DNA from: Candidatus Methanoperedens sp.
GTDB lineage: Archaea > Halobacteriota > Methanosarcinia > Methanosarcinales > Methanoperedenaceae
Direction of reading: 5' to 3'
Length of the DNA: 51,756 bases
Assembly: GCA_012026835.1 (NCBI GenBank)
Contig: VEPN01000019.1
Coordinates: forward strand, 1 to 51,756
Shown: positions 1-51,756 of the stretch, one piece after another
How the letters are laid out: every line of letters begins with the position of its first letter
Position numbering within the stretch: the first letter of the stretch is position 1
Notes under the pieces: model-generated
What the model was told of the DNA's origin: nothing
Seen by the model: only the letters and a program-made list of their open reading frames with translations
Databases searched by the model: none
Translations under genes and position numbers: made by a program

Positions 1-760
1 CTCCTCCACCGCCTCCCCCGCCACCAGGGACTACAGCCCCGCCACCCGGTGGCAGATCAGAAGGCAGATAGAACATATAATATGTCAGCGGGTTTGATTC
101 ATTGTTGGGAAGCATGAACTGGAAATAATAGCTTGAACCATCATAACCCGGAACAGGAGAACTGCTTATAGGGACAGCGAACACTATCGTGCCGTTCTCA
201 TCCTGAAGCAGCCCTTCCTTAAAATAATTGAATTGCGGCAGGCTGTTCGTGAAAGTATAGAGGGTAGGCACATCTGTAAGGATAGTACCGCCTGTATATG
301 GAATGCGATAAGAGGAACTGCTGGTGAAGGTATTTGTCCCTGACTCATCACCCTGGCCAGTGATAGCATCTATGGATGAGATATTCCCTGATGTCAGGTT
401 TGTCAATACCGGGGGTACGGGAGATGTTGTAATCAAAAGATAATCGCCTTCCCTGATATTTGCGCCGAGCTGGACGCCGCTGATAGTGTTTATGCCTATA
501 CCTGACTGGTTAAAGGTATAATTGGTCAAACCTGAGCTGTAATTATAACTTGAATTTAATATCGGTGATGAACCTGATATTATGACGCTGTAATAACCCT
601 GCCAGAACCTTGTGTAATTATAAAAAATGCCCGGGAAATCGGCGCGGGTTATATATCCCCCGCTACCCTCTACAGCCGCGGCGAACCCGGAAAATATATG
701 GATTGATACTGCGATTAACAATGCTGCCACCAGAATCCTTGTGGCTGTATTGTTTTTCAT
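1..760 (-). CDS. Secreted surface protein with W-x-x-YY module, C-terminus cut by window edge
   Basis: The reading frame opens at ATG 760 and is still open at base 1, so the 3' end lies outside the window. Residues 1-29 form a typical signal peptide (hydrophobic LVAALLIAVSI core, then FAAA). The mature part starts with GGYITRADF and a WQGYY motif (W53) followed by ISG. It is rich in Asn, Ser and Thr, giving many N-glycosylation sequons. It ends in a glycine-rich stretch (PPGGGAVVPGGGG) of the kind that precedes a wall or membrane anchor. The GGxIT..DF....WQGYY...SG block also occurs in the genes at 2639-3340 and 3405-5699. A weak ribosome site (AGGTC) precedes the ATG. The function is unknown; an S-layer-like or adhesin role is inferred. 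Confidence 0.75.
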   Translation of the reverse strand, partial: MKNNTATRILVAALLIAVSIHIFSGFAAAVEGSGGYITRADFPGIFYNYTRFWQGYYSVIISGSSPILNSSYNYSSGLTNYTFNQSGIGINTISGVQLGANIREGDYLLITTSPVPPVLTNLTSGNISSIDAITGQGDESGTNTFTSSSSYRIPYTGGTILTDVPTLYTFTNSLPQFNYFKEGLLQDENGTIVFAVPISSSPVPGYDGSSYYFQFMLPNNESNPLTYYMFYLPSDLPPGGGAVVPGGGGGGGG

Positions 761-790
761 CTAAGACCTGTAGTTTCACCATGCCCTTGT

Positions 791-2569
791 TTATTTTTGT
801 TCCTGTGCATTTTGTTCCTCAACTTCTTTCCCGCATTTGGGGCAGAACTTTGCACCATCAGGAACTGCCTCGCTACAGTTGGCGCAGGGCGTTGTCTTTA
901 ACCTGGTTTTGCTTCTCTGCCGTATCACTATTCCAAGCAGCACAATCACAGAGGCTATGGCCACGATAATCGGTACGTTCTTGTCTCCCGATAATCTCAA
1001 CGGGTACACCCCATCAAGGCTTTTTATCAGGAGCCTTGGGCGCTCACCATATGTTACATGGACTTTAGCCTGCGGATTATCGGCAAGATCTGCCTGGGTG
1101 AGTTCCACCCTCAATGAAGGTTCTTTCTTTTCACCTGCTGCAAGAAGGATAGCATTCCCAAGACGCAACGTTTCTTCCTTTCCATTAATGAGGAGTTTTA
1201 CATCCGGGCTGGCATAAACCTGCACTTTACCCGTATTCTCAAGGAGGAGACTGATCCGCTGTGTACCTGTATCATATATAAGATCCGACACTTTTATCTC
1301 AGAGTTGTCCTGTACGGATATTACGCTTACAGGGAGTTCTTTTTTCAGGAGCAGGTTAAGCGATCCCGGCGCTTCCCCGAACTCGGTTGACACCTGTGCA
1401 GATATATTACCTGTCCTTGCATAATCTGTCAGATCGACGTTGTATGCAATACCAGATTCACTTCCAGCGTATATGTACTGAACCGTCTCATCACCAATAG
1501 TAGTTATCCTTTTCCCGTCTGCGAAAATGGCTACCGAGGTCTTGAAGAACTCACCAAGCTTAGCATCGTTCTGGTATATCATCTCTAATTGCTTTGAGCC
1601 CTCATTATATTGCACCTGGGCAATATCAAGTGTAAGTTCATACTTTGGCAGGTAGAATTTATCCAGTTCTTCAACAAGGGTCGTTCCTCCGGTATTTTTC
1701 CTGCCCTGCCCGAACTTTATGATTACATTAATCCCTGTAGAATCCTTAAGCGCTTTTGCAGAGCCGATAAGGTCGTTGCCGATTACCATTCCTAATTGGA
1801 TCTGTGTGCCCTTGAGAAATTCAATAACATTAGGCGGTACTGTATCAACGCCTATGAACATGACGGGGCTTTCACCTGACATTATTGTGGCCTCTATGAA
1901 ATCACCATTGGTCAAAATCAAATCTTTTGACTGGACTATCTCCAGATACTTCTTTATGATCGCAATGTTATCATCGAACCTGTTGCCATTGTCTATTTTC
2001 TCGGGATTGAATTCACTTAGCCTCTCATTCACTGCCCTGTCAACATGACCGTATATCAATATGCTCTCTACATTCCTTTCGCTTAGAAACGCATAAACTT
2101 CATCAATATTATTGCGATTTACAAATAGAACCCATGACTTTGACCTAGCAGCATACGGCGCAACAGAGATGGCATTGTAGCCGTATTCATCATCTAAAAC
2201 AATGAACCTGTTGATATTAAGTTCCCTCGCCAGTTCAAGGTTTAATTTCCTGCCGCCGGATGACAATGTGTGGTTTACGACATTATAACCGCTATCTGTA
2301 AGTGTGCTTTTGTAATTAGGAAGATAGGGGACGGTATCAGACTCCACAAGATACACTTCGATTTCTTTGTTCATATATAATGGAAGAGCACGTGCATGAG
2401 GTTCATCCACAACAAAATAATAAGGCATGCCTTCCAGGTTTGCATACATTATGGAGGAATAGACATCAACCCAGTCGGCCGAATTCACCACGACCTGTCC
2501 TTCTCTTGCATGTACGGCCCCGGTAGTCAGTAATATTATTGATAACAGTAAAATCAGATGTTTTGTCAT
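791..2569 (-). CDS. Exported membrane-anchored protein with C-terminal double-Cys zinc ribbon
   Basis: A 592-residue protein. The N-terminal MTKHLILLLSIILLTTG is a signal peptide. The large extracytoplasmic part is not recognised; its first ~250 residues look like an alpha/beta fold, then beta-rich sequence. A transmembrane segment (IIVAIASVIVLLGIVI) lies near residue 555. It is followed by a short cytoplasmic tail with a zinc ribbon, C-x2-C at CANC and CPKC. A GTG at 2578 is possible, but AAGGAG lies just upstream of ATG 2569 and overlaps the GTG, so the ATG is preferred. It sits between surface-protein genes, so a role in envelope assembly is inferred. A zinc ribbon on the inner face of an exported protein is unusual. 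Confidence 0.8.
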   Translation of the reverse strand: MTKHLILLLSIILLTTGAVHAREGQVVVNSADWVDVYSSIMYANLEGMPYYFVVDEPHARALPLYMNKEIEVYLVESDTVPYLPNYKSTLTDSGYNVVNHTLSSGGRKLNLELARELNINRFIVLDDEYGYNAISVAPYAARSKSWVLFVNRNNIDEVYAFLSERNVESILIYGHVDRAVNERLSEFNPEKIDNGNRFDDNIAIIKKYLEIVQSKDLILTNGDFIEATIMSGESPVMFIGVDTVPPNVIEFLKGTQIQLGMVIGNDLIGSAKALKDSTGINVIIKFGQGRKNTGGTTLVEELDKFYLPKYELTLDIAQVQYNEGSKQLEMIYQNDAKLGEFFKTSVAIFADGKRITTIGDETVQYIYAGSESGIAYNVDLTDYARTGNISAQVSTEFGEAPGSLNLLLKKELPVSVISVQDNSEIKVSDLIYDTGTQRISLLLENTGKVQVYASPDVKLLINGKEETLRLGNAILLAAGEKKEPSLRVELTQADLADNPQAKVHVTYGERPRLLIKSLDGVYPLRLSGDKNVPIIVAIASVIVLLGIVIRQRSKTRLKTTPCANCSEAVPDGAKFCPKCGKEVEEQNAQEQK

Positions 2570-2583
2570 TTCACTCACTCCTT

Positions 2584-2618
2584 AAAAATGGAATAAGAAG
2601 GAAGAACCTCTTATTCCG
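2584..2618 (-). terminator. Hairpin plus T-run behind the 2639-3340 surface gene
   Basis: A perfect 9-bp inverted repeat (GGAATAAGA at 2590-2598, TCTTATTCC at 2609-2617) is followed on the minus strand by five T residues at 2588-2584. It lies between the stop of the 2639-3340 gene and the ribosome site of the 791-2569 gene. It could end the upstream transcript or, being next to AAGGAG, modulate translation of the downstream gene. Confidence 0.5.
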
Positions 2619-2638
2619 GATCATTCCATGCCCCTTGC

Positions 2639-3340
2639 TCATGTAAGCTCTACATAGAAGTAATATGTATCTGCTCCTGAGTTCTCATTTTCCGGGACAA
2701 TCATCTGGAAGTCCTTGGTTGTGTTATCATATGCTTCTCCGTCATTGCTGATTACGCCCGCGAACACATAGTTGGACTCGGCTGCCGAAGTCCGTGCTAA
2801 AGCTATCGTCCACCATGTTGCAGCGCCGGTTGCATTGAATGTTTTTGCGGCTGTATTTGCACCGCCGTCAATCTGTCTTCCGCTCACATTGATCATAGGC
2901 GGATTAGATGTGAACGTTTCACTGGCATTATCAGATTCGTCTCCGGTAAAACCGAAATCCGTATCTACCTGGGCACCTGTCCTGGCACTAAGATCTTCCC
3001 ATGCTGTAAAGTTCATGGTGCTTGCCTGCGTTGCAAACACTTCCCCGGCTATGGTGTTTAAAGTCCAGTTGTACATTTTGGCTGTGCTTGATGTACCCAG
3101 CATTATCTCTCCTGATACATTTCCATAATATCCCTGCCACTTGCTCGTCTGGGTAAGGACATTATAAAAATCCATGTTTGTAATATTTCCGCCTCTTGCG
3201 GCTGCACTTCCAGACGTATTGGCGAATGTTGCATTTGAAACATTCGTAGGCGTCCAGCCTGTCGGCACTGCACCTACCTGGATAACTACAAGGATTGATA
3301 GTAGCATCAATGATGCAAGCAGACTTATTAATTTTTTCAT
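2639..3340 (-). CDS. Secreted surface protein with WQGYYGNVSG module
   Basis: A 233-residue protein. The ATG at 3340 is preferred to the upstream in-frame start at 3361 because GGAGGAGATAAC precedes it and a clean signal peptide follows (MKKLISLLASLMLLSIL, ending near AVP). The mature part carries GGNITNMDF and WQGYYGNVSG (W68), then a Thr/Asn-rich beta-type region with many N-glycosylation sequons. It ends in DTYYFYVELT, with no transmembrane anchor. It is related to its two neighbours through the W-x-x-YYGNVSG block. It is likely exported and associated with the cell surface; no enzymatic motif is visible. Confidence 0.8.
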   Translation of the reverse strand: MKKLISLLASLMLLSILVVIQVGAVPTGWTPTNVSNATFANTSGSAAARGGNITNMDFYNVLTQTSKWQGYYGNVSGEIMLGTSSTAKMYNWTLNTIAGEVFATQASTMNFTAWEDLSARTGAQVDTDFGFTGDESDNASETFTSNPPMINVSGRQIDGGANTAAKTFNATGAATWWTIALARTSAAESNYVFAGVISNDGEAYDNTTKDFQMIVPENENSGADTYYFYVELT

Positions 3341-3404
3341 GTTATCTCCTCCGATATACAATGTCGTAAAGCTCTTTGAGCCGTGACCTCGATCTAAACT
3401 TCAT

Positions 3405-5699
3405 TTACCTCAGCTCCTTGTAGAAATCAACGTCGCCACTTACCGTTGCACGCATAGCATTGGGAATGGCAATTTCATAATCATGATAAATGTTCACAAG
3501 ACCTTTACTGCTATGATTTATTTTCGCAATAAAAACAAGGTCTTCTGCACCTGTATATTCAGCCCCTGCGGCATCACCCGTATCCCATAGCAGTCCTGTT
3601 ATATAGTCAGCCCCTCCCACATTCGTTATGTTTGTCAGATTCGTGCTATTGGTTACCGCAACATTTTCTATTATTTTTCCGCGAACAGTAACATTCAGCG
3701 TTGATATTGCGCTTGTCCCGTCACTGCTGAATAAAGAAGATATATTATTACCAGTAAAATCTGTGGCATTATTAACTCCGGGTTTCATACCAAGCGCAGT
3801 ATCAGCATCAAGAAAATCCGCAGTTCCCTTTGTTGTACTGTCTTTTATGTAACCAAGGGCCCATAAGCTGCTCCAGTTTATTGTTGCGCCTTTTTTCACA
3901 AGGTAGATATATCCTGAAGAAGTGTTGCTCCAACCCCATTTTGTAAGGTTGATAGTTTCACTTGTAGCTAATGCTATATTCCCTGAGACATTGCCATAAT
4001 ACTTCTGCCATGCAGAGATGTTTATATTTTTTGAGGCATTGTTATTACCAGGGTCAGAATCCTGAGTAATATTAGAAGGGTCAGCCCTGACAGTAATATT
4101 ATGCGTTCCTGCAAGGGTCTTCCAGTATGCAGTGGCATTTGCGCTACCTCCTGCCAGTATATTCTCTATGGATGTATTGTAGAATTCAATGCCGCCATCA
4201 TAGAATAGTACTGAAAACTGACCGGATTCCGACACTCCCTGGTTGTAGATGGTTGCATTAACCGTCAGGTTAATTCCTTCCTTTGCCTCTCCAATCTCTA
4301 TAACATCGGGGCGCTGTCCTGCAGAATAAACAAAAGTAATGTTCTCAGGTGTCAGGTTAAGGTTTGAATCTACCAGGTTGTAGGCATGTTCTACACTGTT
4401 GCCGAACACGAATTCAAGAGTATGCTTGCCGGATGTGATGGGCCTGTTCACTATTCTTCCTTCGTCAGGACAATTCCAGCCTGGATATGTAACAGAAGTG
4501 CCGTTGTATATTGCATTTAATTCTGTGGTTCCGCACCATAAGCCAGAGAACTCAAGGTCATTCCCGAAAAGCGTGCCATTCACCGGGGTGATACTGAGGT
4601 TTGAAGTACCACTGGTATTAAAGCGCACAGTCCAGTTACCACCCAGGGTTGGATAAGATTGCACGTTTATTATAGTAATTGTTTCTATCTCAAAGGTCTG
4701 GGAGGACAGTTTCGGTACAGTCCATTGCACACGGTTAATCAATCCATTCCCGTCAGTATCAAAGAACGTCAGGTTATATGCCGGGTCAGGGGTAACATCT
4801 ACCCGTGTGCCGTTATCGAACCAGAAAAGCCTTATGTATTCCTTCCTTGTTTCCGTGATATTCGTGAATGATGTTATATTGTAATAATGAATCGAGGCTG
4901 TACTTTCCACTATGACCCTTTTTATGGTATCGTTGCTGTTTTCTTCGACCAGACGCACCGGGGGAGTCCTGTATTTAACTATGTTGCTCCCGTTTGAAAG
5001 CACCCATTTCACGGGCTGGTTGATGACCGCAGTTTCCTGCCTTAGCTCTATGCTTCTTCCATTGGCTTTATCCGGCGGGCCATGCTGTGAGGCAGGCGGT
5101 TTTTCCTCCTCCAGTTCAATGAAAAATTCAACATTCATGGCATCTTCAGGTATCATTGCATCTATCTCAGGTGATACCCGGGATAGTGCCCGATGGCTTG
5201 ATCCAGTTTCCGTAACTGTGAAATCAGTCCGCAATTCCATGGTTTCGTTTCCTGATACGAAATTCGCTATTAATGTGTAATTCCCTTCGGAATCCGCTGT
5301 ATATATGTAATTATAACTTCCATTCAGGGATTGTTCTTCTAAAAACCTGTACACTACCCCGGAGGGGTCGTACAGTGATAGGGTTGGTGTATTCGCAGGG
5401 GTATGGATACTTATTAGAATACTTTCATCTTTTATGTAAAAATCCTTATCTGTAGAAAGGATTGGTCCGCTGGAATATGATGATACAGGGGTAGATGTTT
5501 TGGCAGGCATCGGTGTTGGAGCCGGATTGGAAGTGTTCTGGAGTATGACAGGAGCATCATCTTCCTCCTTGGCTATCGCGAAAAGGATAGATGTGACCGA
5601 AAAAATGTGGACTACAAAGACAAATATCGCCAGGTACCACCAGGTATTTTTATATTTATAAATACCAGGCAATATTCTGAATCCTGTTAGTACCTGCAT
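3405..5699 (-). CDS. Large surface protein with CARDB-like domain and WQKYYGNVSG module
   Basis: A 764-residue protein anchored by an N-terminal transmembrane segment (about residues 21-43, AIFVFVVHIFSVTSILFAIA). A Pro/Thr/Ser linker follows, then beta-sandwich regions (a macroglobulin-like segment near SILISIHTPANTPTLSLYDP), and a CARDB-like domain in the 440-550 region (VNATIYNQG...DPGNNNASKNI). The C-terminal ~200 residues begin with WQKYYGNVSGNIAL and match the modules of the two smaller neighbours. It is heavily supplied with N-glycosylation sequons. CTGGAG precedes ATG 5699 and an AATATATAATT TATA-like box lies at 5738-5748. It is probably the main structural member of the surface cluster; the role is inferred. 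Confidence 0.82.
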   Translation of the reverse strand: MQVLTGFRILPGIYKYKNTWWYLAIFVFVVHIFSVTSILFAIAKEEDDAPVILQNTSNPAPTPMPAKTSTPVSSYSSGPILSTDKDFYIKDESILISIHTPANTPTLSLYDPSGVVYRFLEEQSLNGSYNYIYTADSEGNYTLIANFVSGNETMELRTDFTVTETGSSHRALSRVSPEIDAMIPEDAMNVEFFIELEEEKPPASQHGPPDKANGRSIELRQETAVINQPVKWVLSNGSNIVKYRTPPVRLVEENSNDTIKRVIVESTASIHYYNITSFTNITETRKEYIRLFWFDNGTRVDVTPDPAYNLTFFDTDGNGLINRVQWTVPKLSSQTFEIETITIINVQSYPTLGGNWTVRFNTSGTSNLSITPVNGTLFGNDLEFSGLWCGTTELNAIYNGTSVTYPGWNCPDEGRIVNRPITSGKHTLEFVFGNSVEHAYNLVDSNLNLTPENITFVYSAGQRPDVIEIGEAKEGINLTVNATIYNQGVSESGQFSVLFYDGGIEFYNTSIENILAGGSANATAYWKTLAGTHNITVRADPSNITQDSDPGNNNASKNINISAWQKYYGNVSGNIALATSETINLTKWGWSNTSSGYIYLVKKGATINWSSLWALGYIKDSTTKGTADFLDADTALGMKPGVNNATDFTGNNISSLFSSDGTSAISTLNVTVRGKIIENVAVTNSTNLTNITNVGGADYITGLLWDTGDAAGAEYTGAEDLVFIAKINHSSKGLVNIYHDYEIAIPNAMRATVSGDVDFYKELR

Positions 5700-6062
5700 A
5701 TATTATTTTCTCCAGTTTTTTTTGCCTTTTTTTATTGAATTATATATTACTTTTAAAATTAACTGCTACACACAGGTATAAGTTATGGTGAGAAAAACGT
5801 GTGATATTATATATACCAAGGCCTTTTCCATGCCGTTTTATCTATAAAATATATAAATAAGTTGAGAAATGCCTTGTATAAAAATGATCATGTCCTTTAT
5901 AAGGAGAGCTAAAAAAGAGGTTTTTGTAGAACAGATTGCATATCCTCCATGACAGGTATTAACGAAGCTCTCCTATAATACCTATATTCTTTAGGATAAT
6001 AAATTTAAATCGATAGTTTACTGGGTTTTTTGAGTTTATGAGGATTGTTGATACGAAATTTG
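5700..6062. other. AT-rich intergenic region with one inverted repeat
   Basis: This holds the promoter of the 3405-5699 gene (TATA-like box at 5738-5748 on the minus strand). A 9-bp inverted repeat, AGGAGAGCT near 5901 and AGCTCTCCT near 5966, encloses about 55 bases. A 22-codon plus-strand frame at 5884-5952 (starting MIMSFIRRAKKEV) resembles the start of some archaeal transposases but is too short to call. Nothing else is recognisable. Confidence 0.4.
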
Positions 6063-6212
6063 TTATTCCAACAATCGGCTGAAATCAAAAGGTTCAACAT
6101 CCTTTTTTAAGCCTGCTTTATCTATGGGTTTATATTTTGGATCCCTGCCTTTACCCAGTACCTGAAAAATTTTATCCTCTGTAACTTCAAGAATATTCAT
6201 ATTTTCGACCAT
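6063..6212 (-). CDS. Small hypothetical protein, 49 residues
   Basis: The frame runs from ATG 6212 to a TAA at 6063-6065. It encodes a hydrophilic, protein-like sequence beginning MVENMNILEVTEDK and ending EPFDFSRLLE. A second in-frame ATG lies at 6200. It is divergent from the hydrolase gene at 6281, whose promoter region it borders. No ribosome site is convincing. The composition (acidic start, KGRDPKYKPID centre) is that of a real small protein or the end of a decayed gene. The function is unknown; an antitoxin-like role is only a guess. Confidence 0.4.
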   Translation of the reverse strand: MVENMNILEVTEDKIFQVLGKGRDPKYKPIDKAGLKKDVEPFDFSRLLE

Positions 6213-6280
6213 ATATCTCTATAACCTGCGGGTTGATAACACTATGTTTATTTAATCAAACCGATGTTGTAGTGATATCA

Positions 6281-7246
6281 ATGGAACATCCAGCCCAAAC
6301 ACCCTCAATCCGCAGCGGAAGCAGATTTAAGAATCCGGAAAGACAATCACACGGATTTGCAGGTGTCCTTAAGTGGTTTTTCAGCAGAAAGAGAGCCGAT
6401 TGGCCAGCATGGATTGACTCAAAGCCCGGCCCGGCACCGGTTTCCCGAGTTACCGGAGACGAGGTAAGGGTGACTTTTGTTAACCATTCCACATTCCTGA
6501 TCCAGGTAGACGGAACGAATATCCTCACCGACCCTATCTGGTCAGACCGGGCGGGGCCTTTCTCTTTTGTAGGAGCAAAACGCGTCCGCACCCCGGGACT
6601 TAAATTTGAGGAACTTCCCCGTATTGATGCTGTTCTTTTGAGCCATAACCATTATGACCACATGGATATACGAACTTTGAAAGCTTTGGAAAATAAATAC
6701 TCGCCGCTTTTTTTAGTGGGGCTGGGCAATAAGAAATTCCTTGAAAAGAAAGGATTAAACAGTGTGAATGAACTCGACTGGTGGGAGAAAACCTCCCTTT
6801 CCAATGGCAAGAGCGTCTTTTTTGTCCCGGCGCAGCACTTCTCGGGCCGTACCCCCTGGAATATAGATAAGAGCCTGTGGGGTGGGTTTGTAATCGAAAG
6901 TTCCCATGTGCAGATTTATTTTGCCGGAGATACAGGTTTTGGGAAGTTCTTTGAACAGATCCATGAGAATTTTTCTAACATTAAGGTTGCGTTGCTGCCC
7001 GTTGGCGCCTTTGAGCCGAGATGGTTCATGAGCCCGATACATATGGACCCCGCTGATGCCGTACGGGCGCATCAAATCTTAAAACCCGGGCTCAGCGTTG
7101 GTATCCATATCAAGACCTTTCACCTGGCGGACGAAAGTATTGATGCGCCGGGTGAGCAACTGGAGAAAAACCTCAGGCAGAATGGTGTGGACAAAGGAGA
7201 GTTTATCATACTTGAGCCGGGTGAAACGATCACCGTATCCCCCTGA
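6281..7246 (+). CDS. Metallo-beta-lactamase-fold hydrolase, NAPE-PLD/UlaG-like
   Basis: A 321-residue protein with the metal-binding motif HNHYDHMD at residues 122-129 (H122, H124, D126, H127), a second conserved HFSGRTPWN, and FAGDTGF supplying the bridging aspartate. The TFVNHSTFLIQ...ILTDPIWSDRAGPFSFVG block is typical of the N-acyl-phosphatidylethanolamine phospholipase D-like branch, whose members cut phosphodiester or lactone bonds. The substrate here cannot be told. There is no signal peptide, so it is cytoplasmic. The frame also extends back to a TTG at 6233, but GTGAT just before ATG 6281 favours the shorter start. It is a monocistronic gene. Confidence 0.85.
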   Translation: MEHPAQTPSIRSGSRFKNPERQSHGFAGVLKWFFSRKRADWPAWIDSKPGPAPVSRVTGDEVRVTFVNHSTFLIQVDGTNILTDPIWSDRAGPFSFVGAKRVRTPGLKFEELPRIDAVLLSHNHYDHMDIRTLKALENKYSPLFLVGLGNKKFLEKKGLNSVNELDWWEKTSLSNGKSVFFVPAQHFSGRTPWNIDKSLWGGFVIESSHVQIYFAGDTGFGKFFEQIHENFSNIKVALLPVGAFEPRWFMSPIHMDPADAVRAHQILKPGLSVGIHIKTFHLADESIDAPGEQLEKNLRQNGVDKGEFIILEPGETITVSP

Positions 7247-7353
7247 ATGTAATGACAAGTTGAACCAGTTGCTTTTTAGTTAGGAGGGCATTATAGATCC
7301 TATGCCGGGAAATACTATGTTAATAAATATCTTAATAAACAGTAATTTTTTAT

Positions 7354-8646
7354 GTGGTGATTGTCATTAGCGATGATGATGTAATAGGGATAAGCCTGTA
7401 TTACTCAAAAACGCCGGGGACTGGAGGTATCATACGCCAGCAGATAGAGGATTTCGCTGTTGAGGAACTCACTAACAGGGTTGAAACCACAAACGGCAAT
7501 TACCTTATCGTGGATCTCACAAAACGCAACTGGGATACCCACCGGCTTGTGAGGGAGCTATCGCGCATATTGAGAGTGAGCCAGGACAGGTTCGGCTGGG
7601 CAGGCACCAAGGACAAGCGTGCGCTTACGAGGCAGAAAATAAGCATATGGGACATGAAAGAAGAGGAACTGGGCCGGGTGCGGCTAAAAGACGTAGAAAT
7701 GAAGATTATCGGGCGCTTGAACAGGAAAATAAGCCTTGGAGACCTCTGGGGAAACAAGTTCAGGATAACTGTGAGGAACATCGAATTGAACGTGGATGAA
7801 ACGATGGAACGGATGAAATCAATAAGCTACGAGCTTGAAAAAGGTGCGCCTAATTTCTTCGGGGTACAGCGGTTCGGTGAGAACAGGCCCGTAACGCATG
7901 TGGTCGGGGAGGCAATCCTGCGAGGGGATTTAAAAGAGGCGGCGATTACTTATATAGCAAGGCCATTCCCGGAAGAACCGGATGAGATAAAAAAAGCGCG
8001 ACAGTACGTACTGGATACAGGAGATTTCAAAGAGGGATTGAAGATATATCCTGTCCGTCTCCAGTTCGAGAGGGCAATGATGAACCACCTTGCCGGGCAT
8101 CCTGATGACTATGCAGGGGCCTTCAGGGTGTTATCCCCGAATTTACAGAAGATGTTCCTGCATGCCTTCCAATCATATATTTTCAATATCATCCTGAGCC
8201 GCCGCATCGAGTCAGGAATGTCGATACATGAGGCTTATGATGGGGACATAGTATGTTTCAAGAACGAAATGGGTATGCCCGATACTTCGCGTTTGCAGAA
8301 AGTTAATGCTGGTAACCTGGATGGTATCAATAATCTTATTAGCAGGGGAAGAGCGTTTGTCACAGCGCCGCTTGTAGGGTATGATACAGCATTCGGGGAG
8401 GGAAAGCCCGGAGAGATTGAAAAGGCCGTAATCGATGAGATGAATTTCGATACCGGGGGTTTTAAAGTCCCGGCTATGCCTGAGTTAGCTTCAAGGGGGC
8501 TTCGAAGGGAGATAGTACTTCCTCTCAAGCCTGAGTTCAGTGCCGCAGAAGATGAAATCAATGCCGGGAAAACTAAACTTACAATCGTTTTCTCTTTGCA
8601 AAAAGGGAGTTATGCAACAACGGTTTTGAGGGAGTATATGAAGTAA
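7354..8646 (+). CDS. truD: tRNA pseudouridine synthase D
   Basis: A 430-residue enzyme that isomerises a uridine in tRNA (U13 in bacteria) to pseudouridine. The family motif FGWAGTKDKRALTRQ is present, with the catalytic aspartate at D87. NFFGVQRFG and the late FLHAFQSYIFN segment are also typical, with the TRUD insertion domain in between. The length fits archaeal members. The start is GTG 7354 or the adjacent GTG 7357; no in-frame ATG precedes the conserved region YYSKTPGTGGIIRQ. It lies alone between the hydrolase and a convergent ABC ATPase gene. Confidence 0.95.
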   Translation: MVIVISDDDVIGISLYYSKTPGTGGIIRQQIEDFAVEELTNRVETTNGNYLIVDLTKRNWDTHRLVRELSRILRVSQDRFGWAGTKDKRALTRQKISIWDMKEEELGRVRLKDVEMKIIGRLNRKISLGDLWGNKFRITVRNIELNVDETMERMKSISYELEKGAPNFFGVQRFGENRPVTHVVGEAILRGDLKEAAITYIARPFPEEPDEIKKARQYVLDTGDFKEGLKIYPVRLQFERAMMNHLAGHPDDYAGAFRVLSPNLQKMFLHAFQSYIFNIILSRRIESGMSIHEAYDGDIVCFKNEMGMPDTSRLQKVNAGNLDGINNLISRGRAFVTAPLVGYDTAFGEGKPGEIEKAVIDEMNFDTGGFKVPAMPELASRGLRREIVLPLKPEFSAAEDEINAGKTKLTIVFSLQKGSYATTVLREYMK

Positions 8647-8678
8647 CTGAAATTCATAGATAACAATGAAGATTGCTT

Positions 8679-9479
8679 CTATGCTTTCCCGAATTTCACA
8701 ACAACCGGCCACATACGGGCATCCCTGTAATGAACTTCGATGAACATATCAAAAGCCTCACTCAGCACTTTTCCTGTCAGTACATCTTCTTTTAGGCCGC
8801 AGGCCATGATCCTTCCCTGCCGCAGCGCCAGTACGTGTGTTATCCCGGGAATGATTTCCTCTATGTGATGTGTGATATATATCAGGGTCGGGCCACCCGG
8901 CGACTGGCTCATTTCCTGCACAGTATCCAGAAGTTCCTCCCTTGCCCCAATGTCAAGCCCTGAGCAAGGCTCATCAAGCACAAGCAATTTTGGCCGCGGC
9001 ATCAGTGCCCTTGCAATGATGGTTTTTTGCTGTTCGCCTGTTGAAAGTTTGCTAAATGGTTTATCCTGAATTTCAGATAATCCAAAGAAATCAAGCAATT
9101 CACCCGCACGTCTGTAATCCTCAGAAGAAGGTTTTTCATACAGGCCGATACTTGCGAATTTCCCTGAAAGCACAATATCCATTACAGGTTCCCAGTTGTG
9201 TATCATCTCCCGTATCTGGCTGCTGCACTCACCTATGGATAGCCTGAGTTCCCGAAGGTCGATTGAGCCGAACTTTTCTCCTAACACTTCTGCTGTCCCT
9301 TGCGAGGGCCAGTGATAGCCGCTGATGATGCTTATCAGGCTCGTTTTCCCGGAACCGTTCGGCCCGATTACTGCCCAGTGTTCACCTGAATTGATGGCCA
9401 GGGAAATGCTGTCAAGGATAGTTTTCTTGTTCCTGATAAAAGAGATATTTCTCAGGCAGACCACGGGATTTGAGGACAT
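8679..9479 (-). CDS. ABC transporter ATP-binding protein, ModF/YlmA-like, no permease
   Basis: A 266-residue single ATPase domain: Walker A GPNGSGKT (residues 39-46), signature LSTGEQQ, Walker B LLVLDEPCSGLD and H-loop ITHHIEE. The ISGYHWPSQGTAEVLGEKFG segment resembles the stand-alone ModF/YlmA group. No permease or binding protein is adjacent, so it either works with a distant transporter or is a soluble ATPase. It is transcribed toward truD, with 32 bases between stops. It ends just after the MacB-type operon but is separated from it by about 50 bases. Confidence 0.88.
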   Translation of the reverse strand: MSSNPVVCLRNISFIRNKKTILDSISLAINSGEHWAVIGPNGSGKTSLISIISGYHWPSQGTAEVLGEKFGSIDLRELRLSIGECSSQIREMIHNWEPVMDIVLSGKFASIGLYEKPSSEDYRRAGELLDFFGLSEIQDKPFSKLSTGEQQKTIIARALMPRPKLLVLDEPCSGLDIGAREELLDTVQEMSQSPGGPTLIYITHHIEEIIPGITHVLALRQGRIMACGLKEDVLTGKVLSEAFDMFIEVHYRDARMWPVVVKFGKA

Positions 9480-9529
9480 GGTGCTATCATATGTGCGAAG
9501 AGCTATAATTTTTTCTTATGGGATAGAAC

Positions 9530-10780
9530 CTACTGCTCAAACCGCAGTGCATCAACAGGGTTCATTTTAGCTGCCGTCCGTGCTGGCACGACGCCTGAGA
9601 TTATCCCCACGAATACGGAAAACGCAAGTGCAAAGATCAGAAGCTGCGGCGTGACAACTGCGTTCATTGTTCCACCCGGTCCTATTGTCCGCAGGCCCAC
9701 AACAGATATCAGGAAAGATACAAGTATTCCGAAAATTATCCCGATAACTCCCCCGGCAAATCCGAATAATCCTGACTCCATAAGGAAAAGTTCCATCACT
9801 TCGTTATCAGTAGCTCCAAGAGCTTTGAGTAATCCTATCTGCCTTGTTCGTTCCATGACAGACATGAACATTGTATTTGCTATGCCTACCGCACCCACAA
9901 GAAGCGAGACCGCTGCAATCGCTGCCAGGAAAAGCGATATGGTCTGGACAACACCTGTTATCTGCTGCTGTATTACTGCGAATTCAGTGACCGTAAAATC
10001 CCTTGTTCTTGGATTTACATGCCTGGCAGGCATAAGTTTTGTTACAATATCTGAAGCCACCTGGTTTGCCAGTTCAGGGTTCGCTACCTTTACCATGATC
10101 GAAGTAAATGTGTTCCTGGGTACATTTGACGTTATAACATCCCGTGCATAATCTGCCGGCATAAACACTGCGTTATCACCCCCTCCTCCAAAACCACCTC
10201 CTGATTGCACGAAGATTCCCACGACCTTGAAAGTCTTGTTTCCGATGGTAACTGGCCTGTTCAGGGTTATCGGCTGTAGAAAAGTTTCATGGGCCAGAGA
10301 ATAGCCAATGACTACGGCGTTGGAATCACCCGGCTGAAGGTATCTGCCGGTTTCAAGTTGCGTTGTAACCATCGATCTCCAGACTACTGGATCAACGCCA
10401 CTTATTGATACCGTGGTCTTCTCAGTACCCAGTATCATATCCGATCTTCCCGAAACCATGCCATTTACATAGAGCACTCCTGGTACCTGTTTAATCACAT
10501 TCAGGTCCTTATCAGTGAGGTTGATACTGGCACTGCCTGCCGACCCCCCGCCAAAGCCGCCACCACCAAATGCCCGTGAAAAACCCGGAGTGACTGTTAT
10601 CAGGTCTGCGCCGAGACTGCCAAGTCGTGACTGAACGCTTTCTTGCATGCCCTGCCCTATGGAAATTATAGCTACAACTGCGGCCACTCCTATTACGATG
10701 CCGATGATAGTGAGCCAGCTTCGCATCCTGCTTTTCTTAACGTGGCTCAGGGACAGCTTGAAGATATCAAAAGCCTTCAT
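9530..10780 (-). CDS. MacB/FtsX-type ABC transporter permease
   Basis: A 416-residue protein with the MacB layout: one N-terminal transmembrane helix (LTIIGIVIGVAAVVAIISIG), a large periplasm-facing domain of ~220 residues with Gly-rich loops, then three C-terminal helices, the first containing VGAVGIANTMFMSVMERTRQIGLLKALGA, a strongly conserved FtsX/MacB signature. Family members move lipids, peptides or envelope components mechanically rather than across a channel. Its ATG overlaps the stop of the exported-adaptor gene by four bases. It is the last gene of a three-gene operon with the ATPase at 11988-12665. Confidence 0.92.
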   Translation of the reverse strand: MKAFDIFKLSLSHVKKSRMRSWLTIIGIVIGVAAVVAIISIGQGMQESVQSRLGSLGADLITVTPGFSRAFGGGGFGGGSAGSASINLTDKDLNVIKQVPGVLYVNGMVSGRSDMILGTEKTTVSISGVDPVVWRSMVTTQLETGRYLQPGDSNAVVIGYSLAHETFLQPITLNRPVTIGNKTFKVVGIFVQSGGGFGGGGDNAVFMPADYARDVITSNVPRNTFTSIMVKVANPELANQVASDIVTKLMPARHVNPRTRDFTVTEFAVIQQQITGVVQTISLFLAAIAAVSLLVGAVGIANTMFMSVMERTRQIGLLKALGATDNEVMELFLMESGLFGFAGGVIGIIFGILVSFLISVVGLRTIGPGGTMNAVVTPQLLIFALAFSVFVGIISGVVPARTAAKMNPVDALRFEQ

Positions 10781-11991
10781 ATACTTCCTTTTCGTTTCTG
10801 GAAATAGGCAATTATTCTCTTTCGCTGCCAGAATATCACAAGTAGAATAGCTATCGGAAGAAGCCAGATTGTATAATTTGTATTTCCTGCTCTCCCCGCC
10901 CCTGTACGCGCTTCTGTCGAGGATAAAACTACTACAAGAGACTTTGTAATCTTGTTTCTCATTCCGCTTGTGTCGGTGTATTGTATCTCCACATCAAGGT
11001 CATTGCCGCCACCGGGCGTTTTTTCAATCTGGAATATTGCGGATGTATAATCTCCCGGATTCAGATTCCCGAGCACTGAAGAGCTGCTCCCGGTCGATGA
11101 GAAATTCTTCTGGCGTGGAATACTGACAGTCACGGCGCTGGCCGGATTTACCCCGACATTTGCAACGTTGAGCGAAAAAGAACCCAGGGTCTCCTGATAG
11201 CTTATCTCAAAATCAGTAGTGCCTGCAACAACCACTCCAACATAATCATCTGATGAATAATTATTCAGGCCGGTAATTTTTAAGGGCAGATTATACACAC
11301 CCGGATGCGCCGCAATATCTACAGCCAGGTCAAATGTGATACTTGCTTCATCGCCTGCATCAAGGTTGCCGAGAAAAAATTGAGTCCCCCCTCCCAGAAT
11401 CGAAAATACTGAATTTACATTTGTACCAGCGAGGTTTATTTCTGCTACAGCGTTCTGTACTGTGCCTGTGCCTGCATTTTTAAATTTTAGCGTTTCTTTA
11501 TTAATGCTCATAGGCGCTACGATACCGAGAGTTGAATTGGCCAGAACTAACCTGGGCTTCCCTTTAATGGTTAATATCTGGTCATCAAGCTTGGTCGTTT
11601 GTGGAGTTGGGGAAGTAGAACCGCCGGTATCCTGGCCTTTGTAAGTGATATAAACATTGAAATAATAATCTCCTTCTACTGCGTCGGGATTTATATGGAT
11701 CCTGAACTTTGCTGTTCTCTGTTCGCCCCAGTCGTTTATAGTTCCCAGCGAGTATACGTCGTCAAGGACAGTCACAGCCCTGATTGAAGCATTATCCTTG
11801 GGCACAAGCCTGACTGATATATCTTCCATGAACAATCCAAATCCTGTATTCTTAATAGGTACATAGACATAGGTCGTATCTCCTGGATATACCGGCGCGC
11901 TTTCGGTAACAAGATAATTAGAGGCCGCGGAGGCAGCCTGTACAATCATTAATGTCGATACGATTATCAAAATTACTATGGATTTATTCAT
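10777..11991 (-). CDS. Exported membrane-anchored COG1361-like protein of the ABC operon
   Basis: A 404-residue protein with an N-terminal signal peptide (SIVILIIVSTLMIVQAASA), several CARDB/NEW3-type beta-sandwich repeats (for example YPGDTTYVYVPIKNTG) and a C-terminal anchor (TIWLLPIAILLVIFW) with a basic tail. COG1361-type S-layer-like proteins are often encoded with MacB-like permeases in archaea. It overlaps the ATPase stop and the permease start by four bases each (ATGA). The close coupling suggests an extracytoplasmic adaptor or substrate receptor of the transporter, analogous in position to MacA. This role is inferred. Confidence 0.85.
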   Translation of the reverse strand: MNKSIVILIIVSTLMIVQAASAASNYLVTESAPVYPGDTTYVYVPIKNTGFGLFMEDISVRLVPKDNASIRAVTVLDDVYSLGTINDWGEQRTAKFRIHINPDAVEGDYYFNVYITYKGQDTGGSTSPTPQTTKLDDQILTIKGKPRLVLANSTLGIVAPMSINKETLKFKNAGTGTVQNAVAEINLAGTNVNSVFSILGGGTQFFLGNLDAGDEASITFDLAVDIAAHPGVYNLPLKITGLNNYSSDDYVGVVVAGTTDFEISYQETLGSFSLNVANVGVNPASAVTVSIPRQKNFSSTGSSSSVLGNLNPGDYTSAIFQIEKTPGGGNDLDVEIQYTDTSGMRNKITKSLVVVLSSTEARTGAGRAGNTNYTIWLLPIAILLVIFWQRKRIIAYFQKRKGSI

Positions 11992-12665
11992 GTTTCACCT
12001 ACTATTTTTCCATCAAGCATTTTTACAATTCTACCTGCATATCCTGCAATTCTGGGGTCATGCGTTATCATAACTATAGTCAACCCTTCACTGTTCAAAC
12101 GTTTAAAAACATCCATTACTTCGCCTCCTGATTTTGTGTCCAGGTTCCCTGTTGGCTCGTCTGCCAGGAGAATAGAAGGGCCGGTGGATAACGCCCTGGC
12201 TACTGCCACTCTCTGCTGCTGCCCGCCTGATAACTGGGCCGGGAAATGAGCCCCCCGTTCAGCCAACCCAACGGTAGCCAGAAGTTTTTTTGAGGTATTT
12301 TCTACTTCTTTTTCAGGGATTTCATGAATCCTCATCGGCAGCTGGATATTCTCAAGAGCTGTCAGGGTAGGATACAGGTTAAAAGTCTGGAATATGAACC
12401 CGATCTTTTTACCTCTTACCCGCGCCAGTTCATCACGTTTGAATTCTGATATATCTTTGCCTTCAAGCAAGACCTTTCCCCGCGTGGGCATATCAAGACA
12501 GCCTATCATATTTAACATGGTTGATTTTCCGCATCCGCTGGGTCCTGTTATGGCTACGAACTCATTTATCCTGATCTTTAAATCCACCCCTGAAAGCGCA
12601 GGTACTTCAACGTCACCCATACGATAAATTTTCCAGACGTCCTGCAATTCCATTATTGTTTCCAT
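11988..12665 (-). CDS. LolD/MacB-type ABC transporter ATP-binding protein
   Basis: A 225-residue ATPase with Walker A GPSGCGKST, signature LSGGQQQRVA, Walker B ILLADEPTGNLD and switch ITHDP. It has the EFVAITGPSGCGKSTMLNMIGCLD block of the LolD/MacB/FtsE group. It is the first gene of the operon, with GGGAT ahead of ATG 12665. The downstream adaptor and permease genes overlap it in series, so all three are probably translated together. It powers the permease at 9530-10780. Confidence 0.93.
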   Translation of the reverse strand: METIMELQDVWKIYRMGDVEVPALSGVDLKIRINEFVAITGPSGCGKSTMLNMIGCLDMPTRGKVLLEGKDISEFKRDELARVRGKKIGFIFQTFNLYPTLTALENIQLPMRIHEIPEKEVENTSKKLLATVGLAERGAHFPAQLSGGQQQRVAVARALSTGPSILLADEPTGNLDTKSGGEVMDVFKRLNSEGLTIVMITHDPRIAGYAGRIVKMLDGKIVGET

Positions 12666-12755
12666 TTTTTATCCCGACAATAAAATTAAAACTGATATTC
12701 CCAACATTTTAAATTTTGAATCTAATCCCCTTTATATATTCTTTAATCCAAGAAC

Positions 12756-13667
12756 CTATGTGGCATACTTCAGGACATCATCGATATTGTCAACGTATTC
12801 GATTTTTATCCCGACATTCGCTTCTACATATTGCCTGGCATCAATTGTTTCAGGCACCTGCTGTATTATAGTCATACCGGCTATATTTCTCCTTGTCTCC
12901 TTGTACTGCACAAGTTCATTATTTTCCCTTGATAGAAGAAACAGGGTCTTTCCGCCCTCCTTTGCAGCCTTTGCTTTTTCTATGACCCCTCCAATTGCTC
13001 CCACATGACCGTACTGGTCTATTGTGCCTGTCAATGTCACATCATTTTTTACTTCTTTCTTTTCAAGTGCTGATATTACAAGCAGGGTCATCAGTGCGCC
13101 AGCACTTGGGCCATCTACCGAGGGGAGCTCTTTCTGCGATTCTATACTGAAAATCACATCGCTGCCTGAAAGTTGCATTCCGGTCTTATTCTGGGCCACA
13201 TAGACAGCCGTGTTTGCAGTATCCTGGAACACAGTACCCATGAGCGGTTTTGTCTGTACAAGCACCCTGCCTTCTCCCGGCCTTATCTCCACAGACATAT
13301 TAATCAGGGAACCTTCTTCAACGACCTGCTGCCTCACAAACGGATAATCCTGGATATATTCAATTCTCTGCATAACTGCTGGTGCCTGGAGCGCTGCGAA
13401 TCCCTGGATGTTTGTTGGAGTATTGTTCAGGTTTCTCTCAAGATATGCTACTCTTTGCCTGTAGATTTCAAGCTGGGAAATGTAGTTTCGTTCAGAGACA
13501 TTATCCTGGTTCACCTGCATACTCAGGTCTGCATTCGCTTTTTCAAGATAATTTGTCCTGTTCTCAAGTTCCTGAAGATCCTTTTGCGCGGGCTGGGCTA
13601 AGAACAGGAAGTAAATGTTACCTAAAATCGAGATTATGAGTAAAACTGCCAGAATTTTACTTTTCAT
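12756..13667 (-). CDS. Membrane-anchored Lon-like (S16) protease with coiled coil
   Basis: A 303-residue protein. It has an N-terminal signal anchor (ILAVLLIISILGNIYFLFLA), a coiled coil at about residues 28-80, then a Lon-type proteolytic domain. The catalytic Ser is S188 in VDGPSAG and the catalytic Lys is K231 in GAIGGVIEK; the 43-residue spacing equals that of Lon S679/K722 in E. coli. There is no AAA+ domain, so it must act without ATP-driven unfolding, probably outside the membrane. It may serve in maturation or quality control of the exported proteins nearby. It is one of three such proteases in the window. Confidence 0.88.
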   Translation of the reverse strand: MKSKILAVLLIISILGNIYFLFLAQPAQKDLQELENRTNYLEKANADLSMQVNQDNVSERNYISQLEIYRQRVAYLERNLNNTPTNIQGFAALQAPAVMQRIEYIQDYPFVRQQVVEEGSLINMSVEIRPGEGRVLVQTKPLMGTVFQDTANTAVYVAQNKTGMQLSGSDVIFSIESQKELPSVDGPSAGALMTLLVISALEKKEVKNDVTLTGTIDQYGHVGAIGGVIEKAKAAKEGGKTLFLLSRENNELVQYKETRRNIAGMTIIQQVPETIDARQYVEANVGIKIEYVDNIDDVLKYAT

Positions 13668-13780
13668 GACAAATTAGTTTTCTTACCGTTTCTAAATAAA
13701 TGTTTGGATTGGATTGCTGTGTTGAATAGGATTGGTTTCGTTCGTTATCTCTACAATGCAAAATGAAAATAAAACATAAA

Positions 13781-13790
13781 ACTTATATAT
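13781..13790 (+). promoter_or_regulatory. TATA box of the lipoprotein/M6 protease operon
   Basis: ACTTATATAT lies in the 282-base divergent spacer between the S16 protease and the lipoprotein gene. Start of transcription is expected near 13812, leaving a long leader of about 135 bases before ATG 13950. The leader holds a 9-codon frame (starting ATG 13821) whose role, if any, is unknown. Confidence 0.4.
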
Positions 13791-13949
13791 TATCGTGTGA
13801 TAGTGAGAACCATTAGATACATGAGCATGTCAATACACATCCGTTATTAGGCATTGTGGGAGAGGTATCGGATAGCGGTTGTGGAGACTCATGAATGAAA
13901 ACATGAAAAGAAATTGATATTTCATCATTGGATGGGGGTTTAGAAATTT

Positions 13950-14423
13950 ATGCTGAAGAAATTAGCAACGCTGTACGGAAAAAGGAATGTATTGATTTTC
14001 GGGAATGTTTTTCTAATATTAATGGTCACCATATTAACGGGTTGCATCTCAAAGTTGGAAGCGACTACAAAGAATGAAACATCAGATACGAATCCTCAGA
14101 TAAATGTTCCCTCTGCGCCCAGGCAGATTTATATCAGAGCCGGGCAGGCTGAACAATTCACCTACCGTGGTCATAACATCACAATTAATTACACTTCAGC
14201 TTATCCTATCCAGACATTGAAAGTCAGTGTCGACGGGACTGATAAAAAAATCCAAAAGGAAACAACAGGCAGCCCGCGCGGGATTTATTGGAAAGACAGG
14301 GGCCTTGATTTTACAATTAAGCCGGTCTCATGGGAAGTGAGGGATGGCCAGAGAGTCCCTTTATACGAAAAAACCTGGAATACCACCGAACTTTATTTTG
14401 AAGTGTCAGAAGGAGTGAGATAA
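13950..14423 (+). CDS. Small putative lipoprotein upstream of the M6 protease
   Basis: A 157-residue protein with a hydrophobic segment ending in a lipobox-like LTGC (Cys32), so it is probably lipid-anchored outside. The remainder is beta-rich with aromatic residues and no recognised domain (RAGQAEQFTYRGHNITINYTS). Its stop at 14421-14423 is immediately followed by the ATG of the M6 protease, so the two are co-transcribed and probably translationally coupled. It could be an inhibitor, chaperone or docking partner of the protease; that is inference from position only. Confidence 0.75.
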   Translation: MLKKLATLYGKRNVLIFGNVFLILMVTILTGCISKLEATTKNETSDTNPQINVPSAPRQIYIRAGQAEQFTYRGHNITINYTSAYPIQTLKVSVDGTDKKIQKETTGSPRGIYWKDRGLDFTIKPVSWEVRDGQRVPLYEKTWNTTELYFEVSEGVR

Positions 14424-16451
14424 ATGAGTGTGAAAACACGCACTCTGGCCTTTCTGATTTTACTGGTGACGGTCTCAGGAACTGCTCTGGGAGTTCCTGC
14501 AAATCCTGCTCCATTTATCCTGACCCAGCCGGATAATACTTCTTTTCAGGCTGTGCAGGTCGGAGATGAAAGGGGAACGCATATTGAAACTCTTGATGGT
14601 TATACCATAATAAAAGATAAGATCGATGCATGGAAATACGCCAGAAATGATGAAACCGAAGAACTCGTGCCGACCGATAGTAAAGTTGGAGAAATAAAAC
14701 CTGGATTTCTGGGGCTCAAGAAGCATTTGAAGAAAGCGACTGCTGCAACTGGATCGAGTTCTATGAAAAGTTCACCTGCAGTGAGCAAAGATTTTGCAGC
14801 ATCAAATACTTTAAAACCTGCGCCCGCTGTTGGCACAAAGAAACCACTGGTCATACTAATCAATTTTACGGACACACTTCAAAATTCCACTCATAGCCCT
14901 GCTTACTTCGATAATTTACTTTTTAACTCCTCTCAAGATGCCAGAAGCCTGAATAGTTATTACAAAGAGGTTTCATATGGAAAAATGAATATAAATGGGA
15001 CCATCGCCGGGTCAAAATGGTACAGCAGTTCTTATGATATGGCTTACTATGGTAAGGATTTAAATGGCCGCATCGATAATGATGCAAGTTATGGACTCAT
15101 TTGTGAGGCTGTAAGTCTTGCAAGCGCAGATACCGATTACTCACAATATGACAGTAATGGGGACGGATACATTGATAGCATATTAGTTATTCATGCAGGC
15201 AATGGCCAGGAATCTTCAAATAATGGTGATGATATATGGTCAGTGTACTGGCCAGGTGACCTGTGCGGCACTTCGACTTTTAACGGGATGAAAGTAAATA
15301 ATGGAATCGTAGCAGCCGAGAGTTCTCCTCTTGGCATTTTTGCTCATGAGTTTGGTCATAATCTCGGGCTTCCTGATTTATATGATAGTAGTGGCGGCTC
15401 CTATGGGGTAGGATACTGGGATATTATGGGATTTGGAGGATGGTTAGACGGCGGCAATACGCCCGGGCATCTCTCGGCATGGAGCAAATACTTCCTGGGG
15501 TGGGTAAATCCTATAAAGGTTAAAACTACTCTCTTAAATAAACAAATAGACCAGAGCGAAAGAAAAGATAATATCTATAAGCTTCTGGATAATCCGGGTG
15601 ATAGTCCCGGTAACCTGGATTGGGACGCAAAAGGAAACGGAAAGGGAGAATATTTCCTGATTGAGAACCGTAGAAAAACAGGTTATGATGCATACCTGCC
15701 AGGAGAAGGCCTCCTGATATGGCATATAAACCAGTCAGCACCGGATAATAACGATAAAAACTATAAGCTTGTGGATTTAGAGGAGGCGGACGGAAAAGAT
15801 GGCCTGGATAATAAAATAGATAGTGGAGATGCATTTGACCCGTGGAGTAACTCGGCTTCAGGATTTTTTGAATTCTCAACACCCAACTCAAATCTCTATG
15901 ACAACAGCCCAAGCGGCATCGGGTTAACGGATATCAGCGCTTCGTCTGCCAGCATGACTGCCAATCTGATAGTCGGGTGGCCACCACCCATGATATCAAT
16001 CGTTTCTCCAAATAACGGTCAGGTAATCTCGACCCGATCCATTGTGATCAAAGGTACTGCTTCAGATAGCGCTGCGGTTAGCAAGGTGGAAGTAAAAATC
16101 GGAGCCGGGGCATGGCAAACCGCATCAGGTAATACTTCGTGGACAAGCCCGGTAACATTATCAGCAGGCTGGAATACGATATATGCAAGAGCGAAGGATA
16201 GTTCAGGAAATTCCAATGAAACGTTTGTAACTGTTAACTATACCTCTTCACAAATCGGGACACCAAATTCCCCTGATGGTAATGATAATGGTAGTAGTGG
16301 AGGTGGCTGGCCAATAGGGAAAAATCTTAAGAATATAAAAATAAGAGAAAAATCTTATATACACAATTATAAAGATAAAATCATATCACGCTTTGCCAAC
16401 ATAACAGGCAACATCAGCGCCGGGGAACTGAAGGAAAGATACCGCAGATAA
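14424..16451 (+). CDS. Secreted M6-family metalloprotease with Ig-like domain
   Basis: A 675-residue protein with a signal peptide (LAFLILLVTVSGTALG). The zinc site is HEFGHNLGLPD, residues 308-318 (H308, E309, H312, D318), the HExxHxxGxxD form of immune-inhibitor-A/M6 peptidases. A DSNGDGYID calcium-type loop lies near residue 242. The propeptide-like first ~130 residues are followed by the catalytic domain. An Ig-like domain (about 519-610, ISIVSPNNGQVIS...) comes next, then a Gly/Ser spacer and a basic C-terminal tail. It is extracellular, probably degrading proteins or processing surface proteins. Confidence 0.92.
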   Translation: MSVKTRTLAFLILLVTVSGTALGVPANPAPFILTQPDNTSFQAVQVGDERGTHIETLDGYTIIKDKIDAWKYARNDETEELVPTDSKVGEIKPGFLGLKKHLKKATAATGSSSMKSSPAVSKDFAASNTLKPAPAVGTKKPLVILINFTDTLQNSTHSPAYFDNLLFNSSQDARSLNSYYKEVSYGKMNINGTIAGSKWYSSSYDMAYYGKDLNGRIDNDASYGLICEAVSLASADTDYSQYDSNGDGYIDSILVIHAGNGQESSNNGDDIWSVYWPGDLCGTSTFNGMKVNNGIVAAESSPLGIFAHEFGHNLGLPDLYDSSGGSYGVGYWDIMGFGGWLDGGNTPGHLSAWSKYFLGWVNPIKVKTTLLNKQIDQSERKDNIYKLLDNPGDSPGNLDWDAKGNGKGEYFLIENRRKTGYDAYLPGEGLLIWHINQSAPDNNDKNYKLVDLEEADGKDGLDNKIDSGDAFDPWSNSASGFFEFSTPNSNLYDNSPSGIGLTDISASSASMTANLIVGWPPPMISIVSPNNGQVISTRSIVIKGTASDSAAVSKVEVKIGAGAWQTASGNTSWTSPVTLSAGWNTIYARAKDSSGNSNETFVTVNYTSSQIGTPNSPDGNDNGSSGGGWPIGKNLKNIKIREKSYIHNYKDKIISRFANITGNISAGELKERYRR

Positions 16452-16575
16452 TTCACGTTAGCAAACCTTGTGATATTGTAACAACTGCTGATAGCGCCAG
16501 AAGTAAGACAACCGCAGCTTTCCCATTCATATATCATATCTTGTCTTTCTACTTCTTAATTAAAAAAAAGACGGA

Positions 16576-16962
16576 TCATTTACTGTGCCTCCTCAGGAGT
16601 GCCCATGAAAATAATCCGATCAGAGAGACTACAAACCCGAATCCCGGAGTCCCCCTGGTTTCTGCCGCCGTTACTGTGGCAACCGGGGTAATTGGGGTAA
16701 CTGCCGGTGTTTCGGATGGTGCCCCTATAGCTCTCAGTGCTGCACTTGGGTCTGTAGCATAGCTGGATTGGTTCATAAATAACGTTCCGTAAGAAGTAAG
16801 CGGTCCGCCGCCTGAGGCCCTGATATGGCAGGTACCGCATGAACCATCGCCATACACTGCGCTGAGATTTGTAAGATACTGGGGTTGTGCAAATGACCCC
16901 GGTATTCCTGTAAGGATCACAAATGCTGCCAGAAGCAATATCACTGTTGTTATTTTATTCAT
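16576..16962 (-). CDS. Exported mono-haem c-type protein with PGF-CTERM-like tail
   Basis: A 128-residue protein with a signal peptide (TVILLLAAFVILTGIPGSFA), one haem c site CGTCH (residues 42-46) and a Pro/Thr-rich linker. The C-terminus is TPGFGF followed by a hydrophobic helix and LLRRHSK. That is the layout of PGF-CTERM sorting signals, which archaeosortase A removes and replaces with a lipid anchor. The protein is therefore likely a surface-tethered electron carrier or haem sensor. It is convergent with the M6 protease gene. GAGGGAT precedes the ATG. The haem is inferred from the motif. Confidence 0.82.
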   Translation of the reverse strand: MNKITTVILLLAAFVILTGIPGSFAQPQYLTNLSAVYGDGSCGTCHIRASGGGPLTSYGTLFMNQSSYATDPSAALRAIGAPSETPAVTPITPVATVTAAETRGTPGFGFVVSLIGLFSWALLRRHSK

Positions 16963-17340
16963 ATTTTATATCCCTCTTTCTCTGCCATCTTCCATGTCCC
17001 ACCGGGCGATGTTATCAACACTTTGTATCCGATACCTTACATGTTCTATCGGTTGAAACCATTTCACCTTTATATTTTGATATTTGACAGCCAGATATTT
17101 CCCACAGATGCCGGAGTGAAGATTCCCGTCCGCACCACGGGGAAGACTGTAAGTACATCCCCGGCAAGAATCTGATTATCATAATATATTATGCTGAGAG
17201 CATATGCCTGGCATGCGAACCTGAGATGTGCTATCATCTTTATTTATGTGTGTACATCATTTAATTCTTTTGCTATTTCTTCAAGGCTGATAACATAGCT
17301 TTTAAGTATTTATCTTATAATGTATATTTGTGAAATTCAG
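16963..17340. other. Intergenic region with a doubtful 55-codon frame
   Basis: This contains the promoter of the mono-haem gene (minus) and of the S16 protease (plus; TTTAAGTATTTATC just before 17320). A minus-strand frame at 17070-17237 starts with ATG and reads like an exported-protein fragment (YYDNQILAGDVLTVFPVV). It has no convincing ribosome site, so it may be a remnant of a decayed surface-protein gene. Nothing else is recognisable. Confidence 0.35.
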
Positions 17341-19185
17341 ATGATTAACAAAACTTTTCTTGCGATAATAGTTCTTTTGTTGAGCACCAGCAGTATCTAT
17401 GCCCTTGAAGACGGGGTGACTGTTCCCCTCGTGGCTGACAGGAGCACGGCTGATGGCGATATGGGGGTTTTACTTAGCGCTACGGTCATAGTCCAGAACG
17501 GTACAGGTCATGTTTTCGTGGATACAAGCCCCTATACTCAGGTTGACCTCCAGGGTTCTGCAAGGCTTGCGGCCATGGTGGCATCAGACGAGCTGGGGGT
17601 GGACCAGAAGGCTTATGATTTTTATTATATCATTGATATAAGCTCGCCCATAATCGGAGGGCCCTCAGCAGGCGGGGCTTTAACAGTTGCTACTATCGCC
17701 GCAATGAATAACTGGACATTAAAACCCGGAGTGGTGATGACAGGCATGATAAATCCTGACGGGTCAATAGGCCCTGTCGGTGGAATTCCTTTCAAGCTTG
17801 AAGCTGCGGCAGCTAAAAATACTACTCTTTTCCTGATACCCCAGGGACAGAGTACGGTCACAGTACAGAAAACTATCACCAGGAAAAAGGGGGCGTTTGA
17901 GTTTTTTGATGTAAAGGAAGAGACCATCGATGTAGTAGAACTTGGAAAAAAATTAAATGTCGAAGTGAAAGAAGTTAGCACAATTCAGGATGTTGTTCTT
18001 GCTTTTACGGGGAATACGCTTACAGCGCCCGAATTCAAGGGCACGGTTCTTACTTCAAAATATCTGGATTTGCTCGAACCCCTTGCTACAAGCATGAAAC
18101 AGGAGGCAAACGGTATCTATGAAGGGTCAGCCGCTTCAAATCCGCAGAGTACCCTGGTCGTGCAATCAAGAGATATCCTGGACCGGGCTGAAACCATGTA
18201 TAAAGATCAGAAATATTATGCAGCTACTTCTTTATATTTCCAGGCAATGTTCAACATGCGCACTTCAAACTGGAATGGCGGGTATGCAGGAGCGGCTGAT
18301 AAAGAGCAATATCTTATGGAACTTATCAATAAAGTGGAAACACAGATCAATTCCTCGGAGACGGCTCTTGAAAGCTTTAAATCCTATGGCGTTAGCGATG
18401 TTTCAGCCATAGGTGCTGCGGAATCCAGGATAATGGCCGCAAGGGCAAAACTCGATGAGGCAAAAAAGAACAATAATTCGGATGAAAAAATCGCATCACT
18501 TGCTTTTGCCCATGAGAGGGCGCGTACGGCACAGTGGTGGTTAACGCTTGCAGTCCCGGGTGGTAAAGTTATTCCTGAAGATATCTTAAAGGACAGGGCA
18601 GGCTGGTACCTGAGCCAGGCCAAATCAATCAATACTTATATGATTGAACTGGTTTCTGAAAGCGGAGGGCATCCCGGCGGAATCTTAGGTTCATCTGAGG
18701 ACATTGATAATGCTGAAAGAGAGCTACAGCGCGGGTATTATGCAGGCGCCATATTCGATTCGCTCCAGGCCACAGTGAAATCCAGCACTACTATCGGGTT
18801 ATTCGGGAAAGTGGATACTGCAAAGAAAAGCGAACAGAGCAGGGATGCAGCAAAAGCCGCAATAAATGATGCCAGGCTTGCAGGTACCGAACCAACGCTT
18901 GCGGTCAGCGCATACGAATGGGCAGAAACAATGACCGCAGCCTATGACCAGATATTCCAGTATTCATATGCAAAAATGGTCGCAGAGACTTCAATGGTGC
19001 TTAATTCCCACTCTGTAACAACTAACCAGACCCCGGTCAAGCCTGCACTTCCGCCTTACGTACCCGAAACCCTGCCATCTCCCGCTTCCTCTACAACCGG
19101 GACAAAACCAGAAGTTCCAGCGTTTGAAGCAGCCGCTGCTGCCCTGGCGATAATCCTTGTGGCAAGCAGACTTAAGAGAAATTAA
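17341..19185 (+). CDS. Secreted archaeal Lon-like (S16) protease with C-terminal anchor
   Basis: A 614-residue protein counted from ATG 17341 (an upstream in-frame ATG at 17320 would lengthen the signal peptide). A signal peptide is followed directly by the Lon-type domain: S109 in GGPSAGG and K152 in GGIPFK, again 43 residues apart. The remaining ~400 residues are largely helical, with a Ser/Pro-rich region and a C-terminal hydrophobic helix (VPAFEAAAAALAIILVAS) plus basic end, resembling a PGF-CTERM-type anchor. The layout matches the archaeal COG1750 group of exported S16 proteases. There is no ATPase domain. It probably acts on the outside of the membrane. Confidence 0.9.
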   Translation: MINKTFLAIIVLLLSTSSIYALEDGVTVPLVADRSTADGDMGVLLSATVIVQNGTGHVFVDTSPYTQVDLQGSARLAAMVASDELGVDQKAYDFYYIIDISSPIIGGPSAGGALTVATIAAMNNWTLKPGVVMTGMINPDGSIGPVGGIPFKLEAAAAKNTTLFLIPQGQSTVTVQKTITRKKGAFEFFDVKEETIDVVELGKKLNVEVKEVSTIQDVVLAFTGNTLTAPEFKGTVLTSKYLDLLEPLATSMKQEANGIYEGSAASNPQSTLVVQSRDILDRAETMYKDQKYYAATSLYFQAMFNMRTSNWNGGYAGAADKEQYLMELINKVETQINSSETALESFKSYGVSDVSAIGAAESRIMAARAKLDEAKKNNNSDEKIASLAFAHERARTAQWWLTLAVPGGKVIPEDILKDRAGWYLSQAKSINTYMIELVSESGGHPGGILGSSEDIDNAERELQRGYYAGAIFDSLQATVKSSTTIGLFGKVDTAKKSEQSRDAAKAAINDARLAGTEPTLAVSAYEWAETMTAAYDQIFQYSYAKMVAETSMVLNSHSVTTNQTPVKPALPPYVPETLPSPASSTTGTKPEVPAFEAAAAALAIILVASRLKRN

Positions 19186-19192
19186 TCCACCT

Positions 19193-19735
19193 ATGGATAC
19201 AACAGGATATATTAATTCCCTGGATTATTCCCTTTTCCAGAATATAAATCATGGCATCACAAACCCTTTTTTTGATGTGGTTTTTTCAAGCTTAAGGGAA
19301 CTTACATATGTTTTCTGGTTTCTTCTCATCATTTATTTCTGGGTAAAGAAAGAGAATAAACTGGCATTGCTCCTGGCAGCAGGTATTGTCGCTGGCGCTA
19401 TGTTCACGTATCCTTTGAAATTCATAATTGACAGGGCAAGGCCGTGTCTTCTTGAATCGTCAAGGGTCCTGACACCATGCGAATCTGACCCGTCATTCCC
19501 TTCAGGCCATACGGAGATGAGTTTCCTTGCTGCCACAGTAGTATCAAGATTCCATCCGGAATACGGCAAATATCTATACTCTTTCTCATTTATCGTGGCT
19601 TTAAGCAGGGTGTATGTAGGTGTGCATTTCCCAACAGATGCAATTGCCGGTGTGATAGTCGGGCTGGTAATAGGAAAGCTGATGATAATGCTTGCACAGC
19701 GGAAAAAGGATATTTTCTGGGAAAGAGATGTTTAA
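19193..19735 (+). CDS. PAP2-family membrane phosphatase
   Basis: A 180-residue membrane protein with all three acid-phosphatase motifs: K-x6-RP (KFIIDRARP), PSGH (SFPSGHTEMS) and SR-x5-H-x3-D (SRVYVGVHFPTD). The catalytic His is in the last motif and the transition-state Lys/Arg in the first. About five helices surround the site. Family members dephosphorylate lipid phosphates or polyprenyl diphosphates; recycling of the glycan carrier lipid is likely given the envelope genes nearby. ATG 19193 is favoured because an upstream in-frame ATG lies inside the preceding gene. Its stop shares one base with the next ATG. Confidence 0.88.
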   Translation: MDTTGYINSLDYSLFQNINHGITNPFFDVVFSSLRELTYVFWFLLIIYFWVKKENKLALLLAAGIVAGAMFTYPLKFIIDRARPCLLESSRVLTPCESDPSFPSGHTEMSFLAATVVSRFHPEYGKYLYSFSFIVALSRVYVGVHFPTDAIAGVIVGLVIGKLMIMLAQRKKDIFWERDV

Positions 19736-20160
19736 TGGGAATTGAAATCCGAAGAGCCACAAAGGAAAATATTCAGGATATAAAAAAGCTCCTTTCATTT
19801 TATATTCTCGATACTGAAACCATAGAAAAAAACCTTCCTGAGTTCATAATAGCGGTCTCAGGCGGAAAGATTGTTGGATGCGCATGCCTCGATACAGGTA
19901 ATATTTTAGAACTGCGGTCTATAGCGGTACTGCCGGGTTACCACAAAAGAGGCATCGGGTCTAAACTTGTGGAGGCAATTCTTGACCGTGCTGCAAGTTT
20001 GAAAAGTACGGTTTATGCCAGGACGACATCACCTGGTTTTTTTGAGAAAAAAGGGTTTAAAAGACTGGAAAATGAAGAGAAAAAGGTACTGTGGAAGGAT
20101 TGTGCCGACTGCGATAAATTTGATATTTGCAGGCAGGCAGTTATGAGGATCGACATGTAG
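19735..20160 (+). CDS. GNAT-family N-acetyltransferase with Cys-rich tail
   Basis: A 141-residue GNAT fold: the acetyl-CoA loop is in LPGYHKRGIGSKLVEA (residues ~64-80), preceded by the LELRSIAV strand. It resembles the short ArgA/ElaA-like acetyltransferases. The C-terminus DCADCDKFDICRQ has three cysteines that may bind a metal, a feature seen in archaeal N-acetylglutamate-synthase-like proteins. Its start overlaps the PAP2 stop by one base, so the two are co-expressed. The substrate is not deducible. Confidence 0.82.
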   Translation: MGIEIRRATKENIQDIKKLLSFYILDTETIEKNLPEFIIAVSGGKIVGCACLDTGNILELRSIAVLPGYHKRGIGSKLVEAILDRAASLKSTVYARTTSPGFFEKKGFKRLENEEKKVLWKDCADCDKFDICRQAVMRIDM

Positions 20161-20384
20161 ATTAAAGCCAAAAAGTGACCGTTTCAATTCGTTTTGGTAA
20201 TTATCTTAAATACAATATATAGAACCTTTCAGGAAGAAATTATATAAGGGGGATTTATTTAATCACAAGATAATAAAAAGATTCAAAAATCTAAAACAAT
20301 GACATCACAATGTCATAAAAAGTTAAATTTTATAACTTCAAGACGTGATTAAATTTAAATATCTATAACCTCATACTGTAATTC

Positions 20385-21647
20385 ATGCAATTTGAAGACC
20401 TCGAAAGATTTAATCCCTGGTGGAAAACAGGACAGGTCAGGGCAGGATTGCTGAAGGAATTCAGGAGAAAGATCTACTTTGAAATAACAAAATACCTGGA
20501 TAAAAGGCAGATCATTCTAATATGGGGCTTAAGAAGAGTTGGAAAAACAACCCTGATGTTACAGATAATTTCAGACCTTTTAACAAAAACACATCCGAAG
20601 AACGTTTTATATTTCTCTTTTGACGAGATAGCTTTTGACCTGAAAAATGTCCTTGAGAGCTACCAGAAACTCATCCTGAACAGGACTTTTGATGAAACAA
20701 GGGAACCCATTTATATCTTTTTTGATGAAATACAAAAAGTATCTGATTGGGAGAACAAGCTCAAAACATACTATGACCTGTATCCGCACATCAAGTTCTT
20801 TACTTCAGGTTCAGCTTCAGTTGCATTACGAAAAAAATCAGGTGAAAGCCTCGCCGGAAGAGTACTGGATTTTCTCCTGAAACCGCTTTCATTTCCGGAA
20901 TTCCTTGAAATGAATGGGAAGGATGTTGCCAGAATAAAGGAAAATCCGGATATCTGGAAGCGCGAAATTCTCCCGCTTTTCTACAGGTATATAAAATATG
21001 GCATGTTCCCTGAGCTTGTAAATGAAGAAGATGAGGAATTCGCAAGAAAGTATATTTTAAACAATATTATAGAGAGAATAATCTATAAAGACCTGCCTGA
21101 AGAGTTTGAAATCAAAGATGTGGAACTCCTTAAGAATTTGATATATCTACTGGGAAAAAATCCCGGAATGATCGTAAATTTCAGGGAAATTTCCAGGAAT
21201 CTCGGAAAAGACCAGAGAACTATTGCAAATTACTTCGAATATCTGGAATTCGGTTTATTGATAAGATTTGTTTTCAACTATCGAGGAAGCCCGATGGCAA
21301 GTCTTCGGAAAATGAAAAAGGTATATTTATCTGCTCCGAATATCGCATTCGCTTTCAATCAGGACATAGATAGGATATTTCCATTTTTACTGGAAAATAT
21401 TATTGCAGCACATATTGACGCAAAATTCTTTTATCGAAACGGTTTTGAAATTGATTTCGTAATTCCGGATAATGATGAACTGATAGCAATAGAGGTCAAG
21501 AAAACTGAAAAAGATATAAAGCAAATAAGAAAATTCAGGGAAGAATTTAAAGGCAGGATAAAAAAAGCCATGATTATCGACCTGGAAAAAGAAGGAGTTG
21601 TTGAAGGTATTGAAATAATCCCTGCGTGGAAGTTCCTATTAAATTAG
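20385..21647 (+). CDS. AAA+ ATPase with DUF4143 C-terminal domain
   Basis: A 420-residue protein. The N-terminal ATPase has Walker A GLRRVGKTT (about residues 49-57), Walker B IYIFFDEIQ and a sensor region FTSGSA. The C-terminal half is the winged-helix plus nuclease-like DUF4143 region (DFVIPDNDELIAIEVKK, a PD-(D/E)xK-like EVKK motif). Such ATPases are abundant in archaea, are often mobile, and have no settled function. Base composition is richer in A+T than the neighbours. An AAATTTAAATATC promoter element near 20352 suggests a very short leader. Confidence 0.9.
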   Translation: MQFEDLERFNPWWKTGQVRAGLLKEFRRKIYFEITKYLDKRQIILIWGLRRVGKTTLMLQIISDLLTKTHPKNVLYFSFDEIAFDLKNVLESYQKLILNRTFDETREPIYIFFDEIQKVSDWENKLKTYYDLYPHIKFFTSGSASVALRKKSGESLAGRVLDFLLKPLSFPEFLEMNGKDVARIKENPDIWKREILPLFYRYIKYGMFPELVNEEDEEFARKYILNNIIERIIYKDLPEEFEIKDVELLKNLIYLLGKNPGMIVNFREISRNLGKDQRTIANYFEYLEFGLLIRFVFNYRGSPMASLRKMKKVYLSAPNIAFAFNQDIDRIFPFLLENIIAAHIDAKFFYRNGFEIDFVIPDNDELIAIEVKKTEKDIKQIRKFREEFKGRIKKAMIIDLEKEGVVEGIEIIPAWKFLLN

Positions 21648-21793
21648 CGAGAATTTCCTATTTTTTGATGGCCATATCCGAATCTCTACTGTATTGTGTG
21701 TTCCTTCATTGCACCAACATGCAATGTAACGGTCGCACCAAAAGAAAGACTTATTAAGTATGGAGAGCGACTGTTATAAAAGGTTGTGAGCAA

Positions 21794-22168
21794 TTGTTCA
21801 GGAGATTTCTTGATTCATACATCGATGTCTGCAATAATATCGTGACCGAATCTGCCAATTCCGTGTTGATGTTTGAGGCCGGGGAGCAGGCCGCCATGGA
21901 CCTTAAAACCTCAAAAATCGAGGACATATCTGCGGAATTTGAAAAAGACGGTATCAAGGTATCAGTGGAAATGGCAGAGAAAAAAGTGATATTCAGGGTC
22001 AAAGGATTGCCATTGAGCGGGAAAAAATGCAAATACTGTGATATCCTGAGGGGATTTTATGGTGGGATCGCCCGCAAACATCTTGATACAAGATATTATT
22101 GTAAAAAAGGTGCGGAGTGTGCCATTGAAGGTTCTGATGAATGCATTTTCATAGCTGAGATGATATAA
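21794..22168 (+). CDS. V4R-like small Cys protein
   Basis: A 124-residue protein from TTG 21794, preceded by GGTTGTGAG. The C-terminal part CKYCDILRGFYGGIAR...YYCKKGAECAIEGSDECIF resembles the V4R (4-vinyl-reductase-like) small-ligand or metal-binding domain, with clustered cysteines for metal or ligand. The N-terminal ~40 residues are helical. It is followed five bases later by the 22174 gene, so the two form an operon. A sensing role is inferred. There is no exported segment. Confidence 0.65.
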   Translation: MFRRFLDSYIDVCNNIVTESANSVLMFEAGEQAAMDLKTSKIEDISAEFEKDGIKVSVEMAEKKVIFRVKGLPLSGKKCKYCDILRGFYGGIARKHLDTRYYCKKGAECAIEGSDECIFIAEMI

Positions 22169-22173
22169 TAGAT

Positions 22174-22782
22174 ATGTCAAAAGATATTGTGGTTACCCTC
22201 ACTGATCTTGAATATGAGATTTTTAAAAAGATGAAGGTAGTGGAGGGAGAAAATGGTGATAAACTGAGAAACCTTTTCAGGCTTTATGTATCTACCATAC
22301 CTGAACTTAAGTCGTCGGAATATGCACTGAAAAGAGTTGAAAACAAAGATTACATTGAAGAGATACTCCGCGATGTCTGGGCCCAATATGAGGTCACGGA
22401 TAGCCCTACTGAACACTGGGATGACAACAAGGTCAATAAATTGATGAGCGATCTTGTGGAGATCAATGTTTTAATAAAGACCGGGGAAAAGCAATTCATG
22501 CCGACCAACAAGTTCAGGAGCATCTTTAAAATGCTGCTCCATGATATTGCAACCGAATCAAAGGATAGGGATGAATATTCGGCTGCCTGCGTGGCATCAA
22601 TCCAGTTGCTGATGGAATTCGGAGGCGGGGCCCTTGATAAAGAAACAATAAGGGACGGGACGATTCTTGTCAATGAAGGGTGGTTGTTCGTATATGCGAC
22701 TGCAATGAAGAAAGCAAGAGAATTCATGAAAACAAAAAAGCTTTTCAAGGAAATACCGGCTGTTATTCCCGAATCGACATAG
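22174..22782 (+). CDS. Hypothetical helical protein co-transcribed with V4R-like gene
   Basis: A 202-residue, mostly helical, acidic cytoplasmic protein without recognised motif. It begins five bases after the V4R-like gene. Its last 20 bases overlap the end of the convergent radical SAM gene. The N-terminal 40 residues (VVTLTDLEYEIFKKMK) look like a small DNA- or protein-binding start. The pairing with a putative ligand-binding partner suggests a two-part sensor or effector, which is inference only. Confidence 0.7.
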   Translation: MSKDIVVTLTDLEYEIFKKMKVVEGENGDKLRNLFRLYVSTIPELKSSEYALKRVENKDYIEEILRDVWAQYEVTDSPTEHWDDNKVNKLMSDLVEINVLIKTGEKQFMPTNKFRSIFKMLLHDIATESKDRDEYSAACVASIQLLMEFGGGALDKETIRDGTILVNEGWLFVYATAMKKAREFMKTKKLFKEIPAVIPEST

Positions 22783-23959
22783 GAACGCCGAGTGAATGGC
22801 ACATAAGAGGATCGGGGGCTAATATTCCTTTATACTGCTTTGCCCTGAAGCGGCATCCTCCCCTGCATTCCCGGATATGCAAACAATCATGGCATTCAAG
22901 CTTATCCAGCGTCCACAGGTAATTTTTGCATAGTTTCGCCCATGCTGATTTCAGGTCATTGACATCCCCCACGGGTTCGTCTCCAAAAAAACCGCATTTG
23001 CTGACAGCGCCGTCAGGTGAGACCGAACACAGGTGTGAGCCGCAGGTATTGTCACCTGAACTTTCATGGGCTCCAGCCCCAAAGCCGTATTTTAAGAACT
23101 TTGCGGCATCCCCGGCATCAGGGATGTAATCCGGGTTGGCTTTCAGGTTCCCTGTAACGCATGGCACATCAACGCTCCATGAAAGGATATCATAGCGGGA
23201 AAACAATTCCTGCATCTTTTCGAATTCCTGCATATTGTACCTGTGAACCATCGTTGCAACGGAAACCGGTATGTTAAAATGCCGCAGCGCACAAATCGCG
23301 CGTCTGGCTTTATCAAAGGAACCCTGTCCCCGCAAAAGGTCATGCCCGCTGACACCGTCGATACTGACCTGCACCTCATTAACATATCCTGAGAGTTTAC
23401 TTGCTTCTTTTTTGCCTATAAGTGTACCGTTTGAAAGAAGAATTACCCGGAGTTCAAAGGATGGCAAAATTTCCATAAGTTCCCAGAATTTTGGGTGCAG
23501 GAGCGGCTCTCCCCCTGATATCATGAGCTTGAGGCCCCCCATTTCTTCAAATTGTGAGACGGCTTTTTCAAATAGAGCAGTTTTAATCTCGCTGGTTCCC
23601 TGTCCTCCAAGATAGCAGTGTTTGCATGCAAGATTGCACCTGTCCGTGATATTCAGCAGAAGATAACGCAGAGACGGGACAGGCGATTGTTTTGCTCCTG
23701 TCTTTCGTGGAGAAGGAGTTTTATACATCCTGATTATTCTTTCTTCTATCATATAGTCGATAGATTCCTGGCTGCCCTCGTCAACATCGAGAATCAGGTC
23801 TGAGTATGGATGCCTGCCGTCGCATTTTTTCAGGAACTCAAATGCTTCATCATCCAGTTCATACAACTGGTCATCTGATATGTTATAGGCAAAAGGGGAC
23901 TCAAGCTTTCGCAGCACATAACCCGGTGCAAGCGCTGGAAATAGTTTATCAGAAGGCAT
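22763..23959 (-). CDS. Radical SAM/SPASM protein with N-terminal PqqD-like domain
   Basis: A 398-residue protein. Residues 1-80 resemble PqqD, the peptide-recognition domain of RiPP pathways. The radical SAM core has CNLACKHC (C108, C112, C115) for the S-adenosylmethionine [4Fe-4S] cluster, and GGEPLLHP follows. The C-terminal SPASM region (CGSHLCSVSPDGAVSKCGFF...CHDC...CRGGCRF...CHS) supplies auxiliary clusters. Homologous architecture occurs in peptide-modifying enzymes and in haem/haem-d1 pathway enzymes such as NirJ and AhbC/D. Its ATG lies inside the end of a 52-residue Cys-bearing gene (23949-24107), which makes a peptide substrate or partner worth testing. Confidence 0.88.
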   Translation of the reverse strand: MPSDKLFPALAPGYVLRKLESPFAYNISDDQLYELDDEAFEFLKKCDGRHPYSDLILDVDEGSQESIDYMIEERIIRMYKTPSPRKTGAKQSPVPSLRYLLLNITDRCNLACKHCYLGGQGTSEIKTALFEKAVSQFEEMGGLKLMISGGEPLLHPKFWELMEILPSFELRVILLSNGTLIGKKEASKLSGYVNEVQVSIDGVSGHDLLRGQGSFDKARRAICALRHFNIPVSVATMVHRYNMQEFEKMQELFSRYDILSWSVDVPCVTGNLKANPDYIPDAGDAAKFLKYGFGAGAHESSGDNTCGSHLCSVSPDGAVSKCGFFGDEPVGDVNDLKSAWAKLCKNYLWTLDKLECHDCLHIRECRGGCRFRAKQYKGILAPDPLMCHSLGVPMSIRE

Positions 23960-24107
23960 CTTTTATCTCATCGGGTGTGATTATACCTTTCTGGAGCATG
24001 CTTTTTAAGATTTTGAACGCGGCGCACTCAAGCTCGATGTCATCTTCCTTGAAGAATTCGCAATGGGTACAGATAAGTGTAACATAGGGATTTTTTGTTT
24101 TTGTCAA
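23949..24107 (-). CDS. 52-residue Cys-containing protein overlapping the radical SAM gene
   Basis: The frame runs from TTG 24107 to TGA 23949-23951. It encodes a compact peptide with C13-x2-C16 (CTHCEFF), C28 and a helical tail (LECAAFKILKSML) ending GIITPDEIKDAF. GTGAT lies just before the TTG, and a GTTTATAAAC TATA box lies at about 24139-24148, giving a short leader. Its end overlaps the ATG of the PqqD/radical SAM gene by 11 bases, so the two are coupled. Two readings are possible: a precursor peptide for radical-SAM modification, or a small metal/Fe-S partner. No family is recognised with certainty. A longer form with an upstream CTG or ATT start is possible. Confidence 0.65.
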   Translation of the reverse strand: MTKTKNPYVTLICTHCEFFKEDDIELECAAFKILKSMLQKGIITPDEIKDAF

Positions 24108-24159
24108 AGGATCACGCAGGTAAATAAGATAGATATGGGTTTATAAACTTTATCCATAT

Positions 24160-25192
24160 ATCAGTACTTCCGAATAGCCCTACTTCCGAGTGAATGAAAT
24201 ACCAACGCATCTATCTTGAAGTGAATCATCCTCAGATAATGCTTTTAAGTGGTTGATATTGAGGTCATGATCATGAATATTCAAGCAACTGATATAATGT
24301 CCATGACCTCAGAGTTATTGAGTAAGACAAACATAATAAAATTACCTGAAGGTACAACGTATAGTTTTCAAGACACACTGAATGTGATTCTGCACGCAGC
24401 CACATCAGTTACCAACTCGTTAGAATCTGCAAGCACAGATCTCCGACTGAAGAATCCATATAATAATGTACCATCTGGCGATTCCATTCACGACTATATA
24501 AATTCAAACAGTATAGACTACATCATGTTCGCATTCAGAAACATAAATACAGAAATAATTAAACTGGCAAATCTTAGAGGAACTGTCCACGATATCGCAA
24601 TCGATTTCCATGATATACCTTACTATGGTGAGAAGAACACAGATGGAGTAAGAGGTATCAAACCCAAGAATGGGACATGCTGGGGATATTCATTTTGTTC
24701 ACTGGATATAATTGGAGAAACAAAATTAACCCTCGATGCAATTGATATTAATGGATTAACTAAAACTATTCAGTGCTCATTGAATCATTACTCCAAAGAA
24801 TAAAATCAATGGGCATACTTGTGAAAACCTTGTTTATGGACAGGGAATTTTTTAGCCTTTCTACAATTTCAACTCTGCAGAAGCTAAACACTCAATATAT
24901 CATTGCAGCGACTGCAAATAAGAAAATCAATGAATGTTTATTATATAATATATTAAATCTGCTAAAATCAGGTCTTAAGACCACGGTATATGAACTGAAA
25001 TCAGCAATCAATGGTGTGGAGTATTAATGTATATTAGAAAAGGGCTTAAATCGCTATGTTCGGTTCCAATAGCAGAATTCTTGAGCAAGCTACGAGAATA
25101 TAATGAGAGCAGAATTCAAACACTTCGAACTCGGTTAGCACAAGTATGATTCAGAATGCTATTCGGAACTACGACCGATCGGAAGTACTGAT
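24160..25192 (+). mobile_element. Decayed ISH3-family insertion sequence
   Basis: The 1033-bp element is bounded by terminal inverted repeats of 14 bp (ATCAGTACTTCCGA at 24160-24173 and its reverse complement at 25179-25192). The internal coding region is a broken transposase of the ISH3 type. An imperfect 5-bp target repeat (CATAT left, CATAG right) is possible. Intact ISH3 elements are longer (about 1.2-1.5 kb), so an internal deletion near 25027 is likely. It inserted just upstream of the Cys-peptide/radical SAM pair, on the opposite side of that promoter. Confidence 0.75.
24249..25149 (+). pseudogene. ISH3-family transposase remnant, two frame breaks
   Basis: Three reading frames in series carry transposase pieces. 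Frame one (24249-24803) holds DFHDIPYYGEKNTDG, the first catalytic Asp region, and the GTCWGYSFCSL strand. Frame two (about 24764-25027) continues with KSMGILVKTLFMDREFFS, holding the second catalytic Asp. Frame three (ATG 25027 to TGA 25149) holds a basic C-terminal end (YIRKGLKSL). The motifs match the ISH3 pattern of haloarchaeal and methanogen elements (PYYG...DG...GT...LDR.F). The first break is near 24764-24773 next to an A-rich run; the second is near 25027. It cannot make an active enzyme. Confidence 0.8.
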
Positions 25193-25299
25193 CATAGCAA
25201 ACGATTTTTTACACGTGTCGCAAACAAACGCAGACTTGACAGAACCGTTATTGAAAAGATATATATACGATAGTTGAGAGAGAACAATCGGTGGTAATC

Positions 25300-25632
25300 A
25301 TGTCAAAATTTTGCGCAAATTGCGGTAGTGAAATTGACGAAAAGGCAGAAATATGCCCAAAATGTGGAGTGCGAGTTAAACAAATTCCTGTTTACAGAGA
25401 TATCAAAAGCTCGGGGATTGCTGTAATATTATCCTTTTTCATTCCAGGTCTTGGGCAGATATATAATGGGCAAATTGGAAAAGGTGTATTGTTCATAATA
25501 GTAGGGTTCCTGTTTGCCCTATCAATGATTATATTGATAGGATTCATATTGTTTCCGATATTCTGGATATATAATATGTATGACGCATATAAAACAGCAG
25601 AAAGAATAAATCTGGAGATGGCCTCAAAATAA
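25300..25632 (+). CDS. Zinc-ribbon plus TM2-domain membrane protein
   Basis: A 110-residue protein. It starts with a zinc ribbon (C5-x2-C8 in FCANCGSE and CPKCG) and continues with two transmembrane helices, the first carrying the TM2-type GLGQIYNGQIGKG turn. GGTGGT precedes ATG 25300, favouring it over the GTG at 25291. This is a common archaeal architecture of unknown function. The zinc ribbon echoes the tail of the exported protein at 791-2569. It is a stand-alone gene between the IS remnant and tRNA-Gly. Confidence 0.85.
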   Translation: MSKFCANCGSEIDEKAEICPKCGVRVKQIPVYRDIKSSGIAVILSFFIPGLGQIYNGQIGKGVLFIIVGFLFALSMIILIGFILFPIFWIYNMYDAYKTAERINLEMASK

Positions 25633-25697
25633 CTTCCCCGGCGAATATGGCTATCCTTTATAACGATTTTTTTTGAGTGGAAGTATCAAAATGCATA

Positions 25698-25769
25698 TGC
25701 GGCTGCCGGGATTCGAACCCGGGTTAGAGGCTTGGGAAGCCCCTGTCATAGCCGCTGGACCACAGCCGC
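25698..25769 (-). tRNA. tRNA-Gly (anticodon CCC)
   Basis: The minus strand folds into a cloverleaf. The acceptor stem GCGGCTG pairs with CAGCCGC. The anticodon stem-loop GGGGC-TTCCCAA-GCCTC has anticodon CCC. The T-arm is CCCGGGTTCGAATCCCGG. The discriminator is A at 25698, and no CCA is encoded. Confidence 0.93.
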
Positions 25770-25923
25770 ATATTAGGCTGTAGATATTTATTCAAGCAAT
25801 ATATGGTTTATGGTCTCTCCCTAAAAATGAAGATAAACTTACTTATCGGTTAAGAAAAACCACAACAATTGAGCAGCAAAAACATAAATACCTGAATATG
25901 TAAATATTCCAATCAGGAGAGAA

Positions 25924-26160
25924 ATGAATATCCAGATAAATAGAGAGACTTTAGAGAAAACTACTAAATGCAATAAAAATTTTTCCTGCCTGTCCGGGAG
26001 AATGGATGAACTCTGCACAGTTGAACTTAATGTTGAGGATAAAATCCATTTCGTGAACTGTATGACAAATAAACCCTGTAGTTATAAGATGCCATTCGGC
26101 TATTCTTTCATTTGCCAGTGCCCGGTGAGAAAAGAACTTTTTAATCTCTATAGTATCTGA
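25924..26160 (+). CDS. Small cysteine-rich protein, 78 residues
   Basis: Seven cysteines lie at positions 16, 22, 31, 46, 52, 64 and 66, the last pair in FICQCPVRKEL. There is no signal peptide, so a cytoplasmic metal- or Fe-S-binding role is plausible. ATCAGGAGAG precedes ATG 25924. The gene is alone, with an A/T-rich leader on one side and the convergent mch gene on the other. The family is not recognised with confidence, although short proteins with a CxCPVR end are common as hypotheticals in archaea. Confidence 0.75.
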   Translation: MNIQINRETLEKTTKCNKNFSCLSGRMDELCTVELNVEDKIHFVNCMTNKPCSYKMPFGYSFICQCPVRKELFNLYSI

Positions 26161-26210
26161 TAGTCCACATTAAACCAGATCAAAAATATAATTTCCCCCA
26201 TTTTTGAATA

Positions 26211-27161
26211 TCAAATCCCGCTTATCCCGTAAGACTCCATAATAACTTCGCCGTTCAGGTGGCCTGTATGATATGTCTTGCCTGTTTCAAGATCATTCAC
26301 TGTTATTTCGGCGGGCGCAAATACATTGGCATCTATTTTGAAAAAGTCATATCCTGAATCCTTAAAAGTCCGGTAGAACGGTTTGCCGTAATCCCTGGAT
26401 GTGGTGGAAGGAACCTGCTTGAATAATGCCTCATCAAATCCCCTGACAGTCAGGAACACCGAACCATAGTATATAACGCTATCGTTAGTGCTTCCCATTG
26501 CTTTCAGATCATCCTTGACCACAGGTGCTATAGGGGCGCATCCTGAACCGCTGACTATCTGGGTCGTATCATATCCGAGTTCGTTCAGTTTGAATATCGC
26601 GGTCTCTACAACGCGCCCTGAGACCTGCACAGAACCCACAATGCTTGCAGTTGGCGCAACAAGGGCTATCACATTGGTAGGTTCCACATGGCTTGCCACA
26701 GCTATGCTCTCCATTACCTTCTCATCCGGGAGCTGGTTTGATTCAAGCGCTATGACGGCATAATCGTAATCATCTTCGTATTTTATACGCTCGTATGTTT
26801 TCTTGGGCTTAAGGGCAAGCGCTCTTGCAGGACCTGAGCCCATGGCAAAATACTTATCAACACTTACCCGCCACCCCGCTTTCTGTGCGCCGAGGCAGGA
26901 TATCGCAGGGTGATCCGTGAAAATATCGATGAATGCAAGAGGTATGTCGTTTACTTTATGAACTGTTATCGAACTTGCGCCAAACCCACCCATGCAGATA
27001 TCTGTGAACATCAGTCCTGCTTCGTACCCCCCTTCAACGTTTATCCCGCAATCTACGACTTTTGAACCATTATCAAGTTCCATGGTTTTTACTTTCAGTT
27101 CCTCGGACCAATCCATCATTTCTTCTGCGATTTCCATCGCTTTTTCATTAACGCTTAACAA
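26211..27161 (-). CDS. mch: Methenyl-tetrahydromethanopterin cyclohydrolase
   Basis: A 316-residue enzyme interconverting N5,N10-methenyl- and N5-formyl-tetrahydromethanopterin in the C1 pathway of methanogenesis and anaerobic methane oxidation. Diagnostic blocks are [45 protein letters not shown] and [10 protein letters not shown]. The length equals the family's. The start is TTG 27161 with GGTGAAT eight bases upstream; no nearer in-frame ATG precedes the conserved region. A CTTATAAACTT TATA box lies at about 27196-27206. It is the strongest single taxonomic marker in the window. It is divergent from the thymidylate synthase gene. Confidence 0.97.
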
Positions 27162-27195
27162 ACTAATTCACCACACGAAACATAGTAGGCAAAGC

Positions 27196-27206
27196 AAGTT
27201 TATAAG
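27196..27206 (-). promoter_or_regulatory. TATA box of mch
   Basis: CTTATAAACTT on the minus strand puts the expected transcription start near 27178. This gives a leader of about 17 bases that contains the GGTGAAT ribosome site of the TTG start. Confidence 0.55.
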
Positions 27207-27343
27207 GTTTTTGGAAATGGCTGGTTATTGCATCGTTAACCTTTAATCCGATGCATTCATTAATAGACCAATATAAAATTAGTGCTGTCGAAGGAGCACG
27301 CCATTAGTCCCTATATTCAAATACGGGGTCCGGAGTAAAAGTT

Positions 27344-28030
27344 ATGAAATATCCTCCAACTAACCTGATTAATGCGGTCGGTCTTGCGGATGCATGGTCG
27401 CAGGCAGTAAATTTTGTGATGAAACACGGCATGGAGATAAAGACCGAGTACGGCCCGATGTCAAAAGATATCTGTTCTGTTATTGAGATCCTCAAGCCTT
27501 ATACGGAACCCATGTTACATCCCCAGTTCCCTACCAGGGAAATGCATGTAAAAGAGTACTTGAAGCAGTGGGAAAGGGATTATGACTGGAAAAAACAGGG
27601 CTTTGAGTATAATTACATGGACCGACTAATTAATTATCCCTCCCGCAACCAGGATGTTGATCAGCTAAAAGCTATCAGGGAGTTGCTCCCTCAAGGAGTG
27701 TCGCGCCGCCGCCAGGCGATAACATGGATACCCGAGCGCGACCTTTTCGTGAAAGAAGACCAGCCCTGCCTCCAGAGGCTCTGGGTCAGGCCGCTGGGGG
27801 AAGGGAATGCCGAGATGCACTGCATGTGGCGCTCGCGCGACCTTTTTGCAGCATGGAACAGCAATATGGTCGGCCTGCTTACGATGATAAGAAGAGAAGT
27901 GCTTGAACCCAATAACCTGACTCTTATCAAGGTCGTGGATTTCTGCAATTCGATGCATATCTATGAGGCGGACTGGGAGGCAGCATCCAAAGTGAAGCTG
28001 CTTCCAAAGAATCCGCAGATGATGAGATAA
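27344..28030 (+). CDS. thyA: Archaeal-type thymidylate synthase
   Basis: A 228-residue protein of the archaeal thymidylate synthase group (MJ0511-like), which methylates dUMP to dTMP using a reduced pterin. Supporting blocks are TEYGPMSKDICSVIEI, EPMLHPQFP, the catalytic-Cys segment QPCLQRLW, and the MHCMWRSRDLFAAWNSN and HIYEADW ends typical of substrate binding. GGAGT precedes ATG 27344, and a TATA-like ATATAAAATT lies at 27271-27280. Endonuclease V follows three bases after its stop, so dTMP supply and deaminated-base repair are co-expressed. Confidence 0.88.
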   Translation: MKYPPTNLINAVGLADAWSQAVNFVMKHGMEIKTEYGPMSKDICSVIEILKPYTEPMLHPQFPTREMHVKEYLKQWERDYDWKKQGFEYNYMDRLINYPSRNQDVDQLKAIRELLPQGVSRRRQAITWIPERDLFVKEDQPCLQRLWVRPLGEGNAEMHCMWRSRDLFAAWNSNMVGLLTMIRREVLEPNNLTLIKVVDFCNSMHIYEADWEAASKVKLLPKNPQMMR

Positions 28031-28033
28031 CAC

Positions 28034-28738
28034 ATGCCAGGTATTTCAGATTATTTCCCTTCTGACACCTCCCGTTCTTCCCTGCTTGCCTCCCAGCGCC
28101 TCGTTTCAGAAAGAGCAGTTATCAAAGATGCTTTCAATGAGCTGCGATACATCGCAGGCGTGGACCAGGCATTCCCTGGTGACGAAATAATCTCAGGTAT
28201 TGTGGTTCTTGATTATAGTTCGTTCAAAGTCGTCGAGTGCGTCCATTCGATCCGGCCCGTGAGCTTTCCCTATATCCCCACATTCCTCAGCTTCCGCGAA
28301 GGCCCTGCGATTGTGGAAGCTTTTAAAGAACTAAAGACACTTCCGGATATGCTTTTGGTCGATGGCGCAGGGATAAACCATCCCCGCGGAGCCGGTATCG
28401 CCACTCATATCGGTGTGGAGCTGGATATACCCACGATCGGGATTACAAAAAAGATCCTGTGTGGCAGAGGTGATGAGCCCGGAGAGCCGGGTGAAGCAAA
28501 TCCCCTTGTATATGAAGGCCGAAAAGTCGGATGGCTGCTCAAGTCCTCAAAACGAAGCAGGGCGATAATAGTTGCACCCGGCCACAGGGTCTCACTTGAC
28601 AGTTCACTTTCCATTGTAAGATCATGCCTTCGCAATTACAAGCTTCCTGAACCTGTGAGGCTTGCGCACGAGTACGTTACAGGGTTGAGGAAAAAATTAG
28701 CAGGAAGACTCCAAAGACCCCTGATAAACCTAATTTAA
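28034..28738 (+). CDS. nfi: Endonuclease V
   Basis: A 234-residue nuclease cutting one phosphodiester 3' of deoxyinosine. The residues known in the Thermotoga maritima enzyme are found at nearly the same numbers: D44 in AGVDQAF, Y80 in PYIPTFLSFREGP, E89, D110 and H116 in LLVDGAGINHPRGAG, K139 in ITKK. The typical PYIP wedge is intact, so it should be active. It follows the thymidylate synthase gene by three bases. Its last nine bases overlap the convergent nitroreductase gene. Confidence 0.96.
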   Translation: MPGISDYFPSDTSRSSLLASQRLVSERAVIKDAFNELRYIAGVDQAFPGDEIISGIVVLDYSSFKVVECVHSIRPVSFPYIPTFLSFREGPAIVEAFKELKTLPDMLLVDGAGINHPRGAGIATHIGVELDIPTIGITKKILCGRGDEPGEPGEANPLVYEGRKVGWLLKSSKRSRAIIVAPGHRVSLDSSLSIVRSCLRNYKLPEPVRLAHEYVTGLRKKLAGRLQRPLINLI

Positions 28739-29305
28739 CCAGTTTATCTCAGGCTCGATTTTCTCAGGCATTTGTGTTTCGCCTTTAGGATACCCGAAAA
28801 TCAACGGCGCGACAGCTTTATAACCTTGCGGCGCTCCGAGTTCTTTTAACAATTTCTCATCCATAAGCGCGGGAAGAACGCCGCCTACCCAGCAGCTCCC
28901 GATACCCCTTGAGTGGGCCGCAAGCATCATATTCTGGGCAGCCATTGAACAATCAAAATCGACGGTTGGCGCATTTTTATTTCCAAGAACTATCACAAGC
29001 ACAGGGGCATTATAGAACATGTCCGTGCCTTTTGTTTTAAGAAAAACAAGGAAATCCTTTACCTTTTGGGAGGCATTCTTCATCGGTTCAAGCATCGGGA
29101 TCATGGATTTCTTGCCGCCCTCTGAGATTTTTTTCAATGCCTCTTTGTTTTTTATGACAAGAAAGCTCCATGGCTGCATATTAAAACCCGAAGGGGCATA
29201 CCTTGCACAATCAATAATAAATTCCATCTCTTCCTGTGGAATCTGTTCGTCCTTGTACTCACGTACGCTGCGCCTGTTTTTAATTACTTCAATAATATCG
29301 CTCAA
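28730..29305 (-). CDS. Nitroreductase-family flavoprotein
   Basis: A 191-residue FMN-dependent oxidoreductase. It has RRSVREY (FMN phosphate contact), CARYAPSGFNMQPWSFLVI, and MAAQNMMLAAHSRGIGSCW plus the late GYPKGE. The substrate is unknown; family members reduce nitro groups, quinones or flavins, or dehalogenate. The start is TTG 29305 with GGGTGAG upstream. It shares its fold with the gene at 38509-39027 (both open with an IK-x-RRSVR start), so the window has two paralogues. Confidence 0.9.
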   Translation of the reverse strand: MSDIIEVIKNRRSVREYKDEQIPQEEMEFIIDCARYAPSGFNMQPWSFLVIKNKEALKKISEGGKKSMIPMLEPMKNASQKVKDFLVFLKTKGTDMFYNAPVLVIVLGNKNAPTVDFDCSMAAQNMMLAAHSRGIGSCWVGGVLPALMDEKLLKELGAPQGYKAVAPLIFGYPKGETQMPEKIEPEINWLN

Positions 29306-29373
29306 AATAACTCACCCAATGTAATTGCTCATGGCCCCAATATATATTTTTCTCCCCGGAAGGCTTCTTTATT

Positions 29374-29874
29374 TCACTTCCCTTGTTTATGAAGACTTTC
29401 CAGATCCTGTACATGGCAGATATCACAAGTATGCCCTTTTGTGATATGTATGGTGATCAGGTTCCCAAAGCTTGGTGATAAAGGATCAGGATAGCCGTGG
29501 CAGGTATCGCATATCATTTCATGGCCTTGCAGTTTTTCAGGTATTTCTACTACAGTGCTGCTGCCGTGGCAGGTTTTACATGTCAGGTCTGGCTTTGAAC
29601 TTTTCTTATGCAGGTCGTGCAGTTCGGTTCCGTGGCATGATGCACAATAATTCCCTCCGTTTATGTGTTTTATAAGTTTCTCAGGCTGTTTATGGCACAG
29701 GGTACATTCTATTGTTTGTTCAGGTATAGCCTCAAACTCAGGAATCTGGATATCCTCCTGAACACTATTATTTTTCGGAATAAAAGCATCCGTCGTTCCT
29801 GCCAGATATGCCAGGCTCATAACGAGTAATACTCCTGACAGCGCCATTGTTACTATATAATTTTTATCATTCAT
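29374..29874 (-). CDS. Membrane-anchored penta-haem c-type cytochrome
   Basis: A 166-residue protein with an N-terminal helix (VTMALSGVLLVMSLAYLAG) serving as signal anchor. It has five C-x2-CH haem sites at residues 57-61, 77-81, 99-103, 122-126 and 150-154. Additional histidines (GH, LH pairs) can act as distal ligands. The layout is that of small NrfH/NapC- or cytochrome-c7-like electron carriers. In anaerobic methanotrophs such proteins move electrons from the menaquinone pool outward. It is transcribed alone and divergent from the DHH exonuclease; no ribosome site is evident. Confidence 0.9.
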   Translation of the reverse strand: MNDKNYIVTMALSGVLLVMSLAYLAGTTDAFIPKNNSVQEDIQIPEFEAIPEQTIECTLCHKQPEKLIKHINGGNYCASCHGTELHDLHKKSSKPDLTCKTCHGSSTVVEIPEKLQGHEMICDTCHGYPDPLSPSFGNLITIHITKGHTCDICHVQDLESLHKQGK

Positions 29875-29960
29875 TTGCTTATATTCGACATATTATATTT
29901 GTAACTATATTAACTTTAATGTTACAGAATATTACATCACTTTCACCATGCAGGCAATTG

Positions 29961-29970
29961 AGTATATATA
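29961..29970 (+). promoter_or_regulatory. TATA box of the DHH exonuclease gene
   Basis: AGTATATATA is centred about 27 bases upstream of ATG 29993, and no ribosome site lies between them. The mRNA is therefore expected to be leaderless or nearly so. Confidence 0.55.
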
Positions 29971-29992
29971 ACATGAAAAACCACGAAAGCCT

Positions 29993-31381
29993 ATGAGCCT
30001 TCAAAAAAAAGCCCAGCTTTGTGCAGAATATATCAAAGAGCATGCGGCTGCACTCGTTGTTTCGCATATTGATGCAGATGGCCTGACATCGGCTGCAATC
30101 ATTGGAAAAGCCCTTGAACGGACAGGTATCGAGTACAAGACCTGTTTTGTCAAACAGCTGGACTCGGCAGCGCTCAAAGATATTGCAGACCGCAACCCCG
30201 AACTTGTCATATTTACTGATCTTGGCAGCGGTATGCTTGATGCGATAGGTTCACTAAAAATCAATGCTGTAATTTCTGACCACCACCAGCCCCAGGGAAG
30301 TTATGAATACCATCTTAATCCGCATCTTTTCGGGATCAACGGAGCTACGGAGATAAGCGGCTCTGGTGTCACTTATTCTCTGGCACAGGCTTTGGGAGAC
30401 AACGGGGACCTTGCAGCACTTGCTGTAGTGGGGGCTGTCGGGGATTTGCAGCATGTAAAGTATGGACAACTGATCGGGACTAACAGGTCAATACTGGAAG
30501 AAGGGGCAAAAAATAACGTCCTGCATTATGAGAAAGACCTGCTGTTATTTGGAAAGCAGACGCGCCCGATATTCAAGCTCCTTCAGTATTCCTCAGATCC
30601 ATACCTTCCCGGAATTACGGGGAGTGAAGATGCAAGTATCGAATTCCTGAAGAAAATCGGGATACGCCAGCACGGGGAGAAATGGAGAAGGTGGATTGAT
30701 CTTGAAACCCGGGAAAAACAGGGGATTGTTTCAGCTCTTATGCAGCGCTGCCTTTCATCCGGCCTTCAGGCAAGCAATGTCCAGAGGCTTGTGGGTGAAG
30801 TTTATACCTTATTGTGCGAGCGTGAAGGTACGGAAGTAAGAGATGCCTCAGAGTACTCAACGCTGCTTAATGCAACAGCGCGTTATGACCATGCTGATAT
30901 AGGGCTTGCGGTATGCATGGGGGACCGCGGTAAAATCTATGACGAGGCATCCAGGCTGCTTGAGGAACATAGGCGGAATCTTGTTGAAGGCCTTAACTTG
31001 ATAAAGGAAAAAGGGATAATCCAGATGGAAAACATCCAGTATTTTGACTCAGGAAGCAAAATAAAGGAAACCATCGTAGGTATAGTGGCAGGCATGAGCG
31101 CTTCTTTTGTCAGCAACAAAGACCTCCCCATAATCGCCTTTGCTGACTCCGAGGGCGGCCTTAAGGTATCCTCACGCGGGAATTATAACCTTATAAGAAA
31201 AGGATTGAACCTGGGACTGGCAATAAGCGAGGCTGCAAAAGAAGTTGGCGGCACAGGCGGCGGCCATGATATCGCCGCAGGGGCTTTCATACCGAAGGAA
31301 TCAAAAAATGAATTCCTGATAACTCTGGACCGCAAGATCGGCTTCCAGGTGAGAAAGATCGGGATGCAGTTAGAACCATAA
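29993..31381 (+). CDS. DHH/DHHA1 single-strand-specific exonuclease, RecJ-like
   Basis: A 462-residue archaeal RecJ-like phosphoesterase. Metal-site motifs are VSHIDADGLTSAA, FTDLGSG and SDHHQPQG; the DHHA1 substrate-binding domain ends with GGTGGGHDIAAGA. Such archaeal proteins (GAN/RecJ-like) degrade single-stranded DNA or RNA and can bind the replicative GINS-MCM complex. The length agrees with the family. Leaderless transcription is predicted from the TATA box at 29961-29970. A second DHH protein with extra domains lies at 48033-50144. Confidence 0.92.
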   Translation: MSLQKKAQLCAEYIKEHAAALVVSHIDADGLTSAAIIGKALERTGIEYKTCFVKQLDSAALKDIADRNPELVIFTDLGSGMLDAIGSLKINAVISDHHQPQGSYEYHLNPHLFGINGATEISGSGVTYSLAQALGDNGDLAALAVVGAVGDLQHVKYGQLIGTNRSILEEGAKNNVLHYEKDLLLFGKQTRPIFKLLQYSSDPYLPGITGSEDASIEFLKKIGIRQHGEKWRRWIDLETREKQGIVSALMQRCLSSGLQASNVQRLVGEVYTLLCEREGTEVRDASEYSTLLNATARYDHADIGLAVCMGDRGKIYDEASRLLEEHRRNLVEGLNLIKEKGIIQMENIQYFDSGSKIKETIVGIVAGMSASFVSNKDLPIIAFADSEGGLKVSSRGNYNLIRKGLNLGLAISEAAKEVGGTGGGHDIAAGAFIPKESKNEFLITLDRKIGFQVRKIGMQLEP

Positions 31382-31393
31382 ACCTCAGATTAT

Positions 31394-32557
31394 CTATGAG
31401 CTTTTGTATGAAATCCTGTAAATCTTCCCCGAGTTATCATCACTTACGAAAATCGATCCGTCATCTGCAACGATGATGTCTACCGGTCTGCCGGTCACAT
31501 TGCCTCCCGAAAGCCACCCGGTAGCGAAATCATTTACTGTAAAATCATTCATATTTATCCTGACAATCTTATAACCAGTCGGCTCCCCGCGGTTCCACGA
31601 GCCGTGGAAAGCGACGAACAGGTTGCCCCTGTACTCTGCGGGGAAGCTGCCCCCGTAATAAAAAGCAAGTCCCAGCGGTGCAGAGTGGGCTTGCAGGTCT
31701 ATGATACTTGGCATTTCAAAAGGTTCCATGCAGGGATTTCTTACATAAACGTTCTTGTCAAAATCAGTATCGTGGATGTTCTTACCATAGCATATCGGCC
31801 AGCCGTAGTTATTTCCCTCTTCAATAATGTTGATTTCATCGGGCGGAAGTTCGTCACCAAGATAATCGCGCCCGTTATCAGTGGCGTACATCTTACCTGT
31901 TACCGGGTGAAAGACAAAACCAACTGCATTTCTCAAACCTTTTGCATAGATGCTGCAACCTGTTCCCTCAAGGCTACATTTCAAAATCGATGCCCTTCTT
32001 TCATCCTGTTCGTTGCAGACATTGCATGAAGAGCCAATGCTAAGGTACAGGCTGTTATTATGGATTTTTACTGTTCTTGTAAAGTGACCGCCGGCAGGCA
32101 GGTTATCTATAAGGACTTCTAAAGAACCCATATCAGCGGTAAGGCTATTATCTTTTGCTTTTACCCGTATTACCCTGTTCTCTTCAGCAATATAAAACCA
32201 GCCGTTGTAGTAATCTATCCCATGCGGGTTGTTGAGTTTATCGATAAATGTTACAGCCTCATCTGCTCTTTTATCGCCATTCATATCAGGGAGAGCGATA
32301 ACTCGTCCCTGGTTAGGTACAGTGACAAATAGAACATTATCTTTAAGAAGCATCATTCTCGGCCCTGGGTTCGATACAGGGCTCCCGCCGAGGTCTTCTG
32401 AGAAAACATCTATCCTGAATCCATCCGGCAGGTTGATCTCACCGGACGAATCTGGTTTCAAGGCGGGTTTGGATCCGTATAATGCAGACATAGCGGCTGC
32501 TAACGCTATTACAAATACTATTACTGCCACCCATATGATTTTATTTTTCGTAATCAT
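31394..32557 (-). CDS. Membrane-anchored PQQ-type sugar dehydrogenase
   Basis: A 387-residue protein from ATG 32557 (GAGGAGT just upstream; an in-frame ATG at 32641 adds a non-hydrophobic extension). An N-terminal anchor (IIWVAVIVFVIALAAAMSALYG) is followed by a six-bladed propeller of the soluble glucose/sorbosone dehydrogenase family, with the NNYGWPICYG and GSWNRGEPTGYKIVRI segments. Homologues oxidise aldose sugars with pyrroloquinoline quinone. No PQQ synthesis gene is in the window, so the cofactor may be imported or absent. It lies upstream (minus strand) of no other gene and is likely extracytoplasmic. Confidence 0.88.
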   Translation of the reverse strand: MITKNKIIWVAVIVFVIALAAAMSALYGSKPALKPDSSGEINLPDGFRIDVFSEDLGGSPVSNPGPRMMLLKDNVLFVTVPNQGRVIALPDMNGDKRADEAVTFIDKLNNPHGIDYYNGWFYIAEENRVIRVKAKDNSLTADMGSLEVLIDNLPAGGHFTRTVKIHNNSLYLSIGSSCNVCNEQDERRASILKCSLEGTGCSIYAKGLRNAVGFVFHPVTGKMYATDNGRDYLGDELPPDEINIIEEGNNYGWPICYGKNIHDTDFDKNVYVRNPCMEPFEMPSIIDLQAHSAPLGLAFYYGGSFPAEYRGNLFVAFHGSWNRGEPTGYKIVRINMNDFTVNDFATGWLSGGNVTGRPVDIIVADDGSIFVSDDNSGKIYRISYKSS

Positions 32558-32698
32558 ACTCCTCAGTTCAATTACGGCGGCAGGTAATATACCACCGCTG
32601 CTGCTACTGCGCCAATAAATACCGAGTATCCTATATTGCATGCCCCGGGAATGTATTGGTCTTGCATTTCAAAATCCGGATATTAATGCATCATGTTC

Positions 32699-33088
32699 CT
32701 ATTTCACGTCCACCATTACAGAATCTCCCTCTATTTTAACTGGAAATGTTTCCAGATCATAAGTCTTGATATCAGACATAAGCGTGTCCAGATACTGGAA
32801 ATAATTATCCAAGCTTTCCGGGAACGGCTCGTTTCCGAAATCGCGGGGAACAGGCTTGCTTAAAGCCTCACCAGTTGTTATATCGAACTGTGAATGGTGC
32901 ATCGGGCAGGTTAAAATATAGCCATCAAGGGTCCCCATCTCAAGAGGTGCATTCATATGGCCACATCTTCTCCCGATAGCATATATCCTGCCATCATAAT
33001 TGCATAGAACGATTTCTTTTCCGGCCACTACAACGGCTTTCATTCCCCCTGAAGCTACTTCATCTATTTTTGCCACTTCAACGAACAT
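32699..33088 (-). CDS. Rieske [2Fe-2S] ferredoxin, last gene of redox operon
   Basis: A 129-residue protein with the Rieske ligands C42-x-H44 (RRCGHMNAP) and C61-x2-H64 (CPMHHSQFD). There is no transmembrane segment, so it is a soluble Rieske-type ferredoxin like those of dioxygenase systems. GAGGTCAGG directly precedes ATG 33088, favouring it over 33109. The start overlaps the end of the FTR catalytic subunit by 11 bases. An extra ~25-residue insert after FDITTGEALSKPVPRD, with aromatic residues, distinguishes it from the shorter Rieske at 33682-34005. Confidence 0.9.
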   Translation of the reverse strand: MFVEVAKIDEVASGGMKAVVVAGKEIVLCNYDGRIYAIGRRCGHMNAPLEMGTLDGYILTCPMHHSQFDITTGEALSKPVPRDFGNEPFPESLDNYFQYLDTLMSDIKTYDLETFPVKIEGDSVMVDVK

Positions 33089-33425
33089 CCTGACCTCTTT
33101 TGATCTCATTAAATGGTATCTGCTTCAGTGCATCCGGATCTGTCACGTCTTTATGAACATAGAGTCCACACCAGCATCTCCTGATAGCATCGAAATGTTC
33201 CCTGTGAAAAGGTATGCAGGGGCAGACTATTTTCATGTTTTCTTCTCTTTTTTTTGTGAGCCCCTGACAGGGACAGTAAGGGATGCCGTGTTTCTGTTCC
33301 AGCAGGACCTCCTGTTCAAGCAGGAAATCAACCATCTCCTCATCAGGGCTGAATTTATAGCCCAGCGGATCTATTATTTTTTGAAAGAAGTATCTGAGTG
33401 CTTTTTTCCGTGATCCGGGATTCAT
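33078..33425 (-). CDS. Ferredoxin:thioredoxin reductase catalytic subunit, CWC variant
   Basis: A 115-residue protein with the three Cys pairs of the FTR catalytic subunit: C51-P-C53, C68-P-C70 and C84-W-C86. These give the [4Fe-4S] cluster plus the redox-active disulfide that passes electrons from ferredoxin to thioredoxin or glutaredoxin. The third motif is CWC, where the plant and cyanobacterial enzymes have CHC, so the cluster-facing His is replaced. It overlaps the glutaredoxin stop by four bases (ATGA). No variable subunit is present, as is usual outside oxygenic phototrophs. The glutaredoxin next door is the probable acceptor. Confidence 0.92.
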   Translation of the reverse strand: MNPGSRKKALRYFFQKIIDPLGYKFSPDEEMVDFLLEQEVLLEQKHGIPYCPCQGLTKKREENMKIVCPCIPFHREHFDAIRRCWCGLYVHKDVTDPDALKQIPFNEIKRGQDVR

Positions 33426-33682
33426 TTTTGTTTACCTTTTTCCCCCAGCAATTCAGAATATTTATCGGGATTATACCCTACAATTACGTTGTCATCAATC
33501 TTTACAAATGGAAAAGCCTTGGTGGTGCTAAGTTTTTCCATCTCTTTCATTATTTTATCCTGTTCTTCCTCATTCTGAAGGTCATAATCCACAAATTCAA
33601 AAGGAATGTTTTTTTCCTTGAAAAATTGTTTTGTTTTCCTGCACCACGGACACGTACTGAGAGTGTACATGAATACTTTCAT
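33422..33682 (-). CDS. Glutaredoxin-like protein, CPWC active site
   Basis: An 86-residue thioredoxin-fold protein with active site C11-P-W-C14 and the cis-Pro in AFPFVKI. GAGGG precedes ATG 33682 and the longer in-frame start is less likely. Its stop overlaps the FTR start (ATGA) and its start shares one base with the stop of the upstream Rieske gene (TAATG). It is therefore positioned as direct partner of the FTR: ferredoxin would reduce FTR, FTR this protein, and this protein a disulfide substrate. The pathway is inferred. Confidence 0.9.
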   Translation of the reverse strand: MKVFMYTLSTCPWCRKTKQFFKEKNIPFEFVDYDLQNEEEQDKIMKEMEKLSTTKAFPFVKIDDNVIVGYNPDKYSELLGEKGKQK

Positions 33683-34005
33683 TACTTTTTTCCCTCCTCG
33701 ATTTTTATGAAGATTCTTCCATCCGATAATTTCCATTCATAAACCGGTATTCTGATCTCTCTGGCATCTTGGAACTCACCTGTCCTGATATCAAATTTCC
33801 AGTCATGACACGGGCATTTAATTGTATAATCTTTTAAAGTGCCCCCTGCCAGCGTACATGCCATATGCGCACATTTATTCGATATGGCGTATATCTCCCC
33901 GGCTTTTTTGATAAGAAGGACTGGCAGCCCTTTCGGGAACACCATGTTAATGTTCTCCTGTAATTTATTTTCATCAATTGCATAAACCCATGAGGATCCA
34001 ATCAT
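33682..34005 (-). CDS. Rieske [2Fe-2S] ferredoxin, first gene of redox operon
   Basis: A 107-residue soluble Rieske protein with ligands C45-x-H47 (KCAHMACTL) and C64-x2-H67 (CPCHDWKFD). GGGAG precedes ATG 34005; an upstream in-frame start at 34077 lies within promoter sequence (TATTTATATC near 34059). It heads a four-gene operon of Rieske, glutaredoxin, FTR and Rieske with overlaps throughout. The extra Cys between ligands C64 and H67 (CPCH) and the C50 in MACTL are additional thiols near the cluster, possibly disulfide-forming. Confidence 0.9.
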   Translation of the reverse strand: MIGSSWVYAIDENKLQENINMVFPKGLPVLLIKKAGEIYAISNKCAHMACTLAGGTLKDYTIKCPCHDWKFDIRTGEFQDAREIRIPVYEWKLSDGRIFIKIEEGKK

Positions 34006-34104
34006 AATTTTACTCCCGATACACACTTCCCTCAACAATAGATATGCAACAAGGCGATATAAATACTTTGACATCATCTGATATTTTCAGTAAGAAGAGG
34101 AAAG

Positions 34105-35085
34105 ATGAATAACCCGGTAGAAAGTGAAGAGTTTGACTTTGAGAAAGCAGGTGAAAGTGCAAGAAAAATTGTGCTGCTTGGGTCGGTGCTTAAAACAGGA
34201 TTATTTGAAGCCATATCAGAAGAAAAAGATATACCAGCCCTGAAATTGCTGCTCAAAGCCGATGAGCGTGCGTTATATACCGTGCTTGAAGCCCTCTGTT
34301 CTTTGGGGTATGTGGATAAGAAAGCTGATAAATATGTTATCTCTGAGAATGCACGGCCCCTGTTTATCGAACATGGCGAAGACTATATCGGCGGCTATCT
34401 TCCTCATCTCCTGAATATCCTGGAATCATGGCTTGGGCTTCCTGAAATAATCAAGGGCGAAAAACCTGAAAGGAAAACACCACGGGATGTATCTGCTTTT
34501 ATGCATGCCATGGCATCCAAGCCTGATACGTTCGTTGATGAGGTGGTAAGCAACTGCCTTAAAAGAAAAAAGGATGCAAAGAATGTGCTTGACCTGGGAG
34601 GCGGGCCGGGAAAATATGCCCGCGCTTTCATTAACAGAGGACTTAAGGCAATTTTATATGACATGCCTGAAACAGTAGATTATGTGAGCGTGGAGTTTGG
34701 CCTTGGGAAAATGAAGAACCTGGACCTGAAAAAAGGCGATTTCACAGAAGAGGGATTCGAGAAGGATTTCAAAGGGGAATTATTTGATATCGTCTTTATG
34801 GGCAACATATGCCACATATATTCTGCTGATGAGAACAGGCTGTTAATAAAGCGTGTCAGTCAGCTTTTAAATAAAGGGGGAATGGTCGCTATCGAAGACC
34901 TGGTGCGCGGGAGGAGCCCCGGGGCTGAGATGTTCGGGGTGAACATGCTGGCAAACACAGAAGGGGGGAATACCTGGACAGAGGCCGAATACAGGGATTG
35001 GCTTAAAGAAGCAGGTTTTGGGAACATCCAGGTGATAGACCTTTTAGAAAGGGAGAGCCAGCTTATTACTGCATTCATGAGGTAA
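34105..35085 (+). CDS. SAM-dependent O-methyltransferase-like protein
   Basis: A 326-residue protein with an N-terminal winged-helix dimerisation domain (~1-90) and a Rossmann methyltransferase domain starting NVLDLGGGPGKYARAF (motif I, about residue 159). A conserved acidic loop and VFMGNICHIYS follow. The layout is that of the acetylserotonin O-methyltransferase/hydroxyneurosporene methyltransferase group. In archaea these enzymes are of unknown specificity, with quinone, haem-related or small-molecule methylation possible. GAGGAAAG precedes ATG 34105. It is divergent from the redox operon and followed two bases later by truA. Confidence 0.85.
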   Translation: MNNPVESEEFDFEKAGESARKIVLLGSVLKTGLFEAISEEKDIPALKLLLKADERALYTVLEALCSLGYVDKKADKYVISENARPLFIEHGEDYIGGYLPHLLNILESWLGLPEIIKGEKPERKTPRDVSAFMHAMASKPDTFVDEVVSNCLKRKKDAKNVLDLGGGPGKYARAFINRGLKAILYDMPETVDYVSVEFGLGKMKNLDLKKGDFTEEGFEKDFKGELFDIVFMGNICHIYSADENRLLIKRVSQLLNKGGMVAIEDLVRGRSPGAEMFGVNMLANTEGGNTWTEAEYRDWLKEAGFGNIQVIDLLERESQLITAFMR

Positions 35086-35086
35086 C

Positions 35087-35902
35087 GTGAAGAGAATAGC
35101 GCTCAAACTTGCTTATATGGGCACAGAGTATCACGGATTCCAGATACAGCCAGGCGTACCTACGATCGAAGGTAAAATCCTGAAAGCACTTCGGGAACTC
35201 GGCGCCATTAAGAACACTGGAAAGGCAAGGTATAGCGCTGCCGGAAGGACTGACAGGGGAGTGCATGCGCTCGGCCAGGTGATAGTTTTTGATACTGAAA
35301 ATCCCGCTTCTTCGATGCCGCGTGCCCTAAACAGCAAACTTGAACATATATGGGCATATGCATGGGCAGATGTGGATAGCGATTTTAGCGCAAGGAGATC
35401 CGCCACTGAGAGGGAGTACAGGTATATGCTGTGGGGTAAAGAACTTGATGTTTCCAGAGTTGAGGAGGCTTCGGCGATTCTTCTTGGCACTCACGATTTC
35501 AGGAATTTTATACAGGCTGAAAAAGACAGGTCAACGTTCTGTGATATAAAAAGAGTCTCTATCCAGGGAAAGGGCGACTGGATCTATATTGATATTGCAG
35601 CGAACAGGTTCCTCTGGCACATGGTCAGGAAAATAGCAACTGCCCTGAAACTTATCGGTAAAGGGGAAAAGGATAAGAGATGGCTTGAAAAAATGCTTGA
35701 TCTCTCTTTAGATGAAAAGCTTGAGCCATTGGATGCGCAGGGTTTGATATTGAAAGATGTGAAATACGAAGGCATAAAATGGAATATCGACGCTTATGCC
35801 AGGGACAGGGCGCTTGAGGAATTGCACGAGCTATTTATGAAACATGAAATAGCTGCAAAAATGCTGCAAGAGATTGAAAATAGTATTTCATGGGCCCGCT
35901 GA
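35087..35902 (+). CDS. truA: tRNA pseudouridine synthase A
   Basis: A 271-residue enzyme making pseudouridine at positions 38-40 of the tRNA anticodon stem. The catalytic block AAGRTDRGVHALGQV holds the essential Asp. The FQIQPGVPTIEG start and late HMVRKIA segment are typical. The start is GTG 35087, two bases after the preceding stop. The last 12 bases (codons Trp-Ala-Arg-stop) overlap the 3' end of the antisense tRNA-Val gene, so the end of the protein is dictated by a tRNA acceptor stem. Confidence 0.95.
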   Translation: MKRIALKLAYMGTEYHGFQIQPGVPTIEGKILKALRELGAIKNTGKARYSAAGRTDRGVHALGQVIVFDTENPASSMPRALNSKLEHIWAYAWADVDSDFSARRSATEREYRYMLWGKELDVSRVEEASAILLGTHDFRNFIQAEKDRSTFCDIKRVSIQGKGDWIYIDIAANRFLWHMVRKIATALKLIGKGEKDKRWLEKMLDLSLDEKLEPLDAQGLILKDVKYEGIKWNIDAYARDRALEELHELFMKHEIAAKMLQEIENSISWAR

Positions 35903-35964
35903 GACTCGAACTCAGGACCTCCGCTGTGTGAGAGCGACGTCATAGCCGACTAGACCACGAGCCC
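35891..35964 (-). tRNA. tRNA-Val (anticodon CAC)
   Basis: A cloverleaf on the minus strand has acceptor GGGCTCG pairing with CGGGCCC. The anticodon stem-loop centres on CTCACAC with anticodon CAC, and the T-arm is CTGAGTTCGAGTCTCAG. The discriminator is A at 35891, with no encoded CCA. Its last 12 bases overlap truA in antisense. Confidence 0.93.
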
Positions 35965-35999
35965 TTCGGCCTTCTCATTGTACCTATTCATCTTAAGAG

Positions 36000-36020
36000 T
36001 TTGCATTTTGCATTTTGCAT
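36000..36020. repeat. Three tandem TTTGCAT units
   Basis: Three exact 7-bp copies lie between tRNA-Val and the small gene at 36024-36161, just downstream of that gene on the minus strand. The repeat could help terminate its transcript or be simple slippage. Confidence 0.6.
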
Positions 36021-36023
36021 TTG

Positions 36024-36161
36024 TCAGGTATCCATATCGCATTTTAAATAATGGTATACGGCCTTTGAGATCGCTTCTTTAATAGAGGTCTCACGAGTTT
36101 TCTTCTTCAGAGCGATTACATCTTCCTCAGGGAGTACTGATTGGACATGTACAAATCTCAT
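36024..36161 (-). CDS. Small DUF5371-like protein, 45 residues
   Basis: The frame from ATG 36161 to TGA 36024-36026 is preceded by GAGGAAAGT, a good ribosome site. The protein starts MRFVHVQSVLPEEDVIALKK and ends ISKAVYHYLKCDMDT. It resembles the small DUF5371 family of methanogens, as recalled from family members that open with F-V-H-V-Q-S. A ribbon-helix-helix-like strand-helix-helix pattern is possible, suggesting a small DNA-binding regulator, but that is inference. It is short, so it is easily missed by length filters. Confidence 0.72.
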   Translation of the reverse strand: MRFVHVQSVLPEEDVIALKKKTRETSIKEAISKAVYHYLKCDMDT

Positions 36162-36627
36162 ACTTTCCTCTACTTTTTATCAGGTTGCCACAGTATTAAG
36201 TATGATTGGCACGCCTCTCACAACTCAATTTATATACATGATTTTAAGAAGAACCCTATTTTTTGCATGGCAGCACCGTTAAATTTAAGAATCAGGATTT
36301 AGAAGTTAGGTGCGGTGTATGGTGGCAATGGTCTGTTTTTATTGAAATCCTATCCTATCCTTGCCACATTACACTAATCAGGGGATTGATTAACCAACAA
36401 TAGTAACATTTTGATTATTTAAATGATTTTAGCGGTATTATACTCAAATTTCCCCAAAATCTGTGTTTTGGAAAGGGATAAACTATATATATCATTATGA
36501 TAATAATTACTACTGATGAGCGGGTCGGTACGACTTTTTTAACTAACCCCCACTCCCACTCCCCCACCCGCTCGTCAAAAATTAATAAAGCGAAGCTTTA
36601 ATCCTGAAATAATTTTAATATGAAATT
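36162..36627. other. 466-base intergenic region with two candidate structured RNAs
   Basis: No protein gene is seen. A hairpin forms from GTGTATGGTGGCAA (36315-36328) with TTGCCACATTACAC (36361-36374), 12 of 14 positions paired, about 85 bases after a TATA-like TTATATACATG near 36230. A second hairpin pairs GAGCGGGT (near 36518) with ACCCGCTC (near 36568) across a C-rich loop, about 30 bases after an ACTATATATATC box at 36482. The remainder is promoter sequence for the small gene on the minus strand and for rtcA. Confidence 0.4.
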
Positions 36628-37623
36628 ATGTTGCTTGATGGTTCTTACGGTGAAGGCGGGGGACAGATACTAAGGACAGCAGCCGCGCTTTCTGCTGTAA
36701 CCGGAGAGCCGGTTGAGATAATTAACATCAGAAAAGGAAGGCCAAAACCCGGTCTTGCAATCCAGCATGTAAAGGCTGTTGAGATAATGGGGAAGATATG
36801 CGACGCCGAAGTTGAGGGTTGCTTCCCTGGCTCCACCAGCCTGAGTTTTAAACCTGGAAAAATCAAGGGCGGGATATACAGGATCGATATCGGCACTGCC
36901 GGAAGCATACCCCTTCTTCTTCAATGTCTTATGCCTGCTGCCATGTATGCATCTTCACCCCTTGAACTTGTAGTCTCCGGCGGAACGGATGTTGCATGGT
37001 CGCCTTCAATAGATTACCTCAGGTTCGTTACACTCAGGGTCCTTTCTCGTCTTGGATATAAATGCGATATCAGGCTCATCCGGAGGGGGTATTATCCAAG
37101 GGGGGGAGGATGTGTCAGGGCTGTAATCTCTCCCTCTTCACTTGAGAAAGTGGATTTTAATGAGAACACATGCAATCTTATGAAGGGTATTTCCCACTCA
37201 TCAGGCCTGCCCCCGCATGTGGCACAGAGACAGGCGGCATCGGCTGAAAAAATACTGCTCCAGGAAGGATATAAGACTGAAATTACACTTGAAATAAACG
37301 AATATACATCCATTGGCAGCGGGATTACATTATGGTGCTTCGCGGCTGGCGGGATAGGGCTTGGGATGCCTGGCCTGAGAGCAGAAAAAGTCGGCCAGGA
37401 CGCAGCGCATTCAATACTACCGGAGTTAAAATCAGGCTCAGGGGTTGATATTTTCCTGGCTGACCAGTTGATCCCGTATATGGCACTGGCAGGAGGTGGT
37501 TCCTTTACAACGAGAATGATCACACCTCATACAAAGACCAATATATGGGTAACAGAGAAATTCCTCGATGTTAAATTCAACATAGAAGAGATGGAGAATG
37601 GATTATTTAAGGCGCATCTCTGA
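36628..37623 (+). CDS. rtcA: RNA 3'-terminal phosphate cyclase
   Basis: A 331-residue enzyme converting an RNA 3'-phosphate to a 2',3'-cyclic phosphate with ATP, through an enzyme-His-AMP intermediate. It opens with DGSYGEGGGQILRTA, the family signature. It has RKGRPKPGLAIQHV and an AGSIPLLLQ segment, and ends with LALAGGGSFTTR...H301, the nucleotidyl-accepting histidine. The length fits the archaeal group. No clear ribosome site precedes ATG 36628. A palindrome TCTTATATAAGA at 37637-37648 lies in the convergent spacer after its stop. Confidence 0.96.
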   Translation: MLLDGSYGEGGGQILRTAAALSAVTGEPVEIINIRKGRPKPGLAIQHVKAVEIMGKICDAEVEGCFPGSTSLSFKPGKIKGGIYRIDIGTAGSIPLLLQCLMPAAMYASSPLELVVSGGTDVAWSPSIDYLRFVTLRVLSRLGYKCDIRLIRRGYYPRGGGCVRAVISPSSLEKVDFNENTCNLMKGISHSSGLPPHVAQRQAASAEKILLQEGYKTEITLEINEYTSIGSGITLWCFAAGGIGLGMPGLRAEKVGQDAAHSILPELKSGSGVDIFLADQLIPYMALAGGGSFTTRMITPHTKTNIWVTEKFLDVKFNIEEMENGLFKAHL

Positions 37624-37636
37624 CTACTGCATAAAA

Positions 37637-37665
37637 TCTTATATAAGATCTTATGTTTTTCCCCA
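37637..37665 (+). terminator. Palindrome and T-run between rtcA and the convergent gene
   Basis: TCTTATATAAGA is a perfect 12-bp palindrome at 37637-37648, with a T-rich ATGTTTTTCC tract just after it on the plus strand. It is a plausible end for rtcA transcription. The all-A/T core makes it a weak hairpin. Confidence 0.35.
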
Positions 37666-37676
37666 AAAAATCTATT

Positions 37677-38102
37677 TCATTCCAGTTCGAATTTGATAAG
37701 GCACTCGCCTACGACACCAGGTTTATCCACCCCTTTTGTGATCACATTCCTTTTGATTTTCTTTACTGCCGCGTATTTGGCTGCCTGGACAATAGGGCAT
37801 GCAGATGATAAACCTTCTTTTCTCAGTATTTCATTCCCGTGACAGATGGCACACCCTTTTATTTCAAGCGTGTAATTTTTCTCATCACAGTTAACTTTCA
37901 CGAACTCTGCGAATTCAATCTGGTTTTTCAGGAAATCCTCAAAACTCTTTGCGAATTCGGTATTATTTTTAAATGTCCCTGCTGTGTTTGCCCAGTTGTC
38001 AGCGAATATTGAGCCGACTTTCGCATTTACCTGCTTTGCATCTTCTCCCAGCGCTTTTATCACAGAACTGTGATATTGCTTCACGAAATTCAAGCTAACC
38101 AT
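37677..38102 (-). CDS. Hypothetical Cys-containing cytoplasmic protein
   Basis: A 141-residue protein. The N-terminal ~85 residues are helical. The C-terminal part has CAICHGNEILRKEG, a further Cys in ACPIVQAAKY and another in GECLIKFELE. That pattern resembles V4R or related ligand-binding domains with a Cys cluster, as in the gene at 21794-22168. The C-x2-CH might suggest haem c, but there is no export signal, so a metal or Fe-S site is more likely. Its promoter carries an inverted repeat flanking the TATA region (38134-38169), so it is probably regulated. Confidence 0.75.
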   Translation of the reverse strand: MVSLNFVKQYHSSVIKALGEDAKQVNAKVGSIFADNWANTAGTFKNNTEFAKSFEDFLKNQIEFAEFVKVNCDEKNYTLEIKGCAICHGNEILRKEGLSSACPIVQAAKYAAVKKIKRNVITKGVDKPGVVGECLIKFELE

Positions 38103-38133
38103 ATAGATCTATCCTTAGTTTTGACAAAATCAT

Positions 38134-38169
38134 ACATAACCATAATCAAATATAAAGATTATGGTATGT
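38134..38169 (-). promoter_or_regulatory. Inverted repeat around the TATA box of the 37677-38102 gene
   Basis: ACATAACCATAATC (38134-38147) and GATTATGGTATGT (38157-38169) form a near-perfect inverted repeat. One extra A in the left arm spoils the symmetry. Its centre TTTATATTT (minus strand) is the TATA-like box about 50 bases upstream of ATG 38102. A repressor bound here would block TBP; the protein is unknown. Confidence 0.5.
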
Positions 38170-38223
38170 ATTTTCAAGGCTACGTCTCAGTACGAGAAAT
38201 TTTAACAACCCCCTGCCAGGAAC

Positions 38224-38370
38224 TTAGAATCCGTCCTTGGAATATAACCTCATCCCGAAGTGCTCACATTGGCCGCTTTCGCAGTCATCCTGATGACGTC
38301 TTTCACAGTGCGAAAGTGTCAAAAGTCTTATTGCCATATCATGTTTCTCGCAATAAGGTGATACTATCAT
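38224..38370 (-). CDS. Small Cys/His-rich protein, 48 residues
   Basis: The frame runs from ATG 38370 to TAA 38224-38226, with a strong AAGGAGG (38377-38383) upstream. The protein starts MIVSPYCEKHDM and contains Cys 7, 22, 30 and 35 and His 10, 21, 26 and 37 (SHCERRHQDDCESGQCEHFG). That is enough to bind one or two zinc ions. It resembles no family I can name with confidence. The perfect palindrome just upstream (38388-38411) indicates tight control. It lies alone between the Cys protein and a nitroreductase. Confidence 0.7.
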   Translation of the reverse strand: MIVSPYCEKHDMAIRLLTLSHCERRHQDDCESGQCEHFGMRLYSKDGF

Positions 38371-38387
38371 TTCATTCCTCCTTATAC

Positions 38388-38411
38388 TAACGATTTTTTA
38401 TACAATCGTTA
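38388..38411 (-). promoter_or_regulatory. Palindrome upstream of the 48-residue Cys/His protein gene
   Basis: TAACGATT (38388-38395) and AATCGTTA (38404-38411) form a perfect 8-bp inverted repeat around TTTTATAC. It lies directly upstream of the AAGGAGG ribosome site. A TATA-like TTAATATTATATAC sits further upstream near 38438. It may be an operator, or a hairpin in the leader that hides the ribosome site. Confidence 0.5.
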
Positions 38412-38508
38412 ACAATAGAACCTATACACCCTAAAGTATATAATATTAACCCTTATTTATATTAGTCTTATTATCATTATAATCATATGCTCATCATAAG
38501 CTCAAAAA

Positions 38509-39027
38509 CTACCAGCCTGCCCCGAATTTCTCACGAAAAACAAGCTCATTTAATTCTTTTCGCTTGGAACTCCTTATTTTACTTAGCGGATGGCCTAAAG
38601 CGATTACGGCCATCAATTCATAGGATTCAGGCGCTCCGAGTACCTTGTTTACCATCTCCCTGTTTTTCAATATCTCACCCAGCCACACGCCTCCGAGTCC
38701 CATGGAATGAATTGCAAGAAGCATATTCTGGATGCATGCGCCTATTGATTGCACATCTTTCACATAATGGTACATATGGTCCCTGTCAAGAAAAACAACT
38801 ATCAGGACAGGGGCGTTTTTTACAGTCGGGCCGTAATCCGTAAGTTCTGAGAGGTCTATCTTCGTTTCCGGTCTTCGCACTATGATAAACCGCCATGCCT
38901 GGTTATTCAGGCCGGACGGCGCCCACCTTCCGGCATCAAGTACCTGCACGATTGTCTCATCGCTCACATCCCATGCCTCAAATCCCCGGACGCTCCTGCG
39001 CGTCTTTATGGCTTCAATGGTTTCCAT
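38509..39027 (-). CDS. Nitroreductase-family flavoprotein
   Basis: A 172-residue protein from ATG 39027, favoured by GGGTGATTTT just upstream; the longer frame to 39090 overlaps the preceding gene. RRSVRGFE, AGRWAPSGLNNQAWRFIIV and IGACIQNMLLAIHSMGLGGVW are the FMN-binding and dimer segments of the family. The substrate is unknown. It is a paralogue of 28730-29305. It lies four bases after the zinc-ribbon protein gene and may be co-transcribed with it and the B12-binding radical SAM gene upstream. Confidence 0.9.
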   Translation of the reverse strand: METIEAIKTRRSVRGFEAWDVSDETIVQVLDAGRWAPSGLNNQAWRFIIVRRPETKIDLSELTDYGPTVKNAPVLIVVFLDRDHMYHYVKDVQSIGACIQNMLLAIHSMGLGGVWLGEILKNREMVNKVLGAPESYELMAVIALGHPLSKIRSSKRKELNELVFREKFGAGW

Positions 39028-39031
39028 AAAA

Positions 39032-39367
39032 TCACCCGTACATTTGCGGATCGGGCGGCTGGGACTGTAGAATGGAAATAAGGTTTTCAAGTGACAGCGG
39101 AAAAACAGCTGTTATCTCTTCACCGCAGACCGGACATTTTCTTGACAGGTAAAGCGGTGTTACATTTATCGTCTCGTCATAAACGGATTCGGATATGAAT
39201 GGGCTTAAAGTTGGTATGGGCTGTCCTATCCTGAAATCGCCGCCTGAAAAAAAATCAAGATAACTGATCTTATTCGAATAACCACATTTGCACCTGAACT
39301 CGACCTTGTTTTTTAAGAAATTATTTTTCCTGTTTTTCTGTAGTAATGAAACGAGTATTTCTTTCAT
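39032..39367 (-). CDS. Hypothetical CpxC-like zinc-binding protein
   Basis: A 111-residue protein with two Cys pairs, FRCKCGYSN near residue 25 and RKCPVCGEE near residue 78. These probably build one zinc site, similar in layout to CpxC-type zinc-ribbon proteins. The remainder is beta-type with a Pro-rich C-terminus. It sits between the radical SAM gene and the nitroreductase on the same strand with small gaps (24 and 4 bases), suggesting a three-gene operon. The function is unknown. The start is ATG 39367 (a TTG precedes it). Confidence 0.72.
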   Translation of the reverse strand: MKEILVSLLQKNRKNNFLKNKVEFRCKCGYSNKISYLDFFSGGDFRIGQPIPTLSPFISESVYDETINVTPLYLSRKCPVCGEEITAVFPLSLENLISILQSQPPDPQMYG

Positions 39368-39391
39368 CAATCCAAGATTGGCATTCCTGTA

Positions 39392-40525
39392 CTAAATTCC
39401 TTCGGAATTTTTCGGGTGGCCTTTTGACCATTTGCCGCTTGTTTTCCCAAGAAGCGCAAGTTCGCCCATTACCCTGTCCACCTGCCCGGATAACGGCGAA
39501 GGAATGGAATTTCCAAGTGCTGTCCCGGGAAGCGGCATAAAATAATGGGAGTGCACCTTTGCTCCCTTTCCGATGAGCCACTTGATAAGCCGCAGGGTCA
39601 TATGCTGGTCGTCATAAGTTTCACCAGGCAGGCCGAATATGAAATCTACCACAGGTATGAAACCATGCTGCAGGCATTTCTCGGCCCCTGTTATTATGTC
39701 TTCGACCGTATGTTTCCTGTGTATAATATCAAGTACTCTCTGGCTTCCCGACTGCCCGCCCATGCTTAGGGTTGTGTTTGCACAATACCCTGACACAAGC
39801 TCAAGGAGCCTGTCGTTTATAAATTCCGGCCTTACCTCTGAAGGAAAAGTGCCAAAGAACAGCCTGTTATCCGAAAGAGCTTTAAGAAGGGCTTCGACCT
39901 TTTCAACCCTGGGGCGGATACCATCAGAACCGTAAGCGAAAGCGTTCGGGGATGTGAACCTGACATCTTTCAGGTATTTTGCATATTTTAAGATGGTGTC
40001 GATGCTGCGGTGTCTCATATTGTGGCCGAAAAGCTGTGGCGTCTGGCAGTAAGCGCAGTTAAAAGGGCAGCCGCGGGTTATTTCAATGCTGCTGTGCATC
40101 GCATCAGGATCAAAGGGCGGATAATTATCAAGGGCTATATTATCCCGTTTCCCCGTGAAAACGACTTTCCCGTCTTTCTTGAATGCAATGCCTTTTATGG
40201 AATTAATATCTCCCGCATTTTGCAACGCATTTATCAGTTCAGGAAGCGTTTCCTCACCTTCACCGATAACAACATAATCGAAATAAGCAAGCGTCTCCTC
40301 CGGGCACGCCGAAGGATGGGGGCCGCCTGCTATGAATAACGGGCATCCTTTTGCCTGCCCTACTTCACGGAAAATTGAGTTAGCCTGAGGAGATGCGAAA
40401 CTATAAACCATGATGCCATCGGCCGGCCTGTCCGCAAAACCCGAACCCGGAATGAGGGGCTTCAGGGCAGCGATACTTTGCATGTTATTTTTAAAATACC
40501 TGAAGCTGACATTAGATAAGGTCAT
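39392..40525 (-). CDS. B12-binding-domain radical SAM protein, MJ1487-like
   Basis: A 377-residue protein. The N-terminal ~130 residues form a B12-binding-like fold (GGPHPSACPEETLAYFDYVVIGEGEETLPEL). The radical SAM core has CPFNCAYC for the [4Fe-4S] cluster, and the FGLPGETYDDQ segment follows. The size and order agree with the MJ_1487 family (TIGR04013), found mostly in methanogens and of unknown reaction, possibly a cobalamin-dependent methylation. It is divergent from the S16 protease at 40561 and heads the putative operon with the zinc protein and nitroreductase. Confidence 0.87.
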   Translation of the reverse strand: MTLSNVSFRYFKNNMQSIAALKPLIPGSGFADRPADGIMVYSFASPQANSIFREVGQAKGCPLFIAGGPHPSACPEETLAYFDYVVIGEGEETLPELINALQNAGDINSIKGIAFKKDGKVVFTGKRDNIALDNYPPFDPDAMHSSIEITRGCPFNCAYCQTPQLFGHNMRHRSIDTILKYAKYLKDVRFTSPNAFAYGSDGIRPRVEKVEALLKALSDNRLFFGTFPSEVRPEFINDRLLELVSGYCANTTLSMGGQSGSQRVLDIIHRKHTVEDIITGAEKCLQHGFIPVVDFIFGLPGETYDDQHMTLRLIKWLIGKGAKVHSHYFMPLPGTALGNSIPSPLSGQVDRVMGELALLGKTSGKWSKGHPKNSEGI

Positions 40526-40560
40526 TAAAAAGACTTTTACATATGAATGTATAATTAAAG

Positions 40561-41388
40561 GTGGTGGACAAATTGCCAGATAGTACCAGGCTTCAAAAAA
40601 TAATAATTATCATCCTCTCAGTGTTGCTGGTAGGCTCATCCCTTTTTATATATTATAATCTCGAAGAAATAAAAGCCCGGGAGAAAACCATCATCAGTCT
40701 TTCTGACAGCCTGGAAAATCAAAAAGCAGAGATATCCAGGCTTGAGAAAAGCATAACCGGCCTGCAACAGAATTTATCGATGAAAGATGAACTGCTAAGA
40801 AACGAGACACGAACAAGACAAAAACTTGAAAAGGATATCATAAATCTTACAACCGTAGCCAGAAGCCAGTACTATGTCATGGCAGTAGATGATAACGATA
40901 AGGGCCATGTGATACCTCTTGAGGTTATAATAAAAAGCGGTAAAGGCAATCTCTACCCTAATATAGCAAACGTCCGGATTGACGAGACACTCCAATCCTC
41001 GGTACAGACAGCGACCCTTGTTGCACGCCAGATAACGCTTACAAGCCTTGCTGATAAAGATGTCCAGATCAATATTGAGTCACCCGATGAATCGCAGGGT
41101 GTGATTATCTCAGGGGGAAGCGCAGGCGGGGCCATAACCCTGGCGACAATTGCTGCTCTGCAAGGAAAGACCGTCAGGAAAGATGTGTTAATAACAGGCA
41201 CGATAAGAGAGGATCACTCAATTGGGAGAATCGGTGCGGCCAGGGAAAAAGCCCTTGCAGCAAAAGACGCAGGCGCAGTCCTGTTCCTTGTACCGCCGGG
41301 ACAAAAAAGTGAAATAGGAGATGCAGGAATAGAGGTCAGGGAAGTGGCTACCATAGAAGATGCAATGGTATATGCCCTTTCAAGTTAG
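40561..41388 (+). CDS. Membrane-anchored Lon-like (S16) protease
   Basis: A 275-residue protein with a signal anchor (IIIIILSVLLVGSSLFIYY), a coiled coil at about residues 35-95 and a Lon-type domain. Counting from GTG 40561, the catalytic Ser is S187 in SGGSAGG and the Lys K230 in GAAREK, again 43 apart. The start could also be TTG 40573, since GGTGG lies seven bases before it. It closely parallels the 12756-13667 protein in architecture (anchor, coiled coil, S16 domain). No ATPase is present. It is probably extracytoplasmic quality control or processing. Confidence 0.88.
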   Translation: MVDKLPDSTRLQKIIIIILSVLLVGSSLFIYYNLEEIKAREKTIISLSDSLENQKAEISRLEKSITGLQQNLSMKDELLRNETRTRQKLEKDIINLTTVARSQYYVMAVDDNDKGHVIPLEVIIKSGKGNLYPNIANVRIDETLQSSVQTATLVARQITLTSLADKDVQINIESPDESQGVIISGGSAGGAITLATIAALQGKTVRKDVLITGTIREDHSIGRIGAAREKALAAKDAGAVLFLVPPGQKSEIGDAGIEVREVATIEDAMVYALSS

Positions 41389-41393
41389 GCCAC

Positions 41394-41654
41394 TCATGCA
41401 TACATATAATTATATTCGTACCTGGATTTTGTGACTGTGGCTACTTGCAGATTATCGGTCTTACTCTCTGCCATCTTTGTAGCGACCACATCCAGGAAGT
41501 GTTTTTCGATTAACAAAACAGCCTCAGGGCTGAGTCCTTTCTTTTCAAGCACCAGATCGCTTTTTTCATCATATACAAGTATAGTACCTTTCCTGGAATC
41601 AGAAATGACTTTCCACATCTTATCCACAGGTTGCATCCATGCCCAGATTGCCAT
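41394..41654 (-). CDS. Hypothetical small cytoplasmic protein, 86 residues
   Basis: A mixed alpha/beta protein of unknown family (MWKVISDSRKGTILVYDEKS...LVLEKKGLSPEAVLLIEKHF). GGTGATT is well placed before ATG 41654, which supports a real gene. It is convergent with the S16 protease, with five bases between stops. A GATAAT-type hexamer array lies upstream at 41792-41811, and a long A/T-rich leader separates them. There is no export signal and no Cys cluster. Confidence 0.72.
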   Translation of the reverse strand: MAIWAWMQPVDKMWKVISDSRKGTILVYDEKSDLVLEKKGLSPEAVLLIEKHFLDVVATKMAESKTDNLQVATVTKSRYEYNYMYA

Positions 41655-41840
41655 TTTTAATCACCATCCTATATTGCTTTGTTAAAATACCTGCCGCAGT
41701 AGACACGGTCATGATAATTTACGTTTTTTCTTTACTCTAACCTAAGGTACTCCTTTCTTTTATTTAAATTTATCTCTTCATAAAAATTTAAATTATTATA
41801 ATCATTATCATGTATTAATGCCATAAAATATTGCCACATT

Positions 41841-43049
41841 TTAGAAATCAAAAAGAGATTTCTGGGGTTCGTTTTTTTCATTATCCTCAAAATTCATATC
41901 AGATAGCTCTATATGTCCGTATTGCCCCCCGCCGCCTGGGAGGACTTTCACTTTTCCCTGCCTGAATGCAATTATCGCATTAATTACCCGCTTATCTATT
42001 GCACACCCGCTGATATTAGCATCAATAAGTACAGCTACTTCAGACCCGAATTGCCCGACAAGCTTGTCCCATATTCCCTGCACGCCCTTTGTATTTACCC
42101 CCTTTCCCATGGCCAGTGCAATAATCTCGGACAGGGGAATTAAATGAAGGTAAGGCGGCCTGTGGGGCGGATGTTTCGGATTATCATATGAGGCCAGTTC
42201 GCTGACCCTGTCCCTGACACCTTTCTTAATCACCCCGCCACAGGAGCATTTCCAGCCTTTTGCCATACTCTCACTCAGAGTATAATGGGTATAACAGCGG
42301 ATACAGGCGCTCTCATTATATTTCCCTTCCTCAGGATACATTCCTACATTGAGGACAGGTTTCCTGCCTTTTTCCCGTATTATTGCCATTTTTAGTTCGT
42401 CAAAGCTTATATCTTCCATCTCAAACCTGTTGAACTCGCGTGCCAGTTTATTTACATAGGGGGAATGGGCATCAGAATTAGAAAGAAATGTGAGGCAGCT
42501 AAGTTCAGCTATCCTGTCTGCATAGGATGTGTCCGCGCTCAGGCCAAGTTCAATAAAATAAATCTGTTCTGCCATATCTCCGTAACAACTCTTAAGTGAA
42601 TCATGATAACCATACATGGCTGTCCAGGGTGTGAAAGCATGGGCAGGGCCGATAAGCGCACCTGCCGACCTTGCCACTTCTGCAATCTCTTCCCCGTTCA
42701 TCCTGATATTTGGCCTGCCGTCAGAATCGATATTCGATGACCTGCTTTTCATGGATTCGTATAGTTCTTCAGCCTTGGAAATACCGGGAACAATAATGAG
42801 GTGATGAACTGATGTCATGTCCTCAACCTCGGTAGTAAGCACAAAACTGATATCATCAACTTTGAAAACGCCGTTTTCCTCTTTGAATTTTTTTATCTCT
42901 GCCAGCCATGTAGGGTGCAGGCAATCCCCAGTTGCCACAAGCTGGATACCTTTCTTCGCTGACTCAAAAGCAAGTGTAGGGATATCCATCTTTGGAGAGG
43001 TTGCCATGCTGTATTTTGAATGGATGTGGAGGTCGGCGTTCACATACAT
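41841..43049 (-). CDS. EndoQ-like PHP-domain endonuclease with C-terminal PIP box
   Basis: A 402-residue protein. PHP metal-site motifs are DLHIHSKYS (6-14), GDCLHPTW, TTEVEDM, HHLIIVPG and SNSDAHSPY. A Cys-rich zinc finger (CIRCYTHYT...WKCSCGG) follows. These features and the length match archaeal endonuclease Q (TIGR00375-like), which cuts 5' of deoxyinosine, uracil or xanthine. The last seven residues, QKSLFDF, are a consensus PCNA-binding PIP box (Q-x-x-L-x-x-F), in line with the known dependence of Thermococcales EndoQ on PCNA. It shares the window with endonuclease V, an enzyme for the same lesion. Confidence 0.87.
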   Translation of the reverse strand: MYVNADLHIHSKYSMATSPKMDIPTLAFESAKKGIQLVATGDCLHPTWLAEIKKFKEENGVFKVDDISFVLTTEVEDMTSVHHLIIVPGISKAEELYESMKSRSSNIDSDGRPNIRMNGEEIAEVARSAGALIGPAHAFTPWTAMYGYHDSLKSCYGDMAEQIYFIELGLSADTSYADRIAELSCLTFLSNSDAHSPYVNKLAREFNRFEMEDISFDELKMAIIREKGRKPVLNVGMYPEEGKYNESACIRCYTHYTLSESMAKGWKCSCGGVIKKGVRDRVSELASYDNPKHPPHRPPYLHLIPLSEIIALAMGKGVNTKGVQGIWDKLVGQFGSEVAVLIDANISGCAIDKRVINAIIAFRQGKVKVLPGGGGQYGHIELSDMNFEDNEKNEPQKSLFDF

Positions 43050-43094
43050 GATGACATAATTAATTGTAAAGCTTATATGGATTCCGCAAAAAAT

Positions 43095-44180
43095 TCAGCT
43101 AAGGATTTTTTGCATCGCACTTGAAATAGTATCCAGCTCCTCTTTGTTTACCGCGGGGTGGACAGGCAGGGAAAGTACTTCAAGAGATGCTTTTTCAGAC
43201 ACCGGTAGAGAATCATCATATCCCAGGCTTCTGTAGTAAGGTTGCTTATGGATCGGAAGCGGATAATATATTCCTGTTCCTATGCCTTTTTTATTCAGCA
43301 GGGATGCAATCTCATCCCTTGGAAGATTGCTTTCTAATCTCACAGTATATTGATGGAATACATGCCCGCACCTGCTATCTACATAAGGATTTTTTATTTC
43401 TTTGAGCTTATTCAGCTTTTCAGCAAGGTACTTTGCATTCCTTATTCTGGCATTATTGAAACCATCCAGCCTCGCAAGCTGGGCAAGGCCCAGGGCTGCG
43501 GCTATATCTGTCATGCGTAAATTGAATCCAAGCATTTCATGGAAATATCTCTGCTTTGAGCCATGCGACCTGATCATCCTTGAGCGCTCAGCTATACTTT
43601 TGTCGTCAGTTGTGATAATGCCCCCTTCTCCTGTCGTCATGTTCTTGGTAGGATAAAAGCTGAACGTGCCAGTACTGAAAGAGCCCACTTTTTTTCCATC
43701 AAATGTCGCGCCGTGCGCCTGGCAGGCATCCTCGATAACAACAAGATTATTGTCCTCGGCTATCTCCATTATTTTTTCCATGTTCGCAGACTGCCCGTAC
43801 AAATGGACCGGGATAATAGCTTTTGTCTTTGGGGTTATTTTTTCATTTATGCATTCGGGGTCTATGTTGAACGTATTTTCATCGATATCTGCAAATACAG
43901 GTTTTGCACCTGTGAAAAGGACAGAATTTGCAGAGGCCACAAAAGTAAAAGGACTTGTGATGACCTCATCCCCGTTCCCGATGTTATGGGCAAGGAGCGC
44001 CACATGAAGGGCGGCAGTGCCTGAATTTACAGCGATTGCATCTGATGTCCCGCAATATCTGGCAAAGGCAGCCTCGAAATCTTTTACCTTCTGGCCTTCT
44101 GCAATAGTGCCGGACTTAAGTACCGCTGTGACCGCATCGATCTCTTCTTCGCCTATAAAGGGCTTTGCTATTGGAATCAT
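43095..44180 (-). CDS. DegT/DnrJ/EryC1-type sugar aminotransferase
   Basis: A 361-residue PLP enzyme acting on keto-sugars bound to a nucleotide. The AVNSGTAALHVALLAHNIG phosphate-binding block, VIEDACQAHG and the PLP Lys in SFYPTKNMTTGEGG are present, and the C-terminal HQYTVRL segment is typical. The start is at ATG 44180, six bases after the acyltransferase stop; the longer frame overlaps that gene. It forms a pair with a left-handed-beta-helix acyltransferase, as in WbpE/WbpD-type amino-sugar pathways: keto-sugar amination, then N-acetylation. The product would be an acetamido sugar for surface glycans. Confidence 0.9.
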   Translation of the reverse strand: MIPIAKPFIGEEEIDAVTAVLKSGTIAEGQKVKDFEAAFARYCGTSDAIAVNSGTAALHVALLAHNIGNGDEVITSPFTFVASANSVLFTGAKPVFADIDENTFNIDPECINEKITPKTKAIIPVHLYGQSANMEKIMEIAEDNNLVVIEDACQAHGATFDGKKVGSFSTGTFSFYPTKNMTTGEGGIITTDDKSIAERSRMIRSHGSKQRYFHEMLGFNLRMTDIAAALGLAQLARLDGFNNARIRNAKYLAEKLNKLKEIKNPYVDSRCGHVFHQYTVRLESNLPRDEIASLLNKKGIGTGIYYPLPIHKQPYYRSLGYDDSLPVSEKASLEVLSLPVHPAVNKEELDTISSAMQKILS

Positions 44181-44185
44181 ATACT

Positions 44186-44839
44186 TTAAATAGTATTTAC
44201 TGTTCTTAGTTCTTCTGGTAGCTCTTTTATCCTTGCCGGGAAACCTATCGCAAGTTTCCATGGCGGGATATCCTTTGTGACAAGCGCGCCCGCCGCAATC
44301 ATAGCGCCCTCTCCTATCTCAACCCCAGGCAATATCGTGGCATTCGCTCCGACAGAAGCTCCCTTTCGCAGGGTTGGCCCTTTGAGGTCTGATTTTGCCC
44401 TTATCGGATATTTATCATTGGCAAGCACCGCACACGGCCCTATAAAGACATTATCTTCTATGCTGACATTAAGCGGGATATACACATTTCCCTGGATACT
44501 CACATTGTTTCCTATCGTTGTGTGCCCGTCTATAATGGTATTTGTGCCTATCAGCACACGGTTTCCCATCCTTGTCTCCTCACGGATTAGAATATTATGC
44601 CCGGTCCTGAGGTAGTTTCCGATTTCCACATCTGTATAAATAGTAGAATTTGACCTGATTACAGCTTCATCCCCGATGACGGCTCCTTTAAAGTCCATGT
44701 TCTCTAACTCCAGTCCCGAATCCCTGGCTTTCTTTAAAATATCCGCTGTGGGATAACCGATGCACACACCCTCTGCGATTATCGCATTCTTTCCTATCGA
44801 GCTTTGTCCGTATATCCTGGGTTTTTCATATTGCAACAT
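44186..44839 (-). CDS. Left-handed beta-helix acyltransferase
   Basis: A 217-residue protein made almost wholly of hexapeptide repeats (for example [11 protein letters not shown]-type turns such as [16 protein letters not shown] and [19 protein letters not shown]). It is a trimeric O- or N-acyltransferase of the WbpD/PglD type. It precedes the sugar aminotransferase in the same transcript, with five bases between. It likely N-acetylates the amino sugar made by that enzyme for glycan or S-layer glycosylation. No clear ribosome site is seen before ATG 44839. Confidence 0.87.
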
Positions 44840-45176
44840 ATCTTTTCATCTTCTTATGGCCGCCTTTCACCAAATAACTTTCCCATTGATTTTCAGATGC
44901 CATAGTGACTAAAAAACTTATATTTGCGCATTGTTTTAGCGATACAATTTTTTTTAAATAAATATAAACTTATTATTTTATTTAGATGAACTGAGTTAAA
45001 AATATATATCATAACTGCATATCTAAAAGTGTGATAGGATGTGGCGAATTGGGTTACTGGCTAAAAAAATCGTTTCTCAAAACGAGTACTTTGTAAAAAT
45101 TGTTTCAGTGGTTAATAAACGCTTCAATTTACCACATTCATTTTGAAAAAAATGAGAGAAAATAGAGGTTAGTGAT
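44840..45176 (+). promoter_or_regulatory. Upstream region of the multicopper oxidase gene
   Basis: This 337-base A/T-rich region holds a TAAAAATATATATC TATA box at about 44998-45010. The multicopper oxidase start follows 170 bases later with GAGGTTAGTGAT before its ATG. A 35-codon frame at 45039-45146 lies in the leader. No other gene is visible, apart from a possible promoter for the divergent acyltransferase. Confidence 0.45.
45039..45146 (+). CDS. Possible 35-residue leader peptide ahead of the multicopper oxidase
   Basis: ATG 45039 is preceded by GTGATAGG and sits about 35 bases after a TATA-like box, so it could be the first ORF of the mRNA. It encodes a basic, partly hydrophobic peptide (MWRIGLLAKKIVSQNEYFVK...) and stops at 45144-45146, 30 bases before the oxidase ATG. 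No family is known. It might be a translated leader or chance. The ribosome site is too close to the ATG for high confidence. Confidence 0.3.
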   Translation: MWRIGLLAKKIVSQNEYFVKIVSVVNKRFNLPHSF

Positions 45177-47111
45177 ATGAAAAATTTGAAGGAAACCGAA
45201 GTCATCGATTCAGTTGACATGGAAAAGAATGCTTTAATTAGAATGGATAGGAGAACATTTGTAAAGATAGCTGGCGGAGTGGCAGGCGCGATCGCTTTTG
45301 GTGGCTTATCCGGGAAGCTCATACAGCAGGCAAGTGCTGCTGCAGCAGGTACACCTAACATAACAAAGTTCATCGACCCGTTACTTAGTTCAATCCCAAA
45401 ACTTCAACCTGTGGCAAATCCGTCGTATCCCGATGCCGATTACTACGAGATAGAGATGAAACCTGGCAGATTCCAGTTCAGCAGTCAATTGCCTGTGACT
45501 GCGGCGGTTGGTACGAACACGACGTGGGGATATGGAGGAAGGGATCTGATTGACACAACGAAACCGCTTGTTTTCCTTGGTTATTTGGGTCCGACAATCG
45601 AAGCCCAGAACGGAAAAATTGTGGTGGTCAAATTCATCAATAACCTGCCGCCGACACAAGCAGCCCATCCGCTGGCGGCATCTATTGACCCAACCGTCCC
45701 GGATCCAACTATGTACAAGTCGCCAGACGGCACTCCTTTGCCGGGCGGTCGCGCTGTTCCACACCTTCATGGAGGATTTACTGCGCCACAGTTTGACGGT
45801 CACCCACATGCATGGTTCACATCTGATGGGAAACAAGGCAGCCATTATGGCACTCTTTCCGGCGCAGCCGGGAATGAGGCAATATTCGTTTATTCCAACC
45901 AGCAGCCTGCCGCAAACCTATGGTATCATGACCATGCGATGGGCATCACACGCCTGAACGTTTATGCGGGGCTGGCAGGATTGTACTTTGTACGTGATAC
46001 CAATGATACCGGCATACCTGGCACTGGACTCAATCTCCCGGCTGGTCCTTACGAAGTCCCTCTCGTTATTCAGGATAAGCAATTCAATGCCAATGGCACG
46101 CTATTCTATCCGACCGCCGGTATCACTGCTGTTCACCCTGTTTGGGTGCCTGAGTTCTTTGGCGATACTCCAGTCGTTAATGGAACAGCATACCCCTTCT
46201 TTAACGTGGAACCGCGGCGCTATCGGTTCCGCATCGTGAATGGTTCACAGGCCAGGTTCTACAATCTGTGGTTCGATAACGGAGTTGCACCCATTCAATT
46301 CTATCTGATCGGAATGGAACAGAGCCTGTTGCCAGCACCTGTGCCGATGACAAAGTTGTTGATTGCTCCCGGGGAACGCGCTGATATCATCGTCGACTTT
46401 ACGGGTTTGCAGAATCAAGTGTTTACTCTGAAGAACAATGCAAAAGCCCCATATCCGGGCGGAAGAGGTGGAGCTATCAACCAGATAATGCAGTTCCGGG
46501 TCAATGTACCTTTGGCTGGTCCCGACACCACAACACCAGCTGCTTCGCTTGTGCTACCTCCAGTTCCCCGCCTTGTTCCTACTGCCGGGGCGCCGTTACG
46601 TGAAATTGTCATGAAAGAGGATCTCGATCCGGTAACTGGTCTCCCGATCGATATGAAACTTAACGGAAGGTGGTTCGACGACAGACCAATTGATGAAACT
46701 CCAAAACAGAACGACATTGAGATATGGCAATTCATAAACCTGACAGTAGACGCGCATCCGATGCACAGTCATCTGGTCAAGTTCCAGGTATATAATCGCC
46801 AGCCTTTCAATGCCAAAGCCTACACGACTGCCTGGCTTGCATATCAAGCTGGTACGGGTACTAAGCCAGTTCTTGCGAATTACCTGACAAAAGGGCCTGC
46901 TGTGCCGCCGCTGCCTGAAGAAATGGGATGGAAAGATACTGCAAAAGCCTATCCGGGTGAAATTCTTCGCGTCATCGCACAGTACGAGCTTCCCCCTGCC
47001 GACATTAATATCCCGGGTTCAAATACGGTACTTCCGGCAGAATATGTGTATCACTGCCACATCCTGGAGCACGAAGAGAATGAGATGATGCGCCCGTTCC
47101 AAGTTGTGTAG
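45177..47111 (+). CDS. Tat-exported multicopper oxidase, CotA/bilirubin-oxidase-like
   Basis: A 644-residue three-domain oxidase. The N-terminus has a twin-arginine signal (R25-R26 in DRRTFVKIAGG). Copper ligands are HLHGGFT, WYHDHAMG, HPMHSHLVKF and YHCHILEHEENEMM, the last with the type-1 Cys, the next His at +5 and axial Met at +10. It couples four one-electron oxidations to O2 reduction. In an anaerobic methane oxidiser it may protect against oxygen, oxidise metals or quinols, or be repurposed. The order and spacing of sites agree with spore-coat CotA-type enzymes, suggesting transfer from bacteria. It is monocistronic. Confidence 0.93.
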   Translation: MKNLKETEVIDSVDMEKNALIRMDRRTFVKIAGGVAGAIAFGGLSGKLIQQASAAAAGTPNITKFIDPLLSSIPKLQPVANPSYPDADYYEIEMKPGRFQFSSQLPVTAAVGTNTTWGYGGRDLIDTTKPLVFLGYLGPTIEAQNGKIVVVKFINNLPPTQAAHPLAASIDPTVPDPTMYKSPDGTPLPGGRAVPHLHGGFTAPQFDGHPHAWFTSDGKQGSHYGTLSGAAGNEAIFVYSNQQPAANLWYHDHAMGITRLNVYAGLAGLYFVRDTNDTGIPGTGLNLPAGPYEVPLVIQDKQFNANGTLFYPTAGITAVHPVWVPEFFGDTPVVNGTAYPFFNVEPRRYRFRIVNGSQARFYNLWFDNGVAPIQFYLIGMEQSLLPAPVPMTKLLIAPGERADIIVDFTGLQNQVFTLKNNAKAPYPGGRGGAINQIMQFRVNVPLAGPDTTTPAASLVLPPVPRLVPTAGAPLREIVMKEDLDPVTGLPIDMKLNGRWFDDRPIDETPKQNDIEIWQFINLTVDAHPMHSHLVKFQVYNRQPFNAKAYTTAWLAYQAGTGTKPVLANYLTKGPAVPPLPEEMGWKDTAKAYPGEILRVIAQYELPPADINIPGSNTVLPAEYVYHCHILEHEENEMMRPFQVV

Positions 47112-47135
47112 TGAAATTAGAGACAAGTACATCAG

Positions 47136-47172
47136 AAGAGAGGCCGCACAGGGCGATCTCTTTTCTGTTTTA
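47136..47172 (+). terminator. Hairpin and T-run behind the multicopper oxidase
   Basis: AAGAGA (47136-47141) pairs with TCTCTT (47157-47162), with an inner GCC/GGC pairing in the loop. The T-rich TTTTCTGTTTTATTTTG follows. The position, 25 bases after the stop, suggests transcription termination. Confidence 0.5.
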
Positions 47173-47308
47173 TTTTGTATAAATTGAATTTCGAGTTTCA
47201 TTAATTGGATTTTTGTTAAAATTATTTAAATCCAGATATTGTTTAATAAAAGCTTTTAATCAAGTATAAATACGAGTTATACCAAACATACCTCTGGAGA
47301 ATTTCAAA

Positions 47309-47551
47309 ATGGAAGCAATAATGAAAGTCGGCCCGAAAGGCCAGGTAGTAATACCTCAGGAGTTCAGGCATGCCCTCAACATCTATCCTGGCTCTAAGGT
47401 TTTGTTCAGGTTAAAAGATAACAAACTGGAGGTTGAAAAACCCCCGCAGGATGCTGTTGCTGTATTCAGGAAAACTGCGAAAGGCATGGGTAAACTCAGG
47501 TTCCATCCGCACGAAGCGTATGAAGAAGAACTGGAAGAGAGGGTAAATTGA
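47309..47551 (+). CDS. AbrB/SpoVT-type antitoxin (VapB)
   Basis: An 80-residue DNA-binding protein with the swapped-hairpin AbrB fold (MKVGPKGQVVIPQEFRHALNIYPGSKVLF). The C-terminal part is acidic and helical, as toxin-binding tails are. TGGAG precedes ATG 47309. It overlaps the PIN toxin gene by four bases, so the two form a classical toxin-antitoxin module that would autoregulate through this protein. Alternatively the start is the second ATG at 47321. Confidence 0.9.
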   Translation: MEAIMKVGPKGQVVIPQEFRHALNIYPGSKVLFRLKDNKLEVEKPPQDAVAVFRKTAKGMGKLRFHPHEAYEEELEERVN

Positions 47552-47949
47552 ATTACCTGGATTCAAATCTTATAATATATGCGATCCTCGATGAAACGGA
47601 CACCGGAGACTGGGCAAGAGGTTTGCTGGAAAGAGTACAGAATGAAGAAATGCCCGCATGCACCTCCTTTCTCACTTTCGATGAGACTTTTTATAAAGTG
47701 AACAAAGTTAAAGGAACTGAAGTTGCATTAAAAAACCTTGAGGCTTTCCTGAGCATGCCGAATATGAGATTTTTTGATGTCAACGATGCCGTTATATGGA
47801 GAGCCCTTGAGATCATACGGGAATACCGGATTCTCCCCAGGGATGCCATACATGCGGCGACTGCTTTCATAATGGGCGCGGAAACGATTTTCTCAGAGGA
47901 CAGGGATTTTGACAGGATGAAAGGTTTGAAGAGGAAGTGGAAAGAGTGA
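47548..47949 (+). CDS. PIN-domain ribonuclease toxin (VapC)
   Basis: A 133-residue PIN-fold RNase. Active-site acids are D5 in MNYLDSNLI, the Glu in LTFDETFYK, D111-region RDAIHAA and EDRDFD near the end. VapC enzymes cut tRNA or rRNA stems when not held by VapB. The start is TTG 47548, overlapping the VapB stop, and no other start lies before the first catalytic Asp. It probably stabilises this region or responds to stress. Confidence 0.9.
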   Translation: MNYLDSNLIIYAILDETDTGDWARGLLERVQNEEMPACTSFLTFDETFYKVNKVKGTEVALKNLEAFLSMPNMRFFDVNDAVIWRALEIIREYRILPRDAIHAATAFIMGAETIFSEDRDFDRMKGLKRKWKE

Positions 47950-48032
47950 TTTTATAATGTTGGAGAATTCTGACAGTCAATTGATTTCCCGCGTAACTTA
48001 TTTTACCACGCACTGCATCTATCACTCAATCT

Positions 48033-50144
48033 ATGACAATCGAATGTACAGCCTGCAAAGGCACAGGTTCCATCATCCTCAGCGAGAAAGAATGCCCTGA
48101 CTGCAAAGGTTCCGGCAAGCCCAAGGCAATAAGCCTTGACAAACTTTCTGAAAAAGACTTAAGCAAGCTCATGGCAGGGGATATGAAATGTGCCGCCTGC
48201 AAAGGCACAGGCAAAATATCTATCACCGAACCATGCAAATCCTGCGCAGGCAGGGGGAAAATCCTCACATGCACGGTTTGCGGAAAAACTATAACAGGTA
48301 ACGGGGAACTCTGTGAAACCTGCTCGAAAAAACCCCTGGTGCATATCCTGGGCCCGGAATGCGACAACCGGGAGCTTGAGGTTGGAAAGATATACGAGGG
48401 CAGGGTGCAGGGGCATGCCAACTTCGGCGTGTTCGTTGACCTTAACCCGCAGCTTCGGGGTCTCATCCATGCAAGCAATATCAGCGTCATCCCCGAGATA
48501 GGGGATAAGCTCTTTGTTGAGGTAAAGAACATAGCCCCCAATGGCAACATCGAACTGCTGCAAAAGAGTCTCAGGGAATACCAGGTGGTAGAGGTAGAAA
48601 AACAGCTTCCGCGCAGGAAAACCACTGAACTTCCAAAGTACCTGGGAAAGCTCGTACATCTCTCAGGCGAGGTAATACAGATAAAGCAGACAGGCGGCCC
48701 CACCATATTTACGATCTCAGACGAAGACGGCACAGTCCAGTGCGCCGCTTTTGAAAAGGCAGGCGAGCGTGCATACCCTGAGATAAAATCAGAGACTATA
48801 GTGAAAATCATGGGTGAGCCTTCCATGAGGAACAGCACGATGCAGGTAGAGATCCGCTCTATCAAACAGCTATGGGGTGGAGACGCCAATGCCATAAAAG
48901 AAAAAATCGAATCTGCAATAGATAAACGTGCAGAACCCCATGACATCCAGTTCCTCGTAAAAAGCGATGTGCTGGAAAAACTCAAGCCAAGGATGCGTAA
49001 TGCTGCCAAACTTATAAGGAAGGCGGTTCTCAAGTCCCGTCCTCTCATTATAAGGCACCATGCAGATGCTGACGGAATCACCTCGGCCATTGCCATTGAA
49101 CGCGCGCTATTGCCGCTGATTCGCGAGGTCGGGGGCTCTGATGCCGATCGCCACTTTTACAGGCGCGCTCCATCCAAAGCCCCGTTCTACGAACTTGAAG
49201 ATGTGACAAAAGACCTGACGTTTGCGCTTGAGGACAATGAGCGATTCTCCCAGAAGATGCCGCTTGTGGTGTTAATGGACAATGGGGCAACCGAGGAGGA
49301 CATGCCTTCCATGAAACAGGCTGCCATATACGGGGTGGATATAATGGTCATAGATCATCATCACCCCGACGGTACTATTGATTCAATGGTGCTTGAGCAT
49401 GTCAACCCCGCATATGCGGGCGGGGACTTCGGTATAACTACTGGCATGATAGGCACCGAGATCGCAAGGATGATAAATCCCGAAGTTACGGAAGAAATCA
49501 AACACCTTCCAGCGGTTTCTGCGGTAGGCGACAGGTCTGAAGCGCCTGAAGCCGCACTTTATAAATCCCTGGTCGCGGATAAGTATAAAATCGAAGACCT
49601 GAAAAGCATGGCCCTTGCGCTTGATTATGAAGCCTTCTGGCAGAGATTCAACGACGGACGCGGCATTATGAACGATATACTTAACCTTGGATCAAATGCC
49701 AGGCACCAGCAGATGGTGAAATTGCTTTGCGAGCAGGCTAATGCGGCAATAACTGAGCAGCTTGAGGCATCGATGCCCAATGTAAAAACGCAGAAACTGC
49801 CAAATGGCGCGGTACTGAATGTTATTGATGTTGAGAACTTTGCCCATAAGTTTACCTTCCCGCCGCCTGGCAAGACAAGCGGTGAGATACATGACCGCCT
49901 GTGTGCGAAATACGATGGACAGCCCGTGGTTACAATAGGGTACGGGCCGGATTTTGCAGTGCTGCGCTCAAGAGGAGTTAAAATGAACATCCCACAAATA
50001 GTAAAAGAACTGCGAAGCGATATCAAAGGTGCAGGAGTGAGCGGAGGGGGCCATCTTGTTGTGGGCAGCATAAAATTCGTGGAAGGGATGAGAAAGGAAG
50101 TGCTGGCAAAACTTGCAGAGAAGATAGGGATGGCAGGAACTTAA
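48033..50144 (+). CDS. Archaeal RecJ-like DHH protein with DnaJ-type zinc fingers, S1 and OB domains
   Basis: A 703-residue protein (COG1107 layout). Residues ~4-95 hold DnaJ-type CxxCxGxG zinc repeats (CTACKGTGS, CPDCKGSGK, CAACKGTGK, CKSCAGRGK) plus a CTVCGK pair. An S1 domain (KIYEGRVQGHANFGVFVDL) and an OB fold (LVHLSGEVIQIKQTGG) follow. Then comes a DHH phosphoesterase core (RHHADADGITSA, IDHHHPDG) and the DHHA1 end GGGHLVVGS. It is probably a nucleic-acid processing exonuclease. It is followed directly by a ferredoxin and flavoprotein pair. The long minus-strand frame across its 5' half is a shadow. Confidence 0.9.
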   Translation: MTIECTACKGTGSIILSEKECPDCKGSGKPKAISLDKLSEKDLSKLMAGDMKCAACKGTGKISITEPCKSCAGRGKILTCTVCGKTITGNGELCETCSKKPLVHILGPECDNRELEVGKIYEGRVQGHANFGVFVDLNPQLRGLIHASNISVIPEIGDKLFVEVKNIAPNGNIELLQKSLREYQVVEVEKQLPRRKTTELPKYLGKLVHLSGEVIQIKQTGGPTIFTISDEDGTVQCAAFEKAGERAYPEIKSETIVKIMGEPSMRNSTMQVEIRSIKQLWGGDANAIKEKIESAIDKRAEPHDIQFLVKSDVLEKLKPRMRNAAKLIRKAVLKSRPLIIRHHADADGITSAIAIERALLPLIREVGGSDADRHFYRRAPSKAPFYELEDVTKDLTFALEDNERFSQKMPLVVLMDNGATEEDMPSMKQAAIYGVDIMVIDHHHPDGTIDSMVLEHVNPAYAGGDFGITTGMIGTEIARMINPEVTEEIKHLPAVSAVGDRSEAPEAALYKSLVADKYKIEDLKSMALALDYEAFWQRFNDGRGIMNDILNLGSNARHQQMVKLLCEQANAAITEQLEASMPNVKTQKLPNGAVLNVIDVENFAHKFTFPPPGKTSGEIHDRLCAKYDGQPVVTIGYGPDFAVLRSRGVKMNIPQIVKELRSDIKGAGVSGGGHLVVGSIKFVEGMRKEVLAKLAEKIGMAGT

Positions 50145-50306
50145 ATGAAAGTGAGCCAGGAGTGTGTGGGCTGCGGCCAGTGCGCCTGTTATTGCCCGTG
50201 CGATGCAATAATAGTACTCGGGCGTGCGGCCATGAACGATAAATGTATTGAGTGCGGCAAATGCGTTTTATACTGTCCGCTTTCTGCTATATCGGGGGAG
50301 GGATGA
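50145..50306 (+). CDS. Small 2[4Fe-4S] ferredoxin
   Basis: A 53-residue ferredoxin beginning immediately after the DHH gene stop. It has both cluster motifs: C7-x2-C10-x2-C13-x3-C17-P and C34-x2-C37-x2-C40-x3-C44-P. C15 and C19 are extra. It overlaps the start of the flavoprotein gene by four bases (ATGA), so it is probably its electron partner. It falls below the usual length cut-off for gene finding. Confidence 0.9.
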   Translation: MKVSQECVGCGQCACYCPCDAIIVLGRAAMNDKCIECGKCVLYCPLSAISGEG

Positions 50307-51535
50307 AAGCTGTAATAATCGGGGCTGGTCTTGGGGGTTTGCTTGCAGGGGCAAAACTTGCAAAGGCAGGATACGATGTCGAGATATTTGAGCGCCTGCC
50401 ATTTATCGGGGGACGGTTTGCAAATCTTGATTATAAAGGGTTCAAGCTCAGCACAGGTGCGCTCCACATGATACCTCACGGCTCCCGGGGGCCCCTTGCC
50501 CGGCTGCTTCACGAGGTTGGTGCGAATGTTGATATAGAGAATTCAAATCCCATGGCCGTTATCAGGACTGAAGACGGGAGAGACATTTTATTCAGGGATT
50601 TCAGGAAGATACTCTCGCTGCCTGAGAGAATCAAACTTGCGTATCTGGCTCTTGTTTCAAAAATATTCAAACCTGATGATAACATTTCGTTTAGTAACTG
50701 GGCCATGAAATACTTTGATAACGAATTCCTCTTAAAGCTGGCTGATTCTTTTTGTGGCTGGGCATTGAGCTTACGGGCGAAGGATGTTCCGGCAGGGGAA
50801 ATGCTTGAGATAATAGATAATCTATACCGCTACGGCGGACCGGGAATCCCTGTCGGGGGATGTGGTGCCGTAACCGGGTCTCTTGCAGATGTGATCAGCT
50901 CAAACGGCGGGAAAATTAACAAAAAAACATGTGTGGACAGGATTATAATCAAAGAAGACCGCGCAAAAGGTATCGTTGCAGGCGGGAAAACCGTTGAATC
51001 CGATATTGTGATCAGTGATATCGGGCATTATGAGACGTGCAGGATGTATGATTGCAGGGATGAGAAGTATTTAGAGAAAATAAAAAAAACCATGCCTTCA
51101 AGGGGAATCAAGATATGCCTGTCGTCTGATGAACCGCTTATAGGACACAGCGGAGTTTTTCTTACACCTTCCGCCCAAAGGATCAATGGGATAAATGAGG
51201 TGACAAATGCTGATCCATCCCTCGCTCCGCCGGGGAAACATCTTGTGATGTCGCACCAGGCAGTGATGTCGGATGATCTTGAGAAGGAAATCAGCATCGG
51301 ATTACATGACCTGGAAAAGTTGTTCCCGGATAAGAAGTATGAAGTACTCCTGATCCAATCCTATTCAAAAGGCTGGCCTGTGAACAGGGCTGCCTCGGGA
51401 AGCGATATCGGGAACACGACGCCGGTCTGTAATCTTTACGTTGTAGGTGACGGGGCCAAAGGAAAGGGCGGGATAGAAGTTGAGGGAGTGGCGCTTGGCG
51501 TGAGGAATGTGATGAGGGAGATGGGGATTAAATAA
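50303..51535 (+). CDS. FAD-dependent phytoene-desaturase/retinol-saturase-like oxidoreductase
   Basis: A 410-residue flavoprotein opening with the FAD ADP-binding fold GAGLGGLLAGAKLAKAGYDVEIFER and the GGRF continuation. ATG 50303 overlaps the ferredoxin stop; the longer frame back to 50252 overlaps the ferredoxin more. The late YVVGDGAKGKGGIEVEGVALG block is the FAD-binding end. It belongs to the COG1233-type family, which desaturates or saturates isoprenoids. With a ferredoxin in the same transcript, reduction of isoprenoid double bonds (archaeal lipids, quinones or carotenoids) is likely. The substrate is inferred. Confidence 0.87.
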   Translation: MKAVIIGAGLGGLLAGAKLAKAGYDVEIFERLPFIGGRFANLDYKGFKLSTGALHMIPHGSRGPLARLLHEVGANVDIENSNPMAVIRTEDGRDILFRDFRKILSLPERIKLAYLALVSKIFKPDDNISFSNWAMKYFDNEFLLKLADSFCGWALSLRAKDVPAGEMLEIIDNLYRYGGPGIPVGGCGAVTGSLADVISSNGGKINKKTCVDRIIIKEDRAKGIVAGGKTVESDIVISDIGHYETCRMYDCRDEKYLEKIKKTMPSRGIKICLSSDEPLIGHSGVFLTPSAQRINGINEVTNADPSLAPPGKHLVMSHQAVMSDDLEKEISIGLHDLEKLFPDKKYEVLLIQSYSKGWPVNRAASGSDIGNTTPVCNLYVVGDGAKGKGGIEVEGVALGVRNVMREMGIK

Positions 51536-51546
51536 TTCTACGATTC

Positions 51547-51632
51547 GGCTTTGTGTAGAAAGTTCCAATAACAGCCTACTTTTTACACAGGTATGATACT
51601 TTTTACACAAAAGGGACTATTTACACAAAGCC
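51547..51632. repeat. Direct and inverted 13-bp repeats at the window end, likely a mobile-element terminus
   Basis: Three direct copies of ACTTTTTACACA(A/G) at 51578-51590, 51598-51610 and 51616-51628 (the last with one mismatch). An inverted copy TTGTGTAGAAAGT lies at 51551-51563. The outer 17 bases GGCTTTGTGTA...AGT at 51547-51563 and 51616-51632 form an inverted repeat with two mismatches. Arrays of this kind bind transposases at IS ends or regulators at promoters. No ORF follows before the window ends. Confidence 0.55.
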
Positions 51633-51756
51633 AGTTGGCGCACCAACCTTAAATAGAACTAAGGGGGCATTCATAAATAACTTGACTATCTATAGAAGAG
51701 CACTTTGTGGTTTTATTGTGTAATTCCACTCGCCGTGAAATTCATTTCGCATAATA

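Follow-up and report, generated by a model that had tools for sequence, protein, structure and literature searches.

A four-gene cassette in Candidatus Methanoperedens sp., an archaeon that oxidises methane, joins two Rieske proteins, a glutaredoxin and an FTR catalytic subunit, and the combination recurs in other archaea and in bacteria. On the strength of its sequences we propose, with a probability of about one half, that the cassette encodes a dedicated disulfide reductase, with electrons passing between the Rieske ferredoxins and the FTR cluster and with glutaredoxin as the thiol carrier. The analysis suggests that the cassette belongs with the known FTR-type disulfide reductases and that its novelty would lie in the Rieske-linked combination. 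Perhaps, and we say this with less assurance, such cassettes encode a class of disulfide reductases that is widespread and has so far gone unnoticed, one whose FTR-type [4Fe-4S]/disulfide centre is partnered by Rieske proteins rather than by low-potential ferredoxins or NADPH/F420 flavoproteins.

The window, that is, the whole stretch of DNA that was analysed (51,756 nucleotides), is an entire contig (G000:C30) of a 3.32-Mb genome with relatives in the Methanoperedenaceae. The original prediction of four overlapping minus-strand genes was correct in its coordinates and junctions, and every product scored above the cut-off of its Pfam family:

34005-33682, minus strand: Rieske A, 107 aa; PF00355, 60.7 bits (cut-off 20.3)
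33682-33422, minus strand: glutaredoxin, 86 aa, active site CPWC; PF00462, 50.2 bits (cut-off 22.9)
33425-33078, minus strand: FTR, 115 aa, motifs CPC/CPC/CWC; PF02943, 91.3 bits (cut-off 22)
33088-32699, minus strand: Rieske B, 129 aa; PF00355, 64.8 bits (cut-off 20.3)

Rieske A and the glutaredoxin gene share a single base at 33682 within TAATG, the last A of the TAA stop codon being the A of the ATG. The glutaredoxin stop and the FTR start overlap by four bases (ATGA, 33425-33422), and FTR overlaps Rieske B by 11 bases (33088-33078). The claim that these genes form an operon was borne out by relatives under about ten phylum labels, in which the set is likewise linked. Two of the five Rieske matches in the host genome lie in the cassette. 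One of the others, at G000:C36 19674-19886 (L119 196-1734), belongs to a 512-aa FAD oxidoreductase-Rieske fusion with the motif CTHMGC...CPCHGS. The genome contains two FTR-type genes, the second of which encodes a rubredoxin-tailed FDR (third motif CLC) and lies with its own glutaredoxin at G000:C97.

The cassette FTR is a stand-alone catalytic subunit with three CxC motifs, CPC(51-53)-X14-CPC(68-70)-X13-CWC(84-86), which are expected to supply four cluster ligands and the redox disulfide. Its six motif cysteines and Trp85 are invariant among intact relatives, all intact cassette copies have CWC as their third motif, and the subfamily can be recognised by the signature CPCIPFHRxHFD. The plant-type third motif (CHC, X8 spacing) is absent from the cassette FTR, which has CWC with X13 instead; a C-terminal rubredoxin domain is also absent, the protein being complete at 115 aa and having a single Pfam domain. 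As had been predicted, the plant variable subunit is missing: the host genome gave no match to the variable chain PF02941, in a search whose control was positive in Synechococcus only. The nearest solved relatives are 4tpu (Methanosarcina FDR; best PDB match, 50.9 bits), 7pwe and 1dj7 (cyanobacterial FTR). An AlphaFold2 model of the FTR, with 12 relatives in the alignment, reached a pLDDT of 51 and was set aside. The NCBIfam name FtrB double-selenoprotein was rejected on a score below its cut-off. We also rejected a fusion reading of apparent long FTR/glutaredoxin ORFs in some bacterial loci, which are start-site extensions.

The glutaredoxin has the active site CPWC, replaced by CFHC in three Bacillota. 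It is NrdH/YruB-like, yet it falls under the cut-off of every named NCBIfam subfamily; it scored 62.2 bits for YruB (cut-off 88.55) and 38.2 bits for NrdH (cut-off 85.75), and the name NrdH was rejected. The protein matches the glutaredoxin half of 7pwe, and its gene, when present in the cassette, always lies between Rieske A and FTR.

That the two Rieske proteins differ, as originally claimed, was confirmed by a tree in which they form separate clades with a support of 100. Rieske A has the motif CAHMAC...CPCH, which combines CxH/CxxH ligands with an extra cysteine pair, C50 and C66, of the bc1/b6f type. These two residues are invariant and adjoin the cluster ligands; the pair occurs in every upstream Rieske protein with an intact motif and in no downstream Rieske B. 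In bc1/b6f Rieske proteins the second cysteine pair forms a disulfide. The Ser and Tyr of bc1 proteins (CPCHGSxY), which raise the Rieske potential, are missing from Rieske A, which has CPCHDWKF. Rieske B has the motif CGHMNAPL...CPMHxxQFD, no extra pair, and a C-terminal insertion of about 25 residues. Both proteins are nearest by sequence to dioxygenase Rieske ferredoxins (closest PDB sequences for Rieske B, 2qpz and 5bok), and Rieske A is so by predicted fold as well: its AlphaFold2 model (pLDDT 94) is closest to 2qpz, the naphthalene dioxygenase ferredoxin, with a TM-score of 0.83. The idea of a high-potential donor therefore holds in part: the cysteine pair of Rieske A speaks for it, but the resemblance of both proteins to dioxygenase ferredoxins and the missing pair in Rieske B speak against it. 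Identity as NirD, the nitrite reductase small subunit, was rejected (47.1 and 35.5 versus a cut-off of 74.65 bits), as were the NCBIfam names HcaC and sulredoxin, both below cut-off. No ring-hydroxylating oxygenase catalytic subunit (PF00848) was found in the host genome by a search that was positive in 4 of 14 control genomes. We conclude that Rieske A and Rieske B are Rieske ferredoxins that do not belong to an oxygenase.

Comparison with characterised systems places the cassette beside several of them and apart from each. Judged by its motifs, the FTR is a PF02943 member without the defining features of either plant FTR or Methanosarcina FDR. It shares with plant and cyanobacterial FTR (1dj7, 2pu9) the PF02943 catalytic chain, the six motif cysteines and an expected [4Fe-4S] cluster beside the redox disulfide, but it has no variable chain, has CWC and not CHC with the longer X13 spacing, and is linked to Rieske and glutaredoxin genes rather than to a [2Fe-2S] plant ferredoxin and a thioredoxin. 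Methanosarcina FDR (4tpu) resembles it in having no variable chain and in its glutaredoxin-like partners; unlike the cassette enzyme, FDR is fused to a C-terminal rubredoxin, carries a third motif of CYC in 4tpu and CLC in Methanoperedens, and occurs at loci without a Rieske gene. In the natural glutaredoxin-FTR fusion of the solved structure 7pwe both partners follow in the same order within one polypeptide, whereas the cassette has two separate proteins; 7pwe has no Rieske component, and its third motif is CYC. The aromatic dioxygenase Rieske ferredoxins (2qpz, 5bok, BphF) are similar to the cassette proteins in size, CxH/CxxH ligands and sequence, and to Rieske A in predicted fold, but the host genome has no oxygenase, Rieske A has the extra bc1-type pair and Rieske B its C-terminal insertion. 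Another parallel is the Methanosarcina route from NrdH/FDR to class III ribonucleotide reductase, in which an FTR-type enzyme reduces a glutaredoxin-like protein. That pair corresponds to a separate glutaredoxin-FDR locus and not to the Rieske cassette; we found the separate locus (L002, L014-L032) in nearly all Methanoperedenaceae genomes searched, and the neighbourhood of the Rieske cassette showed no ribonucleotide reductase gene. Methanosarcina FDR is reported to reduce the glutaredoxin-like protein MaTrx5 (cited in PMC6262447).

We then scanned GTDB contigs with FTR peptides alone, blind to the neighbours, and recovered 52 CWC-FTR loci, a set that is not exhaustive. A Rieske gene was present in the cassette at 52/52 of these loci, and glutaredoxin at 51/52, two of them with the gene 2.5-4 kb upstream. 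Order and orientation were constant: Rieske A in one to three copies, glutaredoxin, FTR and then, in 23 loci, Rieske B. Junction gaps were no longer than 20 nt in 48/50, 52/52 and 26/26 cases. The loci span archaea and bacteria under about ten phylum labels; most come from MAGs, and the bacterial examples are mostly single MAGs, so individual phylum assignments may be wrong. The four-gene form occurs under archaeal labels (Methanoperedens/Methanosarcinales and Bathyarchaeota) and under the bacterial labels Prolixibacteraceae (Bacteroidota), Actinomycetota including Thermoleophilia, Omnitrophota, Deltaproteobacteria (placed in Myxococcota), Fibrobacteres, Ignavibacteriae and Acidobacteria. Such conservation across phyla rules out chance linkage. 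Of the two outcomes that would have told against the proposal, genes unlinked in relatives or Rieske proteins serving an oxygenase, neither was observed, and the retained linkage supports the claimed functional connection among the cassette proteins.

The cassette lacks Rieske B in Methanosarcinaceae and Bacillota, and Methanosarcina itself has no cassette. In 17 Methanosarcinaceae loci, which are not independent of each other, a nitroreductase (PF00881) takes its position, mostly overlapping FTR or within 30 bases of it, and this is the form found in most methylotrophic Methanosarcinaceae. The electron path was thus not, as first supposed, strictly closed at both ends, since Rieske B can be replaced or absent. 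Three Actinomycetota loci have an iron/manganese superoxide dismutase after the cassette, two of the three also with a nitroreductase upstream. Neighbours of the oxidant or nitro-stress type are a feature of some lineages only. In many Methanolobus genomes (L087, L089, L094, L095, L099, L103, L116) nitrogenase-like and PII-like genes lie on the opposite strand after the cassette nitroreductase.

Other FTR types served as controls. The 16 short CHC FTR loci of Methanosarcinaceae had neither Rieske nor glutaredoxin within 3 kb on each side, and the 20 CLC FTR-rubredoxin loci, inspected mostly over 1.5 kb on each side, had glutaredoxin in 19/20 and Rieske in 0/20. A tree of 87 FTR proteins placed all CWC sequences on one side of a branch with an SH-aLRT of 99, opposite 36 CHC/CLC controls. 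Distance matrices of the four proteins, in a comparison that included a set of 16 cross-phylum loci, were correlated (r 0.43-0.82), and at most 1 of 500-1000 shuffles was as high. Taken together, the conserved linkage, its restriction to CWC enzymes and the correlated distances indicate that the cassette is inherited as a single unit, which can move horizontally and is bound to one FTR subfamily. A scan of viral contigs found no relative.

Within the Methanoperedenaceae the CWC FTR is present in 11/34 genomes, and nearly all have the CLC rubredoxin enzyme. Rieske A orthologues were found in 10/11 genomes with the CWC FTR (among them a fragment at the edge of a contig in G015 and a copy 12 kb away in G027) versus 0/23 others, and Rieske B orthologues (64-77% identity) in 10/11 versus 1/23. 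In those 10 genomes Rieske B overlaps FTR or follows it directly; the one further orthologue, in G032, lies at a contig end. Fisher tests of the two associations, which ignore the kinship of the genomes, gave 8e-8 and 9e-7. Across the 34 genomes FTR, Rieske A and Rieske B are present or absent together. One locus, L041 (G002:C201, 7450-8008), holds a decaying cassette: the glutaredoxin motif has changed from CPWC to DPWS, Rieske A is lost and a deletion fuses FTR to Rieske B, with the downstream membrane protein and dehydrogenase intact. The two loci with a distant upstream glutaredoxin belong to Methanoperedens nitroreducens ANME-2d (L088) and isolate LC 1 (L078). Where dS could be computed, dN/dS between Methanoperedens copies was about 0.03-0.35, which places all four genes under purifying selection.

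The host genome offers neither half of the system its usual partner, having neither a variable chain for the FTR nor a ring-hydroxylating oxygenase for the Rieske proteins, and substitutes are encoded in the gene cluster itself. From the genomic evidence, the Rieske ferredoxins would give or take one electron at a time at the FTR [4Fe-4S]/disulfide centre, in place of the low-potential ferredoxin and variable chain that plants use. FTR would collect two electrons and then reduce the CPWC glutaredoxin, an exchange supported by the 7pwe fusion and by the FDR reaction with MaTrx5 cited in PMC6262447. The glutaredoxin could in turn pass its electrons to protein or low-molecular-weight disulfides, or to peroxide- or nitro-stress enzymes. 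Because a nitroreductase takes the Rieske B position in most Methanosarcinaceae, Rieske B or the nitroreductase in its slot probably ties the module, by way of a flavoprotein, to the NAD(P)H or F420H2 of the cell. Rieske A, which carries the extra cysteine pair, may dock at FTR or be a redox-tuned intermediate. A likely role for the whole would be thiol protection or regulation under oxidant exposure.

Dioxygenase-type Rieske ferredoxins have potentials of about -150 mV, and glutaredoxins of about -200 mV or lower. Electron flow from Rieske protein to glutaredoxin would therefore run slightly uphill, barring shifted potentials or a Rieske pool that stays reduced, and this makes the reverse path the main rival. 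Dithiols would then deliver electrons through glutaredoxin and FTR to the Rieske proteins and on to higher-potential acceptors such as the nitroreductase, quinone or oxidant scavengers, as a thiol oxidase or disulfide-forming path. Such flow would be downhill, given that Rieske potentials normally exceed those of glutaredoxins, and it would suit both the high-potential-type cysteine pair in every intact Rieske A and the nitroreductase and superoxide dismutase neighbours. We nevertheless consider it unlikely: the characterised FTR and FDR enzymes are all disulfide reductases, and an oxidising path would come at a cost to strict anaerobes such as Methanolobus, whose cytoplasm is reducing. The MaTrx5 reaction reported for Methanosarcina FDR (cited in PMC6262447) also runs in the reducing direction.

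The order of service might also be turned around, with glutaredoxin and FTR setting or repairing the redox state of the Rieske A cysteine pair, or delivering or repairing its cluster, and so switching it between potential states. The invariance of C50 and C66 next to the cluster ligands fits this, as does the fixed place of the in-cassette glutaredoxin gene between Rieske A and FTR; but Rieske B, which overlaps FTR, is devoid of the pair, other Rieske proteins reach maturity with no FTR involved and the bc1-type disulfide is normally structural, so that we hold the idea improbable. Co-regulation alone, in which four independent proteins share one stress regulon and the Rieske proteins serve other enzymes, seems to us quite unlikely too. 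It could account for the stress-type neighbours in some lineages and for the genes that have drifted away (Rieske A 12 kb off in G027, glutaredoxin 2.5-4 kb off in two genomes), yet an order and translational overlaps kept over about ten phyla, the confinement to one FTR subfamily and the joint loss are tighter than usual regulons, and the host genome offers no oxygenase partner. Finally, the Rieske proteins could be ring-hydroxylating oxygenase ferredoxins unrelated to FTR, as their closest PDB matches would have it. This we regard as scarcely credible, with PF00848 missing from the host genome in a search positive in 4/14 control genomes, with hosts that are mostly anaerobes and with no oxygenase gene recognised in the linked neighbourhoods inspected.

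Thioredoxin- and glutaredoxin-type systems are known to draw their electrons from low-potential ferredoxins, from NADPH flavoproteins or from other flavoprotein reductases. If the disulfide reductase reading is right, Rieske coupling would be a further input to thiol systems, one that works at a markedly higher potential, and it would have to be asked how two-electron disulfide reduction, or the reverse, could be driven by a mild donor of single electrons. In the open-licence literature, a limited scope, we found no description of a Rieske-glutaredoxin-FTR linkage. A 2024 study of Bathyarchaeia described three orphan Rieske proteins without oxygenases and called the compound that takes up their electrons undefined (PMC11697101). 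The cassette would offer a candidate partner to small Rieske proteins of this orphan kind in anaerobic archaea and bacteria. Cultured Methanolobus species carry it, as does the ANME-2d enrichment of Methanoperedens nitroreducens, so that the proposal can be put to an experimental test.

In relatives the operon is longer than four genes and continues with a small membrane protein, which we call C4, and then a glucose/sorbosone dehydrogenase-like gene. The window holds the corresponding features:

32572-32667, minus strand: C4 remnant, 31 aa, with N-terminal MQDQYIPGACNIG (13) joined in frame to C-terminal YSVFIGAVAAAVVYYLPP (18)
31394-32557, minus strand: glucose/sorbosone dehydrogenase-like beta-propeller; PF07995, 77.2 bits; N-terminal hydrophobic anchor

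Intact C4 is a membrane protein of 127-135 aa with the motif YIPGVCNIG, found after Rieske B in six Methanoperedens relatives; it matched no Pfam or NCBIfam family. The remnant was defined by alignment with L034, L035, L037, L038, L041 and L042, and its in-frame internal deletion may be genuine or the product of a collapsed assembly. In L033, L035, L037, L038 and L041 the PF07995 gene comes next after C4 or Rieske B; it ends the operon in Methanoperedens relatives only. Elsewhere near the cassette, the window encodes on the minus strand a small protein whose N-terminal segment is hydrophobic and which carries five haem motifs of the CxxCH type (29374-29874), and nitroreductase-like genes at 28730-29305 and 38509-39090. 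In two Methanoperedens genomes (L034 9379-9873 and L042 8782-9282) a rubredoxin-tailed CLC FTR lies about 480 bases after Rieske B, which brings both FTR types into one cluster.
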